Shown here: one piece after another, positions 1-64,000 of the stretch
Layout of the letters: each line of letters starts with the position of its first letter
Numbering within the stretch: the stretch's first letter is position 1
Assembly (NCBI GenBank): GCA_022572185.1
Contig: JACZWL010000007.1
Span: forward strand, 1 to 64,000
Length of the DNA stretch: 64,000 nucleotides
Direction of reading: 5' to 3'
DNA from: Pseudomonadota bacterium
Lineage (GTDB): Bacteria > Pseudomonadota > Gammaproteobacteria > Steroidobacterales > Woeseiaceae
Translations under genes and position numbers: made by a program
The notes under the pieces: generated by a model
What the model was told of the DNA's origin: nothing
What the model saw: the letters and a program-made list of their open reading frames with translations, nothing else
Database searches by the model: none

Positions 1-828
1 GATGAAGGTATTCGTGTTCGGGTCTGTGAGCACGAATCGCCCCTGCGGCGTGCCGGAGCTGCCGTGCAGGTTCGAGGTGCCGGGACCGTTGGACTCACGC
101 GCCTGAGCCACATCTGCTGCACTGACCGATTTTTGATCGACGTACGACACGTTGAGGAAGACGGAGGTCTGGTCGGAGACGCTGCCGATCGACAGGGAGC
201 CCGCGACTGTGTCGCCGTCGCCCTCACTGAAGCTGCCGCCGTAGCCGGAAACCTCGAAGCCTTGGAAGTCTTTCTTCGTGATAATGTTGACCACGCCGGC
301 GATCGCGTCAGCACCGTATATGGCCGAGGCACCGTCTTCGAGCACCTCGATGCGCTCGATGATGCTGAGCGGGATCGTGTTGAGATCAGTCGCCGAGCCG
401 ACGCCGCTGGCGGAGGATTCGCTAACCCAGCGGATTCCGTCAACGAGCACCAGAACGCGCTTCGCGCCGAGGTGGCGCAGATCTACTTGGGACGAGCCAG
501 CGCCGACGCCACTACCGTCTGGCGGGAAGCCGAAATTGCCGCTGGAGTTGAAGCGCGCGTTGAGGGCGCCGCCCGATGACGGCAGGCGCTGTAGAAAATC
601 GCCGAGCGATGTGAGTCCCGACCGCTGGATGTCCTTGCTTGAGATTTGCATTACTGGGCCGGCGCCCTCGAGCGGGTCTCGGCGAATACGCGACCCTGTA
701 ACGATAACCTCTTCCAAGGCCTCATCGGCTGCGGCGTCCTGCGCCATGGCAAGCTGATCAGGCACTGCAAAAACTGACAGGACCAGAGCAATGCTCAGTC
801 CTCTGGCAATGTGTACAAGATATTTCAT
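1..828 (-). CDS. TonB-dependent receptor, N-terminal part (runs off left edge)
   Basis: The first 276 residues are present and the frame is still open at base 1. A signal peptide (about residues 1-29, ending AMAQ) is followed by [10 protein letters not shown], the usual start of a TonB-box/plug region. The plug domain then shows [38 protein letters not shown], all typical of outer-membrane TonB-dependent receptors that import large substrates using energy from TonB-ExbB-ExbD. The substrate cannot be told from the plug. An AGGGGAG ribosome site lies just upstream of the ATG at 828. The beta-barrel part lies outside the window. Family assignment is firm. Confidence 0.93.
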
Positions 829-1101
829 TTTCGCTCCCCTTTGGGTGAGTAGACAGTCATAAACTTGGGTCCTACGTGTTGCAAATAAGCCACAAATAAG
901 TCGGTGGCCTGCCTGAAACGGTGATGAGAATTACATCTTCTAAGTCAATGACCCGTTCTTGCTAAACAAGTTCCGCGCAGTCTGAATCAGGCGCGGCGGT
1001 GCTGAGAAATCACCTGTCGCAATAGAACCACAAATCGTCCGTGGATGAAAGATCTGGACAGGCGTTTATCGCTATTCGTTATATGCTCAGGAACATACGC
1101 C
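829..1101. other. Intergenic region upstream of the TonB receptor
   Basis: No credible gene was seen. The region should hold the promoter of the TonB-dependent receptor, which is transcribed leftward. It also lies at the 3' end of the DUF885 gene. I see no strong hairpin or clear -35/-10 pair. Confidence 0.4.
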
Positions 1102-2775
1102 TCAGGGTTGGTGAAAGCAATCCTCACAGAGTGCTCTGATCTCGTCGTCCTTGCCGGTCAATTGCCAGCGAATGAGCGACACCGGGATGACACCGACGGC
1201 GTTGACCTCGTCATAGAAATCATACAGCCTGAAATCGGCGTCACCGACCTGCCTGGATCGCTCCGCTAGCAGCCGTTCGATCAGATATTTGCCGGTCACG
1301 TAGCTGCTGCCGTAACCAGGTTGGCGCAGGTACAGGTGCTGTTCGAAAGCCAGCAGATCGAGATCCTTGCGCATCCAGCCGCGCGGCGTCCAGCTCACAT
1401 GAAATTCTGCGGCTTCCTGCATCGTGTAATCATTTGCATGCGCATATAAGGAGCCAAGGCCTCGCGCAGCACGTTGGGCCAGCATGATATAGACGATCTC
1501 GCGCGCATGCGGATTGTCGTCATACAGTCCCGAAAGCAGCATCATTTCTTCCACACCGGTCGCCATGCCCTCCGCGCGACTGTCCCAGATGTTGTACAGC
1601 AGTGGGCCGCGCCGAATCGGACTCGGGTGCGGTTCGCGCTTCATGCGTGCCAGGTCGAACCAGTGATAGAAATGGGTCCACAAAGTCGTTGGTTCGAAGT
1701 GCACGGCTGTCCAGAAGAAATTTCGCGTTTCCTTCGGCACGAACGAACCGATGCGCTCACGAATCGCCTGATCGTAATAATCCGGCACCGGCAGGATTTC
1801 CTGTTGCTCCAGGAATTCGATGTACTTCGTTACCGACTCGTTGGCGCGCCGCTCATACTCTTCTTCGCTCTCGATGGAGACCAGCGGCGGTAACTTTCGG
1901 TTGCGATGTTCTTCGAGTCTCAAAGATGCCCAGGCCCGGTCCAGTTCCCGTTTCAACAGGCCGGCCTCCTCCTCCCAGGTCAACGGTACGTAGTGAACAT
2001 TCCTGAGATACCAGGTGTAATTCTCCTTGCCGATGCCGGATGGGCCGGTCTTGGACGGTGCCTGCTGTTCGAGCCAGGCGGCAAAAGACGACGTAGCTGC
2101 CTGCGCCGCGGAGAGCGCCTCGCTTAGCTGGGCGCCGCCACCCTCACCTACCATGTCGACGATGTCATCAAGGTTTGTGCGCTGATCCCTGATGTTTTTG
2201 ATGCCGGCAATCCAAAGATCACGTGCATTGCCAGTCAGGTTTCCGCGCGCCTGATCGAGTAGCGGCGGTATCACGTGCAGATCCTCGATGAGCCTTGCTT
2301 CCTCATCAGCTGACAGCGGAAAGCCGAACGTCCAGAGTTCCAACAAGGCATGATGGGTCGGGCCCTCATGTGCCGGCGTATCGCTCTCATCGGTCCAGAC
2401 TGACTGATAGAAGGCCGGATCGCGCACCCATGGTTTCAGCACGCGGTGGTTGAAGTCGAAGCCGTTCATTTCAGCGCGCAGCAGATGCCAGTCGACCTGT
2501 TGTTCAATGGGCCAGCCGTTCGGATCAATCGTGTGAAGACGAGCCTGATAGGTCTTCGATTCCTCATAAGCAGCCGCAAATCTCTCCGCCGTATAGTCCG
2601 GCGCACCATCGCGCATCGCCGGCCGCTCAAATTCGCGCCAGTCTTCGAATAAGGCAAGCAGGTCCTCGTATCCGCCGGCATTGCTGTCCTCGGCAGTACA
2701 GGAATTTGCAGCAGCAATAAACACCGCCATCACCAATACGGACAAGAACTGCCTGACCATGACTTCAGATTTCAT
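1102..2775 (-). CDS. DUF885-family protein, exported, degenerate metal site
   Basis: A 557-residue protein with an N-terminal hydrophobic segment ending in a Cys (residue 26, ANSC), so it is exported and possibly a lipoprotein although the lipobox is weak. The C-terminal half contains [21 protein letters not shown], followed by a region ending [10 protein letters not shown] and [21 protein letters not shown], which matches the DUF885 family of predicted metallopeptidase-like proteins. The family usually carries an HExxPGH motif before the EGW-like segment. Here the corresponding stretch reads [15 protein letters not shown], so the canonical zinc ligands look altered. It stands alone on the minus strand. 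ATG at 2775 follows a G-rich ribosome site. Enzyme activity is uncertain. Confidence 0.8.
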
Positions 2776-2868
2776 GATTTCCCCCCGGTGTTATCTAATA
2801 GACCTGCCACCGGCTTGCTGCTTGCAGGCGGCTTACAAGCTACTCATCGACGAACATTTATTCTGGCC

Positions 2869-3915
2869 TCAAGCACCGCGACAGACATCGACAATTTTCT
2901 TTTTCAGTTTTGCGGGATCATTGACGGTTTCGTAGAAAACGTCAAGATACTTCAGCGTCGACTTCCGAGCCTTATTGCTCAATGCGTCCGGCGTGTTCGC
3001 TATCTTAATGTCTGCCCGTCGCTCATTGAACAATTGTATGGTCTGGTCCAGATAGTCATTGTGTCGGCAGCGACCCCGGTAAAGTCGATGACGCACTGTC
3101 CTTATTCCAAGGCCCAAGGCGGGCAACGCATATTTCGTTTCGATGATGCCTGCCTGATCGAAATCGTAGGGCAGCACGATCCAGTTGTCCTGTGCATCCG
3201 GTTCTGCAATGACTTTCGCATTGTGACAGCAATTTTCCGTGCCCGGTCCCTTCTTGATGGCCCAATCGGTGTTCGCAATCATGTATTGAAACAGTTCGAA
3301 AATATTGGTTTGCGCCGCGTCGAACTGATGCGGTGCGATGGTCTTCGTCTTTATTTTTTTCATGCCCATGCGTTTGGCAACTTCATTGTCGGATTCGATG
3401 AAGAATGCCAGCCTGACGTCGTCGCGTCGCTTTCCTTCTATGTCCCGATACGTGACATTCAGCATGCGAACCCGAAATGAATACTCGGACACCAGGTTAT
3501 AGGTCTTATAAATTCCGAATTCCTGGTGCAGGTAGCGGAGGTAGGTCGAACCGTTGTTGCAATGGGTGACGATTTTCAGTTTTTTCTGGCCGGCAAAAAG
3601 CGTGGAAGCCACCTGGTCCGGGTTCAAAAAAACAGACAATGGCGGAAACGAACAATGCTCCAGGCGCGACCTGCCGCGCGTCGTGATGTCGATGTCGATG
3701 GCGACTTCGTTGCCGTTGACATCAACATAGCGAAGCTGCCCCTGGAGAACCGGCTTTTTGCTGGCGCGCTTCAGCAAAGTCCTCACTGGAAATTCGATGA
3801 CAATATCCAGGTTCTCTGCTGATTCGAAAAGCAGATGGTTCTCGGCACGACTGCTTGTCGTCATGCCTGCCAGAATGCAGGCAAATAGCAATGCGATAGG
3901 TATTCCTGGCATCAT
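2869..3915 (-). CDS. Exported protein of unknown function, faintly CotH-kinase-like
   Basis: A 348-residue protein with a clear signal peptide (about residues 1-24, ending SRAE). I do not recognise it with certainty. The middle and C-terminal parts show TRGRSRLEHC, FQYMIANTDW, HNAKVI and WIVLPYDFDQAG. Their order, with an N-x-D-W segment followed by a PYDFD segment, recalls the CotH atypical protein kinases, where Asp residues in such motifs bind metal. It contains several Cys (HCSFPP, THCN, NCCHN, RGRC), fitting an oxidising periplasmic location. It is followed by the cluster A operon on the same strand. The CotH link is inference. Confidence 0.72.
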   Translation of the reverse strand: MMPGIPIALLFACILAGMTTSSRAENHLLFESAENLDIVIEFPVRTLLKRASKKPVLQGQLRYVDVNGNEVAIDIDITTRGRSRLEHCSFPPLSVFLNPDQVASTLFAGQKKLKIVTHCNNGSTYLRYLHQEFGIYKTYNLVSEYSFRVRMLNVTYRDIEGKRRDDVRLAFFIESDNEVAKRMGMKKIKTKTIAPHQFDAAQTNIFELFQYMIANTDWAIKKGPGTENCCHNAKVIAEPDAQDNWIVLPYDFDQAGIIETKYALPALGLGIRTVRHRLYRGRCRHNDYLDQTIQLFNERRADIKIANTPDALSNKARKSTLKYLDVFYETVNDPAKLKKKIVDVCRGA

Positions 3916-3968
3916 GGCAAGCGATCACAAGCCTCTCGATTGCTTGCCAGCTTATCACTGATCGCGCT

Positions 3969-4895
3969 TTAGGCAGGGAAGAAATCTATGGGTTTGGTGG
4001 TTGTGATGGCTTCGACATCTTTCGCTTCGAATCGGAACATCCTGATCCGCTGAACGAGCTTGCGCTCGAGATCCTCGTCACCCAGCTCACTGGACACGAT
4101 CTCGCAGAAGGTAACCTCGCCGGACGGTGCGATAGTCAGACGCAGAACCAGCTTTCCTTCGAGGCTTGGATCGATTCGCAATGCGCGATTGTAAAGCGCG
4201 AAGATCGCGCCCTTGTTCATGTCGAACACGAGTTCGATTTCTTCGCGGCTGCGAGATGCTTTGCCGCTCGAGCCAGTGCGGCGGGCTCCGCCCGCAGACT
4301 GGCCGAGGCCGGCAACCGGGCTGGATACCTGGGTCGTTGAACGGTCACCGAGGCCGGTGCCGCCCGTGTTCCGGCTCATATTGGCGGTGTTTATGCCGCG
4401 ACTTGCTGCACCGACTTTCGATGTGATCATGGCGCGCTCGTTACGTACGGCTACACCGACTGACGACGTCAAAACCCGGTTGTCAGCGACTCTCTCGAGT
4501 ACGTCGCTGTCTGCCAGCTCTGCCAGATCTTCAGCAAACGGCATGAATGCAGCCTGTGCTTTTTCGCGGGCGATTTTTTTGTAATCAATCGGCTCGGGTT
4601 CTTGCTCCACCACCCTCTCCGGCTCCGGGTCCCTGATCGAATCAGGCTCTTCGGGTTCCGGCTCCCTGGGTTCTGGCGGAGGCAGCGGCTTTTCCTGGAG
4701 TAAAAGCTTGGCGATGCGCGGCGGGATTTTCTCGACGTCATAAGGATCTGGCTCCATGGTCGGTATCCAGGGCCAGATAACACCAAGGACGAATGTCGCG
4801 GCAAATATGATAACGAGCAGGCGTCGGAATCTCCTTTCCTGGTCGGAGGTGTTGGACCACGGCAGCTCGTACTCTCTGTAAAAAGGCAAGTCCAA
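3969..4895 (-). CDS. AgmX/PglI C-terminal domain, TonB-like energy transducer (cluster A)
   Basis: A 308-residue protein: about 25 cytoplasmic residues, one transmembrane helix (about 27-46, LLVIIFAATFVLGVIWPWIP), a Pro/Glu-rich periplasmic linker (about 70-105), a Gly/Ser-rich segment, and a C-terminal domain (about 215-308) with GAIFALYNRALRIDPSLEGK and LTIAPSGEVTFCEIVSS. This C-terminal domain is the one shared by AgmX/PglI and TonB-like proteins. It probably carries the force generated by the ExbB/ExbD complex encoded just upstream. The start is TTG, supported by an AGGAG eight bases upstream. It is the last gene of the operon. Confidence 0.88.
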   Translation of the reverse strand: MDLPFYREYELPWSNTSDQERRFRRLLVIIFAATFVLGVIWPWIPTMEPDPYDVEKIPPRIAKLLLQEKPLPPPEPREPEPEEPDSIRDPEPERVVEQEPEPIDYKKIAREKAQAAFMPFAEDLAELADSDVLERVADNRVLTSSVGVAVRNERAMITSKVGAASRGINTANMSRNTGGTGLGDRSTTQVSSPVAGLGQSAGGARRTGSSGKASRSREEIELVFDMNKGAIFALYNRALRIDPSLEGKLVLRLTIAPSGEVTFCEIVSSELGDEDLERKLVQRIRMFRFEAKDVEAITTTKPIDFFPA

Positions 4896-4935
4896 ACCGT
4901 TTCTCCTAACCTGAATACTTAGTCATCGATCTTTC

Positions 4936-5463
4936 CTAGCGCGACGCCGTAATTTTTTCCAGCTGATCCGAGCTCTTCTGCAATACCGCCAGAGAAATCC
5001 GGCCGTAGTCGGCCTTTGTACAGGTAGCCATGACCTTCTTGAGAAGTCTGTAGGGAATGTCTTTGTCTCCCATGATCGTTATTTCGCGATCGGCGATATC
5101 GTCCTGTGCTGCTCTTCGCAATACCCGATCGTTCTGTGACAACAAAGCCTGCCTCAGTTGTGGAATATCGTTTCCTTTGAGTTTCATTACGTCGGCGACT
5201 TTGGCAACTGGCGATCCCTGTACCAGGATGTCCTCTTCGCTGATCAGAATGACGACTGTTTCATTTGCCTTTTCTTCAGCTATCGACTGCGGCAACTGAA
5301 TATCTTTGGCGTTCGGCAGCGTCTCTACGTCTGAGGAATTGACGAGCAGGAAAAACACCAGGATCGTGAAAATGTCCATGAGGGCCACGAGGTTCAGCGC
5401 AACACCCTTCTTGCCGCGTTCGTGGCGCCGCTCCATGCGTTGTGCGCGTGTTGATTTATACAT
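4936..5463 (-). CDS. exbD: ExbD/TolR-family biopolymer transport protein, Asp-bearing subunit (cluster A)
   Basis: A 175-residue protein with a basic N-terminus, one transmembrane helix (about 22-43) and a periplasmic domain. The helix reads LNLVALMDIFTILVFFLLVN, and D30 aligns with the protonatable Asp of ExbD/TolR, so this subunit can take part in proton-driven force generation with ExbB. GGAGG lies about ten bases before the ATG at 5463. The gene starts four bases after the end of the other exbD gene, so the two are almost certainly co-translated. The symbol is generic and does not imply iron-siderophore function. Confidence 0.92.
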   Translation of the reverse strand: MYKSTRAQRMERRHERGKKGVALNLVALMDIFTILVFFLLVNSSDVETLPNAKDIQLPQSIAEEKANETVVILISEEDILVQGSPVAKVADVMKLKGNDIPQLRQALLSQNDRVLRRAAQDDIADREITIMGDKDIPYRLLKKVMATCTKADYGRISLAVLQKSSDQLEKITASR

Positions 5464-5466
5464 AAC

Positions 5467-5982
5467 TCAGACGCCTCCATCCAGAACCGGTGCATCGCCG
5501 ATGGATATGTCCGGGAACAGGTCCGTTCGCACGATAGTTTTTCGGACATCGTCGACCGTCTCGGCAATGCGCACGCGGTCCATTACCTGCACCAGCGTGT
5601 CGTAAGGTATTTCTCCTTCTAGCAAAATTGCCACGTCGGTCTTTTCTGGATATTTCTCCTTTATCTCGGCAAGTTTCTTGCTGAGTGCTGCATAGTCGTA
5701 GCCATATTCGGAGTTGGGATAGATACCCAAGGCACCCAGATTACGGTCACTGACCACAATTTGATTCTGGCGCACGGTGACTTCCAGCTGGAAGGTCTGA
5801 TCCTGCGGATCCGCGGGCTCGGTTGAGGAGCCTGGCAAATACAATTCGAGTATTGCCAGTCGCGAGAATACCGCTGTTATCAGCAGGAACGGAACCAGAA
5901 TCACCATCAGATTCATGAAAGCCGTGATGTTGAGCTCAGCCGCATCAACGTTGCCACGGCTGCCTCTGTGGCGACGTAACAT
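5467..5982 (-). CDS. ExbD/TolR-family protein lacking the conserved Asp (cluster A)
   Basis: A 171-residue ExbD-like protein with one transmembrane helix (about 17-37) and a periplasmic domain ending in the usual ExbD pattern (DVAILLEGEIPYDTLVQVMDRVR). The helix reads LNITAFMNLMVILVPFLLI: residue 24 is Asn (codon AAT) where ExbD/TolR/MotB proteins have the proton-carrying Asp. The neighbouring ExbD keeps its Asp, so the pair may form a mixed dimer in which only one helix can be protonated. GGAGG precedes the ATG, and the gene lies three bases after the ExbB-like gene. Confidence 0.9.
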   Translation of the reverse strand: MLRRHRGSRGNVDAAELNITAFMNLMVILVPFLLITAVFSRLAILELYLPGSSTEPADPQDQTFQLEVTVRQNQIVVSDRNLGALGIYPNSEYGYDYAALSKKLAEIKEKYPEKTDVAILLEGEIPYDTLVQVMDRVRIAETVDDVRKTIVRTDLFPDISIGDAPVLDGGV

Positions 5983-5985
5983 GGT

Positions 5986-6636
5986 TTAGCCTCCGGCAGG
6001 CTTCAGCTGACGTTCGGTAATTGCGTTAAGGAACTTGACGCTCGCCATTTCCAGACTGTCGACAATCTGGTTCGTTTTTGTCTGCAGAAGCACATGAATC
6101 AGAAGCAACGGAATTGCCACCATCAAACCAAACGCGGTCGTATTCATCGCAATGGAAATACTCGCCGACAGCATGTCCGCCTTATCCGCAGGATTGGCGT
6201 TAGCCACCGCCGTAAACGCACGAATCAGGCCGATAATTGTTCCGAGCAGCCCGAGGAGCGTTGCAATATTCGCGAGCGTCCCGAGATAGTGCGTGCGCTT
6301 CTCAAGTCGTGGCAGCACTTCCATCAGGCTCTCTTCCATGGCCTTCTCGACGTCGTCGCGACGTCGCGCCGACTTCACACGATAAAGTCCGTAAGTCAGG
6401 ATCGAGCCGATCGCTGCTTTCGACTTGCCGGTCACGGCGGCCGCTTCCTGGAAGTTGCCGGCCTTAAGGTACGGCACGATCTTCTTCCACAGCGCGCGGT
6501 TAGTTGCGCCGGACACAGTCAGATACGTCCAGCGTTCGATGGCGATTGCCAGTCCGAGCGCGAACACGATCAGGATCGGGTACATGAACAACCCACCCTG
6601 CTGGAAAAAACGGACCATGCCGCTTAAAACGTCCAT
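5986..6636 (-). CDS. exbB: MotA/TolQ/ExbB proton channel protein (cluster A)
   Basis: A 216-residue inner-membrane protein with three hydrophobic segments: about 16-36 (MYPILIVFALGLAIAIERW), about 115-137 (LGTLANIATLLGLLGTIIGLI) and about 160-185 (AMNTTAFGLMVAIPLLLIHVLL). The second and third carry the TLLGLLGTIIG and AMNTTAFGLMVAIP signatures of the TolQ/ExbB channel. Five copies normally surround a dimer of ExbD/TolR subunits. The ATG at 6636 is preferred because GAGGAGT precedes it at good spacing; an upstream in-frame start at 6660 lacks this. It is followed immediately by two different exbD genes. Confidence 0.93.
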   Translation of the reverse strand: MDVLSGMVRFFQQGGLFMYPILIVFALGLAIAIERWTYLTVSGATNRALWKKIVPYLKAGNFQEAAAVTGKSKAAIGSILTYGLYRVKSARRRDDVEKAMEESLMEVLPRLEKRTHYLGTLANIATLLGLLGTIIGLIRAFTAVANANPADKADMLSASISIAMNTTAFGLMVAIPLLLIHVLLQTKTNQIVDSLEMASVKFLNAITERQLKPAGG

Positions 6637-6702
6637 TTGATTACTCCTCTTCCAAATCAAATCATCTTACGTTTGTCTAATACTTGCGCTCATAATCAAG
6701 CG

Positions 6703-7146
6703 CTACTCTTCTTCATCTCCGTACAGGTCATCGTAATAATTAACCTGACGAATAAATTCTTCCCGGTCCAGTGGTGCCAGGACTTCATCCAGTAGCGTAT
6801 TCACCGGTCGTCCCATCAAGTCGCCCGGGTCGGATTTTTTCCATGGCACGATGTACATCACCTTCGGCAGTTCCAGGTTGCCGGTGATCTCGGCCCGCCC
6901 GAGATCCATTTCGTCCATCACGCCACCTGCCCCGGTGGTCCGCCGCCGGACGTCCTGGGCCAGGACTGCCGATGGGACCCCGGGTTCCAGCGCCGCACGC
7001 GCTGCCGCCTGATCTTCGGCCCTGCGGGCATCGCCGGCCGGCTCCAGGCCTGCACTTTCCACCGTATCCGGCTCCTGTGCCGCCAGCGGCAGGCTGGCCA
7101 AAGCCAGCAGCAGCAAACAAACTCTCAAAATACTGAGCACGCGCAT
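6703..7146 (-). CDS. Small exported protein of unknown function (cluster A)
   Basis: A 147-residue protein with a clean signal peptide (MRVLSILRVCLLLLALASLPLAAQ). The mature part begins with an Ala-rich low-complexity stretch, then has MDEMDLGRAEITGNLELPKVMYIVPWKKSDPGD and an acidic tail (YYDDLYGDEEE). I recognise no family beyond its recurrent position beside ExbB/ExbD genes. The ATG overlaps the stop of the upstream TPR gene by one base (TGATG), so it is translationally coupled. Probably a periplasmic accessory of the cluster A machine; this is inferred from context only. Confidence 0.8.
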   Translation of the reverse strand: MRVLSILRVCLLLLALASLPLAAQEPDTVESAGLEPAGDARRAEDQAAARAALEPGVPSAVLAQDVRRRTTGAGGVMDEMDLGRAEITGNLELPKVMYIVPWKKSDPGDLMGRPVNTLLDEVLAPLDREEFIRQVNYYDDLYGDEEE

Positions 7147-7814
7147 CACTCCGCCACCTTCGCGGTTCTTTGCTGCGCGTCCAGCCGGCGCCTCAGATCC
7201 GCTATCCACTTCACGACCTGCTTGTCCTCACCTGCAATCTCCTGATACCGCTCAAAGTGCTGCAGTGCGGCATCAAGTCGCTGTAAATAGAGTTCGTTGA
7301 GGACACCCAGGTTGTAGTGTGCCAAGGCATAGTCCGGGCTGGCTGTGACGGCCTTCAAATAAGCAGCTTCTGCTTCAATAAATTTACCCTGGCGCCGGAG
7401 CAGCATGCCGAGCTGGTTCAGGGCCGCGGCATGTTCGGGATCGATGATCAGCGCGTCGACAATATGGCCCTCTGCCGCCTTATCGTCGCCGGCCCGCGCG
7501 CTGATGATGGCGAGGTTCACATGTGCGCCGGGATACCCGGGATACTGCAACAAGAACTCCTTGAAGCGCAGCTCAGCATCTGTAGCGTCTCCCGCGGCCA
7601 TGACAGCCACCGCCTGTTCGAACAGGGTGAGGGCGCTTGCCGGAGCGACCCGGAGCCGCCCCCCGGCAGCCGCCTGTTCCTGGGAAGTACCGGTTTGTGC
7701 CCGATTCGGACCCGCTGCGCAGCCGCTCAAAACAATTGCGCACAGGACCAATTGCGTCAGGCACCGCATCGAACCGGCATGCCGGAGCATGTTAGAAAAG
7801 TGTTGTAACAACAT
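7146..7814 (-). CDS. TPR-repeat lipoprotein (cluster A)
   Basis: About 222 residues. The N-terminus carries a lipoprotein signal with lipobox LSGC. The rest is a run of tetratricopeptide repeats (AEAAYLKAVTASPDYALAHYNLGVL is a clear unit), a protein-binding solenoid placed at the outer or inner membrane. Start choice is uncertain: ATG 7814 has GGAG ten bases upstream and overlaps the upstream gene, while ATG 7790 lies one base after that gene's TAA. Either way it is coupled to its neighbours. TPR lipoproteins often serve as assembly factors for envelope machines, which fits the ExbB/ExbD context. Confidence 0.87.
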   Translation of the reverse strand: MLLQHFSNMLRHAGSMRCLTQLVLCAIVLSGCAAGPNRAQTGTSQEQAAAGGRLRVAPASALTLFEQAVAVMAAGDATDAELRFKEFLLQYPGYPGAHVNLAIISARAGDDKAAEGHIVDALIIDPEHAAALNQLGMLLRRQGKFIEAEAAYLKAVTASPDYALAHYNLGVLNELYLQRLDAALQHFERYQEIAGEDKQVVKWIADLRRRLDAQQRTAKVAE

Positions 7815-10611
7815 CTTCACTGCGCTCCAGTTTTGCGTAGCGGGCTGGCATCAGGCGTGCCATCGCTGCAAAACTCTTCTGAACCCACTCGTCAAATACG
7901 CCCTCGGCCGCCCGGTCCGTGTTCACCCGAAACAGATCGATCGCTTTTTCCTCAAATGGATAGGCCTGCTCCTCGAGCAAAATGTCGTATTGCTCCAGCG
8001 CATCGGCATCCAGGTCGGACGGGCGCTCGGATTCCATCAGATCGCTGCCGAACTGCTGGTAAACCTCTCCGAGGTGATACGTTGCCGCGGTGGTCACTTC
8101 GGCAACCCCGTATTCTGCGGCATCACCGTAGACTCTGAGGACGTCCTCCATCAGGGCTTTCTTGAGCTTCAGGCTGTCGGCAAGGGGCTGCGACATCTTC
8201 ATCGCGAGGAAACTTCGCCGAACCGGCTCGGCCAATTCGAGCGATGCTTTGGCGGCCAGGTATTTCGTGCGATCCGAACGCTGCGAGCCCGCAGCAGCAT
8301 CGATCCGCACGAGATCTTTCAGACGTTCGGTGCGTGCATGCTGGTCTCCGCTGGCCTCGGCGAGCTCCAGCAGACGGTAGCGTGCTTCGATCGATTCGGA
8401 GATCGGGTTCGGGTAGCGAGCTACGATATTTTCGAGGACAATTTGTTCGCGACCGACATGCGCGCTGTCTTTGTAAAGCTCGGAGGCCCTCCAGAGCGCT
8501 TCACGGCGCACTGCCGCACTGCTGCCGGGTGCCTCGGCAATACGTTCGAATTCGCCTGCGGCCTTGACCATGCGTCCGGACTCGAGATAAGTGACCGCAA
8601 GCTTCTGAGTTACCTCTTCTGCAAATTCGCTGTCAGGATAGTCGCGACGGAAATCCTCAAGCACTGCCGATGCGCGGTCCCAGGACTGAAGATTAATAAG
8701 TGCCGCCGCCGCATCGTATTCCGCCGTCGAACGGATGTCGGCATCCGGCACGACCTGGCCGACACGCTGGAAGTGCACGACCGCTGTCTCGAGATCGCCG
8801 GCGTCCCTGGCCTGCTCACCCTGTTTGTATATAGAAGACGCGATGCGGTCTTTGATCTCCCGATGGGCTTGCGCATCTTCGGTGGCTGTAAGCGGCTGCA
8901 AGCGATAATAGGCGGTCTCCGCCGCGACGAAGTTGTTCAGGTCGAATTGCGAATGCGCGATCACGGACCAGGCAGTTCGGGCCAGCGGCTTCCTGACCGG
9001 GGGCTGTTTGGCGACCACCGTTTGACCGACGGCAATGGCGAGATCGAACTGTTTTTGCCTGAACAGGTCTTCGGCGATGGTCGTCAGCACAGCGCCGGAC
9101 TCGGGATGTTGGGGATAGCTGTCGGCAAATTTCAGGCCGCTGTCGAGATATTGCTGGTGCCACGCAGTCTTCTCAGCACCTTGCAGGCTCTCTTCATGCT
9201 TGCGGTATGAAAGAATCGCAGCATAGGCCGCCTCACTCGAATGCGCATGCACCGGGTAATCGTAGGCGGTACGTTCATATTCGACCGTAGCCTCGTAAAA
9301 GTCTTCGCTTTCAAACAAGATTTCGGCCAGCAGGAAGTTGGTGTTGACGCTGTCAGGCTCCCCGGGGAAGTAGGCCAGGTACTTGCGGTACCAGTTGGCT
9401 GCTTCCTGGTAGTCGCTGCGCTTGCGGTTTTTCTGTGCCTCGGCATGGTAGTACTGCGCGAGGTCGTTCAGGTTCGCTTTCAGGTGGGCTGCAACGGCCC
9501 TGTTCTGCTCCGGTGGATTGCGATCCCAGAACGGGCTGTCCAACCCGTAGCGATCGACGTAACGCTTCTTGCCCTCGAGAACGAGTGTCGGGAACTCGCC
9601 ACGCTTGTAGGCCTCGATGACCTCGACCTGCATGAGCGGCGACTTCGGATGATAAGGCTCCCGCTCGACGAACGCCTCGTAGGTCATGGCGGCATCGACA
9701 AAGCGCTCCTTCTCGAGATACAGGTCGCCGAGATTCATATAAATGACGTACCCGTACTCGGGATTGCCGCGCTGGCCCAGGTAATCGTTAATGCTTTCCG
9801 CAGCGTCCATGTACGAAAAGCTGATGCTCAGGACGCGAAACGTGTCTTCGACCAGTTCCCTTTCTGCGCGGCTTAGCGCTTCAAGGCGGTCGTCGCCGTC
9901 CTTTAGCTCGATGTTGGCGACTTTTCGATCCAGCAGTTCGAAGAACGGATCCAGGCTTTCTTCGTGCAGGGCCAGCTTGAACTTCGACCAGCCAAGTTTG
10001 TAAAGCGACTGCTCATAGAAACGCGATGCATTGCCGTAGTCGACAACTGCCTGATACGCAGCCTCGGCATCGATGTAATTTTTCCTGAGGAAGAGCATTT
10101 CACCGCGGCGGAATTGCACTTCGTCGATGTTTGCAGTCCGCGGATAACGCTCAACGAGCTCGTTCACCACCTCCAGCGCATCATCGGTCTTGCCGGAAAT
10201 CTCGTAGGCCCGGGCAAGTTGATAAAGAACCGTGTCGTTCCTGCGATAGTCGGGATAAGTCTCAAGCAACTCGAGAAAAAGCGAGACTGCGCTCTCGAAA
10301 CGCGCAATGTCGAGCGCCTCGATATTGCTCGCCAGCTGTTGGACCTCGGTTGCTTCGAGCTCGAGGTCGGCGAGCCTTCGCATGGCTTCGGCCCTGAGAT
10401 CCGGATCGTCCGAAACCAGATCGAGAAATGCTTTGTAGTTGTCTCGCGCCATTGCGGTGCTGTTGACGATGACCCTGCCGGGGCGCACCTCATAGGTCTT
10501 GCCCTCAAGGCTTTTTATCGTGTCCCGTTTATTCACGCCGGCATCCGCGGCAGTCACCAGCAGGCAGGCAGTCAGGAACAACAACAGGCGGTGGCAGGGC
10601 GCGATGTTCAT
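7792..10611 (-). CDS. Large exported TPR protein, 939 residues (cluster A)
   Basis: A signal peptide (about residues 1-24, ending ADAG) precedes an almost continuous series of TPR-type helical repeats to the C-terminus, for example FESAVSLFLELLETYPDYRRND and DAAMTYEAFVEREPYHPKSP. The many repeats spaced about 35-45 residues resemble the YbgF/BamD style of outer-membrane-associated repeat proteins. It probably forms a long periplasmic scaffold. The start codon overlaps the stop of the upstream gene (ATGA), indicating translational coupling. I cannot name a specific family. Confidence 0.88.
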   Translation of the reverse strand: MNIAPCHRLLLFLTACLLVTAADAGVNKRDTIKSLEGKTYEVRPGRVIVNSTAMARDNYKAFLDLVSDDPDLRAEAMRRLADLELEATEVQQLASNIEALDIARFESAVSLFLELLETYPDYRRNDTVLYQLARAYEISGKTDDALEVVNELVERYPRTANIDEVQFRRGEMLFLRKNYIDAEAAYQAVVDYGNASRFYEQSLYKLGWSKFKLALHEESLDPFFELLDRKVANIELKDGDDRLEALSRAERELVEDTFRVLSISFSYMDAAESINDYLGQRGNPEYGYVIYMNLGDLYLEKERFVDAAMTYEAFVEREPYHPKSPLMQVEVIEAYKRGEFPTLVLEGKKRYVDRYGLDSPFWDRNPPEQNRAVAAHLKANLNDLAQYYHAEAQKNRKRSDYQEAANWYRKYLAYFPGEPDSVNTNFLLAEILFESEDFYEATVEYERTAYDYPVHAHSSEAAYAAILSYRKHEESLQGAEKTAWHQQYLDSGLKFADSYPQHPESGAVLTTIAEDLFRQKQFDLAIAVGQTVVAKQPPVRKPLARTAWSVIAHSQFDLNNFVAAETAYYRLQPLTATEDAQAHREIKDRIASSIYKQGEQARDAGDLETAVVHFQRVGQVVPDADIRSTAEYDAAAALINLQSWDRASAVLEDFRRDYPDSEFAEEVTQKLAVTYLESGRMVKAAGEFERIAEAPGSSAAVRREALWRASELYKDSAHVGREQIVLENIVARYPNPISESIEARYRLLELAEASGDQHARTERLKDLVRIDAAAGSQRSDRTKYLAAKASLELAEPVRRSFLAMKMSQPLADSLKLKKALMEDVLRVYGDAAEYGVAEVTTAATYHLGEVYQQFGSDLMESERPSDLDADALEQYDILLEEQAYPFEEKAIDLFRVNTDRAAEGVFDEWVQKSFAAMARLMPARYAKLERSEDVVTTLF

Positions 10612-12485
10612 TGCGACACGTCCCCCACGGTCGTTGCCGACAAGTCGTAAATGGCCGCGAGCGCAAAGCGGGCCTGTACGGAGTAGGTGTTGAGACGCTG
10701 TTTCTGGGCCCGCAGCTCATCAACCGCAATCGACTGCAGGAATGTTCTCTGCCGCTTCATCGCAGACTCTACGCGCGATTTCAGCGCCTCAATTCGCGGC
10801 TTCAGGCCGCCCACCCGGCCACCGAAATCATTGAACATCAAGGGTTCATTACGCATCGCCTCGTCGACGTTGCGCCTTGCGCGCTGCGTCTCGACGAGGG
10901 CCTGCCCCGTGTCCTGTAGATCTCTGCGGATTTTCCAGAGGCGCGCTTTGAATTCTTTATCCAGATTCCATCGCAACACGCCTTTCAATAATCTGATCTT
11001 GTCGCGGACTTCCCGGGCTTCGGGAATATCGGCAGCCAGCGCCGGGGTGCGCTCAAGCGCCGTAATCTCACCCCACAGTTCGAATTCGTGTGCTGTCGCA
11101 AGAGCGAGAGAATCCCCGCTTTGCTCGACGCCGTTGAGCCTGGCGTCAAACTCGAGCTTTCGATTTACCATGCCCTCGATATCCGCTCTCGCAAGACTGC
11201 CTTCGATTCTTGGCAGCCTCTCACTGTATGCGAGCTCGCGCGTCTCGAGCATGTTGCGATAGACGTCGATGTTCTTTTGCCACTCCTCGAGATTGCGGTG
11301 CAGGTAAACAAGATCGCGGTAGTTCTTCAGACCTTCCTGAAATGAGTGGGTAGCAAGCAGATGGAACAGGTATCGCGCCTCGGGGCCTTCGGGCAGCTCC
11401 TCGAGTTTCCAGTACCAGCCGGTTGTCTCCAGCGGATTCTGGACGAGGAATTCATCGAGCAACGCACCGGTTTCGATATGATTTATTGTTCGGTCGATCC
11501 GATTCATCTCTTCATAAAAAGCCTCGACCGCGTTCAGGTAGTGATCGGCCGATTGATTGATGGCTTCGAGTTTCGCCATCGCATAGGGAATCGCCAGCAT
11601 GGATTCCTGCACGGCCGAGTCCAGCAGATCGCGGCTGCGGAGCTCCATCCATGGCACGAGTGCCCGGCGGAAGTTATTGATCTCGGCGTCGGCCCAGCCC
11701 ATACCCAGCAGTGCCTTGTTCGAGAAAGGACCGGCCAGGCGAACCCGCTGCAACGGCGGTTTCGCCGCCAACGGCTGGCCATCCTGCAGAAAGGCATAGC
11801 CAAGGGCCAGATTCGCTTTGTCCCGCAGGGCGCTGAGTTCCTCGTTATCGGGGTCGAGCTTGCCGAGATCATCCAGTATCTGTACGGCCGCGGTCACCCG
11901 CCCGCTGCGAACCATTGCAACACCCAGATTGAATTTGGCGTAGCTGGCCCACTCGGTTTTGTCCTTCCATCCCTGCAGCAGAGCGATTGCCCGATCATAT
12001 TCGCCCTCGTCGATCAGTATTTGCGCCTGCAGCATATGGCGTTCTGATTCAAGCGCATCCGGCAAGTCGCTTTGGATGTTGTTCAACGCGTGCTGTGATT
12101 CGGTGAGATATCCGCGCTGGTGCCAGATCTTCGCCAGGAAAAACCAGGTCCGGTCGCGAATCTCGGGGTCGACGTTATTGGCGAGCAGGCGCTCGAAAAT
12201 CTCCGCGGCATACAAATGGTGCCCATAGGACAAATAAAGTCCGCCGAGAAGAAGCTCGGCTTCGTCACCGTTGTTTTCGAGTTGCGATTGCTGCTGCGCA
12301 GCCAACAGTCTTACGATAGCCGGGAAATACTTGCCCTGATAGAAATAGAACAGTATTTCGCCGTAGTGCGCATCTTTGACGACGATAGGTTCAGCATCAC
12401 CGCCCGCAGCTTGACTTTGATGCAGAGGTGTCGCCACTGCAATGAAAACCCATAGAGTGGCTATTTTGGCGAAGCGAGCGATCAA
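10608..12485 (-). CDS. Exported TPR/helical-repeat protein, 625 residues (cluster A)
   Basis: A signal peptide (about 1-26, ending SQAAG) is followed by degenerate TPR units in the first 300 residues (YGEILFYFYQGKYFPAIVRLLAA, LSYGHHLYAAEIFERLLANN, YDRAIALLQGW) and then a long alpha-helical, probably coiled-coil part (RALVETQRARRNVDEAM and IEALKSRVESAMKRQRTFLQ). It is periplasmic and pairs with the larger TPR protein encoded next, whose ATG overlaps this gene's stop. It lies four bases after the first gene of the operon. The function is likely structural; no enzyme motif is visible. Confidence 0.88.
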   Translation of the reverse strand: MIARFAKIATLWVFIAVATPLHQSQAAGGDAEPIVVKDAHYGEILFYFYQGKYFPAIVRLLAAQQQSQLENNGDEAELLLGGLYLSYGHHLYAAEIFERLLANNVDPEIRDRTWFFLAKIWHQRGYLTESQHALNNIQSDLPDALESERHMLQAQILIDEGEYDRAIALLQGWKDKTEWASYAKFNLGVAMVRSGRVTAAVQILDDLGKLDPDNEELSALRDKANLALGYAFLQDGQPLAAKPPLQRVRLAGPFSNKALLGMGWADAEINNFRRALVPWMELRSRDLLDSAVQESMLAIPYAMAKLEAINQSADHYLNAVEAFYEEMNRIDRTINHIETGALLDEFLVQNPLETTGWYWKLEELPEGPEARYLFHLLATHSFQEGLKNYRDLVYLHRNLEEWQKNIDVYRNMLETRELAYSERLPRIEGSLARADIEGMVNRKLEFDARLNGVEQSGDSLALATAHEFELWGEITALERTPALAADIPEAREVRDKIRLLKGVLRWNLDKEFKARLWKIRRDLQDTGQALVETQRARRNVDEAMRNEPLMFNDFGGRVGGLKPRIEALKSRVESAMKRQRTFLQSIAVDELRAQKQRLNTYSVQARFALAAIYDLSATTVGDVSQ

Positions 12486-12488
12486 CGA

Positions 12489-13094
12489 TCACTCCCATTC
12501 CTTGATCACGAATTCGGGCTGTTGCTTTTTGACTCTGTCAGTGATTTCTAGCTCAAGGTACTTCGCCCCGATTCCTTTGTTGAAGCTCATCGTTGCGCCG
12601 CGGCGGTAATCGCGGAAATGCGGGCCCTTGCCGGTGAAGATGGCAATCAACTCGTGGTCACCCGTCTTGAGGTTTCCCATGTGGACTCGGTGAACGCCAC
12701 CGCGCAGCAAGGCACCGACCTCGCGTTCGGTATAGAGGTAATTCGCAACCTCCTTGCCGTCGATTTTCAGATTGACGGAATCCAGGTCGAAGTACTCGCC
12801 AACGTCCATCGAGATAAAGAGTGCGACCTGCGAATTGGCCGGGAACAACAACTCTTCTTCGAGCAGGAAAAGGTCGCGGTTGAGATCGAGGACCTCTTTC
12901 TTCAGGGACTGGACCTCCGCGTCCAGGCCGCGAAATTGCTGGCGTTCCCGGGCCGCATCCGCTGCAGCCGACTGCGACATCGCGAGCACCGTATCGGAGT
13001 CCAGGGGTACGGCATCCTGGGCATTGGCCATAGCAGAAACTGCGATCCACGTTATGCAGATCGCTGCGATACTGACACGCTCTGATCTTGTCAC
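12489..13094 (-). CDS. Exported coiled-coil protein, first gene of cluster A
   Basis: A 201-residue protein. I place the start at a GTG (13094) because AGGAGAGGAAGG lies directly upstream and a proper signal peptide then follows (ending ANAQ); a longer reading upstream would add a basic, low-quality extension. A short coiled coil (about 45-70, QQFRGLDAEVQSLKKEVLDLNRD) precedes a beta-rich domain (VALFISMDVGEYFDLDSVNLKIDGKEVANYLYTE, VHRVHMGNLKTGDHELIAIFTG), which resembles an Ig- or PEGA-like fold. No known function. It leads the operon that encodes the ExbB/ExbD/TonB-like proteins. Confidence 0.8.
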   Translation of the reverse strand: MTRSERVSIAAICITWIAVSAMANAQDAVPLDSDTVLAMSQSAAADAARERQQFRGLDAEVQSLKKEVLDLNRDLFLLEEELLFPANSQVALFISMDVGEYFDLDSVNLKIDGKEVANYLYTEREVGALLRGGVHRVHMGNLKTGDHELIAIFTGKGPHFRDYRRGATMSFNKGIGAKYLELEITDRVKKQQPEFVIKEWE

Positions 13095-13185
13095 CCTTCC
13101 TCTCCTGGCCGCCCTTCCAGCCCTGGCAAAAGTTGTCCCCGGACGCGGCGCAGTCTTGCTGCGACCCGCGCATTCCATTCCTCGT

Positions 13186-13683
13186 TTACTCTCGTAGCAA
13201 TGAACGAATCTCGTTCAGGTATTTCTGCTCATATCCCGGCTTGTAACCGTAATGAATGTGACGCACCGTGCCTTCGCGATCGAGCAGAATGGTCATCGGC
13301 ATGGCCTCTACTTCGTAAAGTTTGCTGACTTTCTTTTCCTCGTCGAAAAGCACCGGGAAGCGAACGCCGAGTTCCTTGACCATCGCCATCGCCCGACGGG
13401 AATCGTCGTCGATGTTGACGCCGAGCAAACTGAAGCCGACGCGTTGGTACCGGCCGTACAGTTCGTCCAGCAACGGCATTTCCTGCCGGCACGGTCCGCA
13501 CCAGGTCGCCCAGAAATTAATCATCACGACGTCGCCCCGGTATTCACTCAGACGAAGGTTTTCGCCGGTCGAACTCTTCAATACGAAATCGGGGGCCGTC
13601 TGTCCGGTAAGACCCGACGAAGCCAGGCTGCTGCCCATGAAGATGGATAACACTAGCAAAATGATTCTTAGTCCCTTCATCAT
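13186..13683 (-). CDS. TlpA-family thiol-disulfide oxidoreductase
   Basis: A 165-residue periplasmic thioredoxin-fold protein. The signal peptide or membrane anchor (about 1-23) is followed by APDFVLKSSTGENLRLSEYRG, the redox site WCGPC (Cys62 and Cys65) within MINFWATWCGPCRQEMPLL, and the cis-Pro segment EAMPMTILLD. Such proteins reduce or exchange disulfides in exported substrates, for example during cytochrome c maturation. It sits about 90 bases upstream of cluster A on the same strand and could be co-transcribed with it, but has its own GAGGG ribosome site. The specific partner is unknown. Confidence 0.92.
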   Translation of the reverse strand: MMKGLRIILLVLSIFMGSSLASSGLTGQTAPDFVLKSSTGENLRLSEYRGDVVMINFWATWCGPCRQEMPLLDELYGRYQRVGFSLLGVNIDDDSRRAMAMVKELGVRFPVLFDEEKKVSKLYEVEAMPMTILLDREGTVRHIHYGYKPGYEQKYLNEIRSLLRE

Positions 13684-14353
13684 CCCGTCCCTCTTTTGTC
13701 AGCCACTCCTGCGAAGCAGCACTTCCTCAGACAACGCTCACGCGACCACCCGGAGCCAGGCCCCGCAGGTCAAGAAATCGCTGACCGGCAAATGACACGA
13801 AATCACCCGAAAAACCGCATAACGGTCGGGTCTTGCCGCAGCCCACAAGCGGCGATCGACGCCTCATATCAGTGATCCATGGTGACAGCCGGACCCCGCC
13901 TGGGGCCGTGATGATCGTCACAATTGGCCAGTCCGGCCTGCACGGCTTTCCGTCCTTGAAAAAGCCTTCCTTTGCTGACCGGAACAGCAAGCAGCAGCAA
14001 CCGTCGTCGGCTGGCAAGATCGCTCTTTTTACGTTGTTGACTACGGCCAGGATCGGCCGGATCCACAGAAACCGGGGGCGGACCCACTGCTGTCCCATAA
14101 ACGAATGTTGCAGCGGCTGGAACGAAGTGATTGTATGGGGTTCTACCGAAGTATCTCGCTACGGACATGGGTTGCAAGGCTTGTCTCAGAGACCGTGGCC
14201 CGCAGGGATGCGGGCCCCGAGCCTACATGGACGTACTTGCGGCGTGTCTCTGAGACAAGCCTTGCAACCCATGTCCTTGATCGTGGTACCGGCTGTAGGG
14301 GACAGCAGTGGGGCGGACCCTGCTAATCCGGCAGAAATACGGGTCGAATTCGA
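13684..14353. other. 670-base intergenic region with a nested inverted repeat
   Basis: Open frames here lack any recognisable protein signature and have unlikely composition, so I call none. The right half holds the 112-base inverted repeat listed separately. The promoter of the tlpA gene, and possibly of cluster A, should lie at the left end. The sequence may be the decayed remains of a gene, but I cannot name one. Confidence 0.5.
14164..14275. repeat. Nested palindromic element with 30-base perfect arms
   Basis: Bases 14164-14193 (beginning GACATGGGTTGCAAGGCTTG) are the exact reverse complement of 14246-14275. The 52-base centre contains a second hairpin, GGCCCGC-agggat-GCGGGCC. The element lies between convergently placed apbE 3' end and the tlpA promoter region. 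Its size and perfect arms fit an intergenic REP/MITE-like repeat; it could also stop transcription from apbE, though no U-tract follows. No second copy was seen in this window. Confidence 0.85.
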
Positions 14354-15400
14354 CTATTCGGCGGGCTCAGGTTCGGGCGGCTGTAATCCGTCGGAATAAA
14401 AGAGCCGGCCTGCTGCGTCGATGACGATTCCCTCGTAATCAGGCAGCGTTGCGATCAGCCGCAGGCCACGGTCGACCCCCAGGACGAAAACGGAAGTCGA
14501 CAGTGCGTCAGTCAGCACCGCGTCCGGACCAACAATCGTGGTACTGCGAATACCGCCGGCCGGCTCGCCGGTCATCGGCTCAATGATGTGGTGATAGCGC
14601 TTGCCGTCTTCCTCGAAATATCGCTCGTAGTCCCCGGACGTGGAAATGGCCTCGTCTTCAAGAGGAATCGTCAGGACGACTTCACCTTCGTTTCTCGGAT
14701 CCCGAATACCGACCATGAACGGTTGCCCGCGGCGATCGCCGAGCAAACGCGAATCACCGCCTGCCGTCACAATCCCATGAAGGATTCCCCGGCTCCGAAG
14801 GAGTTTGACCGCTTGCTCGACCGCGTAACCCTTGGCTATGCCGCCAAGATTGATTCTTACGCCGGGCGCCAGGAATTGGACCGTACCTTCAAGGCGGTCG
14901 ACTTCGACCAGCCGGTAGTCGATTCGCTCGAGCCCTTCCTGGATGGTTGCCGCATCGGGCCGTCGCCGCTCCCTGAAATCGTAATACTGGCCGATGCTGT
15001 CGTATGTGATATCGAATGCACCGTGCGTCAGCACCGAGATATCGAGTGAGCGGAGAATCAGATTGATCAATTCATCGCCAGCCACGACTGGCGCATCGGC
15101 CGCACTGCGATTGATTTCCGAAATCTCGCTGCCCTCAATGTAAGTGCTCATCAATGCCTCGATACGTGTAATCTCGGTGAAGGTTTCCTCGACGAGGCTC
15201 ATTCCTTCTTCGGCGTTTTCATGCCACAGGTGCACGCTGATTTCCGTTCCCATCATCGTGCGCGTGTCGCCAAGCCATTCCGCGTACGAAGAACTTGAAA
15301 AACCTGAAATTGCTACCAAAACTGTCGCTAGTGTTACTGTCAGCCAGGGTTTATCCTTGCCGAAACAATGCTTCAACAGGGAGATGCACTGTGACCTCAT
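14354..15400 (-). CDS. apbE: FAD:protein FMN transferase (ApbE)
   Basis: About 348 residues. ApbE attaches FMN to Thr/Ser of target proteins such as NqrB/NqrC or RnfG in the periplasm. Visible signatures are MMGTEISVHLW near the start of the domain, INLGGIAKGYAVEQAVKLLRSRG, GIVTAGGDSRLLG, and HHIIEPMTGEPAGGIRSTTIVGPDAVLTDALST, where the Asp/Thr residues bind Mg2+ and FAD. An N-terminal hydrophobic segment (ending SSSSYAEW) exports it. The ATG at 15400 is chosen because GAGGA lies nine bases upstream; a longer form from 15445 is possible. The start overlaps the divergent lemA start by ten bases. Confidence 0.93.
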   Translation of the reverse strand: MRSQCISLLKHCFGKDKPWLTVTLATVLVAISGFSSSSYAEWLGDTRTMMGTEISVHLWHENAEEGMSLVEETFTEITRIEALMSTYIEGSEISEINRSAADAPVVAGDELINLILRSLDISVLTHGAFDITYDSIGQYYDFRERRRPDAATIQEGLERIDYRLVEVDRLEGTVQFLAPGVRINLGGIAKGYAVEQAVKLLRSRGILHGIVTAGGDSRLLGDRRGQPFMVGIRDPRNEGEVVLTIPLEDEAISTSGDYERYFEEDGKRYHHIIEPMTGEPAGGIRSTTIVGPDAVLTDALSTSVFVLGVDRGLRLIATLPDYEGIVIDAAGRLFYSDGLQPPEPEPAE

Positions 15401-15981
15401 TCGTAATTTTCCTCGCGATAATTGTCGCGCTGATCCTTTATGCAATTGGCATCTACAATAGTCTGGTCAATCTTCGCAATCGCGTCAAAAACGCTTTCGC
15501 GCAAATTGACGTGCAATTGACCCGGCGTTACGACCTGATTCCGAATCTCGTCGAAGCCGTCAAAGGCTACATGAAGCATGAACGTGAAACTCTCGACGCC
15601 GTCATCAGTGCCCGTAATGCTGCCGTATCGAATCTCGAGGCTGCCAAAGCGGACCCGTCCAACGCCGATGCGATAAAGAAACTCGGTGCGGCCGAGGGCC
15701 TCCTTGGCGGCGCGCTCGGACGTCTTTTTGCCCTTTCGGAAGCTTATCCTGATCTGAAAGCAAATCAAAATATGATGCAGTTGCAGGAGGAACTGGCGAG
15801 CACCGAAAACAAGGTGGCGTTCTCGCGCCAGGCCTTTAACGATGCGGTTCTCTCCTATAACAACAAAGCCGAGAATTTCCCCAACACCATCATCGCTGGC
15901 ACATTCCGCTTCGAACTGGCAAGCTTTCTCGAAATCCAGTCGGAAGAGAAGCGCGAAGTTCCGGACGTCGCGTTCACCTGA
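15391..15981 (+). CDS. lemA: LemA family protein
   Basis: A 196-residue protein with an N-terminal transmembrane helix (FVIFLAIIVALILYAIGIYNSLV) and a long helical domain with the LemA hallmarks NLRNRVKNAFAQIDVQLTRRYDLIPNLVEAVKGYMKHE and LQEELASTENKVAFSRQAFNDAVLSYNN. The GTG at 15391 follows a GGGAGA ribosome site and starts exactly before the membrane helix. It is commonly paired with membrane M48 metalloproteases, as here. Its biochemical role is unsettled; it likely supports membrane protein quality control. Confidence 0.95.
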   Translation: MTSFVIFLAIIVALILYAIGIYNSLVNLRNRVKNAFAQIDVQLTRRYDLIPNLVEAVKGYMKHERETLDAVISARNAAVSNLEAAKADPSNADAIKKLGAAEGLLGGALGRLFALSEAYPDLKANQNMMQLQEELASTENKVAFSRQAFNDAVLSYNNKAENFPNTIIAGTFRFELASFLEIQSEEKREVPDVAFT

Positions 15982-16140
15982 GTATGTGTGCGTAATGCGG
16001 GCGATGTTTCGACCATGCGCTTTTCGCCCGTCTGCTTTCGTCACACTTCGACTGGTTGAAGTCAGTCAATGTCAGTCCGCATCGATCGGAACGCTGCTGA
16101 TCATATTGGCAGGCGGACCGGGGCTTTTACTGAATAGAGC

Positions 16141-18081
16141 GTGAATTTTTTTGATGCACAAGACCGTGCCCGGCGTGCAACCCGCTGGCTGGTGATTGTC
16201 TATGTCGTCGCAACCGCCCTGATTGTCGCCGGCGTAACATTAGTCGTTGCCGTCGCGTTCTACACGGTCGGTGAGACCGGGCGCCCTGCCGATCCCTCCA
16301 TCCTCGTTGCAACCGCAATCCTTGCTACCCTGCTCATTCTCGGTGCGACCGTTTATAAAACGGCTCGGTTGTCATCGGGCGGCGGTCGAGTTGCCCTCGA
16401 CATGGGCGGCACCCTGGTTCCGGCAGACGTTCAGGACCCACTGAGGCGACGCTTGCGAAACGTCATCGAGGAAATGGCCATCGCCTCGGGCGTGCCGGTT
16501 CCGGATATCTATGTTCTGGAACAAGAGATGAGCATCAATGCGTTTGCCGCCGGTTTCAGACCCGGCGACGCAGCCATTGCGGTGACGCGCGGAACACTGG
16601 AAACCCTCGACCGTGACGAGTTGCAGGGAGTTATCGCGCACGAATTCAGTCACATCCTTAACGGTGACATGCGGCTGAACATTCGCATGATGGGCGTGCT
16701 GTTCGGCATCATGGTACTTGGCATCATCGGCCGGCTCATATTGCGTGGCGGTTATTACTCCGGGCTGGCGTCCAGCCGGCGGAACAAGAACGCGCCGGTA
16801 ATCATGATTGTTGGTCTTGGTCTCGCGGTCCTCGGCTGGATCGGGTTGTTCTTTGCAAGATTGGTTAAAGCAGCCGTCTCGAGGCAGCGCGAGTTTCTCG
16901 CCGATGCATCCGCTGTACAGTTCACGCGGCAAGCCGAAGGTATTGCCAGTGCCCTGAAAAAGATCGGCGGCTACACCGCACACTCCTACATTCGCTCCGT
17001 TGATCCCGAAGAAGTCAGTCACATGCTGTTCGCTGGCGGCATCCCGCGACTGACTTCCCTGTTTGCAACGCACCCGCCGTTAATTGAACGCATCCAGGCG
17101 CTCGACCCTGGATTTAGTGAAGACGACTTCCCGGTTGTGGCCGAACAGATGCACCGTGGAGCAACTCGGCTCGCCCCTGTCGCAGGCCAGGCCAGGGGCC
17201 TGGTTGAAGAGCAGGCCCCTGGCCCGGTTCCGGCCGCTGCTCACACGCGCGCAGAGCAGCGCACGATTCCGGCGTCGATTCCCGATGCAGTCGCGCGCCC
17301 GGACCCTCAACAACTTGCTTTCGCCGGGCAACTTCGACGGTCGATCCCCCCGGAAATTTACGATGCTGCCCATTCGCCCGAACATGCATGGCTTTTGACC
17401 CTCGCCCTGGCGCTCGATCGGAATACTCCGCACTCGGAGCGCCAGTTACGATTTGTCGATGAGCAGCTGGGCGTCGAACGCGGCAAGCAGGTTCGCCGTT
17501 ACTTTGGCCAAATCAGTGAAATCGGAGAAGGGTATCGCCTGCCAGTTCTCGAGATCGCATTTCCAGCCCTGAAACGGAGACCGGTGGCACAACTGGAATA
17601 CCTGCTCGAACTGGTCAGACGCATCATCGAACTGGACGGCGATGTCGATCTTTACGAGTACTGCTTTTATCGCGTTTTGACCAATAGCCTGGAACAGGCC
17701 GAAGATCCATCCGGCCGCCGCAAAAGGCACCGCAGCACCAAAAAAGCTGTCAGGCAGGCGGCAATCGACCTGATTCGCACCGTTGCGCACCACGGCCATT
17801 CTTCGCCGGAGGCTCGTGCAGACGCCTTCCGTGCCGGGGTCGCTGAATTCGGCCAGTGGGCCAGCGATGCAGAATACCGGGACGAGACGCTGCAGACGGT
17901 GCCCGTGCTCGAACGCAGTCTGAATGTACTCGAAAGGACGAACTCCGCGGGCCGCAAAAGTCTGCTTCAGGCGGTCGGCAAAACAGTGAGTCACGACGGC
18001 AAACTCTCCGTCCCCGAAGCCGAATTGTTGCGAGCAATCTGTGCCAGTCTGGACTGCCCGCTGCCGCCGATTCTGGGCTGA
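16141..18081 (+). CDS. M48-family membrane metallopeptidase with C-terminal helical extension
   Basis: A 646-residue protein. Two N-terminal transmembrane helices (about 15-42 and 52-73) precede a zinc protease domain with HEFSH at 167-171 in GVIAHEFSHILNGD and the third ligand in REFLADASAVQFTR. Two further helices lie between them, as in HtpX-like proteases. After about residue 350 comes a Pro/Ala linker and a roughly 270-residue domain with TerB-like features (DGKLSVPEAELLRAICASLDCPLPP). The start is a GTG with a weak ribosome site, 159 bases after lemA, so the two genes probably form one unit. The C-terminal domain is longer than in simple HtpX. Confidence 0.92.
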   Translation: MNFFDAQDRARRATRWLVIVYVVATALIVAGVTLVVAVAFYTVGETGRPADPSILVATAILATLLILGATVYKTARLSSGGGRVALDMGGTLVPADVQDPLRRRLRNVIEEMAIASGVPVPDIYVLEQEMSINAFAAGFRPGDAAIAVTRGTLETLDRDELQGVIAHEFSHILNGDMRLNIRMMGVLFGIMVLGIIGRLILRGGYYSGLASSRRNKNAPVIMIVGLGLAVLGWIGLFFARLVKAAVSRQREFLADASAVQFTRQAEGIASALKKIGGYTAHSYIRSVDPEEVSHMLFAGGIPRLTSLFATHPPLIERIQALDPGFSEDDFPVVAEQMHRGATRLAPVAGQARGLVEEQAPGPVPAAAHTRAEQRTIPASIPDAVARPDPQQLAFAGQLRRSIPPEIYDAAHSPEHAWLLTLALALDRNTPHSERQLRFVDEQLGVERGKQVRRYFGQISEIGEGYRLPVLEIAFPALKRRPVAQLEYLLELVRRIIELDGDVDLYEYCFYRVLTNSLEQAEDPSGRRKRHRSTKKAVRQAAIDLIRTVAHHGHSSPEARADAFRAGVAEFGQWASDAEYRDETLQTVPVLERSLNVLERTNSAGRKSLLQAVGKTVSHDGKLSVPEAELLRAICASLDCPLPPILG

Positions 18082-18406
18082 CAGGCTGTTGAAAAACCCT
18101 GTTGTTCGGCGGCCTGTTGGCCGGCACGAGGACTTTTTTCCATCTTTGCATGCGTATTTCGGATTACGTAAAGAAAAAGATCGAGAAAATGGACCGCCAT
18201 GATACTTTCGCAGTCGGCATACTGTTTACTGTACAGAGCCCTCGGGCGGCACAGACTGAAGTGGCCGTGAGTGCAGTCGCTAAATCGCGTATTATGGCGC
18301 CCTGTTGAACTCTTGGGCGCTGGCCGATTCTTGCTGTCAGGAGCTTCATTCAGGTCTTGGGCGCGTTCGAGAGAGCGCAGGTTTTCTGGTTTTTTGGAAT
18401 AAAATC
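18082..18406. other. Intergenic region with a CAGGCTGTTGAAAAAC repeat end
   Basis: Directly after the M48 stop lies CAGGCTGTTGAAAAAC (18081-18096), the same 16-base sequence that forms one arm of the hairpin at 40540-40574. A T-run follows some 35 bases later. No credible gene is seen; the region probably holds the promoter of the SYLF gene, with a possible TATTAT -10 near 18290 but no good -35. Confidence 0.45.
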
Positions 18407-19225
18407 ATGCACATACGCTTAAGATGCTGCCTGCTTGTACTGTCTCTGATGGTCGCGGTACCGGCGGCGGCCAGCAAAGAGGAAAAACGAGTCGCGGATG
18501 CCACAGATGTTCTCGATCAGCTTCTGCGAATTCCGGAGCAGACCGTGCCACCTACGTTGCTCGCACGCGCATACGCGGTTGCCGTGATACCGAACGTGGT
18601 CAAAGTAGGATTTGCGCTCGGAGCCCGCCGCGGCAAGGGCATCCTGGTCATTCGCCGGGCGGACAATTCCTGGAGCAACCCGGCATTCATCACCCTGACT
18701 GGTGGTAGCTTTGGCTTCCAGATCGGCGCCCAGTCCACCGACATAATACTGGTCTTCAAGACGCGTGCAGGCGTCGATGGGATTGCCAATGGCAAGTTCA
18801 CGCTCGGTGCCGATGCATCTATCGCGGCGGGCCCTGTTGGCCGGCACACGGCAATCGCGACCGACATTCAGTTTCAGGCGGAAGTGTTTTCCTATTCACG
18901 GAGCAGGGGCATTTTCGCGGGCGTGGCACTGGAAGGCGCGGGCATCACGATGGACAGAATGGCCAACGCTGCGTTTTACGGTTCATCCAGCATCACGCCC
19001 GAGCAGATTTTTGCAAGTTCCGGTAACGCCGCACCGGCGGTCGCTAATACGTTTGTTCAGGTCTTGACTGCACAAACGCAACGTCTGCCAATACAACCCG
19101 GCATGAAATCCGGCGTCTCCCCCAGCAGCGCGAAAAAAGCGTCCAAATCGTCCGTGCGTACCTACGGTATTCGGGATCCTGACGAATCCGTCGCCGACAG
19201 CGGCGAGTACAACGAGGACTTTTGA
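18407..19225 (+). CDS. Lipid-binding SYLF-domain protein (Ysc84 family)
   Basis: A 272-residue exported protein. A signal peptide (about 1-22, ending AAAS) is followed by the SYLF domain: IPNVVKVGFALGARRGKGILVIRR, WSNPAFITLTGGSFGFQIGAQSTDIILVFKTRAGVDGI, FTLGADASIAAGPVGRHTA, and SRGIFAGVALEGAGITMD. SYLF domains bind phospholipids. The last 60 residues form a Ser/Lys-rich, low-complexity tail. The ATG at 18407 is chosen because it begins the signal peptide. It is often found in proteobacterial envelopes without a settled role. Confidence 0.94.
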   Translation: MHIRLRCCLLVLSLMVAVPAAASKEEKRVADATDVLDQLLRIPEQTVPPTLLARAYAVAVIPNVVKVGFALGARRGKGILVIRRADNSWSNPAFITLTGGSFGFQIGAQSTDIILVFKTRAGVDGIANGKFTLGADASIAAGPVGRHTAIATDIQFQAEVFSYSRSRGIFAGVALEGAGITMDRMANAAFYGSSSITPEQIFASSGNAAPAVANTFVQVLTAQTQRLPIQPGMKSGVSPSSAKKASKSSVRTYGIRDPDESVADSGEYNEDF

Positions 19226-19253
19226 TCCGGGCTGACGGGCCAGTGGCACCTCG

Positions 19254-20330
19254 TTGAACGAGTTAATCGAACGGATACAGTCCTGGGCCGAGTTTATCGG
19301 CCCGAACATCTATCTGCAGGCAGCAGCGCTTGCGCTGGCTTTTATTCTGTTCGGCAAGATTGCAGACATCATTCTCAGCAAGACCATTGCGCAGTTTGTC
19401 GCGAGATCGAAAACGGAATTCGATGATGAGCTGGTTGTCCTGCTGCACCGGCCGATTTTCGTCACATTTGTCCTGATTGGCCTGGCGTTAGCGACGCGAC
19501 GCCTGGGGATGCCGGCAACACCCGAGTACATCACGCTCGGCATCCTCAGGACGATCGCGATTTTCATCTGGTTCACGTTCCTCAGCGGCTTTTTTGGCCT
19601 CATTCTCTCGGCCGTCAGGCGGGGCAGGACGAGCAGCGCGCTGCACGCGAGCATGCTGCCTCTTCTCGGCACATTCCTGAAGGTCGTGCTGATCGCGCTC
19701 GCGGTCTATTTCATCTTTCTTGCCTGGAGCATCGACGTGACCGCCTGGGTAGCATCGGCGGGTATTGTCGGTCTGGCCTTGAGTTTCGCCGCAAAAGACA
19801 CGCTGTCGAATTTGTTCGCCGGCGTTGCCATCGCCGCCGATGCCCCCTACAAAACCGGCGATTTCATCATCCTGGAATCCGGTGAGCGGGGCATGGTCAC
19901 GCACATCGGCATGCGTAGCACGCGAATACTGACGCGCGATGATGTTGAGATTACGGTTCCGAATAGCCTGATCGGCAACGGCAAGATCATCAATGAAGCA
20001 GGCGGCCCGTCCGCCAGACATCGCATTCGCATAGCGGTTGGCGTTGCTTACGGTAGCGATATCGATCAGGTCATCGACACACTGGCAACCATCGCCGACG
20101 AACACGACGACGTCTGCAAATCTCCAGAGCCAAGAGTTCGTTTTCGAAGCTTTGGTGAGTACAGCCTCGATTTCGAATTGCTTTGCTGGATCGATCAACC
20201 CATAGATCGCGGCCGAATCTTACATGAACTCAATTGCGCCGTGTACAAGGCATTCCAGCGTGCAGGAATCGAAATTCCGTTCCCACAGCGGGATTTACAT
20301 GTTCGCACGATGCCAGCGCAAGGGAATTGA
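19254..20330 (+). CDS. MscS-family mechanosensitive ion channel
   Basis: A 358-residue inner-membrane protein with about four transmembrane segments before the pore region. The last helix and beta domain are diagnostic: VTAWVASAGIVGLALSFAAKDTLSNLFAGVAIAADAPYKTGDFIILESGERGMVTHIGMRSTRILTRDDVEITVPNSLIGNGKIIN. It opens on membrane tension to release solutes during osmotic downshift. Translation appears to begin at a TTG (19254) with no clear ribosome site, 28 bases after the SYLF gene, so the start is less certain than the family. Confidence 0.94.
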   Translation: MNELIERIQSWAEFIGPNIYLQAAALALAFILFGKIADIILSKTIAQFVARSKTEFDDELVVLLHRPIFVTFVLIGLALATRRLGMPATPEYITLGILRTIAIFIWFTFLSGFFGLILSAVRRGRTSSALHASMLPLLGTFLKVVLIALAVYFIFLAWSIDVTAWVASAGIVGLALSFAAKDTLSNLFAGVAIAADAPYKTGDFIILESGERGMVTHIGMRSTRILTRDDVEITVPNSLIGNGKIINEAGGPSARHRIRIAVGVAYGSDIDQVIDTLATIADEHDDVCKSPEPRVRFRSFGEYSLDFELLCWIDQPIDRGRILHELNCAVYKAFQRAGIEIPFPQRDLHVRTMPAQGN

Positions 20331-20394
20331 TGCTGGGTACGGGAGCTTTTTGAGTCGCAGGCGCAGAGCTCCGCTTCATCGCAGCTCAGCCCGG

Positions 20395-20931
20395 CTATTC
20401 TGAGTCCTGGCGACGCCGAAGTTCTTCCCGGATCGATTCGAGATCCTGTCCGACCTCGCCTGCCGGCTGTGAGGCGTCCGCAGGTGCCTGCTCGACACCA
20501 CCGGGATCATCCGTCCGCTGCACGTTACCGGCGGCGGCGTCTGTTCCCGCATCAGGTGGCTGGCCTTCGAAAACTCCAAGATATTCCTCTTCTGCTCTTC
20601 TGCGCCGCGCGTCAGCAGCACGCCGCCTTGCCTCGGCCGCAGCTTGCTGAGTGCGCCGCAACGCCTTGCGCTTGCGTGCAGACTGGGCCTCGAGCTCCGC
20701 CCGTCGGTCTTCTTCTTCAATTGTGGCAATGCGATTGATTGCTTCGCGCGCGTTGACACACTCGGCCTCATACTTGGACATGTTGCGATTTTTGCCACAA
20801 TGGACCATCGTGGCCTCGAGCAAAATTCGGTTATCGAGAAACTCCGCGACAGTCCTCGGCGGCGGCTCCTTGGCACAGCCGGCCAGCAGGATCAAACTGC
20901 CGCAAATGATCTCGAGACGCTTTATAGCCAT
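20395..20931 (-). CDS. EexN-like lipoprotein with charged coiled-coil tail
   Basis: A 178-residue lipoprotein with signal and lipobox LAGC (Cys19). The segment after the Cys, PRTVAEFLDNRILLEATMVHCGKN, with a second Cys in YEAECVNAREAINRI, follows the pattern of EexN-family lipoproteins, named for entry exclusion in conjugative systems but also common on chromosomes. The C-terminal half is a very charged Arg/Glu/Ala coiled coil (about 75-115) and an acidic, disordered tail. No conjugation gene is near, so an entry-exclusion role should not be assumed. Confidence 0.8.
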   Translation of the reverse strand: MAIKRLEIICGSLILLAGCAKEPPPRTVAEFLDNRILLEATMVHCGKNRNMSKYEAECVNAREAINRIATIEEEDRRAELEAQSARKRKALRRTQQAAAEARRRAADARRRRAEEEYLGVFEGQPPDAGTDAAAGNVQRTDDPGGVEQAPADASQPAGEVGQDLESIREELRRRQDSE

Positions 20932-21159
20932 TGACTTTCAGCCTGCCCTTTGATTCCTGACGCCCAAGCAATACGGGCTGTAAGCCGAATATTACCATCG
21001 GCATTCTGCCACAAAAGTAGCTGCAGTTCGCAGTTAGCGCACGCTGGCAGAGCTTCGTCTCAGAACTCAGGGCCCGTCCCTGAATTTGGTCCTGGTCCGT
21101 CCCGATTGTTATCCATTTGCTATAGTGGCGCGGCCCCGGGGCCAGGAGACTGTGCGAAC

Positions 21160-23043
21160 GTGTCAGATTCCAACCAGTTTTCGTTACTTGGACAACGTCG
21201 TTTTGCGCCTTTCTTTGTTACCCAGTTTCTCGGCGCCCTGAATGACAATATATTTCGAAACGGGCTGGTAATACTCATCACCTTTCAGGGTGTGCGCATC
21301 GCCGGTATGGGTGCGGGCCAGCTCGCGAACGTTGCCGGCGCACTGTTTATCCTTCCTTTTTTCCTTTTTTCTGCAACCGCCGGTCAGCTTGCAGACAAAT
21401 ATGAAAAATCCCGCCTGATGCGAAGCATAAAATTGCTGGAAATCGTTCTCATGGTGCTGGCCGCATTTGCCTTCGTGACGCAAAGTTACACGGTACTCCT
21501 CGCCGTACTCTTTCTGATGGGGTGTCAGTCCACTCTATTCGGTCCGGTCAAGTACGCCTACCTGCCACAGCAACTCACGACGGACGAGCTTGTTGGCGGA
21601 AACGCACTGGTCGAATCCGGCACGTACATGGCGATTATTTTCGGCTTGATAATCGGTGGCATTTCCGTTGCTGCTGATTACGAAAACCAGAGCATTCTCG
21701 CGTCATGCCTCGTTGTCGCGGCCGTATTCGGTTATCTCGCCAGCCGTCAAATCCCTTCAACCAAGCCGGTCGACCCTGACCTGAAAATCAACTGGAACGC
21801 CTGGACTGAAACCTGGCACATCGTGGGGTTCGCCAGGGAAGAACGCAGCGTTTTCCTGTCGATTCTCGGCATATCATGGTTTTGGTTCTTTGGTTCAGCA
21901 ATGACTATCCAGCTGCCCGCGTATACGCTCGGCATTCTCAACGGTAACGAGGCAATAACGACGGCCCTCCTGGTCGCGTTTGCGGTCGGCGTTGGTGTTG
22001 GCTCCCTGCTTTGCGAACGCATGTCAGGCCACCGTATTGAACTCGGTCTTGTGCCTTTTGGGTCGATCGGCCTGAGTCTGTTCGCGATCGACTTGTTTTT
22101 TTCCCAACCCGACGCGCAGGTGGTCGCCGTCAATTCCGTTAGTGAGTTTCTGGCGCGGCCGGGAAGTTGGCGAATCCTAATCGATCTGTCGTTGCTTGGT
22201 GCATTCGGTGGATTTTACAGCGTCCCGCTTTACGCACTGATTCAAGATCGGACCGAGCGACAACACCTGTCCCGGGTAATTGCCGCCAACAACATTATCA
22301 ACGCGCTTTTTATGGTCGCTGCAGCCATTCTCGCATTCGGTGTTTTGGCCTCAGGCCTGTCGATCCCACAGTTTTACCTGATTCTGGCATTACTTAACGC
22401 CCTGGTCGCCCTTTACATCTTTAGCTTGTTGCCGGAATTCCTGATGCGTTTTCTGGTATGGATTCTTATTAATATGCTCTATCGCGTGCGGCCCACGGGC
22501 CTCGAGAACATACCTGACAGAGGCCCTGCAGTGCTCGTGTGCAATCACGTCAGCTTTGTCGATGCGCTTTTGGTTGGTGGTTCGATTCGGCGACCCGTTC
22601 GCTTCGTCATGTACTACAAGATATTTCAGATACCATTGCTGAGCTTCATATTCAAAACGGCAAAGGCGATTCCGATCGCCTCGGCGAAAGAAGACGAGAC
22701 CCTGCTGGCAGAAGCTTTCGATCAGATCGATAAAGAACTCGACGCCGGTCAGATCGTGTGTCTTTTTCCCGAAGGCGGCATATCGACAGACGGTGAAATT
22801 CAGCGTTTCCGTCCCGGTATCGAGAAAATCATCGAGCGTCGCGGCGTACCTGTCATTCCGATCGCGTTGGGCGGTCTTTGGGGTAGCTGGTTCAGCCGGC
22901 GAAGTGGCGGCGGACTTCGCAAGATCCCCGGCCGTCTCTGGGCCAAAGTGAACGTGCGTATCGGTGAAGCAGTACGATCCGAAGACGTTACCGCGGCAAG
23001 CCTGGAATTGCTCGTACGCACATTACGCGGGGATGACCGCTAG
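21160..23043 (+). CDS. MFS transporter fused to PlsC-type acyltransferase (LplT-Aas like)
   Basis: A 627-residue fusion. Residues about 10-410 form an MFS transporter with PFFVTQFLGALNDNIFRNGL at the start, as in LplT lysophospholipid flippases. Residues about 430-627 form a 1-acylglycerol-3-phosphate-type acyltransferase with NHVSFVDALLVGG (HxxxxD) and CLFPEGGIST. In LplT-Aas proteins the pair brings lysophospholipids into the inner leaflet and re-acylates them. The AMP-binding acyl-ACP synthetase domain of full Aas is absent. The start is set at GTG 21160, following AGGAG, because the MFS domain begins right after it; upstream codons are not plausible protein. Confidence 0.9.
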   Translation: MSDSNQFSLLGQRRFAPFFVTQFLGALNDNIFRNGLVILITFQGVRIAGMGAGQLANVAGALFILPFFLFSATAGQLADKYEKSRLMRSIKLLEIVLMVLAAFAFVTQSYTVLLAVLFLMGCQSTLFGPVKYAYLPQQLTTDELVGGNALVESGTYMAIIFGLIIGGISVAADYENQSILASCLVVAAVFGYLASRQIPSTKPVDPDLKINWNAWTETWHIVGFAREERSVFLSILGISWFWFFGSAMTIQLPAYTLGILNGNEAITTALLVAFAVGVGVGSLLCERMSGHRIELGLVPFGSIGLSLFAIDLFFSQPDAQVVAVNSVSEFLARPGSWRILIDLSLLGAFGGFYSVPLYALIQDRTERQHLSRVIAANNIINALFMVAAAILAFGVLASGLSIPQFYLILALLNALVALYIFSLLPEFLMRFLVWILINMLYRVRPTGLENIPDRGPAVLVCNHVSFVDALLVGGSIRRPVRFVMYYKIFQIPLLSFIFKTAKAIPIASAKEDETLLAEAFDQIDKELDAGQIVCLFPEGGISTDGEIQRFRPGIEKIIERRGVPVIPIALGGLWGSWFSRRSGGGLRKIPGRLWAKVNVRIGEAVRSEDVTAASLELLVRTLRGDDR

Positions 23044-23102
23044 CAGCTGCAGGACCTATCCGACCGCCGTGGATGGCGGGAGTGCAGGTGTTGCAGGGGC
23101 GT

Positions 23103-26100
23103 TCATCTGCCTGACGGGAGAAATGGGTCTTCAGGAGATTCCCGTTCTATGCCCAGTTTCCTGCGCCATTCGGCAAGCAGCTTGTCTTTGTTGCCGAAGA
23201 GCGCGGGTCCCGCTGTATGACTGAATCGCAGTTCGGCCACTTCGGGAAATCCTGCATCCCGCGTTAGCAACATGACGCGATCTCCGAATGGATCGCCGGC
23301 CTCGGCGGCCATCCGTTGATCGAATACCATTTTCGAACCGGCCAGGGCCTTTGGCGCCCGAATTGCATCCAGCCATATCAGTCCACCAGGTGACACACTC
23401 GCCCGGTGAATCCATCGCACTGTGCGGAGCAATGCGCGCGATTCGCCCGGACTGAAGATGATGTCGGTAACGGCGTCAGGCAACTCTAATGTCGCCGTGC
23501 CGATTCTGCCGCTTTCGATGTTAAGCACTTGCGTTACATGCTTTGAGTCGACGATCAGCAGTTGCTGCTTGCTCGGTGATATTGCGAGTTTGCGGATAGC
23601 CGATGATCCCTGCCAGACGTTTCTGAGATGCCAGCTGCCGGTCCTGTCGCTTGCGAGGCTTCGCAAGGTCCCGCTCTCACCACCGACATAAAGCCGCTCG
23701 TCGATTGCGAATACAAGTCCGGTATGCGGTTCGCCAAGCTCGATGTCCGCGAGCACCGCGCCCGAAACTGTGCTGATCACCCAAAGCCGATGCCCGGCAA
23801 GTACGGCGAGGCGGCTGGCCGTCGGAGAGAACGCTATCTGGCTGATCGCACTTGCCGATGTGCGCACATAGAAGGGACGAGGCAGCCCGCTATTCGTGTC
23901 CCAGACACGAATCGAGCCGTCAAATCCGGCGCTCGCAACAAGTGCCCCGTCGTGGCTGAATGCAAGCCCGACTACAGCGCCCCGGTGTCCGAGAAAACTC
24001 AATTCATCACTCGCCGCGGCCAGTTCCTCCGCGTTGGCATCCACTTGCAGAATGTGCACGTGGCCCCCGCTGTCACCGATTGCCAGATGGCTGCCGCCGG
24101 GGGCAATCGCGGTAACGGAATCGCCCGACTCACGCCACAGCCGGTGGCCTGGCGCAGTATCAGCAACCAGGCTGTCATCTGCCACGGCGGGCGCCGTCCA
24201 GAACCCGACGCTGCCGGTACTGTCCCCGGTGACGATGAGTTGTTCGTCACTGCTGAACGCAAGCATGTTGATTACACGTTGAGGATTGCCGGATCCGACC
24301 GGCGAGCCAGACATTGCGCCGTCGCTGCTTCTGTAGACCTGAAATCCCTGCCTTGCGCTTCCCGCCAGGACTTTTGAGCCAGAGCGAGAAAATGACATCT
24401 GCCAGTTGTCCGTCCCACGCTCGAAAATCAGTGGTTCGTCGGGCTGGTCAATACGCCACAGGGAGATGCCTTGATCACCGTGAACCACGCCAAGAACCTC
24501 ACCGTTGGCCGCAAGTGTGATTTCGCTGGGCTGGGCCCAGAAATCCAGTTGCGCTGCGAGGCTGCCATCGCCGAAATTCCAGACCCGGACGGCGCGATCG
24601 TAGTCCGCAACTGCGAGACGGCTACCACTCTCATCTATCGCGACTAGCGCCGGTACCCCAGCAACGCTTAGCCGGGATTTCACGTCGCCTGATTCCAGTG
24701 ACCAGAGTTCGAATTCGGTATCGGTATCGCCGTGACGCCGGACCAACAGGGACTCGCCGTTTTCACTGACAAGCGCTTCGGCGCTCGCAGCGCCAATTGC
24801 CAGCTTGGCGTGCAGTTTGCCGCCAGCAGTGTCCCAGAGATTCACCGTATCCTGCGTAACGGTCAAAAGATACCGGGCGTTTGCACTGAGTCCGAGCACG
24901 CGTTCATTCGCAGGCACCGCGATAGTTCGGGCAGGCTGCGCGAATGCGAGATCCCAGAGTCGAGCGCTGTCACTTTGCATCGCGCGCGCAATCGCATATC
25001 GGCCGTCAGGACTGAACCACAAGTCGTTTGATTCACGCGCGACGGGCTCGAGAATATCAAGTCCGCGCTCGAAGTTTTCGACGATGACCTGAGAATTGAG
25101 GCTCAGGTTCCAGGCAATCAGATGGCCGGATGCACCCATGTTTTCATCGCGGACGCTCAAACTCCAGGTCCCATTCAGGAATTCACCGATCATCGCCGAC
25201 AGTTCTGCGCGCCTGAACCTGATGACATCGTTGGCGGCGGACTGTGCCTGCGTAAAAGTAAGCTCCACCGCTCGCCCCGACGGTGCGATCAGTTTCACCC
25301 GGAGATCGTCAAGGCGAGAGTGACTGACATTGATGGTCAGGCCGATGCGATCGACCCGACCGTCGCGATCGATGACAACACGGCGAACAAGGCGCGTTAC
25401 CTCAAGTGCCGACATGGTCCAGGGTTCACGCGGTGTTAGCGTCTGGTTTGCCAGCGACCACTGAGAAATCTGCGGCCCGTTAGCGTAGGTCAGCAGCAAA
25501 TAATCAGGACTGAACACAACGCGGTCCGATGCCTGCCCGGTATGCCTGGCAATCAGCTGTGTGTAATCATCGCCGACGAGACTGGCGGCCCGGCGGCGGC
25601 GCACGGGCGTCGATACGATCAGGGCCTCCAGGACAGCAAGCAACGCTGCGTCGCGATTTTCATTCCTCAGCGCCCTGGCGACCTGCCCGTCCCAGAATCC
25701 GGCAACAAGATTGTCCGCAAAATCATCTGCGTTTGGCAGGCGTCGCGCCAGTTGATCGATTTCCATCATTGCGGCGCGGTTTTCTGCAAGTCTCGCCCTG
25801 TTTTGCAGAAATATTCGAAAAAGGCGATCGGCCGAATCGGCATGTCCCGGAAACGAATGCAGATTCCTGTACGCGACTGCAGCGGTCCCGGTCGCCACTG
25901 TCGGCGAGGACATCACGCGTACATATGGCCGCGGCAAGATTTGTGTGTACCAAAACGGAATGGCGACAAAAATCAAAATAATCCCGATGGCGATCGCCGG
26001 GCCGCGCCAGTGCAGTGGGAGATTTTCATTCGCCCAGCGCGCGGTAAAAACTGACTCGTAAAGCCGGTTCCGAATCTTGAGCATGCCGTCATCAGCGGCA

Positions 26101-27143
26101 ACGATCAGACCGATGGCCATAAGCCGTCGCTGCAGAGGCGACTCCAGGTCGGTTTCCGTTGCGACGCCCTTGCGAATTTGACCCAAGAGATTTAACAGGG
26201 CCTCAGCGTACTTCTTGTCGCCCGTGACCTTCCGGTGTATTTGACTCATGTGCGGTTCGCTGTGGAAGGCGGCACGGCCTGCAAGTTGCTGCATGGCAAT
26301 GCGATCGACATGCGCTTCGATGTTTCCGGATACGCGCTCGCGCGCAACAGAGCGGGCGAGTTTCTGACTCAGGTATGGCTGCCCGTTCGTCCAGTAATAT
26401 ATTCTGTCCAGTGCGGCTTTGGCGTCCGCTACCGATAAATTCAATTCGTTGGTGAACAAATCGAGGTCAGCCCGCGTGAAGTCGGTCAGCTCAACCGGAT
26501 GTGCAATCGTGAACGGCGAGAGATTCGCGTCTTTAACCAGGCTCGTCGGATCGCACTCACCGACCAATACGAAACTGAGCCGGGAGAAGTCAGGCTCGGT
26601 AATCCGGGCATTGTGCGCCGCGCGAATACTGGCCAGCAGCTGCCCTGCGAACGGAAGCTCGGCAACACATTGCACTTCGTCGATAAATACGACAATGCGT
26701 TCGGAGATGTTTTGCAGAATAACCTCGACATAAAATTCGACGAGACGTTGCCGATTGCTCAGAAAGGATTTGTCCTGCCACCAGGCCTGCAGGTCGATCT
26801 TCAGCCGCAGCTGTCGCAACAAGCGATAGGCGATGCTGTAATACCAGCGGCCCGCGTCGCTGCCGCCGTCACGCTCGCTTATTTGCGCGAGATCGATAAT
26901 CGCGACTTTGAATCCGTTGTTTTGCAGCCTGGCGGACGTCGCAGCAATAAGACTGGACTTTCCCGTGCGATCCGGCGCGATGACATGTGCGTAGCCCCCG
27001 GAAACAAGGGTTTCGAAAAGTGTCTCATCAGCCGGTCGTCGGACATAGCCGGGCCTTACGGCGTGCAGCGGCACACCGACGCTGAAAAATTCAGCGCTGG
27101 CGTCGGCCGATCCTGTTGAATACTGCTCTGAATTCTCTGACAT
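23103..27143 (-). CDS. Giant membrane AAA-like ATPase with P-domain and WD40 propeller(s)
   Basis: A 1346-residue protein without signal peptide. Residues about 20-300 form an AAA-like (AAA_35/STAND-related) domain with Walker A APDRTGKSSL (about 56-65) and Walker B IVVFIDEVQ. A winged-helix-like part follows, then a transmembrane helix at about 383-403 (AIAIGIILIFVAIPFW). Residues about 570-690 match a proprotein-convertase P-domain (INVSHSRLDDLRVKLIAPSG and GTWSLSVRDENMGASGHLIAWNLSL). From about 700 to the end run WD40 repeats (for example VVGLAFSHDGALVASAGFDGSIRVWD). Topology suggests a cytoplasmic ATPase with an outside propeller. ATG 27143 and GTG 27146 are equally possible starts. The function is unknown. 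Confidence 0.9.
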   Translation of the reverse strand: MSENSEQYSTGSADASAEFFSVGVPLHAVRPGYVRRPADETLFETLVSGGYAHVIAPDRTGKSSLIAATSARLQNNGFKVAIIDLAQISERDGGSDAGRWYYSIAYRLLRQLRLKIDLQAWWQDKSFLSNRQRLVEFYVEVILQNISERIVVFIDEVQCVAELPFAGQLLASIRAAHNARITEPDFSRLSFVLVGECDPTSLVKDANLSPFTIAHPVELTDFTRADLDLFTNELNLSVADAKAALDRIYYWTNGQPYLSQKLARSVARERVSGNIEAHVDRIAMQQLAGRAAFHSEPHMSQIHRKVTGDKKYAEALLNLLGQIRKGVATETDLESPLQRRLMAIGLIVAADDGMLKIRNRLYESVFTARWANENLPLHWRGPAIAIGIILIFVAIPFWYTQILPRPYVRVMSSPTVATGTAAVAYRNLHSFPGHADSADRLFRIFLQNRARLAENRAAMMEIDQLARRLPNADDFADNLVAGFWDGQVARALRNENRDAALLAVLEALIVSTPVRRRRAASLVGDDYTQLIARHTGQASDRVVFSPDYLLLTYANGPQISQWSLANQTLTPREPWTMSALEVTRLVRRVVIDRDGRVDRIGLTINVSHSRLDDLRVKLIAPSGRAVELTFTQAQSAANDVIRFRRAELSAMIGEFLNGTWSLSVRDENMGASGHLIAWNLSLNSQVIVENFERGLDILEPVARESNDLWFSPDGRYAIARAMQSDSARLWDLAFAQPARTIAVPANERVLGLSANARYLLTVTQDTVNLWDTAGGKLHAKLAIGAASAEALVSENGESLLVRRHGDTDTEFELWSLESGDVKSRLSVAGVPALVAIDESGSRLAVADYDRAVRVWNFGDGSLAAQLDFWAQPSEITLAANGEVLGVVHGDQGISLWRIDQPDEPLIFERGTDNWQMSFSRSGSKVLAGSARQGFQVYRSSDGAMSGSPVGSGNPQRVINMLAFSSDEQLIVTGDSTGSVGFWTAPAVADDSLVADTAPGHRLWRESGDSVTAIAPGGSHLAIGDSGGHVHILQVDANAEELAAASDELSFLGHRGAVVGLAFSHDGALVASAGFDGSIRVWDTNSGLPRPFYVRTSASAISQIAFSPTASRLAVLAGHRLWVISTVSGAVLADIELGEPHTGLVFAIDERLYVGGESGTLRSLASDRTGSWHLRNVWQGSSAIRKLAISPSKQQLLIVDSKHVTQVLNIESGRIGTATLELPDAVTDIIFSPGESRALLRTVRWIHRASVSPGGLIWLDAIRAPKALAGSKMVFDQRMAAEAGDPFGDRVMLLTRDAGFPEVAELRFSHTAGPALFGNKDKLLAEWRRKLGIERESPEDPFLPSGR

Positions 27144-27230
27144 CACTTAAGCTGCTGTGCGCGCGAGCTGATAAGGTATTCTCTGCAATTTACGCCAACT
27201 TCGCCACCAAATGATGCACACGCCGGACAC

Positions 27231-27893
27231 ATGAGATTGGCCGCTTCCGACTTTAAGTTATTGAAAAAGGACATTTTTGGCGAGGTGTTTTTACAAAATG
27301 ACGAGGCTGGCCTACGTGTGGTTCGTGACACCAGCAGGGCTCGCCCCTGGGCCAGATGGCTCGCGCGCCGGTTGTTGGCGCGCGAGGCGCGTGCCCTCGC
27401 TACAACGGATGGCATTGCGGGCGTACCTGAACTATTGCGCGTTGCTACGGATACCTTGCAGCGCAGCTGGATTGCCGGCGAATCAATGCAGGAAAGCCGG
27501 CCCACCGACATCGGCTACTTTCGTGCGGCGGCGAAGCTCCTGCGGCGACTGCACCGACAAGGCGTCGTACACAACGATCTCGCAAAAGAGCCAAACTGGC
27601 TGGTCACCGAAAACGGTCAGCCCGGAATCGTCGATTTTCAGCTGGCCTGGTACTCCCCGAAGCGCGGACGCCTCTTTCGGCTACTGGCACGGGAGGACGT
27701 GCGACACTTGCTAAAACACAAGCGGACATATTGCCCGGAATATCTGACCGCGCGTGAGCGTGCAATCCTCGCCAGACCCACCGTGCCATCACGAATCTGG
27801 ATGCGGGGCGGGAAACCCATGTACCATTTCATCACGCGCAGAATTCTGGGCTGGGCAGACCGGGAAGGCGCGAGCGATAGAACAGGCTATTAG
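27231..27893 (+). CDS. Small Ser/Thr or lipopolysaccharide-kinase-like protein
   Basis: A 220-residue protein with a minimal kinase fold: catalytic loop VVHNDLAKEPNWLV (HND in place of HRD) and metal-binding IVDFQLAW (DFQ in place of DFG). An N-terminal lobe (KKDIFGEVFLQND and REARAL) holds the probable ATP-binding Glu. The pattern resembles the WaaP/InaA/RIO group of atypical kinases rather than eukaryotic-type kinases. Substrate unknown; sugar or protein are both possible. It is divergent from the giant AAA/WD40 gene and is followed 55 bases later by a small ORF that may be its partner. Confidence 0.82.
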   Translation: MRLAASDFKLLKKDIFGEVFLQNDEAGLRVVRDTSRARPWARWLARRLLAREARALATTDGIAGVPELLRVATDTLQRSWIAGESMQESRPTDIGYFRAAAKLLRRLHRQGVVHNDLAKEPNWLVTENGQPGIVDFQLAWYSPKRGRLFRLLAREDVRHLLKHKRTYCPEYLTARERAILARPTVPSRIWMRGGKPMYHFITRRILGWADREGASDRTGY

Positions 27894-27948
27894 AATAGCG
27901 GATGCTTGTTTCAGTATACTCCGGGCCGGCCGCAAAGAGAGGGTAGCA

Positions 27949-28197
27949 GTGGATTTTTGTCACAAACATAATCTTGTCAATCCGGATATAGTCGGCGCCG
28001 AAAGGCGTTTCGGCATTCGCGTAACACTGCCGCCGGCGGATACGCTTGCAAAACTGCTCGGAGATGACTGGGAACTGCTCCATTGGTATGCCAGTGAGGT
28101 CGAGCGGGACACAGCATTTGACCAGATGGCAAAAAGACATGGTTATTCCCGGAGCACCGACAATCCCACCCAGGTGCTCGAAAAAATTATCCGATAA
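27949..28197 (+). CDS. Small conserved-looking protein of unknown function
   Basis: An 82-residue protein starting at GTG 27949, supported by GAGGG six bases upstream. It begins VDFCHKHNLVNPDIVGAERRFGIRVTLPPADTLAKLL and continues DDWELLHWYASEVERDTAFDQMAKRHGYSRSTDNPTQVLEKI. No signal peptide or membrane segment. I do not recognise the family; composition and ribosome site support a real gene. Its placement 55 bases after the small kinase on the same strand suggests co-expression. Confidence 0.65.
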   Translation: MDFCHKHNLVNPDIVGAERRFGIRVTLPPADTLAKLLGDDWELLHWYASEVERDTAFDQMAKRHGYSRSTDNPTQVLEKIIR

Positions 28198-28234
28198 ATG
28201 AACGCGGAAATGGTGCCGGGCGCCAAGAATGCAT

Positions 28235-30469
28235 TTATCTTGGCGGTACGCCGAGAAACAGATAAAAACTGGAATCGCCTCCCTCTCCGATACCTGCGGC
28301 CAGAAACAAGGGCCCCAGGTAGGTATCGATACCCGCGAACAGGCTGCCGTTGATGATCAATGAGTCGGTGCTGATGTCGGACCGGCTCTGCCACACGTTG
28401 CCGGCCTCGATCGATGCTCCGAAATACAACGGCATATCTAACAAGCCGCCGGTGTCACCCGATCGCCGGTAATAGACCAGCCGTGCAACCCCTGCATGAG
28501 GCCCGCTGATTTCGCCCCGGCCGAGACCCGACAATCTCAAAAAGCCGCCAAGAGGAAAGAATTCCCGAATCGTGTCATCCGAATCGAGTGTCGTTGCAAA
28601 ACTGAGCCCGAACAACAAGGAATTCCGCCCGGACGTCCGCACCGACGTCAACTCTGTTTCAATGGTATCGAGCTTGACGTCAGCACCGAATCCCGGCCGC
28701 GACAGATTCCACTCCACGTCGATGCGCGTTCCGTGCAAGGGGAATTGGGCATTATCCAGTGTGTCGAATCCGAATCGCGCAAACAGGCCGCCGGTATCAA
28801 AGTCGATGTTGGGCAAAGACGGATCGCCTACTTTCAACCTGGCCTCACCGATGCCCCGCTGCACGCCGATTCGCAGTTCACCCCAACGGCCGAGCTCGCG
28901 TCCGACGTCCAGGCCAATCTCTACCTTGCTTACCCGAAATCTGGCAACCGCCGCTTCATCGACAAATGCATTGAAATTTCTTTGCTCCAGAGCGATTCTT
29001 GGCGCAACAAAGAACCGCGAATCGGCGCTCAATGGTTGATAGAACTCCGTGAAGAGAAACGGATCTGTACCGATCTGGACGTCGGTACGCCATTCCGCAG
29101 CATACGAATTCAGGCCTGTCCTGGTGAGTCTCGCGGACACATTGAAAGCACTCGATCCTTCAAAGTTATCTTCGACCGAGATGCCGAACTGCAAAATGTC
29201 CGGGCCCCAGCTTTTCGGTGTCGTTTCATATTCGACTCCGGTTTCGTCGCCCTCCGTCACGAGCTTGTAGCCAACCTGTTCGTACAGGCCAAGCCCGTAT
29301 AAGCGCTTCGCATCATCCGCGAATTTCTCGGGATCGATCGCATCTCCCGCTTTCACTTGAAGATGTGATTCCAGAAAGTCTTTTGAAAGCGGTCCATGGT
29401 CCCGGACGCGCACGAACGCAAGTTGTTCCGGCCGGCGATAGTTTCGGGTCCGGGCTGCCTTGTGAGCGGCATAGGACCCGGGGTCGAGCGACAACTCACT
29501 CAGCCGATCCGCTTTCGCGATTGTCGCTGCCGCCCCCGGTTCAATTGTCGCGGTAATATTCTCGAACTCTGTCGAACCGAAGTCCCCGAGGTCCGGCCGT
29601 ATCAGTACGTCGGACTCGGCCAGACCGGCAAGCTGCCGCCGCGTTTCTTTGCGAATCAGGATTGTCAGCATCTGGCCCATAATCTCGAGTGCCGATTCAA
29701 GCTGCTCAGGCGAGTACAGGGGAAACTCGACATCAACCGCGATGATGACATCGACGTCCATGTCACGAATCGCGTCGACGGGAAGGTTTCCGGTCAGGCC
29801 CCCATCAACCAGCGTGTGTCCGTCGACCCGTACCGGCGAAAAAATACCCGGTACCGACATGCTTGCCCGTATTGCAAGCGCAAGGTCGCCTTGTGACATG
29901 ACATACGATTCCCCGGTCTCTATGTCGGAGGCTACAGCCCGAAACGGTACGGGCAGATCATCGAAATCGCTGGCACTCGAGACGTGCAAGGTCTGCTCTC
30001 TCAATATCCACGCCAGTTTTTGACCGGAAATCAGTCCTCTTGGTAGCACCAGGTGGCCGTCGCGAAGACCCAGTTCCAGGCGGATAGGAAAGGATTCGTC
30101 GTCCTGTTTGCGGCGGAACGTCATGTCTTTGCGTTTTGACGTGTCTTGAAATGAGTCCTTCCAGTCGAGAGAAGTGATGAGCTCCTCGAGTTCGGTGACG
30201 GTCATGCCGCACGCGTACAGGCCGCCAATGATGGCTCCCATGCTGGTGCCGGCAATCGCATGGATTGGCACCCGCAAATTCTCCAGTTCACGCAGCACGC
30301 CGATATGTGCGGCCCCTCGGGCGCCGCCGCCGCCGAGTACGAGACCGATTCGTGGTCGATCCTGTCCGGGTCCAGGCGGGGCGTCGGCTGCCTGCGCTGC
30401 CGCATTCAGGAACGCAGCGAAGACCAGAACGGTGATTGAATTAACCAACAGCAGCAATTGCTTTTTCAT
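28235..30469 (-). CDS. Patatin-like phospholipase with outer-membrane beta-barrel (PlpD-type, type Vd)
   Basis: A 744-residue protein. A signal peptide (about 1-28) precedes a patatin domain (about 40-330) with the oxyanion motif GLVLGGGGARGAAHIGV, nucleophile elbow GTSMGA and the catalytic Asp in DGGLTGN. A POTRA-like segment (about 340-410: LYGLGLYEQVGYKLVTE) and a C-terminal beta-barrel of the bacterial surface antigen kind follow. This layout is that of PlpD, a type Vd autotransporter phospholipase of the outer membrane. ATG 30469 gives the signal peptide directly; an upstream TTG is less likely. Confidence 0.92.
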   Translation of the reverse strand: MKKQLLLLVNSITVLVFAAFLNAAAQAADAPPGPGQDRPRIGLVLGGGGARGAAHIGVLRELENLRVPIHAIAGTSMGAIIGGLYACGMTVTELEELITSLDWKDSFQDTSKRKDMTFRRKQDDESFPIRLELGLRDGHLVLPRGLISGQKLAWILREQTLHVSSASDFDDLPVPFRAVASDIETGESYVMSQGDLALAIRASMSVPGIFSPVRVDGHTLVDGGLTGNLPVDAIRDMDVDVIIAVDVEFPLYSPEQLESALEIMGQMLTILIRKETRRQLAGLAESDVLIRPDLGDFGSTEFENITATIEPGAAATIAKADRLSELSLDPGSYAAHKAARTRNYRRPEQLAFVRVRDHGPLSKDFLESHLQVKAGDAIDPEKFADDAKRLYGLGLYEQVGYKLVTEGDETGVEYETTPKSWGPDILQFGISVEDNFEGSSAFNVSARLTRTGLNSYAAEWRTDVQIGTDPFLFTEFYQPLSADSRFFVAPRIALEQRNFNAFVDEAAVARFRVSKVEIGLDVGRELGRWGELRIGVQRGIGEARLKVGDPSLPNIDFDTGGLFARFGFDTLDNAQFPLHGTRIDVEWNLSRPGFGADVKLDTIETELTSVRTSGRNSLLFGLSFATTLDSDDTIREFFPLGGFLRLSGLGRGEISGPHAGVARLVYYRRSGDTGGLLDMPLYFGASIEAGNVWQSRSDISTDSLIINGSLFAGIDTYLGPLFLAAGIGEGGDSSFYLFLGVPPR

Positions 30470-30510
30470 GACCAACTCTTTTCAATCGGGCGAATCAATT
30501 CGTGACCGAC

Positions 30511-30516
30511 TATAAT
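30511..30516 (+). promoter_or_regulatory. Candidate -10 box upstream of icd
   Basis: A perfect TATAAT lies 45 bases before the icd start codon. No good -35 hexamer is found at 16-18 bases, so the promoter may be activator-dependent or the match may be chance. Confidence 0.35.
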
Positions 30517-30561
30517 GGCCGATCCTTGTTACAAAACCTATACATTAAGAATGGACCGATA

Positions 30562-31860
30562 ATGGCTGACGCTACACCGACGCCACCTGAGGGTGGCGCC
30601 CGAATTACAATTAAAAACGGCAAGCTGCAGGTGCCGGTAAATCCGATCATCCCGTTCATAGAGGGAGACGGCATCGGACCGGACATTTGGCGGGCGACTG
30701 TCAGAATTCTTGACGCTACGGTTGAGAAAGCCTATGGCGGCAAGAGGAAGCTTCACTGGATGGAAATATTTGCCGGCCAGAAATCCAATGATCTGTATGA
30801 CAGCTGGTTGCCGGACCAGACTGTCGATGCCTGCCGCGAGTACATTGTCTCGATCAAGGGCCCGCTGACGACGCCGATCGGCGGCGGCATTCGCTCCTTG
30901 AATGTCGCATTACGGCAGCTGCTCGACCTGTACGTGTGCCTGCGCCCCGTGCGCTGGTTTGAAGGTGTCCCTTCGCCGGTTCGTGACCCCGGTAGCGTCA
31001 ACATGGTGATATTCCGGGAAAACACGGAAGATATTTACATCGGCATTGAATTCGAGCGCGGTACTGACGCCAACAAGAAATTTCTCAAGATCTTCAAAGA
31101 AAACTTCCCCAATGAGTTCGACAAGATCCGCTTCCCCGACAGCTCCGGTATCGGAATAAAGGCTATCTCACAGGAAGGGACCGAGCGACTCGTGCGCGCG
31201 GCACTCGACTATGCCATCGCTAACAATCGAAAGTCCCTGACCTTGGTTCACAAGGGCAATATCATGAAATTTACCGAGGGTGCATTCCGCAACTGGGGAT
31301 ACGAACTGGCGGAACGAGAATACGGGGAGCACACTTACACCTGGGAGCAGTGGGAACGTACCAGCGCCGCAGACGGCACTGAGGCAGCCAATGCCGAACA
31401 GCAAGCAGCGCTCGATGCGGGCAAGATCCTCGTTAAAGATGCCATTGCGGACATCACGCTGCAACAGGTCCTGACGCGGCCGAAAGAGTTCGACGTTATT
31501 GCAACGATGAATCTGAACGGTGATTACCTCTCGGACGCGCTCGCGGCTCAGGTTGGTGGCATAGGCATCGCCCCCGGCGGCAATATCAACTACGCCACCG
31601 GGCATGCTGTGTTCGAAGCCACTCATGGTACCGCGCCGAAATATGCCGGTCTCGATATGGTCAATCCCGGATCGCTGACGCTGTCCGGTGAGATGATGCT
31701 CAGATACATGGGCTGGAGTGAAGCAGCCGACATCATCATCGAGTCCATGGGTACGACAATCGGGCAGAAGACGGTGACCTATGACTTCGCGCGACTGATG
31801 GAAGGCGCAACCAAAGTCAAATGCAGCGAATTTGCCACCGCGATGATCGCCAATATGTGA
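30562..31860 (+). CDS. icd: NADP-dependent isocitrate dehydrogenase
   Basis: A 432-residue enzyme that oxidatively decarboxylates isocitrate to 2-oxoglutarate in the TCA cycle. Diagnostic segments are [32 protein letters not shown] (the Ser phosphorylated by AceK lies here), [41 protein letters not shown] and [13 protein letters not shown]. The ATG at 30562 is preferred over an in-frame codon 60 bases earlier because it matches the family start. The next gene, aceK, encodes the kinase/phosphatase that switches this enzyme off when the glyoxylate shunt is needed. Confidence 0.97.
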
Positions 31861-31885
31861 CGCAGAATAGTCTGTTGTTGCCTCA

Positions 31886-33646
31886 ATGACCCGGACAGGA
31901 TCTGCGCAAGTCGATCCCGCTGAAATTTCAGCGATCGTCGTCGACGGTTTTATCAATTACAACGACGATTTCCGGAAAATCACGCGTCGTGCAAAAAAAC
32001 GGTTCGAAACGCGCGATTGGTCCAGTAATCAGAGCGATGCGGTCGAACGCATCGAGCTTTACGACACTTCCGTCGGCCGGATCGTAACCGTCGTCAAAGG
32101 ATCCATGGCGGCTAGATTGCATGATAAATCACTGTGGGCTCTCGTTAAGGAACAGTACGCACATCAGATACAGCACTACGCCGATACCGAGTTCTTCAAG
32201 ACTTACTTCAGCTCTGTTACGCGCCGTGTTTTTTCCACCATTGGTGTCGATCCGCTCGTAGAGTTCATTGCTCTGGATATCAAACCAACTGAGCACATGT
32301 TCGGTACGGTCAATTCAAAAGTTTATCGAAATCGGGGCGAGACACAGTTTCTTTTTGACGAGTTGCTTGTTGATTACGCATTCACCACACCTTACCGAAA
32401 CATTGATCAAACCATTCGCTTTATCAGTGCTGAAGTCGACGCTTACTGCGCGGCGCACAACCGCCTCAACAGCATCCGGCAAGTTGAGATTCTTCGACCC
32501 ATTTTTTATCGTACGACGCGCGCCTATATCGTAGGACGCATCGATGGAGACGACTGGGTTTGCCCGCTTGTCATCGCATTGAAAAACACAGACGAAGGTA
32601 TCGTCGCCGACGCCATCATTCTCTCCGAGCACGATGTCAGCATGTTGTTTGGATTTACGCGTTCCTACTTTCATGCAGACCTGGCAGTTGTGAGCACCAC
32701 GGTGGCGTTCCTGAATTCCATGATGCCGAAAAAGCCAATCGCAGAGCTCTATACCGTGCTCGGCCGCGCCAAGCAGGGCAAGACTGAGCGGTATCGTTCG
32801 CTTTTTCAGCACCTCGGGAAGTCCAGCGACAGCTTCGTGCAGGCGAGGGGCGACAAAGGCATGGTAATGGTGGTTTTTACATTGCCTTCCTACGATATCG
32901 TGTTCAAGGTCATTCGCGACCGCTTCGCCTACCCGAAGACGATTGGCCGAAAAGACGTGATCGAGAAATATCAGCTGGTGTTCAAGCACGACCGGGCCGG
33001 TCGCCTTGTCGACGCGCAGGAATTCCGTCGTCTGCGTCTCGACCGTGCACGATTTACAGACGAATTGCTCGATGAGTTATTGACTGCATGCGGCGACACC
33101 TGCCGGATCGTGAATGATTTTGTCGTTATCGAGCACGTCTATATGGAGCGCCGCCTGACGCCATTGAATTTGTATCTCAGAGAAGCAGACGAGGAAGCCG
33201 CCAGGCATGCTGCTATTGACTATGGCCAGGCAATTCGCGACCTGGCGCTCAGCAATGTATTTCCCGGCGACCTGCTACTCAAGAACTTTGGCTTAACGCG
33301 ACATGGCCGTGTCATCTTTTATGACTACGATGAGCTTTGCCTCGTCACTGACTGCAATTTCCGAAAAATTCCGGAGGCCCGGGGCGATATCGATGAAATG
33401 CGTGCCGGCGCCTGGTTTTATGTCGGGCCGCACGACATCTTTCCGGAGCAGTTCATTGAATTCCTGGGCTTCCAGGAAGACGTCAGGCGGGCGTTTATCG
33501 AGCATCACGCAGAACTCCTGACCGCCGACTACTGGGCAAATCTAAAAAAACGGCATCAGTCGGGAGAAGTGCTGGAAGTCCTGCCCTATACCGCCAAGCA
33601 ATGGACCGAGCACAAGGGGCATGCGCTCTACCCCACTGCCACCTGA
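31886..33646 (+). CDS. aceK: Isocitrate dehydrogenase kinase/phosphatase
   Basis: A 586-residue bifunctional enzyme, the usual AceK length. It carries FETRDWSSNQSDAVERIELYD near the N-terminus, the ATP-binding GDKGMVMVVFTLPSYDIVFKVIRDRF, and NFGLTRHGRVIFYDYDELC in the catalytic part. It phosphorylates and dephosphorylates isocitrate dehydrogenase at one Ser. In enterobacteria it lies with aceBA; here it follows icd by 25 bases, linking regulator and target in one transcript. The shunt genes aceA and aceB are not in this window. Confidence 0.96.
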   Translation: MTRTGSAQVDPAEISAIVVDGFINYNDDFRKITRRAKKRFETRDWSSNQSDAVERIELYDTSVGRIVTVVKGSMAARLHDKSLWALVKEQYAHQIQHYADTEFFKTYFSSVTRRVFSTIGVDPLVEFIALDIKPTEHMFGTVNSKVYRNRGETQFLFDELLVDYAFTTPYRNIDQTIRFISAEVDAYCAAHNRLNSIRQVEILRPIFYRTTRAYIVGRIDGDDWVCPLVIALKNTDEGIVADAIILSEHDVSMLFGFTRSYFHADLAVVSTTVAFLNSMMPKKPIAELYTVLGRAKQGKTERYRSLFQHLGKSSDSFVQARGDKGMVMVVFTLPSYDIVFKVIRDRFAYPKTIGRKDVIEKYQLVFKHDRAGRLVDAQEFRRLRLDRARFTDELLDELLTACGDTCRIVNDFVVIEHVYMERRLTPLNLYLREADEEAARHAAIDYGQAIRDLALSNVFPGDLLLKNFGLTRHGRVIFYDYDELCLVTDCNFRKIPEARGDIDEMRAGAWFYVGPHDIFPEQFIEFLGFQEDVRRAFIEHHAELLTADYWANLKKRHQSGEVLEVLPYTAKQWTEHKGHALYPTAT

Positions 33647-33654
33647 GGGCTGAC

Positions 33655-33700
33655 AGGATGCTGTGGGAGCGGCTGCAGGAGCGGCGCTCCTACGCAGTAG
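33655..33700. repeat. REP-like hairpin between aceK and glpD
   Basis: Between the two convergent genes lies GTGGGAGCG (33663-33671) facing CGCTCCTAC (33685-33693) with one mismatch, and GGAGCGGC occurs twice. This is the style of proteobacterial REP elements. It may also end transcription from both sides, though no U-tract is present. Confidence 0.5.
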
Positions 33701-33723
33701 GCGGCCGACCATTATTCGAAATT

Positions 33724-35316
33724 TCAAGCGACCTTCAGGCGCGCATTGAAATCGCGAAGCATACCGAGCTGCCTTTCAAGCTCCTGCTCATGCCACTGGC
33801 ATTCGGCCGCAGCGATCGCCGCAACCGCTTCAGTTGCTTGCACGCCCTGGTCAGCAGACAGCCCCAGCATCAGCCGCCTTTGCATCAGGTCCGTCAGGTT
33901 TTTCGCGTATTCATGACGTATTGCAAACACGACCTCGGCGGCCAGGACACTTTTCTCTGCATCGATCACTTTCGACAGACCGGCTTCGGCCGCTGCAAGA
34001 TCCAGAATCAGAGTGGCACGCCCGCCGTAGATGCCGATAATGCGCTCGCGACCGCGTTGCGAAAGGCCGGCGAAGTTTTTTAATTGCTCGCAGGCCTCAA
34101 CGATGCCAACCGCACCGGGCAGCAGTGCGGTCGATGTGCTGCAACGCGGCAGCCCGGCGTCGAGCTTTCTATCAACACGATCAATAGTCTGTTCTGCGAG
34201 ATTTCTATATGTGGTCAACTTGCCGCCGATAATCGAAATGATCCCTTGCAAGGGTCGCCGGTGACGCTTGATGATATGCCGGCGCGTAATGGCTGACTCC
34301 GGACGTTTACTCCGGCGTGGCAGTGGTCGAACGCCTGCGTAGGCGAAGTGTATGTCGTCAAATTCCAGTCCCGCTTCCGGAAAGACACGATTCGTCTCAT
34401 CCAACAGGTACCGAATTTCTTTCCGGCTCGCGTGAGCAGCGTCAGGCTCTCGCCCGTAACGAATATCGGTCGTGCCAATCAGATATTGCCGGTTCCAGGG
34501 GACGATAAAAAACGGCCGTCCATCAGCGGCCGCTTCCACATAAAATGCATCGCGTGGTGCACCTTTAAATTCACCGACAATGATATGGCTCCCTTTGGTG
34601 CCGCCCATCAGGCGCCGTGTTTGCCGGCCGGTCTTCTGCAGGACGCGATCGACCCAGGGACCGGATGCATTAATCACGAGCCGTCCCTTCACGAGTTTTT
34701 TCTCGCCGCTGTCGGCATCGACGTAACCGACGTTCATTGCCGTGCCATCGTGCGGCCCAATCGTATCGACCGGGCAATAGTTCTTGACGACAGCGCCGGC
34801 TTCCGCTGCCGAAATAATATTCTCCAGCACGAGCCTTTCCGCAAACGTTACCTGTGCATCGTAATACTGCGCACCACCCCTTAACCCAACTGCGTTGAGT
34901 CCCGGCTCCTGTTGGAGCAATTCGTCGCGATTCAGCATACGGTGCCGGGGTAATGTCTTTCTGATGGACAACAGATCGTAGGCGATCATTCCGAGACGGA
35001 TCAGCAATAGCCCCCGTTTGCCGTTTTCATAAACAGGTATGTTTATGCGAATGCGCTTGACAAGGTGCGATGCAATCTTGCGCAGGCAGATGCGTTCATG
35101 CAGCGACTCATAGACCAGGGATATCTCTGCATGTTCAAGATATCGAAGACCGCCGTGAATTAGCCGGCTCGACCAGCTCGTTGTTCCGCTGCCGAAATCG
35201 CTTTTGTCGAAGAGGATGACGCTTAAGCCGCGGAGCGCCGCATCGCGGGCAATGCCTGAGCCGTTAATGCCACCACCGATGATTATCAGATCGTATTCCG
35301 GTACGGTCTTCGGCAT
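33724..35316 (-). CDS. glpD: Aerobic glycerol-3-phosphate dehydrogenase
   Basis: A 530-residue FAD enzyme that oxidises sn-glycerol 3-phosphate to dihydroxyacetone phosphate and passes electrons to quinone. The N-terminal dinucleotide-binding motif is DLIIIGGGINGSGIARDAALRG, followed by SSRLIHGGLRYLEH, GTTDIRYGREP and GVRPLPR, all typical of GlpD. A C-terminal helical domain (about 400-530) is present. The ATG overlaps the stop of proA (TGATG), so it is translated from the proline operon transcript, an unusual neighbourhood for glpD. Confidence 0.96.
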   Translation of the reverse strand: MPKTVPEYDLIIIGGGINGSGIARDAALRGLSVILFDKSDFGSGTTSWSSRLIHGGLRYLEHAEISLVYESLHERICLRKIASHLVKRIRINIPVYENGKRGLLLIRLGMIAYDLLSIRKTLPRHRMLNRDELLQQEPGLNAVGLRGGAQYYDAQVTFAERLVLENIISAAEAGAVVKNYCPVDTIGPHDGTAMNVGYVDADSGEKKLVKGRLVINASGPWVDRVLQKTGRQTRRLMGGTKGSHIIVGEFKGAPRDAFYVEAAADGRPFFIVPWNRQYLIGTTDIRYGREPDAAHASRKEIRYLLDETNRVFPEAGLEFDDIHFAYAGVRPLPRRSKRPESAITRRHIIKRHRRPLQGIISIIGGKLTTYRNLAEQTIDRVDRKLDAGLPRCSTSTALLPGAVGIVEACEQLKNFAGLSQRGRERIIGIYGGRATLILDLAAAEAGLSKVIDAEKSVLAAEVVFAIRHEYAKNLTDLMQRRLMLGLSADQGVQATEAVAAIAAAECQWHEQELERQLGMLRDFNARLKVA

Positions 35317-36611
35317 CAGGGTCTTACTTGCCCGTTCCCGCGAACGACATACTTGTAGCTCGTCAACTGCTCGGCGCCGACGGGACCACGAGCATGAATC
35401 CGGCCTGTCGCAATGCCAATCTCCGCGCCCATGCCGAACTCGGCTCCGTCTGCGAACTGTGTCGATACGTTGTGCATCACAATCGCGCTGTCTACCTCCG
35501 TCAGGAATTTCCTGGCTGCAACTTCGTCTTCCGCGACGATGCTTTCCGTGTGGCCCGAGCCATACAACCTGATATGTTCGATTGCTCCCTCCACACCATC
35601 GATAATCCGCACCGAGATGACGGCGTCGAGATACTCCGTATGCCAGTCTTGTTCGTCGGCGGGTTTCGCTTCTGACACGATCTCTCGCACCGCCTCGTCA
35701 CCGCGCACTTCGCAGCCGGCATCGACCAGGGCATCGACTACGCCGGGAATGAGCCTTGATGCCGCCTTGCGGTCGACAAGCAGTGTCTCGGCAGCGCCGC
35801 AGATGCCCGTGCGACGCATTTTCGCGTTCAACACGATTTCTCTGGCCATGTTCTGGTCCGCCGATTCATGGAGGAAGACATGGCAGATGCCCTCGAGGTG
35901 TCCTATCACAGGCACTCTGGCCTCCGCCTGCACGCGCTCAATGAGACTTTTACCGCCGCGTGGCACAAGGACATCGATCGTGTCACCCATCGACGACAAC
36001 AGGTAACCGACGGCGGCGCGATCCGTTGTCGGCACCATCTGAATTGCAGCCCGAGGCATGCCGGCGCTTGCAAGTCCCTCGGCGAGCGACCGAAAGATCG
36101 CCTGATTCGAATGAAAACTCTCCGAGCCGCCGCGCAAAATAGCGGCATTGCCCGATTTGGTGCACAGGCCAGCAGCATCGGCAGTCACATTGGGGCGGCT
36201 CTCGTAAATAATGCCGATGACGCCCAGCGGTACCGCGACACGTTGTATGTGTAAACCGTTAGGCCTGTCCCATTCGGCGAGAACTCGGCCGACCGGGTCG
36301 GGTAATTCACTAACGGTTTCGAGCCCGGTGGCCATGGATTCGAGCCGTTCGGCATTCAGCGCCAGCCGGTCGAGCAGCGGCGTGCTCAGCTCGCGCTTTT
36401 CGGCTGCTTCCATGTCGGCCCGGTTGGCATCGAGAATTGCATCCGCACTGTCACGAATCGAATCTGCTGCCGCTTGCAGCGCGTGATTACGTTGCGAACC
36501 CGGGCACAGCGCCAGTTCCGATGCCGCTTCTCTGGCTCTGCGACCAAGTTCATCCATCATTTCCGCAACACCCGGCGATGCAGTCGTCAATTTCCCTGTC
36601 TGTTGGCTCAT
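35316..36611 (-). CDS. proA: Glutamate-5-semialdehyde dehydrogenase (gamma-glutamyl phosphate reductase)
   Basis: A 431-residue enzyme of proline synthesis that reduces gamma-glutamyl phosphate with NADPH. Signatures include [44 protein letters not shown], the catalytic Cys in [17 protein letters not shown], and [30 protein letters not shown]. It begins directly after the proB stop codon, which fits the product of ProB being handed on without release. Length and motifs are normal for the family. Confidence 0.97.
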
Positions 36612-37739
36612 CTAGGATTCACTCCCGAACAGCACCAGGTCATCGCGGTGGACCATGACCGTCCGGCCACGGTAGCCGAGTTTCGGCTCAATCTGCGCCG
36701 AGCGGCAACCAATGATTTCTGCCGCTTCATCGCTGCTGTAGGCCGCGAGGCCCCTGCCGAGTTCTTCTCCGTTTGCACCGACCAGCATCACAACATCGCC
36801 ACGCCCAAAATCGCCGATGACCTCGACAAGACCGACCGGTAGCAAGCTGTTGCCGTTGGCCAGTGCCGTCGCGGCGCCGGGATCCATGCGGAGTTCGCCG
36901 CGGACTTCGAGTATGCCAGCAAGCCACTGCTTGCGCGCCGCGGCCGGTGTTCCCTCTGCATTGAATACCGTGCATTTGCCGCCGTTTGCCAGCGCATGCA
37001 GCGGCCGTTCGACGGTACCGCTCGCAACGATGGTCAGACAACCTGCGCGAGTCGCTATCCGGGCTGCCTGCAGTTTCGTTATCATGCCGCCGCTGCCGAA
37101 TTCTGACCGGGATTCGCCCGCCATCGCGAACATTTCGTCAGTTATCTTCGCGACCGTGGCGATGTGTTCAGCATCCGGATGCTCGCCGGGATCTGCCGTA
37201 TAAAAGCCATCCACATCCGACAGGAGAACAAGCCCGTCCGCCATGACCATCTGGGCTACGCGTGCAGCGAGGCGGTCGTTGTCACCGTAACGAATCTCTT
37301 CTGTCGCAACCGTGTCGTTCTCATTGATAACCGGCACGACGCGATGCTCAAGCAACTTGCCGAGAGTACCTTTAGCATTCAGGAAGCGACGCCGGTTTTC
37401 CGTGTCCTCAAGCGTCAACAGCACCTGCGCAACCGCTACGCCGTGCTCGCCCAGCGCCTCCTGATACGCGTGAACGAGCTGCACCTGGCCCGCCGCTGCG
37501 GCCGCCTGCAACTCCTCGAGCCGTGAGCGACGCGGATTGACACCCAGCACATTGCTGCCGATTGCGATCGCGCCGGAGGAAACAATCAACACCTGCCGAT
37601 TCCCGGAACGCAAAGCTGCAACATCCTCAGCAAGCCCTGACAGCCAGTCGCGATCGAGCCGGCCGTCCCGGGTGACCAGCAGCGACGAGCCGATTTTAAC
37701 GACCAGGCGCCGCAAATTATTGAGGTTGACTCCGGACAT
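36612..37739 (-). CDS. proB: Glutamate 5-kinase
   Basis: A 375-residue enzyme for the first step of proline synthesis. The N-terminal amino-acid-kinase domain has VVKIGSSLLV, LIVSSGAIAIG, VVPVINENDTVATEEIRYGDNDRLAARVA and GSGGMITKLQAARIA. A C-terminal PUA domain (about 280-370, FGRGDVVMLVGANGEELGRGLAAYSSDEA) is present as in E. coli ProB. Proline normally inhibits the enzyme by feedback. It heads the proB-proA-glpD transcript and is followed upstream, ten bases away, by ilvH on the same strand. Confidence 0.97.
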   Translation of the reverse strand: MSGVNLNNLRRLVVKIGSSLLVTRDGRLDRDWLSGLAEDVAALRSGNRQVLIVSSGAIAIGSNVLGVNPRRSRLEELQAAAAAGQVQLVHAYQEALGEHGVAVAQVLLTLEDTENRRRFLNAKGTLGKLLEHRVVPVINENDTVATEEIRYGDNDRLAARVAQMVMADGLVLLSDVDGFYTADPGEHPDAEHIATVAKITDEMFAMAGESRSEFGSGGMITKLQAARIATRAGCLTIVASGTVERPLHALANGGKCTVFNAEGTPAAARKQWLAGILEVRGELRMDPGAATALANGNSLLPVGLVEVIGDFGRGDVVMLVGANGEELGRGLAAYSSDEAAEIIGCRSAQIEPKLGYRGRTVMVHRDDLVLFGSES

Positions 37740-37749
37740 GAGCAGGGAC

Positions 37750-38271
37750 CTATCCAGTAAGGCGGTGATGTCTTACATAGGACGACAGAGTTACCTCCCC
37801 CTTGGAAACGGTAACGCTCCCGCTACGGGCAACGGCGGCGATCTTACCTATCTGCCCCGCCTCTTCGACAAATGCATCGATTTCGGCAAGCCTGCCCGTG
37901 AGCTGCACCGTGCAGCTATTCTGGGCATCATCCAGAATCTCGGCGTCATACTTCTTCGCGAGCGCCAGCACTCTTGCGTGACCGCCTGTCGCGAGCTTGA
38001 GCTTGAGTATCGCCAGCTCGCGCTCGAAGTGATCGCCTAAGGTCATATCATGAATATTGACCACGTCCACGAGCTTCGCAAGTTGGGTATTGAGCTGCGC
38101 AATAGCCGAGTCAGAACCGCGGATTACGAGTGTGACACGCGACACCGTCGAGTCGTCTGTCGGTGCAACGTTCAGCGAGTCAATATTGTATCCACGCGTC
38201 GAGAAGAGCCCTGTCATACGGGTCAGGGCTCCGACTTCGTTCTGCAGCAGCACCGATATTACGTGACGCAT
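37750..38271 (-). CDS. ilvH: Acetolactate synthase small (regulatory) subunit
   Basis: A 173-residue regulatory subunit for branched-chain amino acid synthesis. The N-terminal ACT domain reads HVISVLLQNEVGALTRMTGLFSTRGYNIDSLNVAPTDD, the valine-binding site in IlvH/IlvN; the C-terminal domain ends KGEVTLSSYVRHH. It is transcribed away from ilvB across a 154-base gap, whereas the two genes usually lie in tandem. The downstream gene on its own strand is proB, ten bases on, so ilvH may share a transcript with proline genes. Confidence 0.95.
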   Translation of the reverse strand: MRHVISVLLQNEVGALTRMTGLFSTRGYNIDSLNVAPTDDSTVSRVTLVIRGSDSAIAQLNTQLAKLVDVVNIHDMTLGDHFERELAILKLKLATGGHARVLALAKKYDAEILDDAQNSCTVQLTGRLAEIDAFVEEAGQIGKIAAVARSGSVTVSKGEVTLSSYVRHHRLTG

Positions 38272-38425
38272 CGATTCTGTATCCGTAGCAATAAACTAAA
38301 TCCGCTTGAAACCATTGCTCGCGAGGTTCCGACGCAAGGTGGCACAGCAATGCGAGTATTGCAATGCAATATAAATTAGTAAACACTCGCCTGGAATCCG
38401 GCACTTAAGCAACATTGACGAGAAA
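38272..38425. promoter_or_regulatory. Divergent promoter region between ilvH and ilvB
   Basis: This 154-base gap must hold both promoters. It contains an AT-rich stretch with GCAATATAAATTAG (near 38367-38380) that could include a -10 for ilvB, but no clear -35. No leader peptide rich in Leu/Val/Ile codons with an attenuator is evident. Confidence 0.45.
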
Positions 38426-40276
38426 ATGAGCAAAGAGGCGCCCGCAGACCGCGAAGACCGGCATCCGCTCGCCGGAACCCGGATGAGTGGCGCCGATATT
38501 GTCATTCAGATCCTCGCCGACGAAAACGTCCATACCATATTCGGCTACAGTGGCGGCGCGATTCTGCCGACCTTTGACGCCGTATTTCGCTATAACGACA
38601 AACACCGCAGAGCCGACGGCAAATCGCCAATCCCGCTGATCGTACCGGCCAACGAGCAGGGAGCTGGTTTCATGGCGGCCGGCTATGCCCGCGCCAGCGG
38701 TAAAGTCGGCGTCCTTATGGTCACCTCGGGTCCAGGTGCGACCAATACGGTTACACCGATTCGCGATTGCATGGCCGACTCGGTGCCCATCGTTGTCATC
38801 TGCGGCCAGGTGCCGGTGCACGCGATCGGCACCGACGCATTTCAGGAAGCTCCCGTCGCGGCAATCATGGGAGCAGTCGCAAAGCACATATTTCTGATTA
38901 CCGATCCAACACGCCTCGAGGCAACGGTTCGCACAGCGTTCGAGCTTGCCCGCACCGGCCGGCCCGGCCCGGTCGTCATCGATATACCGAAGGACATTCA
39001 AAACTGGGAAGGTGAGTTTGCGGGCTTCGGGTCACTGCCGTTGCCGGGCTATCGGCACCGTTTGCAGGCGGTCGTTGAGAACCACCTGACCGATGATGCC
39101 TGCGAGCGTTTTTATACAATGCTTGCCGAATCCGAGCGGCCATTGATCTACGCCGGTGGCGGCGTGATCAACGGCAATGCAACGAAAGCGATGCGACACT
39201 TTGCCAGCGCCTACGGCATCCCGGTAGCAACAACCCTGATGGCGCTCGGCGCCAGTGACACAAAACATCCGTTGTCGCTCCATATGCTCGGTATGCACGG
39301 CATGGCGTTCGCCAACTATGCTGTCGAAGATTGCGACCTGTTGATTGCTATCGGCGCCCGGTTTGACGATCGTGTTGCCGGCGACCCGGCCAGGTTTGCC
39401 CCCAACGCGAAGAATATTGCGCAATTCGATATCGACGTAGCGGAGATCGGCAAAGTAAAAAGCGTCAACTGGCACCATGTGGGCATACTAAAGCGGGATC
39501 TCGATGACCTGCTCGCATACGGCCAACGCATCAAGTTTGAAAAGGAATTCAGTGTCTGGCACAAAGAGATAGCCGGCCTGAAAGAGAAACACTGTCTTAA
39601 CTACGATCGGGAAAGCGACCGCATACAGCCCTACGCCGTGATCGAGGAAATCAACCGGCTGACAGACGGTAAGGCAATCATCTCGACAGGTGTCGGTCAG
39701 CACCAGATGTGGGCCGCTCAGTACTTCGATTTCCGCGAGCCACGGCTCTGGCTGACTTCCGGAAGCATGGGCACGATGGGGTTTGGACTGCCGGCGGCCA
39801 TCGGTGCCCAGGTTGCCAATCCGGATCGCCTTGTCATCGATATCGACGGCGATGGCAGCATACGCATGAACATCGGCGAGCTTGAAACCGCGACCACCTA
39901 CGGGCTCCCGATCAAGGTCATCGTTCTCAACAACTTCGGTGATGGCATGGTCAGGCAGTGGCAAAAACTCTATTACAAAGGCCGAATGTCAGGCAGCGAT
40001 AAATCCCTGCGCCGAAAAGACTTCGTCAAGACGGCCGAGGCGGACGGTTTCAAATACGCGGTGAAGCTGGATCGAAAAGAGGACCTGCCAGGCGTTATCA
40101 GAGAATTTATCGAGTTTTCCGGCCCTGCATTCCTCGAAGTCATTATCGACCCCGACGCCGGCGTCTATCCGATGGTCGGTCCCGGCCTGAGCTACGCCAA
40201 AATGATCACGGGCGACTTTATCGTCAGCAGAGACCAGCCGGCCGACGACAAACCCGGCCCCGGCGAAATGTTCTGA
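38426..40276 (+). CDS. ilvB: Acetolactate synthase large (catalytic) subunit
   Basis: A 616-residue thiamine-diphosphate enzyme that condenses pyruvate (with pyruvate or 2-oxobutyrate) for valine, leucine and isoleucine synthesis. The N-terminal domain has IFGYSGGAILPTFDA and the catalytic Glu in NEQGAGFMAAGYARASGKVG; the FAD-binding middle domain has RFDDRVAGDPARFA; the C-terminal ThDP motif is DIDGDGSIRMNIGELETATTYGLPIKVIVLNN. Length is slightly above average because of a longer N-terminus. A chain of hairpins follows the stop codon. Confidence 0.96.
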   Translation: MSKEAPADREDRHPLAGTRMSGADIVIQILADENVHTIFGYSGGAILPTFDAVFRYNDKHRRADGKSPIPLIVPANEQGAGFMAAGYARASGKVGVLMVTSGPGATNTVTPIRDCMADSVPIVVICGQVPVHAIGTDAFQEAPVAAIMGAVAKHIFLITDPTRLEATVRTAFELARTGRPGPVVIDIPKDIQNWEGEFAGFGSLPLPGYRHRLQAVVENHLTDDACERFYTMLAESERPLIYAGGGVINGNATKAMRHFASAYGIPVATTLMALGASDTKHPLSLHMLGMHGMAFANYAVEDCDLLIAIGARFDDRVAGDPARFAPNAKNIAQFDIDVAEIGKVKSVNWHHVGILKRDLDDLLAYGQRIKFEKEFSVWHKEIAGLKEKHCLNYDRESDRIQPYAVIEEINRLTDGKAIISTGVGQHQMWAAQYFDFREPRLWLTSGSMGTMGFGLPAAIGAQVANPDRLVIDIDGDGSIRMNIGELETATTYGLPIKVIVLNNFGDGMVRQWQKLYYKGRMSGSDKSLRRKDFVKTAEADGFKYAVKLDRKEDLPGVIREFIEFSGPAFLEVIIDPDAGVYPMVGPGLSYAKMITGDFIVSRDQPADDKPGPGEMF

Positions 40277-40619
40277 TACGGGTCGTATCCCCTCCGCATC
40301 AGCAGGCTGGCAGATACTCGCTGCGGCACGAATATTGACCGCCGCACAGATTCCGTATTCAGACCAGTGGTCCAACTAGTGGTCCATCAATATAACCTTG
40401 TTGGACCACTAGCAGGATGTTGAAAAAGTCTTCCATGACTTTTTCAACAACGTGATCCGAAAAGTGCGATTTTCGGATCCCTTACATTTTCAATGGCTTA
40501 TAGCCATCGAAAATGACGGTACATCCCTGTATCGGTCAACAGGCTGTAGAAAAACAGAGTTTTTCAACAGCCTGCTAGGTATTTTCGCGCATAGATACCG
40601 GCAGGACGGTTTGCTATGC
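40277..40619. repeat. Cascade of five palindromes downstream of ilvB
   Basis: Five successive hairpins occupy this gap: 40376-40386/40402-40412 (11-base perfect arms, CTAGTGGTCCA); 40419-40430/40437-40448 (12-base perfect, GTTGAAAAAGTC); 40454-40463/40470-40479 (10-base perfect, GATCCGAAAA); 40485-40498/40502-40515 (one mismatch); 40540-40555/40559-40574 (16 bases, one mismatch, CAGGCTG ends). The AAAAAG...CTTTTT stem could terminate ilvB transcription. The rest resembles intergenic repeat debris. No gene is present. Confidence 0.8.
40377..40411. repeat. Left copy of a 35-base palindromic repeat
   Basis: It begins TAGTGGTCCATCAATATAAC and ends TGGACCACTA. Read on the opposite strand, 44382-44416 matches it at 32 of 35 positions, so the two copies bound a 4-kb segment in inverted orientation. 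Confidence 0.85.
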
Positions 40620-41009
40620 ATGAGCCTCCTTGGCAGGGGCGATGTCGTGACGCAGCAAAGCGGATCTCATTCCAGAACGATTACGGGCTACCTGGCGCAT
40701 CTGCTGGAGTATCCCCGATGGCTCATGGAGTGCGACGTCGACTTCACACAATGCCCATACCACGGACGCTATGACAATTTCGTCGCCGAATGCGATACCT
40801 GCATTTATGGCAAAGCATGCAAATGGCTGAGCAGCTACACAACAAGTGCCATCAAGAAGGCGCCGCTAACGGATCTCGTTGACGCACTGGAAAGCGCTGT
40901 CGACTATGTTGCCGGCCGCCAGCAGGCAGAACACCAGGCAAACTGCGTCTGTGACAGCTGCGAGTGGCTGCGAACGTCGCGGCAGTTTCTTCGCTCCTTC
41001 CCCGAATAG
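40620..41009 (+). CDS. Cys-rich small protein of unknown function
   Basis: A 129-residue soluble protein starting at ATG 40620 after a weak GGACGG site. It contains a Cys cluster, ECDVDFTQCPYHGRYDNFVAECDTCIYGKACKW, and a second pair CVCDSCEW, suggesting zinc or iron-sulfur binding. The N-terminal part (LLGRGDVVTQQSGSHSRTITGYLAHLLEYPRWLM) is not recognised. First gene of the segment bounded by inverted repeats. No function proposed. Confidence 0.65.
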   Translation: MSLLGRGDVVTQQSGSHSRTITGYLAHLLEYPRWLMECDVDFTQCPYHGRYDNFVAECDTCIYGKACKWLSSYTTSAIKKAPLTDLVDALESAVDYVAGRQQAEHQANCVCDSCEWLRTSRQFLRSFPE

Positions 41010-41176
41010 AACATGAGCCCATGCGCCCCGTGTCCGGTGCAGCATCCGTGATACGTATCAGGTCTTGAGGCACAAGCCGGGATCCGCTAATCAGGCTATA
41101 GGCCGACAGGCTCAAGGCCTGCTTTTTTGCAGATACAGTAAGATTGCCCTCAAGAATAAGCAGGGGGGAATCTATC

Positions 41177-41596
41177 GTGTCTCAGTCAACATTCTCGGGC
41201 AGCTGCCTGTGCGGTTCGGTCCGCTACGAGATCTCGGGCAATCCGAGATCCTTCTATCATTGTCATTGCCGGCGTTGCCGCAAAACCACGGGCACAGGCC
41301 ACGCAAGCAATATCATTTTGAAACCCGAGGCCGCCAAATGGCTTGCCGGCGAAGAACTCCTCGAAAGCTTCAAAGTGCCGGACGCCAAACGCTTTCGCAC
41401 CGTATTTTGCTCGAATTGCGGAAGCCCGCTGCCGCGCATTGCGCCCGACCTGAGCCTCGCAGTCATTCCGGCGGGATCGCTGGACGAATCGCCCGCGATA
41501 GATCCGACGGCCAGGATTTTCTGGGAGTCGCGAGCCAACTGGTCCTGCGACGCCGGTGAAATTCCCGTCTGGGCCGAATACCCGGAGGAGAGATAA
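41177..41596 (+). CDS. GFA-family (glutathione-dependent formaldehyde-activating-like) protein
   Basis: A 139-residue protein with the zinc-binding Cys pattern of the GFA/CENP-V family: SGSCLCGSVRYEI, FYHCHCRRCRKTTG, and FCSNCGSPLPR. Members bind zinc through these Cys; the proposed glutathione-formaldehyde function holds for only some. A GTG start at 41177 follows AGGGGG. No glutathione-dependent formaldehyde dehydrogenase is adjacent, so the family name should not be taken as a function. Confidence 0.9.
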   Translation: MSQSTFSGSCLCGSVRYEISGNPRSFYHCHCRRCRKTTGTGHASNIILKPEAAKWLAGEELLESFKVPDAKRFRTVFCSNCGSPLPRIAPDLSLAVIPAGSLDESPAIDPTARIFWESRANWSCDAGEIPVWAEYPEER

Positions 41597-41603
41597 GCGT
41601 CAG

Positions 41604-41627
41604 GCCCGGCATTGATTGTTGCCGGGC
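41604..41627 (+). terminator. Hairpin after the GFA gene
   Basis: GCCCGGCA and TGCCGGGC form a perfect 8-base stem around an 8-base loop just after the stop codon. No U-run follows, so terminator function is weak. Confidence 0.35.
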
Positions 41628-41687
41628 AAGAGCAGTTGTATGCTGGGACGCCCCGAATCAAAAACAAGAATTGCCTGGAGGATCACG

Positions 41688-42506
41688 ATGATTGCAAGAA
41701 GAAAAACCACGGTTCTCACCGTTTTTGCCGTTTTGCTCGCCGTCGCCGCATGTAGTGGGGGCAACGGCCCGGAGTCCGGGCCTGCAACCGGGTCGGCAGC
41801 GCCTGCGACGGCCACCGATCAATCCAGCAACGATTTGAGAACGCTCCTTGCCAGCGAGAACAGAGCGGAATCGGACCGGGCGCGCGACGCGGGCCGCCGA
41901 CCGGCGGACGTCGTCGAGTTCCTTGGTATCGAGAACGGGATGCGCGTGATGGATGTGATCGCGGCCGGCGGCTACTACACCGAAGTACTGTCGCTGGCGG
42001 TTGGCGATGACGGGCATGTTGTCGCGCATAATCCGCCGTCAGTCCTCAAGTTTCGGGACGGCGCGAACGAAAAAGCGATCAGTGCCCGCCTGGCCGGCAA
42101 TCGATTGCCGAACGTCACACGCCTCGACAAGGACTTCGCAGACCTGGTACCTGAAGACGGCCCATTCGACGCCGCGATAACGGCCCTCAATTTCCACGAC
42201 CTCTACAACCGGCGCGGCCCGGAAGCGACGGTCAACGCCCTCCGGTCCATAGCAAGCGTTCTAAAACCCGGCGGCGTGCTCGGAATTATTGATCATGTCG
42301 GTGAAGCGGGTGCGGACAACGCGGCATTACACCGGATCGAGATTTCCAAGGTCCTCGAAACTGTCGAGGCGGCAGGGTTTGTCGTCGAATCGGACAGCGA
42401 TCTGCTACGCAATGAGACGGATGACCATAGTCTGTTCGTGTTCGATGAGTCAGTGCGAGGCAAGACAGACCGCTTTCTGCTCAAGGTCAGAAAGCCGGCC
42501 GAATAA
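41688..42506 (+). CDS. Predicted lipoprotein with SAM-dependent methyltransferase fold
   Basis: A 272-residue protein. The N-terminus is a lipoprotein signal (MIARRKTTVLTVFAVLLAVAAC, Cys22) and a low-complexity linker. The rest is a class I methyltransferase-like Rossmann domain: GMRVMDVIAAGGYYTEVLSLAVGDDGHVVAHN (motif I), FDAAITALNFHDLY, SVLKPGGVLGIIDHV (post-motif region). ATG 41688 follows GGAGG at good spacing, so the signal sequence is genuine. SAM is not expected in the periplasm, so either it does something else there or the signal is a membrane tether. Related exported methyltransferase-like proteins exist in marine proteobacteria. Confidence 0.87.
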   Translation: MIARRKTTVLTVFAVLLAVAACSGGNGPESGPATGSAAPATATDQSSNDLRTLLASENRAESDRARDAGRRPADVVEFLGIENGMRVMDVIAAGGYYTEVLSLAVGDDGHVVAHNPPSVLKFRDGANEKAISARLAGNRLPNVTRLDKDFADLVPEDGPFDAAITALNFHDLYNRRGPEATVNALRSIASVLKPGGVLGIIDHVGEAGADNAALHRIEISKVLETVEAAGFVVESDSDLLRNETDDHSLFVFDESVRGKTDRFLLKVRKPAE

Positions 42507-42537
42507 TGATGATCTGTACCCTGGCAAAGATCTGACG

Positions 42538-43488
42538 ATGCCCGACTACCTGCTCTCGGCCCGGCGTGTACGCAAGCAAAAGTTTGATGCGGAACCCGGG
42601 CGGACGCGATTTCTCAAAGTCCCCACCAACCGGCTGCCGACACCTGCTCACGCCATCGAACAGGCCTCATGGGTCGATGCTGTCATGGCTGAAGGCCACA
42701 CTCACACGAATCACAGCACCGGAAATGACTGTGGCGACATCGCAGTTCTCGTACATGGCTACAGCAATGATGCGAAAAGCATTATGTGGCGCCATCGCCG
42801 ACTCAAAGCTGATCTCGCAGACGCTGGATTCAAGGGAGTGCTCGTTAGTTTCGACTGGCCAAGCGATGATCGTGCGCTTAATTATCTTGAAGACCGTAGC
42901 GACGCAAAGATCACTGCGCTTCGGCTGGTAGATGACTGCATCAGCCTGCTTGCCTCGGCACAGTTTCGCGGCTGTGAATACAATGTCCATGTCATCGCAC
43001 ATTCGACCGGCGCCTATATCGTCAGGGAAGGCTTCGACGATGCGGATGACAGGCCTGGAATTGCGGCCACCAACTGGACCGTGTCACAAGTTTGTTTTGT
43101 GGGTGCCGACGTGTCGAGCCGATCGATGTCGGCATCCGATTCCAAATCGAGTTCGATCTACCGCCACTGCACCCGGCTTACGAACTATCAGAACCCCTAT
43201 GACTCGGTACTCAAACTGTCGAACATCAAGCGGGTTGGTGTTGCGCCGAGGGTCGGTCGAATCGGGCTCCCGCCCGATCATCTGGACAAGGCCGTCAACG
43301 TGAACTGCGGCGCATACTTCGCCGGCAAGGACAGGAAGAAAGCGAGCTTTATCGGAACCTACAACCATTCCTGGTATTTCGGCGACAAAGTGTTTGCCCG
43401 AGATCTCGCCGCCACGCTCACGGGCGATGTTGACCGATTTTTCATACCGGGACGGCACAGGGACGAACACGGTGCACTGCACCTGTAG
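42538..43488 (+). CDS. Alpha/beta hydrolase (DUF900-like)
   Basis: A 316-residue protein with an alpha/beta-hydrolase core: oxyanion region IAVLVHGYSND, VLVSFDWPSDDRALNYLEDR, and nucleophile elbow VHVIAHSTGAYIV (Ser in AHSTG). A His in NHSWYFGDKVF could complete the triad. This resembles the DUF900 hydrolases, whose substrates are unknown. No signal peptide. It starts 31 bases after the methyltransferase-like gene, at ATG 42538, with a poor ribosome site. Confidence 0.85.
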   Translation: MPDYLLSARRVRKQKFDAEPGRTRFLKVPTNRLPTPAHAIEQASWVDAVMAEGHTHTNHSTGNDCGDIAVLVHGYSNDAKSIMWRHRRLKADLADAGFKGVLVSFDWPSDDRALNYLEDRSDAKITALRLVDDCISLLASAQFRGCEYNVHVIAHSTGAYIVREGFDDADDRPGIAATNWTVSQVCFVGADVSSRSMSASDSKSSSIYRHCTRLTNYQNPYDSVLKLSNIKRVGVAPRVGRIGLPPDHLDKAVNVNCGAYFAGKDRKKASFIGTYNHSWYFGDKVFARDLAATLTGDVDRFFIPGRHRDEHGALHL

Positions 43489-43604
43489 GGAACGGGCATA
43501 ATGCAATGTCGCCGGTTTCCGGTATTGTGTGAACCGGCGCATGGATTTGGCACACCGAATGTCACAAAGTAACGATCAGTCGAGAGGGTAACCGCCAGAC
43601 CAAG

Positions 43605-44384
43605 ATGCTCATTACGCCAAACAGAAACGATCTGAACAAGATCGTCATTTTGAATCCGAAGGGAGGTTGCGGGAAAACGACGCTCGCAACGAACCTGGCC
43701 AGTTACTACGCGGCCCGCGGCGGCCCGGTCCCGGCCGTTATGGATTGCGACCAGCAGGGCTCGACGATGAGGTGGCTCGAGAAACGCCCCTGCTCGCGGC
43801 CTCCGATACACGGCATTGCTGCCTACAAGAACAGCATGCAGGCGACTCGCAGCTGGCAGCTCAGGGTGCCCAATGAGACGACCAGTCTCATTGTCGATTC
43901 TGCGGCCAGCCTGAGCCACGATGATTTACGCGAAATAACGCGCGACGCGACCAGCATACTGGTACCGGTATTGCCGTCTGCTATCGATATTCACGCTGCG
44001 TCGCACTGCATCGCCGACCTCCTGCTCGTCGCAAAAATCGATCGGCGCGACCGCAAGCTGGCGGTCGTGGCAAATCGTACGCGTCGGAACACCAAGAGCT
44101 TCGAGAAGCTCATGAGTTTCCTCGATACGCTGGGGATTCCAGTCATTGCGGTAATGCGGGATAGTCAGAATTTCGTACATGCCGCTGAAGAGGGCATCGG
44201 AGTTTGCGACATGCCGCTTCACCGGGCCAAGCAAGATATCGAACAACTCGAACTCATCATCAAGTGGCTGGATGATTGGGAAAACCGGCGTCATCACGCA
44301 ATGCCGACGGGGACATACCCCGAGCCGAATGCAGCAAACGTCACGGTATTACACAAGTCGCAATTCGGATCCAGCAGCAATTAG
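43605..44384 (+). CDS. Orphan ParA/MinD-family ATPase
   Basis: A 259-residue protein with the deviant Walker A motif ILNPKGGCGKTTLATNLASYYA, MDCDQQGSTMRWLEKR (motif A'), and LIVDSAASLSHDDL (Walker B region). ParA-type ATPases position DNA or protein cargo. No parB or parS is adjacent, so a role in chromosome partition is not supported; orphan ParAs often position protein complexes. Its stop codon TAG lies inside the right-hand 35-base repeat, so the repeat supplies the gene's last bases. Confidence 0.9.
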   Translation: MLITPNRNDLNKIVILNPKGGCGKTTLATNLASYYAARGGPVPAVMDCDQQGSTMRWLEKRPCSRPPIHGIAAYKNSMQATRSWQLRVPNETTSLIVDSAASLSHDDLREITRDATSILVPVLPSAIDIHAASHCIADLLLVAKIDRRDRKLAVVANRTRRNTKSFEKLMSFLDTLGIPVIAVMRDSQNFVHAAEEGIGVCDMPLHRAKQDIEQLELIIKWLDDWENRRHHAMPTGTYPEPNAANVTVLHKSQFGSSSN

Positions 44385-44416
44385 TGGTCCAACAAGATCA
44401 TATTGATAGACCACTA
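44382..44416. repeat. Right copy of the 35-base palindromic repeat
   Basis: Reverse-complement match (32 of 35) to 40377-40411. It overlaps the parA stop codon and lies between the convergent parA-like and threonine dehydratase genes, where it could also form a bidirectional terminator hairpin. Confidence 0.85.
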
Positions 44417-44427
44417 GCCCGAACGTT

Positions 44428-45423
44428 TCACCAAAGATCGTCGATCTTGGTCGAGGGCTCATTCTGAATCGCCGAGAATAAACCCGGGTCGACGTTGCCA
44501 CCGGTCAACACTGCGACCATCGTCTTGTCTTTGCAGTCTATTTTTCCCGTCAATACGGCCGCGAGCGCAGCGGCCCCGCCAGGCTCAACGACGAGTTTCA
44601 GGTGGCGGAACGCAAAACGCATTGCCGCTTTTACTTCTTCGTCACTGACGACGAGACCTTCACCGGCCAGTTTTTGAATTATGGCAAACGTCATTTCGCC
44701 AGGGGTTTCCGCCTGTAACGCATCGCAGATGGAACGCGCCGTTTTCGGATTCGAGCGGCGTACGCCTTCGCGTAAGGACCGGGCCGTGTCGTCAAACTGT
44801 TCCGGCTCGACCGTGTGAACGGACGTTGCCGGTGATAGCGCCTTTATGGCGATAGCCGAACCCGAACTCAACCCTCCTCCCCCACAGCAGAGAAGAACCT
44901 GGTCGGGCGAAAGACCGAGCTCGCGGCACTGCTCGATGATTTCGAGACCGACCGTACCCTGGCCGGCAATGATGTCCTTGTGATCATAGGACGGCACGAC
45001 TGCGGCGCCACGTTCTGCGGCGACCTGCCGGGCGATTGCCTCGCGATCACCACCGTACCGGTCGTACAGAACGACCTCTCCGCCAAACCGTTTGGTTCGT
45101 TCTATTTTTACTTTCGGGGCGTCCTCGGGCATGACGATAATCGTTTTGATGCCAAGCAGGCTACCGGCCCTGGCCACCCCCTGTGCATGGTTGCCCGAAG
45201 ACCATGCCACTACCCCTTTGCTTGCTTGCTCGGGAGACAGCTGACTCATGAAGTTGTAGGCACCACGAATCTTGAAAGTGCCGGTTACCTGCAAGCACTC
45301 GGGCTTCAACAAAACTGTGCCGCCGGCGATCTCGTTAAGTTCGGCCGACCGGAGGAGCGGTGTTCTGACTGAAACTTGCGACAGGCGTTTCGCCGCAGCC
45401 TGAATATCGCTGAGTTCGATCAT
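44428..45423 (-). CDS. PLP-dependent threonine/serine dehydratase
   Basis: A 331-residue fold-type II PLP enzyme. The PLP-binding Lys51 lies in VTGTFKIRGA; other signatures are WSSGNHAQGVA, IIAGQGTVGLEI, CGGGGLSSG (phosphate loop) and VLTGGNVDP. It lacks the C-terminal ACT-like regulatory domain of biosynthetic IlvA, so it is of the catabolic or serine-racemase-like type, converting threonine or serine to 2-oxo acids. The ATG at 45423 overlaps the phhB stop (ATGA), meaning coupled expression. Confidence 0.93.
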   Translation of the reverse strand: MIELSDIQAAAKRLSQVSVRTPLLRSAELNEIAGGTVLLKPECLQVTGTFKIRGAYNFMSQLSPEQASKGVVAWSSGNHAQGVARAGSLLGIKTIIVMPEDAPKVKIERTKRFGGEVVLYDRYGGDREAIARQVAAERGAAVVPSYDHKDIIAGQGTVGLEIIEQCRELGLSPDQVLLCCGGGGLSSGSAIAIKALSPATSVHTVEPEQFDDTARSLREGVRRSNPKTARSICDALQAETPGEMTFAIIQKLAGEGLVVSDEEVKAAMRFAFRHLKLVVEPGGAAALAAVLTGKIDCKDKTMVAVLTGGNVDPGLFSAIQNEPSTKIDDLW

Positions 45424-45758
45424 TGGGCCGCCAGACGATCGATCTTGGCGGCGCAAATGAAATCGTTGTCCGACAGCCCGTTTATTGCCGTCGTCGTATA
45501 TCGCACGAGACAACTTCCGTATTTGACGATCATTTCCGGGTGGTGTCCCTCGGTGCTTGCAACCCAGGCAACGGCGTTGGTGAAAGCGATCGTCCTGCTG
45601 AAACCCGGAAATTGAAATTCACGGCTGATGTGCTGGCCGGATTCGGCAAGCTCCCAGTCCGGGTGCAATGCCGACATCAGCTCGCCAGCCTGATCCGCAG
45701 TCAAAGGCTCGACACCGCCTTCGCAAGGCCGGCATTTGCGCTCAACAAGGTCTGCCAT
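45420..45758 (-). CDS. phhB: 4a-hydroxytetrahydrobiopterin dehydratase (PCD)
   Basis: A 112-residue enzyme that regenerates the pterin cofactor used by phenylalanine hydroxylase. The family motif is present as FTNAVAWVASTEGHHPEM with the paired His of the active site, followed by VRYTTTAINGLSDNDFICAAKID. The N-terminal CRPCEGGVEPL is usual for bacterial PhhB. phhA is not in this window. It is co-translated with the threonine/serine dehydratase, giving a small amino-acid catabolism unit. Confidence 0.94.
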   Translation of the reverse strand: MADLVERKCRPCEGGVEPLTADQAGELMSALHPDWELAESGQHISREFQFPGFSRTIAFTNAVAWVASTEGHHPEMIVKYGSCLVRYTTTAINGLSDNDFICAAKIDRLAAQ

Positions 45759-45818
45759 AAATTATCGCCGTGTGTCCATCTGAAAGGAGATTCATACCAT
45801 AAATCCAGTCAGGCGAAC

Positions 45819-45850
45819 AAAAAAGGGCCGGTCTCGGAGAGACCGGCCAA
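45819..45850 (-). terminator. Rho-independent terminator of the OmpA-like gene
   Basis: On the minus strand, GGCCGGTCTC and GAGACCGGCC (45826-45835 and 45839-45848) form a perfect 10-base stem with a 3-base loop, followed by a run of Ts. It lies about 40 bases after the ompA-like stop codon and before phhB. Confidence 0.9.
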
Positions 45851-45890
45851 AGGGTGACTCACAGACGAGTCTTTTGGGGACTGGTTTTGC

Positions 45891-46616
45891 CTAGTCGGGG
45901 TTGGACGCGAATGACGGCGTCTCTTCGACAAACAGCGTCAGGCTGACTTTGCGCTCAAGCGCGAAGCTGTCGGGATTGTCGTCTGCTGCCGGTGATTCAC
46001 CGTGTGCAGCAAGCTTGATGCGTGACTCGGCAACGCCGTTGGATACCAGGACGTCCCGCACGTATTCTGCCCTCTGCGCGGAGAGCCTGTGGTTGTAGTC
46101 GGCGTCACCCCGCTCGTCCGCAAATCCGTCAAGCTGGACATAGATGTCAGGCATTGTTGAAAGATTTGCCGCGAGTTCCCGCAGCTTCGTGTCCGTCGTA
46201 ATGCCGAGCACGTGTTCGTCGGTACGGAACAACAGGTCCATTTCAATGCCGGCCTGCATCAGAGTGAGCAGTTCAGGTCTCGCAACCGCCTGCATACGCT
46301 GCAAATCGGCGCCCAGGGAGTCGATGTCACTGTTCAGCGCAGCGACGCTTTTTTCCAGTGCCGTAATCTTCTTTCTGGAGCTGACCAGTGAATCGGACAG
46401 CGTCGTTACCGTCGTGTTTTTCTTGTGGAACTCATCGCCCAACTTCGCGCCGACAGCTGCGCCGACAATGAACCCAACCGGGCCGCCCGCGACAGCACCA
46501 ATTATTCCACCGACGCCGAGTCCGATGCTTTCCCTCTTGGATGTGGTGCCCTCGGCCAGGGCCGGCGTCGCAATCAGGCAGGCAAGAATAGCAATAGCAA
46601 GATTTCTGTTACGCAT
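45891..46616 (-). CDS. OmpA-family protein with glycine-zipper segment
   Basis: A 241-residue exported protein. Signal peptide MRNRNLAIAILACLIATPALA, then a glycine-zipper helix (GLGVGGIIGAVAGGPVGFIVGAAVGAKLG), a coiled coil (SLVSSRKKITALEKSVAALNSDIDSLGADL) and a C-terminal peptidoglycan-binding OmpA domain (VQLDGFADERGDADYNHRLSAQRAEYVRDVLVSNGV and AAHGESPAADD). It anchors the outer membrane to the cell wall. ATG 46616 is chosen because GGAGG sits eight bases upstream; an ATG six bases earlier is too close to it. Confidence 0.93.
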   Translation of the reverse strand: MRNRNLAIAILACLIATPALAEGTTSKRESIGLGVGGIIGAVAGGPVGFIVGAAVGAKLGDEFHKKNTTVTTLSDSLVSSRKKITALEKSVAALNSDIDSLGADLQRMQAVARPELLTLMQAGIEMDLLFRTDEHVLGITTDTKLRELAANLSTMPDIYVQLDGFADERGDADYNHRLSAQRAEYVRDVLVSNGVAESRIKLAAHGESPAADDNPDSFALERKVSLTLFVEETPSFASNPD

Positions 46617-46995
46617 TGTCATTTCCTCCATGTGTCGGGCCACCCCTGTGGCCGCCAACAGAGTCAATTACAAGGCATAAATGGGGGCGTACGCAGTCTG
46701 TGGAATGGCAGGATGCCGATCAATTGTGGCGAATTGTGTTTTGCACAGAAAATACACTGGCGCAATCGCTCGAAAACGTGCATTTATATGCAGAACCATT
46801 TCCGTTGGTCGCTTAACAACCAGTGGTGTCCGTTCGAAATGACCGCTTTCGCTGCGGTCATTCAACCACGCTGATATTCAACGCTGTGATGAGCAGCAAT
46901 CGGCCAGGAGCGGCCAGTGCAGCCTCAGAATATACGTGACGGCCAAGCCTAACAGTTGAATTGCCTGGCGGATTGCGAGGATGCTTCCGGACGCA
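46617..46995. other. Intergenic region without recognisable genes
   Basis: No credible reading frame. Contains the ompA-like promoter at the left and a short GGCC-rich palindrome near 46900. Composition is lower in GC than the flanking core genes. Confidence 0.4.
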
Positions 46996-47973
46996 CTAGT
47001 GCTCTGGTAGCACTTCGGTGAGCCAGTGTAGAACGTTCAAAACGAACTGTGCGTTCTGCGGCGCCTCGGGGTGGTTCATGCCCATGGGTCCTTCCTCATC
47101 CACCTGTGCCGTGAACATTGCAGCTTCACCGAAAGCTGCTACCCGACCGGCTCCGAAACGCACCGTTGCCCCTTGCAGCATTCCGTCGGCCCGAATGCGG
47201 GGCACCTTGTCGGTCAGGTCTAGGAAGGGATCCCAATGCAGCACGAGCGTGGTGTTCGGGGGGATGATCAACAACGGATCACCGGTGATGTCTCCGGCAA
47301 AGCGAAAAGCTTGACCTCCGAACGTCAACACAAAATCGATCTGCTCCGCCAAGCCCCGACCTCGCGTGATCGGGTGATCCTGGAGTGAGCCGATCTCGCG
47401 GCGGAACTGCAGTCGCTCCGTGGATCCGTTATAGAAGAGGAGGCCAAACCGTTCGGCGAGTCCGGCAGCTGCTGCGGGCCACGGCTGATGATCCGCGATC
47501 AAGAGCAGGGCGCCTCCCGCTCTGACCCACGTGACGATCACCTCGATTTCGTCGTCCGCAAACGCAGAAGGATTCGGAAGGCTCCAGGCATCGATATTTG
47601 CCTCAGCAAGCGCATTGGCGATCACCAAAACCTGCGCGTCTGCAAGCGCTGCAGGATGGAATGGAGACCGAAGCGACCTCACGACGTAGCCATCGCGGCG
47701 AAGCAATTCGGCAAACGGACCATAGCGACCGGGGATCGTCACCTGCCGGTGCGCGTCATCGTAATCAGTCGTTGGCCCTAAGGTATGAAAGTTGTGGTGG
47801 CCCTCGTCGATCAACACAATTGGACCGCCGCCTCGGCGATAGGCTGGGGCGCCGACCGTCGGCTCGAAGTCAAGCACGGTGTGTTGCTGGCCTTGGACGG
47901 ACCCCGCCAGCACGGGGAAGAGGAAGAGGACGAAGACGAAGGCGATGGGACGAAGAGGAATCACCTTAGGCAT
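46996..47973 (-). CDS. Exported DUF4350-type protein
   Basis: A 325-residue protein with a signal peptide (about 1-29, ending VQGQ). The body has IVLIDEGHHNFHTL, FAELLRRDGYVVRSL, VLVIANALAE, IEVIVTWVRAGGALLLIADHQPWPAAAAGLAERFG and GRVAAFGEAAMFTAQ, the pattern of the glutamine-amidotransferase-like DUF4350 fold, where the enzyme residues are not conserved. Likely a periplasmic binding or sensing protein; function unknown. Isolated gene on the minus strand. Confidence 0.82.
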   Translation of the reverse strand: MPKVIPLRPIAFVFVLFLFPVLAGSVQGQQHTVLDFEPTVGAPAYRRGGGPIVLIDEGHHNFHTLGPTTDYDDAHRQVTIPGRYGPFAELLRRDGYVVRSLRSPFHPAALADAQVLVIANALAEANIDAWSLPNPSAFADDEIEVIVTWVRAGGALLLIADHQPWPAAAAGLAERFGLLFYNGSTERLQFRREIGSLQDHPITRGRGLAEQIDFVLTFGGQAFRFAGDITGDPLLIIPPNTTLVLHWDPFLDLTDKVPRIRADGMLQGATVRFGAGRVAAFGEAAMFTAQVDEEGPMGMNHPEAPQNAQFVLNVLHWLTEVLPEH

Positions 47974-48079
47974 GACGAGGACTCATTACTGCAAGCAACT
48001 TGGTTCTGAGTATAGCCTTTGAATTGCCGTAACTGCGATGTCCGGTTTGGGTCATCTGGTCGAAGCAGCCGGATCACTG

Positions 48080-48475
48080 TTAAGAGGCTGGTTTGTGGAA
48101 TTCGATCACATTTCCATCGGGGTCGCGGACGAAAAAGAACATGGCGCCTTCAAATTCAACCGATTCGGTGATAGCTATGTCATGACTATCGAGTTGACGC
48201 TTAACTGCTTCTACGTCGGTTATCTCTAGCGCGATGTGAGTGAAGCCTGTGTGTTTCGCTGGCTCATCCATCAACACGTTGGTCGGAGACGCATCTGACG
48301 ACGCGTTGAGAATGAAATTGATGTTGACTCCGGACGGATGTTCCACGATCGCGACTGGTTCAGGGCCCATCGGCCCCCCTAAAAATTCGAAACCCAGCTT
48401 CTCATAGAACGCACGAGCAAGGGCAAGGTCTCTGACGCGCAGACCTACGTGATTGATCCGAGTGATTTGTTTCAC
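48080..48475 (-). CDS. VOC-family (glyoxalase/dioxygenase superfamily) protein
   Basis: A 131-residue protein with the paired beta-alpha-beta-beta-beta VOC fold: INHVGLRVRDLALARAFYEKLGFEFLGG at the start and TGFTHIALEITDVEAVKRQLDSHDI in the second half, ending MFFVRDPDGNVIEFHKP. The His in NHVG and the Glu in VIEFH are the usual metal ligands. The specific reaction cannot be told; lactoylglutathione lyase-like or antibiotic-resistance-like members share this pattern. Confidence 0.93.
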   Translation of the reverse strand: MKQITRINHVGLRVRDLALARAFYEKLGFEFLGGPMGPEPVAIVEHPSGVNINFILNASSDASPTNVLMDEPAKHTGFTHIALEITDVEAVKRQLDSHDIAITESVEFEGAMFFFVRDPDGNVIEFHKPAS

Positions 48476-48779
48476 GACGACTCCTTGATTTCGATCTGAT
48501 TCTCATTTTGACAATCGTATCAGCGTATTGCCAACGTCTGTTTCGGGTGGCTTTCTGCCTGTCGAAATTCTATCACCTGACCGGCACCCGCCAGTCAGTT
48601 CCGATGAAGCCTGTCTGTACGGTCGAGTCCTCACACAGCCGGCCAAGGACGGCCCATATCCGACATCTGCTTTACAGAGACTTTTCCGGTAAAGCGATCT
48701 ATTTTCGAGCTTTGATATACTGTCACTCCTGTTAGTACATTACCTGTTTGGCAGCAACCTGGGGCGTTGTGGTGGAACT
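48476..48779. other. Intergenic region before the TPR gene
   Basis: No gene seen. A TATACT hexamer at 48716-48721 could be the -10 box of the downstream TPR gene, but no -35 was found at the right distance. Confidence 0.35.
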
Positions 48780-49313
48780 ATGGCCGACCCTCTGAATGTG
48801 AAAATAAATAATGCGCGTGTTGCGAGGCACGAAGCGAGACTCGACGATGCGTATGAGGAATATGAAAATGCAGTCTCGCTCTGCCGAAGGGACGGGAAGA
48901 CAGGGAAGTTGATCGTAGCGTTGAAGGGATTGGCCCAGATTGAAAGAGATCGGGGAAATTCGGACACCGCATTGCCGTGTTACTTGGAAGCGGTGAACGT
49001 AGCTCGCGAGTTGGATGACGCACTGGTTCTTGCGCACACAATCAGGCACTTAGCCGACCTCTATCAAGATATCGGCAATTTGGACTCAGCTGAATCATGT
49101 TACATAGAGGCGCTAGCGATTTATCGCGCAGATTCGCGAACGAGTCCACTTGACCTGGCGAATGCGATACGACCGATGGCGCTATTGATGGAGAAATTCT
49201 CGCGAATCAACGATGCGAGAAAACTCTGGGAGGAAGCTGGTCGGCTGTATACCACGGCAGCGGTCGATGAAGGCATCGGAGAATGTCAACGGGCACTCAA
49301 ACGATGTATGTGA
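48780..49313 (+). CDS. Small TPR-repeat protein
   Basis: A 177-residue soluble protein made almost entirely of TPR units: EARLDDAYEEYENAVSLCRRDG, SDTALPCYLEAVNVARELDDALVLAHTIRHLADLYQDIGNLDSAESCYIEALAIYR. No signal peptide. It would bind a peptide partner; which one cannot be told. The base composition and neighbours (short, unrelated genes) suggest an accessory region. Confidence 0.85.
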   Translation: MADPLNVKINNARVARHEARLDDAYEEYENAVSLCRRDGKTGKLIVALKGLAQIERDRGNSDTALPCYLEAVNVARELDDALVLAHTIRHLADLYQDIGNLDSAESCYIEALAIYRADSRTSPLDLANAIRPMALLMEKFSRINDARKLWEEAGRLYTTAAVDEGIGECQRALKRCM

Positions 49314-49364
49314 CGGACAATTGCTGATTAACAAATCGCTGCAGCGGCGGCGAGGTGATCTAAC

Positions 49365-49904
49365 ATGTACAGGGCGCTGATTGGTTGCTTGTTGATTGTG
49401 AGTTTCGGAGTATCAAGTGATGCCCAAGAACAGGAGGCTACCGATCCCTGGGAACTAGTGAGGCTCTTTGAAGGCAGCTGGACTGGCAGCGCGGAGGGTC
49501 GATTTGGAAGCAGTACAGTCGAGCGCACATACGGTTTCATCTTGGATGACGCATATCTCCACGAGGAGAATATTTCGACGTATCCGCCACAGGATTTTAA
49601 TCCAGACGGTGAGGTCCATGAGCACTGGAGTTTCTTCAGTTATGATCGCGCACAGCGGGTTTTGGTGTTAAGGCAATTCCACGACGAACATATCGTCAAT
49701 CACTTCGTGCTGAACACTGGCCTAACAGCTGAGGGCGTCATAGTCTTCGATAGCGAGAGTATGGAGAATTATCAGCAAGATTGGAGGGCGCGTGAGAAAT
49801 ACCGCATCATGTCCAAAGATGAGTTCATTGAAGAGTTTTATCTTGCTCCGCCTGGACAGGACTTTGAGCTCTATATAACCACTCATCTTGAGCGGACTGA
49901 CTGA
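49365..49904 (+). CDS. Exported beta-barrel-like protein of unknown function
   Basis: A 179-residue protein with a signal peptide (about 1-20, ending SDAQ). The mature part, LFEGSWTGSAEGRFGSSTVERTYGFILDDAYLHEE, and later RVLVLRQFHDEHIVNHFVL, resembles small lipocalin- or nitrobindin-like (DUF1579-type) beta barrels that begin with a G-x-W motif. No ligand can be assigned. It lies 51 bases after the TPR gene. Confidence 0.75.
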   Translation: MYRALIGCLLIVSFGVSSDAQEQEATDPWELVRLFEGSWTGSAEGRFGSSTVERTYGFILDDAYLHEENISTYPPQDFNPDGEVHEHWSFFSYDRAQRVLVLRQFHDEHIVNHFVLNTGLTAEGVIVFDSESMENYQQDWRAREKYRIMSKDEFIEEFYLAPPGQDFELYITTHLERTD

Positions 49905-50001
49905 GCGAATGCCTTAAAAGAAGCTTTCGTATATCTAGATCCGCACAAATAGTCGACATTTCGGGCAACTAATCAGCCTTTAAGCAGGCCATCCTCCGGC
50001 C

Positions 50002-50121
50002 ATGCTCACCGAAATCTACATCGAAGCCCTGCTGGTTGATGAGGAGCTGGCTGATCAGGTTTGGAAGGCGTGGAATGCTGGAGAGATTGATGGCCGGTTG
50101 CTATATCACGATTCGGCATAA
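50002..50121 (+). CDS. Very short ORF, possible gene remnant
   Basis: A 39-residue reading frame beginning MLTEIYIEALLVDEELADQV and ending LLYHDSA. The N-terminal pattern looks like a small conserved gammaproteobacterial protein known to me as hypothetical; normal members seem longer, so this may be a truncated copy. No good ribosome site. Confidence 0.45.
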   Translation: MLTEIYIEALLVDEELADQVWKAWNAGEIDGRLLYHDSA

Positions 50122-50204
50122 CGAGCGAACGAAGTGATATTTCCTCATGCGATTTCGCGATCGTAAGATTTGCTTCTCGCAATAAACAACCCAGGAGAAT
50201 ATCG

Positions 50205-50699
50205 ATGTCTGCGACCGAAGAATTCCTAGCGAACAACGAAAGCTACGCAGAGAATTTCACAAAAGGCGGTAAACCCATGCCGCCGGCCAAGAAAGTCTCC
50301 ATCGTCGCCTGCATGGACGCCCGTATCGAGACTGGGCGTTTGCTGGGGTTGGAAGAAGGCGATGCTCACGTGATCCGCAACGCAGGCGGCGTAGTCACCG
50401 ACGATGTAATACGCTCACTGGCTATATCGCAGCGGCTCTTAGGCACCCAGGAGATCATACTGATTCACCACACCGACTGCGGCATGCTGACCTTTAGAGA
50501 TGACGAAGTGAAAGCTCAGATCGAGGCCGATACCGGCTTACGCCCACCATTCGCTCTGGAAGCGTTCTCGGATCCGGAAGACGATGTTCGTCAGTCCATC
50601 AGGCGAATCCAGGCGAGTCCGTTCGTGCCGCACAAGGACGAAATCCGCGGATTTGTCTATGACGTTGAGACTGGCCGTCTAAACGAGGTCAGCGTCTGA
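50205..50699 (+). CDS. Beta-class carbonic anhydrase
   Basis: A 164-residue zinc enzyme that interconverts CO2 and bicarbonate. Zinc ligands are Cys36 in VACMDAR (with the Asp-Arg dyad D38/R40), His89 and Cys92 in IHHTDCGM; VIRNAGGVVTDDVIRSLAISQRLLGT is also diagnostic. This is the small (about 160-residue) clade of beta-carbonic anhydrases. ATG 50205 follows an AGGAG. Its 3' end overlaps that of the convergent membrane protein by 21 bases. Confidence 0.95.
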   Translation: MSATEEFLANNESYAENFTKGGKPMPPAKKVSIVACMDARIETGRLLGLEEGDAHVIRNAGGVVTDDVIRSLAISQRLLGTQEIILIHHTDCGMLTFRDDEVKAQIEADTGLRPPFALEAFSDPEDDVRQSIRRIQASPFVPHKDEIRGFVYDVETGRLNEVSV

Positions 50700-51146
50700 T
50701 GACTGTTGCTGCCCATACAAACGCTTCTTCAGGCGGAGTACGTAATATCCAAACGCCATAAAATACGCTACAGCAAAAAAACTGTACCCGTAGGAAAAGA
50801 CGTTGAGGACCTCGTGGCTTCTGACCCATAATATATATGCATGAAGTATTACCGAACCATCGAGATGAAAAATAAGCAACCCGTAAATAATCTTATCGAA
50901 TAAATTCTGGAAGGGTATTTTATTGGCGTAAATGATTAGTCCTATACCAGCATATCCTCCAATTATGACCACCAGCCAGTCAACCTCAAAAGGAATTTTA
51001 GCAATTGGGAAGTCGTAAATAAGGCGGAGGATATGAATCACAGTACCGCCTATGTAAGGCAGCAAGGCGACGCGGGCGAATGTCTTGAAATAAAATGAAC
51101 TCATAGACTGTCTGAATAGTTGAAGGTCCGTCTCTTTACCGGCCAA
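50679..51146 (-). CDS. Small membrane protein of unknown function
   Basis: A 155-residue protein with four likely transmembrane segments (about 21-43, 54-74, 85-105, 118-140: WLVVIIGGYAGIGLIIY, IIYGLLIFHLDGSVILHAYIL, FFAVAYFMAFGYYVL). The DNA is visibly AT-rich compared with the rest of the window, a sign of transfer. No family recognised. It overlaps the carbonic anhydrase gene tail to tail. Confidence 0.7.
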   Translation of the reverse strand: MAGKETDLQLFRQSMSSFYFKTFARVALLPYIGGTVIHILRLIYDFPIAKIPFEVDWLVVIIGGYAGIGLIIYANKIPFQNLFDKIIYGLLIFHLDGSVILHAYILWVRSHEVLNVFSYGYSFFAVAYFMAFGYYVLRLKKRLYGQQQSSDADLV

Positions 51147-51251
51147 GTTCAGTCTTCAATAATGTGAATACTATCAAGGAGTATCTCAAAAGGCGTGAGA
51201 TGCAGGTGAAACCGCCTGTATGGCCTGGATGCTGATTGCTATGCTCTTCTG

Positions 51252-51485
51252 ATGATCAGCATGAGGACTATTGAGGAACTTCATAGTCAAAATCACACCC
51301 TTGCGCTCTACTGCCTGTCCTGCAATCGCTGGGGCGTAGCCGACCTGGCTCGGCTGATTCAAAATGGCAAAGGCGACAAACCAGTGACTGAGGCGCGATT
51401 CAGGTGCCGGGATTGCGGGGAGATTGTGGAAAAGCAGGTAAGGCCGCCGGTGCCATCATTGGGTGAAGCGGTGGCTTATATTTAG
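51252..51485 (+). CDS. Small zinc-ribbon-like protein
   Basis: A 77-residue protein with two CxxC pairs (LYCLSCNRW and RFRCRDCGE), giving a likely zinc ribbon. The first residues could start at 51252 or at ATG 51261. No ribosome site is strong. Function unknown; such small proteins may bind nucleic acid or protein. Confidence 0.65.
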   Translation: MISMRTIEELHSQNHTLALYCLSCNRWGVADLARLIQNGKGDKPVTEARFRCRDCGEIVEKQVRPPVPSLGEAVAYI

Positions 51486-51563
51486 CTTGTCACTCTGCTA
51501 CGAAAACAAAAGCAAAAGGTCTGCTTTACCGAGGTGATCTCAGTTGATCGACGCAACACGGCG

Positions 51564-52562
51564 CTATCCCGCCCCCGTCAGGCCGACAAAGGTCCCGCCA
51601 TTGCGTTCACACAGGACTCTCATGAGCGCGGCAAACTTTTGCGATTCGTTCGGAACGCGTCCACCACCAAATTGGAACAGCGGAAAACCGACAGCGTGAA
51701 TCCTGACCATCTGGCTGCCATCCGGCTGTATTTTATTTTTTTGTGCGATGACTCTGACGACCGATTCCACAGATTTGCCACCGTAATCGTCTCCGAACAC
51801 GTAGATGCTGATTTTCTTGTCGCGAGACCAGAATGTGTCGATCGCATATATAATGCCATCGACCGGGTTACTGTCGCTGAATGGCGCCCATGTACGCATG
51901 GTATTCATGATTGCCTGGCGCCGCCCGGGTGTGTCGGGTATCCATTTTCCCGCGTATTGCTCGAACATGTACTTGCCGTTGTCGTTCATGATCTGTATGC
52001 CCTTGACTTCGGGATAGACTTCGAGCGTCTCGGTCAACTTTCTCTGCACGCGCCTCCAGTTATACTGCTGCATGCTGCCGGATGTGTCGATCACGAAAAT
52101 GATGTACTCACTGTCGACAGGAATCCCGGCCACCGCGCCGTCGTCCGGGCGTCTGTAATAGGGCTGGAGTTGCATCATTTCTTCGCTAAGTGTTTGCCGC
52201 GCAGCGAGGAGGTCGCCTTCGTCGATCACGGCCTCTGCGGAATCGTCGATCGTGACAGCGTACTGGCCCTGCACCGTATCCAACTCACCTTGCAACCGCG
52301 CGAGCGTCATCTTGGTATTTGATGTCTGTTCACGAACCGAAACGAGATCGCGGTTAAGCACTGCCGCTTGCCCGCGAATATCGAACAGCTCCTGCTCCAG
52401 CAATGCAATTAACGCTTCGAGGTCCACCTGTGTTTTCTCAATGATCGCGGGCTCATAGATTTTGCTGAGTACCAGCAACAGGATAACGGCGCCGAACCCG
52501 CAAGAGATGACGTCGAGGAAAGACAGGTTGAATGCCTCCATATTTCTGCGGCGCCTGGTCAC
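51564..52562 (-). CDS. vWA-domain protein with ExbD-like N-terminal helix (cluster B)
   Basis: A 332-residue protein. A basic N-terminus precedes one transmembrane helix (about 13-34, NLSFLDVISCGFGAVILLLV). It matches the ExbD/TolR helix, with Asp17 at the place of the protonatable Asp. A coiled coil (about 45-110) and a von Willebrand A domain (about 145-325) follow; the metal-ion site is DTSGS in FVIDTSGSMQQ. The GTG start overlaps the stop of the other vWA gene (GTGA), so the two are made together. The vWA domain should sit in the periplasm. It is the last gene of cluster B. Confidence 0.88.
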   Translation of the reverse strand: MTRRRRNMEAFNLSFLDVISCGFGAVILLLVLSKIYEPAIIEKTQVDLEALIALLEQELFDIRGQAAVLNRDLVSVREQTSNTKMTLARLQGELDTVQGQYAVTIDDSAEAVIDEGDLLAARQTLSEEMMQLQPYYRRPDDGAVAGIPVDSEYIIFVIDTSGSMQQYNWRRVQRKLTETLEVYPEVKGIQIMNDNGKYMFEQYAGKWIPDTPGRRQAIMNTMRTWAPFSDSNPVDGIIYAIDTFWSRDKKISIYVFGDDYGGKSVESVVRVIAQKNKIQPDGSQMVRIHAVGFPLFQFGGGRVPNESQKFAALMRVLCERNGGTFVGLTGAG

Positions 52563-53656
52563 GGCCAGTCCCTGCTGACGCTGACGAAGGATCCGCTGGT
52601 CGAGTTAGCGAGCGCCCAGTATGCGACTGCCGCGTCGTAATCGCCTTCCAGCGCATACAACAAGATATTGACAGGCACGCCGCTCGGTATCTCACGAACC
52701 GCCTGAGAATGCAGCGCATACCGCTCTCTGCCGGATATCGTCCTGCGACTGGTGGTGGCGTCCCGCATCGTCGGCAAGCCATCGGTCAGCAGAATCACGT
52801 TGTCGGGCCGTGGCGTTAGCTGCCTGATGACCCGATAGGCTGCATGCATGTTTGTGCCGTTCTGCGGTGGGGCCCGACGCAACGCCCTGATTGCCGCGTC
52901 GATCTGATTGCCGTCGCCTACGTCCAACCAGACGCCATCGCTGCCTTTTACAGCCGGTTTCGCCTCAGTGTTGAAAAGGTAAATCTGGAATTTGGCCTTC
53001 GTGGATAGCTGTGTGGCCAGCCAGTCGACGCTGGCGACGACCTGCCGCCACTTGACGGCGCGAAGCTTGTCCCTGTCAGCCATGTTCCGGCGTCGAAGTA
53101 TGTTGACGATTTTGCTGTCCAGCATGCTTGCCGAGTTGTCGACGAGGATGAGCACACGATCACCACCGACTTTAAGTCCGGTCAGGTATTGCCGGTCGCC
53201 GACCCCCTTGAACGCTCTGACTCTGGTGCCTTCGGCATCCTCTTCCTTGGCCAGCGCCAGTAGCCGTTTCTTTTCCTTTTCGAGCGACTCTATGTCCGAC
53301 TGCAGTTTCTCGATTCGCTCAATCTTTGCCAACGTGTCCTTGTCGTAAGTCGACAGCTCGGCTTTCAGCTCTTCGAGCAGGGCGATGATTTGCGCAATCT
53401 GTCCTTCCGCCCGCACTCTCTCGTCGTCGAGCTTCTCCTTCGTGTTTCTGGCAAGCACGAGATTCTTGCGCCCTTCGAGCACTTCGTATTCGAGCCTGTT
53501 CGTTTCGCCCATGAGCTCGCTGGTTTCGGTGTCGGCACTGTCCCTGACCTGGGCATTGATGATCATAAAAAACAGGATGACGGCGCCGAGCCCACAACTC
53601 ATAACGTCGAGGAACGACATGCCGATTATTTGCACTTCTCGTCTTTTACGCGCCAT
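52559..53656 (-). CDS. vWA-domain protein with ExbD-like N-terminal helix, second copy (cluster B)
   Basis: A 365-residue protein built like its neighbour: basic N-terminus, transmembrane helix with MSFLDVMSCGLGAVILFFMI (Asp17 again), a long coiled coil (about 45-140, KLDDERVRAEGQIAQIIALLEELKAEL and IEKLQSDIESLEKEKKRL), and a vWA domain (about 165-350) with MIDAS DNSAS in LILVDNSASM. It is not a duplicate; similarity is confined to the helix and domain plan. Together with the first vWA protein it probably forms the dimeric axle inside the ExbB-like ring encoded upstream. Confidence 0.88.
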   Translation of the reverse strand: MARKRREVQIIGMSFLDVMSCGLGAVILFFMIINAQVRDSADTETSELMGETNRLEYEVLEGRKNLVLARNTKEKLDDERVRAEGQIAQIIALLEELKAELSTYDKDTLAKIERIEKLQSDIESLEKEKKRLLALAKEEDAEGTRVRAFKGVGDRQYLTGLKVGGDRVLILVDNSASMLDSKIVNILRRRNMADRDKLRAVKWRQVVASVDWLATQLSTKAKFQIYLFNTEAKPAVKGSDGVWLDVGDGNQIDAAIRALRRAPPQNGTNMHAAYRVIRQLTPRPDNVILLTDGLPTMRDATTSRRTISGRERYALHSQAVREIPSGVPVNILLYALEGDYDAAVAYWALANSTSGSFVSVSRDWP

Positions 53657-55016
53657 GAGACTCGTCCGTAGCGATCAGCTGCAGCTCATGACCGGGCGAG
53701 CCCAGCCGGAGTATGTCACCCACCTGCAATACCGCAGACCCATCAATCCGGTGGCCATTGAGGAACGTCCCGTAACGGCTGTGGTCCTCCAAAACGCACT
53801 GACCGTTCTGACTTCGGACCGAGCAATGCCTCCTTGAAACACCCGGCATCTCGGCCGGCAGCGGTATCGTGCGTTCGCCCTCTGCGATCTTGGTCCCGAG
53901 TACCAGCGGCAAATCTTCGATCCTGTAGGCCATGTGATCAAACAGCAGATGTGTCGGCCGCGCCGAGTGCGCTTGTTCTGCCTGTTCAGACCTGACTTCG
54001 ACAGCCGCCTGGTCCCAGGGCAGTTGCCGGATCAGGCTGATACCATCGGCAGAGCCTGACTGATCATGACAGCGCGCCAGTGCGCCGCGTGCCGTGGCGC
54101 CGGGCTCCAGCAGAAAAACTGCGCCGCCGACCCGCGCTTTGAGCATATCCGCCAGGCCCGGCAAGCTTGCCACTCGATCCGACAACTGAATCGCCGGCGT
54201 ATCTTCTGCGCGGTACAAAGCCCGTAACTTGCTCGCGATGCTTTGATATATCGGCGCAGCAGCACCAATCAATTCTAATGATTCGATCTCGGCTTCATGA
54301 CTTAATTGCCCGTACTCCAGGTCAAGCTTCACGGTCTCATTCGAACAGGCGGCCGTCAGCCAGCCAGCGAGCCGGTTTAGGAGCACTTGCTCGGTCTGGG
54401 CCGTATGCAACGGGTCGAAACGGGACTGCTGCACGAAGGCTTCCGCGATTATTCTGATCCACACATCGTAAAGCGCGTAAATGCCACAGGAATCCAGGAT
54501 CTCGACACGATCGATCTGGGTCCGCCCGGGTTGCGCAAGACGCGTAAGACTCGTCGAATGCAGGCTCATATCGATGTGAACCGGGACTGCGTTTTTGTAC
54601 TCGCGGCGCGTCGCCGCAACGGCCGAATCCACCATTGCGATAACAGGCAGTTTGATTTCCGACGCGATGCCAAGCAGCAGGCCGAGATTGTTCGTGCTCA
54701 TATATGGCGGCACGGCAACGATGAGGTCCTTGTGTGTGGCTGCCAGCGGGCGCCACATCTGCTCGAGTTGACGGCTTGCCAGATCCGCAGCGCTCAGGTG
54801 CCGAAATCGCTGATCGGCAAGCGGTGTCGTTACCAGGTTAGACCAGTAGTTGTGCTGAATTCTTCGCGGCTTTATCCTGGCTGCCGCATATGCCTCATTG
54901 CCCGTCGTAAGCCGATCGTCGTCGAGCAATGCGAAGCCGGGCTCGCGATATAAGATTCGCTTTGAGTCGAGTGCCGTTATTCCGGCATCGTTTATGTGTG
55001 CAGCAACAACACTCAA
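53646..55016 (-). CDS. Hsp70/actin-like protein with C-terminal FHA domain (cluster B)
   Basis: A 456-residue protein. Residues 1-330 follow the Hsp70/actin ATPase layout: DLIVAVPPYMSTNNLGLLLGIASEIKLPVIAMVDSAVAATRR mirrors the Hsp70 adenosine region, and VPVHIDMSLHSTSLTRL mirrors phosphate-2. The phosphate-1 motif is poorly kept, so ATP binding is doubtful. Residues about 365-450 form an FHA domain with GVSRRHCSVRSQNGQCVLEDHSRYGTFLNGHRI, which binds phospho-Thr, presumably made by the kinase of this operon. Translation starts at TTG 55016 (AGGA nine bases upstream). Its 3' end overlaps the vWA gene by 11 bases. Confidence 0.87.
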   Translation of the reverse strand: MSVVAAHINDAGITALDSKRILYREPGFALLDDDRLTTGNEAYAAARIKPRRIQHNYWSNLVTTPLADQRFRHLSAADLASRQLEQMWRPLAATHKDLIVAVPPYMSTNNLGLLLGIASEIKLPVIAMVDSAVAATRREYKNAVPVHIDMSLHSTSLTRLAQPGRTQIDRVEILDSCGIYALYDVWIRIIAEAFVQQSRFDPLHTAQTEQVLLNRLAGWLTAACSNETVKLDLEYGQLSHEAEIESLELIGAAAPIYQSIASKLRALYRAEDTPAIQLSDRVASLPGLADMLKARVGGAVFLLEPGATARGALARCHDQSGSADGISLIRQLPWDQAAVEVRSEQAEQAHSARPTHLLFDHMAYRIEDLPLVLGTKIAEGERTIPLPAEMPGVSRRHCSVRSQNGQCVLEDHSRYGTFLNGHRIDGSAVLQVGDILRLGSPGHELQLIATDESHGA

Positions 55017-55035
55017 ACTTAAAATCCTGGCTGGC

Positions 55036-55836
55036 TCAATCCGCTTTCATATGGCGAATCAGCTTGTCGTCACAATAATTCTCGCTGTCGAAAACCAGAT
55101 TGTCCTCCAGCAGTTGTAGCTGATGTACAAGAAACATCAGGAAAATACTGATCAGCAGCGCGATGAACGTAGAGTTGAACGCGATGCCAAGACTCAGGGT
55201 CACGCCGGCGATGTCGCCGTGCACCGCCTTGTCGGCCTGCGCGAGCGCCTCACCAATACCTCGAACCGTTCCGATGAACCCGATCGAGGGAATTGCCCAG
55301 GTGATATATCGGATCATTGACAGTTCGGACTCCAGCTTCTCCGCCTCTGATTCGCAAATCGTGTGCGTGCTGGTGGAGACATCCTGAATGTTCCTCGTCG
55401 AACCAAAACGATGCAGTGCATTGAGCAAGGCACGCGGCAGCAACATCTGTCGATTTTCCTCGGGCAGCGCCTCTACCTGCCGCGCAAACTCGCGCGTGTC
55501 TTCGGGTAATATTCGCATCCCCTCGGCAACAGGGACCAGATTGATGTCGAGAAGTTTTCGTTCGTTGAGAATACTGACCGTCTTGTAACCCATGATGGCC
55601 AATGCCCAGAACATCAGGATGAAACAGGACTCCTGCTCGAGGTCCTTGATCAGCACCCAGGTCGATCGTGCCCGGACATAGTCCGGATCTGCCGCGGCAG
55701 CCTCGGCTTGTTCCTCGATAACCTGTGCTGCGTTCGGACGAACGACCGAAACATAGAACGCATGCACGATGATGATCGAGATAATCAATGCGAAGAGCTG
55801 AAAAATAAACTCTACCGGGAGGGTTTTTTTCTTCAT
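55036..55836 (-). CDS. MotA/TolQ/ExbB-family channel protein (cluster B)
   Basis: About 266 residues with four hydrophobic stretches: about 10-31, 60-77, 180-202 (ITWAIPSIGFIGTVRGIGEAL) and 215-245 (VTLSLGIAFNSTFIALLISIFLMFLVH). The last two carry the ExbB/TolQ channel signature. It differs from the cluster A ExbB in having an insertion of about 90 residues between helices. The ATG at 55836 is preferred; a TTG at 55863 would add nine residues. Two near-identical 13-base stretches (AATTGTCATCGAA) lie just upstream. There is no classical ExbD gene; the two vWA proteins probably take that place. Confidence 0.88.
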   Translation of the reverse strand: MKKKTLPVEFIFQLFALIISIIIVHAFYVSVVRPNAAQVIEEQAEAAAADPDYVRARSTWVLIKDLEQESCFILMFWALAIMGYKTVSILNERKLLDINLVPVAEGMRILPEDTREFARQVEALPEENRQMLLPRALLNALHRFGSTRNIQDVSTSTHTICESEAEKLESELSMIRYITWAIPSIGFIGTVRGIGEALAQADKAVHGDIAGVTLSLGIAFNSTFIALLISIFLMFLVHQLQLLEDNLVFDSENYCDDKLIRHMKAD

Positions 55837-55887
55837 AAAACGAAACTCATCATTCGATGACAATTACGATTCGATGACAATTACGGA

Positions 55888-56118
55888 TCAGATATCGACG
55901 GGAAAGGCCAGGGACTGATCGGCAGACACCTCCTGGCTCGGTGTGAAGTCGTCTTCGTCTTCCTGCCCGTATCCCTGTTCGTCGAGATCCGAATCGTCCT
56001 CTTCCTCGGCTACCTCGGCTACCTCGGCCTCTGTATCGCTGGATTCCTGAGAATCCTGCGCCCAGGAAACCGATACCAGAAATAACGCCAGGAGCAAGGT
56101 AATCAGGTGTTTCATCAT
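55888..56118 (-). CDS. Small acidic exported protein (cluster B)
   Basis: A 75-76-residue protein: signal peptide (MKHLITLLLALFLVSVSWAQ) then a strongly acidic, Ser/Glu/Asp-rich tail (EAEVAEVAEEEDDSDLDE, GQEDEDDF). Likely disordered and calcium- or protein-binding in the periplasm. No family recognised. It lies between the ExbB-like gene and the PEGA-SUMF1 gene on the same strand, so it is part of the operon by position. Confidence 0.7.
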   Translation of the reverse strand: MMKHLITLLLALFLVSVSWAQDSQESSDTEAEVAEVAEEEDDSDLDEQGYGQEDEDDFTPSQEVSADQSLAFPVDI

Positions 56119-56211
56119 GTCATGCCCATCCGCACAATCTCAGAATATCTTTGACCACTGCAATCGAATATTGTCTCATGAAATTTCACTGAACGTTGCT
56201 TGCGTGACCTT

Positions 56212-58638
56212 TCACTCAACGTTTCTGGCGATTCGGAATCCGACGTCCGTGCGTGGCTCCGTGCCGAAATCGCGATAACTCAGTCGCAGCTCCATAATGC
56301 CGGCGTGGCGCCAGCTCGAGCCACGGATAACATGGTGTGTACCCCGGTCGGGACCCGCAGGATCGACGACGGCCTGAGTCTGGCCAGGCGTAGGCACCGA
56401 GTAAATATCGTTCACCCATTCGGCCACATTGCCGCCTCCGTCATGAATACCGAGCGCATTTGCCGGAAATGTGCCAACGGCCGCCGTGGACGCATAACCG
56501 TCGTCGTAGCGCGGTAGAATTGTTGGCACGAGTCCGACAGCAGATTGGTCGGCATAATTCCCCGCCTCGCCCCGCGGAGGGAGCTTTTCTCCCCAGGAGA
56601 ACCTGGATGCCTTGGCGCTGCCCTGATAGCGAATCGCCCAGGCCCACTCCGCCTCGCTGGGCAATCGGTAGCCGTTCGGAACCGGTTGGATCGGCACCCA
56701 TTTGTCGAATTTCAGTTCGTAGGCCGGCGCCAATCCTTCTTTCGCGCTCAGCCAGTTGCAATATTCAACGGCGTCCTCCCAGGTCACGTTTGCGACCGGA
56801 TTGTTGTCACCGGCCAGAGACGCATGAACGTCAGCGCCAGAATCGTGTCCTTTCCTGAACTTAGCAAATTCCTTGTTGCTCACTTCCTTTGCGCCGATAA
56901 AAAACGGCCTGGTCAGGGTCACGGGGACAAGCACTTCATTGGCGCGCCTGCCCTGCTCGCTCCGCGAGGCGCCCATAGTAAAACTGCCGGGTTCGACGCG
57001 CCGCAAAATCTGGCTCTCGGACGTCGTGATCGTCAGCGCAATCGACGCCTGGCGGATCTCCTCTTTGGAGCGAAGCCGTACCTGAACCGTTTGCGGATAG
57101 CCCGGGCGCGGCGTAATGCTGCGACTAAAGGACTCATAGCCTTCACTACGGACTTCGAGACGATGCGGGGCGGAGCTGAGATTCAGCGTTACCGTTCCGG
57201 TACCGCGCGCGCGCCCGTCAATATAAACCGTGGCGGCGGACGGATATGCACGCACGGTCACTCTGCCGGTGCGTGCCGTCAGGTCCACGGTGATTTCTTC
57301 CCTGGCGGCGGAGCCGAGACGAATCCTGCGCGTCGCCGACCCGTAACCGGCCTTGGACATGCCGATTTCATAATTAATGTCCGGAGAGAGCGAGAGATTG
57401 ACCGGCGACTGCCCCCGGTAGCGGCCGTTGACGGTCACGTTGGCGGCGCGGGGTATCGTGTTGACCAGCAGCCGGGCGTTGGCGGGCTCGAGCTGGATAG
57501 TCGGAATGAGCTGATCGACGTTGGGTGCTGCGGTAATCGTGCCGTCCCACGCCTTGTAGCCGTCGAGGATGATGCTGAGGTCATGCGTCCCTTCGAGCAG
57601 CTCGAGAAGCATCGGTGTCAGCCCCAGCTTTTGTTCGCCTTCATAAATGGTGGCGCCGGACGGTTCTGTTGATACATCGACATTTGCCCAGCGCGGGACG
57701 AGCTGAACGCGTACTTCTTCCTGGCGGCCGAGGCCGGGGATCTCGAACACATCGGAAAACGGCAGGAACCGATCGGCGCTGACTGTGACCGAGTGCACAC
57801 CGGGTTGCAGCTCGACAGGGCCGTAAGGCGCCTGGCCGACGATACCTTCATCGATCGTAACGATCGCATCGACGACCGGATCGGTCATGACCGTGAGTTG
57901 TCCCGGCAACTTTCGTAGGACCAGTTCGAACGTCTGGCTCTGCGCATCACTGACCGTCAGACTCAGGCTGAGATCATAATAGCCGTCTTTCTTGACGTGC
58001 ACGGTATAACTCCCCGTGCGCATAAGAAAACGATTGCCCAAGGGAAGCCGAAACCAGCCACCGGTAATCTCGAAGTCATCAGGCGCACCGGGCTGAATGG
58101 TAAATTGAACGGACCTCGCACTGAATAGAAGGTAGGACGCGATCACCAGCGCCGCCAGCACGCCGCCAATGATTGCCTGCCAGTGATGTTTTCGTGGCTC
58201 AATTGTCCGGGCGGCAATATCGGATGCACGCTTGAATGCCGCCGGCGCAATCGCTTCCTCTTCAAGCTCGCCGGCCGTGCCCGGCAGCTCCGGCGGCTTG
58301 GTCACATAGGCGCTGTCTTCGAGTTGAATCTGAAGACGTAACGCCCCGTGCTGCTCTCCGATCTCGATGCGGCTGCCAAAGAACTCCAATGTATCGCCGG
58401 CAGTCAGCCGTCTGCTTGTAGTCAACGGCGCGCCGTTCAGCTGCAGTGCGCCGTCCCCGCCAACGGGTTGCACGAAGGGCGCATCGTCAAGTATGTCGAG
58501 CAACGCGACGGGACCGCCACCGGGCCCCGGCAACCGAAGTTCACATTCAATGCCGGTGCCGAGGCGCAGTGGCAGACGCTCAATGTCTATTCGCCGTTCA
58601 CCTTCTGCATCGAGAATTACTACGGCGTCAAAACTCAA
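56212..58638 (-). CDS. FHA-TM-PEGA-SUMF1 protein (cluster B)
   Basis: An 808-residue protein. Residues about 1-105 form an FHA-like domain (IDIERLPLRLGTGIECELRLPG and LTAGDTLEFFGSRIEIG); one transmembrane helix lies at about 155-175; at least four PEGA repeats follow (about 245-530: NVDVSTEPSGATIYEGEQKLG, RVTVRAYPSAATVYIDGRARG); the C-terminal 250 residues are a SUMF1/EgtB-type domain (FTMGASRSEQG, YRLPSEAEWAWAIR, GGNVAEWVNDIY, RGSSWRHAGIMELRLSYRDFG). The catalytic Cys of true sulfatase-modifying enzymes is missing, so it is probably a binding domain. The TTG start at 58638 overlaps the kinase stop (TTGA) and has GAGGA seven bases upstream. Confidence 0.88.
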   Translation of the reverse strand: MSFDAVVILDAEGERRIDIERLPLRLGTGIECELRLPGPGGGPVALLDILDDAPFVQPVGGDGALQLNGAPLTTSRRLTAGDTLEFFGSRIEIGEQHGALRLQIQLEDSAYVTKPPELPGTAGELEEEAIAPAAFKRASDIAARTIEPRKHHWQAIIGGVLAALVIASYLLFSARSVQFTIQPGAPDDFEITGGWFRLPLGNRFLMRTGSYTVHVKKDGYYDLSLSLTVSDAQSQTFELVLRKLPGQLTVMTDPVVDAIVTIDEGIVGQAPYGPVELQPGVHSVTVSADRFLPFSDVFEIPGLGRQEEVRVQLVPRWANVDVSTEPSGATIYEGEQKLGLTPMLLELLEGTHDLSIILDGYKAWDGTITAAPNVDQLIPTIQLEPANARLLVNTIPRAANVTVNGRYRGQSPVNLSLSPDINYEIGMSKAGYGSATRRIRLGSAAREEITVDLTARTGRVTVRAYPSAATVYIDGRARGTGTVTLNLSSAPHRLEVRSEGYESFSRSITPRPGYPQTVQVRLRSKEEIRQASIALTITTSESQILRRVEPGSFTMGASRSEQGRRANEVLVPVTLTRPFFIGAKEVSNKEFAKFRKGHDSGADVHASLAGDNNPVANVTWEDAVEYCNWLSAKEGLAPAYELKFDKWVPIQPVPNGYRLPSEAEWAWAIRYQGSAKASRFSWGEKLPPRGEAGNYADQSAVGLVPTILPRYDDGYASTAAVGTFPANALGIHDGGGNVAEWVNDIYSVPTPGQTQAVVDPAGPDRGTHHVIRGSSWRHAGIMELRLSYRDFGTEPRTDVGFRIARNVE

Positions 58639-61001
58639 ATCTGTTCCTCGCAACGGACGATAATGGCTTGAAGTTCGATCTCCGGAGATACCCTGAACTC
58701 GAGCCGGACATCACGGTAGCCGGGTCGACTGCCTACGGCCACGTAAGTACCGGGACGGAGGCTAATCTCCTGTGAATCAAACCTGCCTAGTTTACCAACC
58801 CTGAATATCACAACTTCCGTTGCATTATCGGAAATCAGACGTACGGTCAATTCTGTTGTCGCTCGTTTGAGCAATCGGGATAGCTGGTCTTTCTGGTCGT
58901 CGAGTCGCGGGCCGACAGAGGGCATGCGGATTATATCGAGTAGCGTTTGCGTCGCAGCCTGCATAGTCGCAGGGTCGCTGAGACTGTCGGGATCCGCAAT
59001 ATATTTCTCGAGCGTCTGATGCAGAGCAGCTCGCCCGTTTGACCGTGCCAGACCTGCATGCGCAAAATTCAGATCGGGATCGACTTCGAGAATCGCATGG
59101 TACTTTTGCACGGCGGCATCCCACTGCTCCTTGCCCTCGAGCCTTGTTGCGTCACGCTCCATTACCGCGATTTTTTCGAGTCGAATGCCCTGATCGACCT
59201 GCAGCAAGCCATCGGCAGGCTCCCGCGAATCGGACTGCAAGACCTGTGCGGTCCTGAATGCGGCCCTGGCTGTCAGAAAATCACCGTCGGCCAGGGCTTC
59301 AAGCCCTTCCGTCATTCTCTGGTCGAATGACATCTGATTGCTTGCCACCAGGACGCGTTGCAGTCCCTCCACCGCCGCTTGCCATTCGGCGTCGAGTGCC
59401 AGCGCTTTCTCGAAAGCGAGCCTCGCCGCATCAAGATCGAGATCCTGCTCAAGACCGACGCCCTGCTTCGTCAGACTCATGACCAGGTCAAGATTTCTTG
59501 CACGCGTAAGACCATTATGCGCTTCGGCATGACCCGGGCTAATTGCTACAGCAAGTTCATAATGGCGCAATGCCGCAACGCTATCGCCCGCTTCAAGGGC
59601 GGTACGCCCGTCGTTCATCGTTTCCTCGAAAACCACGTCCACCCGGTCGAGAAGAGGATCGATGATCGTTATGGTTTGCCGATACTTTTCAGCCGCCAGC
59701 TTGTAGTTCCGCTGGAGATATGCGCGATCGCCGTCGGCGTAGACCTCCTGCGCTTCCACATACACCTGACCACCCCAGCGACCTACGGCCCTTGCCTCCA
59801 GCGTTTCGAGTTTCGACAATAATTCACCGAGCGCTTGTTCGGTATCGTGTTTTGCGCGTACCTGTTCGGTGCGCTTCGTGAAATCATCGATGTTTTCGTT
59901 GAATGGCAGATTGTCGCCGGCATCGGGCAGTCGAGTTTCCCCGTCCGGAACTGTCGCTACCGGCTCAGGCGTTTTGCCCCCGCGATTGCCGACCAAATTC
60001 GGCAAAACAAAAACAACCGCCAGAAAAATGAGGAGTGCCCCGGCCAATGCCCCGGCAAGTACGCGTGGAGACATGCCGGTCCGCTGCTCCGCTTTGCGTG
60101 ATGCCAGCGGCTGTGTGTGTGTGCGATGCTCGAGGGGGCGGATGGTTGGCCCGATGGCGACAACATCAAGGTCTTCGACACCGGCGACAAATCGGGCAGG
60201 TACCGGACCGGCATCAATCCCTGCGTCCCGTAGTCTCTGCGCCACGGACCCGGCGTCCGGGCGCGCGCTCGGGTCCCTGGCCAGCATTCGCGAAACAAGC
60301 GTCGCGATCGACGCAGGTACGGCGGTACCGTTCTTCGCCATCAACGGCTCCGGATCCTTGTTCAGACTGTCGCCAGCCGTCCCCGGGTGTGGAGGGCGGC
60401 TGCTTATCAGTTCGTAAATCAGGGCGCCGAGGCTGTAAATATCATCTTCCGGTCCCGGCGCCTCCCCGGCGAGCTGCTGGGGGCTGGAGGCAATTGGCGA
60501 GCCGCCTGTCGCCGCATGATCCTGATCGGAATGTGCCGCGACACCAAAATCGATCAGGTACGGCACACCTCTGTTATCCAGCAGAATATTGGCCGCCTTT
60601 ATGTCCCGGTGAATGACGTTCTTCCCGTGGGCATACCGCAGGGCATCGGCGATCAGTCCGATCGGCCGCAATACGACCTCGATGTCCTCGCCCGCCAGCA
60701 CAGCGATATCCGGGCCACCGATGTATTGCAGACTGAAAAAGGGTCCCTCGTCGGTATCGTGGTATTCGAATACGCGAACAATGTTGGCATGCATCAACCT
60801 GGAACCAAGCTGCCATTCCTTGCGCAGGAGCTTGCGATATCCAGTGTTGTCGGCCAATTCGGGCAACAGAAACTTGAGCGCGACAGATTTTTCGGTTTGT
60901 CGATCCTGCGCAAGCCAGATTTCCGACATGCCACCCGAACCGAGTCGGCGGACCAGCGTGTAGCGATCAGCTAGCTGTGCACCTTTTTCCAGGACGCGCA
61001 T
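58635..61001 (-). CDS. Membrane Ser/Thr protein kinase with extracytoplasmic helical repeats (cluster B)
   Basis: A 788-residue eukaryotic-type kinase. N-terminal domain: glycine loop GSGGMS (21-26), catalytic Lys43 in VALKFL, Glu62, HRDIKAANIL (131-140) and DFG (151-153). A transmembrane helix lies at about 314-336 (VLAGALAGALLIFLAVVFVLP). The outside part (about 360-730) is TPR-like (AALRHYELAVAISPGHAEAHNGL, AARLAFEKALALDAEWQAAVEGL). The last 55 residues are a small beta domain. It probably phosphorylates Thr in itself or in cluster B partners recognised by the two FHA domains. The ATG at 61001 has only a weak ribosome site. Confidence 0.94.
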   Translation of the reverse strand: MRVLEKGAQLADRYTLVRRLGSGGMSEIWLAQDRQTEKSVALKFLLPELADNTGYRKLLRKEWQLGSRLMHANIVRVFEYHDTDEGPFFSLQYIGGPDIAVLAGEDIEVVLRPIGLIADALRYAHGKNVIHRDIKAANILLDNRGVPYLIDFGVAAHSDQDHAATGGSPIASSPQQLAGEAPGPEDDIYSLGALIYELISSRPPHPGTAGDSLNKDPEPLMAKNGTAVPASIATLVSRMLARDPSARPDAGSVAQRLRDAGIDAGPVPARFVAGVEDLDVVAIGPTIRPLEHRTHTQPLASRKAEQRTGMSPRVLAGALAGALLIFLAVVFVLPNLVGNRGGKTPEPVATVPDGETRLPDAGDNLPFNENIDDFTKRTEQVRAKHDTEQALGELLSKLETLEARAVGRWGGQVYVEAQEVYADGDRAYLQRNYKLAAEKYRQTITIIDPLLDRVDVVFEETMNDGRTALEAGDSVAALRHYELAVAISPGHAEAHNGLTRARNLDLVMSLTKQGVGLEQDLDLDAARLAFEKALALDAEWQAAVEGLQRVLVASNQMSFDQRMTEGLEALADGDFLTARAAFRTAQVLQSDSREPADGLLQVDQGIRLEKIAVMERDATRLEGKEQWDAAVQKYHAILEVDPDLNFAHAGLARSNGRAALHQTLEKYIADPDSLSDPATMQAATQTLLDIIRMPSVGPRLDDQKDQLSRLLKRATTELTVRLISDNATEVVIFRVGKLGRFDSQEISLRPGTYVAVGSRPGYRDVRLEFRVSPEIELQAIIVRCEEQI

Positions 61002-61020
61002 GGATTTCTACGTTCTGATA

Positions 61021-62259
61021 TCAACCTGACGGTTGCTCGCCCCTGGTCGGCACACCAACTTCCAGCGGCCCCGAAAACCCGGTCTCCGCCTGGTAGATTT
61101 GTTTGAGAAGTCGGCGCCAGCTTTCGTACTGTGCCGCGGCCGTGCCAGTCAGACGCCGGGTCTCACCTTGAACAGTAATGACCATCGGCGCCGCTTCCGA
61201 GCCAAAGGACTCGGACAGCTCCTTGATCGACTCGAGGTGTATTTTGGCTTCGCTGCGCCGGGTCAGGCCGCTCATAATGGCCTCAAACCCCTTCGTAATA
61301 CCGACTGTCTGGATGCCGCGTTTCATTCTCCGCGTCGAAGAGTGCGAGCTATTGTCTGTATCCATGGCAACCGAGCCGGCCAGCACCACAACGCCCAGGA
61401 GGGTGCGCATTGCCGCCGATCGCCTGACCTGCCGGTAGTTTACCTGCTCTTCGCGAGAGATTTTGCGCCAGCCTTCGTACGGAATCGCGATCCCGTAATA
61501 GAAATTTGCATAGTGTTCGTTCAAGGTATCGACGACGAGGCGGTCGCGTTCGCGAATCTGTCGCAGCCGGGCAGCCGTCGGATCGTTTTCTGCCGGCAGG
61601 CGAACAATGCTTATAGTTCCATCTTTGTTATTCGCAAGGTGGTTACCGAACGACAGCGGTGCCATGTCACCGAAAAACTGCAGCTCCGATACCTGCCTGA
61701 TTTGTCGAACCTGCTTTGCCGGAAGCGCCGCCACATATTCGCGCAGGTCATTTGAGAAATCGTTAAACACATTCTGATACGGGTCGGTGGAACGGTCGCG
61801 AAACTCGTCGTACGACGAGATTCCGGTCTGCGTTTCATAGACCCTTTCGAACCACTCATGGCCCATTGCGTCCTCGACCTTGATCCGCAATTCCACATAT
61901 TCGCCGTTGGATTTTTCAATTACACCGCTGACGATGACATCTGTAAAAGCCCTACGTGATGGAATGACGCGCACGGCTCCCCAGTGGCCGGTGCCTTGCA
62001 GCGTTGTTTTCAGGTGATAGGGCAGATAGCGAACTTCCGCTGATCGCACTTCCTCGTAAATGCCGGTTTTTACCGGATCGTTGTTTTCAGGGACGCCGCC
62101 GTCAAACTCGACAATGCCGATGTCGAGGAGCAGTTCCTCGGGTGGGGCAATCTCGGCGACATCGAGATGGTTTACTTCCGCCGTGATGACTTCATTGACG
62201 GCGCAGCCGGATACCATCCCTGCTGCAACAATCAGAAAGCATAATTTCTTTATCATCAC
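61021..62259 (-). CDS. Lipoprotein of unknown function (cluster B)
   Basis: A 412-residue lipoprotein (lipobox VSGC, Cys19). No domain is recognised. Segments such as LDIGIVEFDGGVPENND, YLPYHLKTTLQGTGHWGAVRVIPSRRAFTDVIVSGVIEKSNGEYVELRIKVEDAMGHEWFERVYETQTG read like the GNA1162/Lpp20-type or CsgG-like beta-alpha proteins that assemble at the outer membrane. A short hydrophobic helix (AAMRTLLGVVVLAGSVAM, about 292-309) is odd for a soluble protein. Start: GTG 62259 or ATG 62256, with AAGGAG upstream. It lies between the Gly-rich lipoprotein and the kinase gene. Confidence 0.8.
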   Translation of the reverse strand: MMIKKLCFLIVAAGMVSGCAVNEVITAEVNHLDVAEIAPPEELLLDIGIVEFDGGVPENNDPVKTGIYEEVRSAEVRYLPYHLKTTLQGTGHWGAVRVIPSRRAFTDVIVSGVIEKSNGEYVELRIKVEDAMGHEWFERVYETQTGISSYDEFRDRSTDPYQNVFNDFSNDLREYVAALPAKQVRQIRQVSELQFFGDMAPLSFGNHLANNKDGTISIVRLPAENDPTAARLRQIRERDRLVVDTLNEHYANFYYGIAIPYEGWRKISREEQVNYRQVRRSAAMRTLLGVVVLAGSVAMDTDNSSHSSTRRMKRGIQTVGITKGFEAIMSGLTRRSEAKIHLESIKELSESFGSEAAPMVITVQGETRRLTGTAAAQYESWRRLLKQIYQAETGFSGPLEVGVPTRGEQPSG

Positions 62260-62274
62260 GACAGACGTTTCTCC

Positions 62275-63336
62275 TTAGAGGCCATTGTACTTACGGTATT
62301 CTTCCCAGAGTCGCTCTCGCAATTCCGGATCATCTTCGGCCAGCGCCGCTTCATACAGTTGCCTGGCAACAATATCGTCCCCGACATTTTCCATGATGTC
62401 GTCCGGAAGGCGGGCCTGAATATCGTCCTCACTCATGGCGCCGATCGATGACTGCCGTTCGTCGGTGGGATTGAGCACGGAAACTGAACCACTGGTGCTG
62501 TTGCCGCCGGCCTGTCCGCCAAGGCCGACGCGCCCACCGGACCCGCCGCTGCCGCCCGTGCCAAAACCCTCAGTGTTCCGGCCTACGGTGGAAATCTGCC
62601 GCTGTTCTTCCATCAGGACTTCGTCGAAGTCTCCTACAGATTCGTCCAGCTCTTTGCCGAGACGCGCGGCGCGCTCCGCATCGCTTTCACCAGGATATTG
62701 ACCAACACCGCCGGCTGCACCGGCGCCATCCTCATCACCTGGGCCCCCGGCCTCATCGACAGTCGCACCCTCGCCGGCCGCGCCACCGTCACCACATTCC
62801 CCGGTCTGGCCCATGCCGCCGACACCGCCAGGCAGGCTGATGCCGCCGCAATCGGGATCGCCACCACCTTCGCCGTCACCGTCACCGTCGCCATCACCAT
62901 CGCCGTCACCAACGCCCTCACCCGCAGCGCTACCACTGGCACCTTCCATTGTCGCGCCACCGATGCCGGGAATCTCGAGCCCGGGCAGGCCACCGGATGA
63001 CCCACCCGCAGAACCACCGGGCATGCCAGCGCCACCTGCCGAACCACCGCTTGAAGCATCGCCACCGGAGGAGCCACCACCCGAAGCACCACCGCCCGCT
63101 GACCCGCCACCGGACGAACCACCACCGGACGAACCACCACCGGATGAACCACCACCGGATGAACCACCACCGGACGAACCACCACCGGACGAGCCGCCAC
63201 CGGACGAACCACCGCCGGATGAGCCGCCCGACAAGTCCATCGATGCACAGCCACTGGCGAGCACCACGACGATCAGGGCCGCGGCAAGCAGCTTGAACCG
63301 ACGGCGAAACGAGCCAGATATGCTGATTATGTTCAT
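62275..63336 (-). CDS. Gly/Ser-repeat lipoprotein, first gene of cluster B
   Basis: A 353-residue lipoprotein (lipobox LASGC, Cys30). Right after the Cys comes a run of GGSSG repeats (about residues 35-95), then Gly-rich low-complexity sequence, a GDGDGDGD stretch, a short Cys pair (DPDCGG, TGECGDGG), and an ordered C-terminal part (IGAMSEDDIQARLPDDIMENVGDDIVARQLYEAALAEDDPELRERLWEEYRKYNGL). The Gly/Ser run probably acts as a flexible tether between membrane anchor and C-terminal helix. Its number of repeats may vary between strains. It opens the operon; 664 bases upstream of it show no other gene. Confidence 0.88.
   Translation of the reverse strand: MNIISISGSFRRRFKLLAAALIVVVLASGCASMDLSGGSSGGGSSGGGSSGGGSSGGGSSGGGSSGGGSSGGGSSGGGSAGGGASGGGSSGGDASSGGSAGGAGMPGGSAGGSSGGLPGLEIPGIGGATMEGASGSAAGEGVGDGDGDGDGDGDGEGGGDPDCGGISLPGGVGGMGQTGECGDGGAAGEGATVDEAGGPGDEDGAGAAGGVGQYPGESDAERAARLGKELDESVGDFDEVLMEEQRQISTVGRNTEGFGTGGSGGSGGRVGLGGQAGGNSTSGSVSVLNPTDERQSSIGAMSEDDIQARLPDDIMENVGDDIVARQLYEAALAEDDPELRERLWEEYRKYNGL
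63061..63232 (-). repeat. 15-base tandem repeats coding GGSSG
   Basis: On the plus strand the unit reads CCACCGGAYGAACCA, with a few variant units at the left end (GCC, CCCGAAGC). About eleven units run through the coding sequence in frame. It is a minisatellite inside the Gly/Ser lipoprotein gene. Confidence 0.9.
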
Positions 63337-64000
63337 TGCTTTAGCGCCTCTTTCGCATGGTCAAACGGCCAATGAAAAACTGCTGCCGACCGCTCGCAGC
63401 CACAGCTTTGTGATTGCTTAGATAGGCATTACAGGGCCTGAGTTCCATCTGTCTCCATATTATGCCTGACCGTCTCAAGCTTATGCATGACGCGGACGAC
63501 ATTAATACGCTGTGATGTGTCCCGCAAGCGTGAATCCTGTCGCCGACCTGGCTCACCACCAGCGCAACACCCTGCCCTAAGGCACTGTTTCTCTGTCCTT
63601 TTCGCTTTTGTCCATCGGCGCCGCTCTGCGAGAATTACTCACCCCTTATATTAAACGGCCGGCGCAGGTCGGGCGTTGACAGACAGGCAGAGAAAAGAGG
63701 CGCCCTCGCTGTTTACGAGGGAAACTCAAAAAAACCGCTTGATTTGGCGAGTGCAAGGAAACTCGGCGCGGGGAGCCGGAGTAACTGTGCAAACCATGAG
63801 GATTCGAGCACGGCGGCTGACGCAGCATTCGCGAAAAAGGTGGTTCCTGGCGCTTCCTCGGGGGCAGTTTCTGTAATTGAATGCGAACCCGACGCGATCA
63901 GGTCGTCGTATCGTCCGTCGGTTCGCCGTGATGCCGCCAGTGCCGGGATCCGTGGTGCATCTTCGCTCTGCGTTCCGACAGTGTAGCTTGTTGTTCAGGC
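63337..64000. other. Intergenic region upstream of cluster B
   Basis: No gene with recognisable features. The cluster B promoter should lie here; on the minus strand a CATAAT (63459-63464) with a poor -35 17 bases away is the best candidate, with low confidence. Short reading frames at 63676-63986 have no ribosome site or protein-like character. A gene may begin just past the right edge. Confidence 0.4.

Follow-up and report, generated by a model that had tools for sequence, protein, structure and literature searches.

The stretch of DNA analysed here (64,000 nucleotides, hereafter the window) carries eight tightly packed genes, all on the minus strand, running from 63336 down to 51564. The first encodes lipoprotein 1 (62275-63336; 353 aa; lipobox ASGC), a protein with Gly/Ser-rich repeats whose sequence is poorly conserved and whose position is conserved; its long repeat of the GGGSSGGGSS type resembles an artificial flexible linker. 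Lipoprotein 2 (61021-62259; 412 aa; lipobox VSGC) has an alanine at position +2, so that sorting to the outer membrane is expected. Operons of different orders and classes have kept it, and no Pfam family matched it. These are followed by a Ser/Thr kinase-TM-TPR protein (58635-61001) in which both the HRD and DFG motifs are present, and by a protein composed of an FHA-like segment, a TM segment, five PEGA repeats and an FGE/SUMF1-like domain without catalytic cysteines (56212-58653), whose best NCBIfam match is GldK/PorK; its N-terminal FHA-like segment was assigned by reading the sequence. Next come an ExbB-like (MotA/TolQ/ExbB) channel subunit (55036-55863) and a protein with an actin/Hsp70-like region, recognized by motif only, and a C-terminal FHA domain (53646-55016), which is missing in part of the relatives. 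The last two genes encode the vWA proteins vWA1 (52559-53656) and vWA2 (51564-52562), and overlap by 4 bases. Pfam analysis of the operon proteins gave FHA, PEGA, FGE-sulfatase and Pkinase matches.

vWA1 (365 aa; MARKRREVQIIGMSFLDVMSCGLGAVILFFMIINAQ) consists of a helix containing Asp17 (residues 14-35), a coiled coil reaching to residue 142 and a vWA domain (residues 167-365), and vWA2 (332 aa; MTRRRRNMEAFNLSFLDVISCGFGAVILLLVLSK) is its paralogue, with an Asp17 helix, a coiled coil and a vWA domain with a MIDAS. Both N-termini follow a common pattern of a basic stretch, SFLD-x3-CG(F/L)GA and a hydrophobic run. Comparison of the two N-terminal segments using hhalign gave a probability of 99.6-99.7 with E ~1e-24, and by this sequence criterion the homology of the two helices is clear. 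The AlphaFold2 model of vWA1, the protein for which the vWA fold was modelled, was built from a 57-sequence alignment (pLDDT 86) and showed a helix spanning residues 14-104, a second helix at residues 111-142 and the vWA domain. Foldseek analysis with this model retrieved vWA domains such as those of TEM8 and CMG2, and the Pfam VWA matches of the vWA proteins were weak. The MIDAS motif is complete in vWA1 (D173, S175, S177, T268 and D292) and in vWA2 (D159, S161, S163, S231 and D258), with all of these residues conserved among homologues, and the C-terminal Trp-Pro of vWA1 is invariant. Thus the earlier note on this DNA was right to place a coiled coil and a metal-dependent vWA domain where ExbD has its periplasmic domain. 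No specific family name for vWA1 or vWA2 was found in Pfam, NCBIfam or PADLOC, and a search of PDB sequences using the vWA1 profile yielded nothing beyond coiled-coil matches and unrelated proteins.

The N-terminal helix described in that note is present in both proteins, with the Asp at residue 17 of each. This residue was Asp in 178/178 unique vWA1 homologues and 189/189 unique vWA2 homologues (77/77 and 80/80 respectively in named genomes), and the poor conservation that the note had named as a possible objection to its reading was not observed. Residues 18-20 are variable in both proteins, and F15, C21, G22, G24 and A25 are nearly fixed. Two hydrophobic residues, an Asp and 13 uncharged residues in succession were found in 51/51 scored family members compared with 6/475 control membrane segments; the Asp17 pattern exceeds chance.

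The note had also claimed that these helices align without gaps to those of ExbD and TolR. Helix PSSMs, built from 18 (ExbD) and seven (MotB) gammaproteobacterial sequences, both scored the vWA helices within the range of the 475 control membrane segments, which were partly proxy ORFs from fetched loci. Values obtained using hhalign were 1-2% against ExbD, the same level as for the control segments, and 1-9% against MotB, with Asp placed on Asp. The Pfam families ExbD (PF02472) and MotB_plug were found in 0/97 vWA members, among the families listed; PF02472 matched none of the window's operon proteins at E up to 1, and no MotB_plug, OmpA-like or Zorya profile matched the vWA proteins. The CGFGA after the Asp is a signature of the vWA proteins, and none of the collected ExbD or MotB helices has it. 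The comparison with the ExbD and MotB families therefore went against the claimed alignment, and direct homology is unsupported by either the PSSM or the hhalign analysis; what stood of the claim is the Asp at its position in the helix, and the partner protein. Since sequence support was absent, and since the single helix is N-in, carries the Asp at its cytoplasmic end and has an obligate ExbB-like neighbour, the likeness to ExbD appears to be functional. The term 'ExbD/TolR-type' thus probably describes how the vWA helix works, with descent not proven.

The partner is the ExbB-like protein encoded at 55036-55863, two genes upstream as had been claimed. It has one hydrophobic helix more than TolQ/ExbB, four in all, and matched Pfam MotA_ExbB (PF01618) at 2e-12. 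When its profile was aligned with E. coli TolQ using HMMER, T199 and T232 fell on TolQ T145 and T178, which are the pore (proton-path) threonines of the MotA/TolQ/ExbB family (for the vWA class, see PMC12204202). Both residues were threonine in 153/153 homologues. With the AlphaFold2 model (pLDDT 92) as the query, Foldseek placed TolQ/ExbB structures at the top, with ZorA, PomA and MotA below them. A separate feature of this protein is Arg201, which follows the pore threonine in GTVRGIG and occupies the place of a tryptophan in TolQ (GTVWGI); the arginine is also invariant (153/153).

The vWA pair and the ExbB-like gene were concordant in 98/99 relatives, of which 88 had both vWA1 and the ExbB-like gene, ten had neither and one, a 67%-complete genome, had vWA1 only. 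The order FGE, ExbB-like, (FHA), vWA1, vWA2 was constant in nearly all loci. One could argue that the vWA helix is simply a membrane anchor of the usual kind, in which the Asp has a structural or signal role, and that the ExbB-like protein is a chance neighbour or a non-conducting scaffold; the failure of the helix to show significant similarity to ExbD or MotB would fit this view. However, the perfect conservation of the Asp and of both pore threonines, together with the co-occurrence, has largely refuted this explanation already, and we give it hardly any credence.

A second explanation concerns ExbD itself: the vWA proteins might be peripheral transducers on the side of the ring, as TonB or TolA are, with an ExbD from elsewhere in the genome serving as the axle. 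The window's genome has five ExbD genes, and another vWA family, which binds the side of the ring, is described in PMC12204202. However, an ExbD gene was found in 0/187 loci with a vWA member, and the five in the window's genome all lie in other clusters, the nearest ~46 kb off and within the window. The vWA helices, moreover, have an invariant Asp and do not have the His of the SHLS motif, which serves in side binding (PMC12204202), the motif being absent from the helix of all of the vWA members shown. A side-binding role is thus improbable, although somewhat less so than that of a plain anchor. Taken together, the Asp, the threonines, the co-occurrence, the synteny, the absence of ExbD and the predicted continuation of the helix into a coiled coil all agree with the earlier reading of the system as a stator, which they support well, though indirectly.

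Two adjoining ExbD-like genes of the window (4984-5403 and 5563-5943, minus strand) lie next to an ExbB-like gene (5986-6660); their other neighbours are a TonB-like gene (3969-4895) and genes for long TPR proteins. One has the Asp (LVALMDIF) and the other has an Asn instead (ITAFMNLM), so the axle of that motor may have a single proton carrier.

The idea of a motor with a vWA axle is already published and is not new here. In the section of PMC12204202 (Mol Biol Evol 2025) on this class, vWA proteins carrying a 'transpore helix' (TPH-vWA) are said to occur as heterologous pairs beside a tolQ-like gene, with a seed from Idiomarina loihiensis and no tolR or exbD alongside; the AF3 models presented there have the Asp pair inside the threonine ring. 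The published class model thus places the helix inside the ring, where the earlier note had allowed that modelling might place it outside. The same text states explicitly that the sister vWA family has no experimental phenotype, and reports none for the TPH-vWA family. In the present loci, the vWA proteins have a single N-terminal helix whose Asp is conserved and which, in the members shown, lacks the SHLS motif; their genes form heterologous pairs in close synteny with a tolQ-like gene, and no tolR or exbD lies alongside (0/187 loci). As all of the class features tested in this way, as given in that section, are present, the window's system is a member of the proposed TPH-vWA class. It differs in that the window's operon is larger, with kinase-TPR, FHA, PEGA-FGE and lipoprotein genes that are unmentioned in the section text of PMC12204202. 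Literature searches for vWA with ExbB and formylglycine, or for PEGA with TolQ, found no description of the operon. What is new here is the conservation, residue by residue and in more than 150 sequences, of both partners in the proposed proton path, together with the conserved operon, its cysteine-less GldK-like FGE domain and the accessory nature of the kinase.

A scan of a genome collection gave at least 585 confirmed relatives. The best 80 of these loci were from Gammaproteobacteria (Microbulbifer, Bowmanella, Halieaceae, Porticoccus and others) and also from Desulfobacterales, Desulfobulbus, Desulfuromonadales, Acidobacteria and Thermoanaerobaculia, and homologous operons were found in the GTDB family of Bowmanella. 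The distribution is patchy within the window's phylum (18/398 sampled genomes), and within its class relatives were detected in 28/274 sampled genomes, with some of the matches weak. The conserved operon, comprising lipoproteins, TPR, PEGA-FGE, ExbB-like, FHA, vWA1 and vWA2, is shared by Gammaproteobacteria, Desulfobacterota and Acidobacteriota. It exists in two forms: eight genes, among them the FHA/actin-like gene, or a compact set of seven that lacks it. Both forms occur together in some genomes (G067, loci L049/L050, and G080, locus L061, each with two complete copies; G856; and G884), so they probably have different jobs. Among the matches listed are relatives in marine genera including Microbulbifer, Bowmanella, Parahaliea and Seongchinamella, and since these include cultivable bacteria, the function should be testable by gene deletion.

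The FGE domain was closest to GldK/PorK in NCBIfam in 5/5 proteins tested, below the GldK cut-off, and its catalytic segment had no cysteine in 62/64 proteins in which the segment was recognized (27 more were unrecognized). The loss of these cysteines suggests that the domain is likely to be structural. In many relatives the TPR protein is reduced to its TM-TPR part; the kinase domain was found in the window's TPR protein and in 5/7 TPR proteins scanned from relatives, and its absence from the others indicates that the kinase is accessory. Its occurrence in the window's family and several others and its absence elsewhere look as if it had been repeatedly gained or lost. As to the genes downstream of vWA2, about a third of the 99 loci have two lipoproteins without a Pfam family and an M48 metallopeptidase on the same strand (e.g. 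L163:6974-9851). This set occurs in many Gammaproteobacteria and is absent behind the window's vWA2. An OmpA-domain protein with a glycine zipper is encoded 4.9 kb downstream of the window's vWA2 (45891-46667, minus strand); its homologue lies directly behind vWA2 in locus L047 and near vWA2 in a few other loci.

The presence in one operon of a kinase, two FHA-type proteins and vWA domains could also mean that the system is a sensor, in which load on the envelope or a bound ligand is signalled to the kinase and FHA proteins, and proton flow acts as a gate; vWA domains act in surface sensing elsewhere (PMC9210963). However, the kinase and FHA genes are missing in many otherwise complete operons, whereas the Asp and the threonines never are, and a sensor is therefore unlikely. 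These components point to regulation, not to the engine, since in many relatives the kinase, the FHA/actin-like gene or both are absent.

We therefore favour a motor. Gene order, co-occurrence, conserved residues and single-chain folds make it very probable that the operon encodes a proton-driven motor of the 5:2 class in the inner membrane, with the ExbB-like protein as the ring and vWA1 and vWA2 as the axle. By analogy with TolQR, ExbBD and MotAB, the ExbB-like protein would form a pentameric ring. The pairing of the vWA genes suggests that one vWA1 and one vWA2 would form a heterodimeric two-helix central axle, for which AglQ and AglS, described in a review of 5:2 motors (PMC9389320) as two MotB-like partners of one AglR, may be a precedent. 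Proton exchange between Asp17 on the axle and T199/T232 on the ring would drive a stepwise rotation of the axle against the ring, as the same three systems suggest. The axle helices would extend into the periplasm as a coiled-coil shaft carrying two vWA heads with metal sites, which may bind, and then pull or turn, outer-membrane partners, as the lipoboxes and the PEGA, TPR and FGE domains suggest. These partners would most likely be the operon's own lipoproteins, the periplasmic PEGA-FGE (GldK-like) protein and the TPR protein. In the window, the Ser/Thr kinase and the two FHA-type proteins could serve as a cytoplasmic switch for the machine. Possible cellular roles are outer-membrane maintenance, secretion or surface adhesion; we lean towards force exerted on outer-membrane lipoproteins, because lipoproteins, joined at some loci by the M48 peptidase, accompany the system most often. 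The system would represent a predicted branch of motors with ligand-binding vWA heads on the axle, for which the operon names likely partners.

Motors of the 5:2 type drive flagella, nutrient uptake, outer-membrane stability, gliding and phage defence. The present system resembles ExbBD/TolQR (PF01618 plus PF02472) in having a ring subunit with both threonines and an axle Asp near the cytoplasmic end, but differs in the absence of PF02472, the coiled coil and vWA domain found instead, the use of two different axle proteins and the CGFGA signature. With MotAB and ZorAB it shares the predicted 5:2 architecture and the axle Asp, and ZorA, PomA and MotA appeared lower in the Foldseek list; however, it has no OmpA/peptidoglycan-binding domain and no Zorya genes. 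PADLOC ZorB matched none of the window's proteins, and the only PADLOC matches to Zorya or other listed defence systems were generic ones (kinase and coiled coil) and a very weak one to ZorA. In the AglR-AglQ-AglS motor of Myxococcus gliding, likewise, a single MotA-like ring protein has two partners that resemble MotB/ExbD. AglQ and AglS are not known to have a vWA domain, and CglB, the vWA adhesin of that gliding system, is a separate lipoprotein.

Membership in the type IX secretion system (GldKLMN) was rejected, as only the FGE domain resembles GldK, and this under the cut-off; the GldL and GldM family models matched neither ring nor axle, and no gldN was present among the operon proteins scanned. 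The window's FGE-like protein also differs from GldK in being a TM-anchored PEGA protein and not a lipoprotein. The likeness to GldK-GldL-GldM of type IX secretion and gliding lies in the order of an FGE-like protein, a ring and an axle with a long periplasmic shaft, and in the FGE domain, which NCBIfam places nearest GldK. This order and the GldK-like domain suggest a parallel with gldK-gldL-gldM, in which GldK contacts GldM (PMC9389320). As a tentative proposal, which we hold to be less likely than not, the operon may encode a trans-envelope machine parallel to the GldKLM core, found in Proteobacteria, Desulfobacterota and Acidobacteriota, in which the ring and its obligate heterodimeric vWA1/vWA2 axle would turn a catalytically dead, GldK-like FGE/PEGA assembly and outer-membrane lipoproteins, with a kinase/FHA switch in some lineages.
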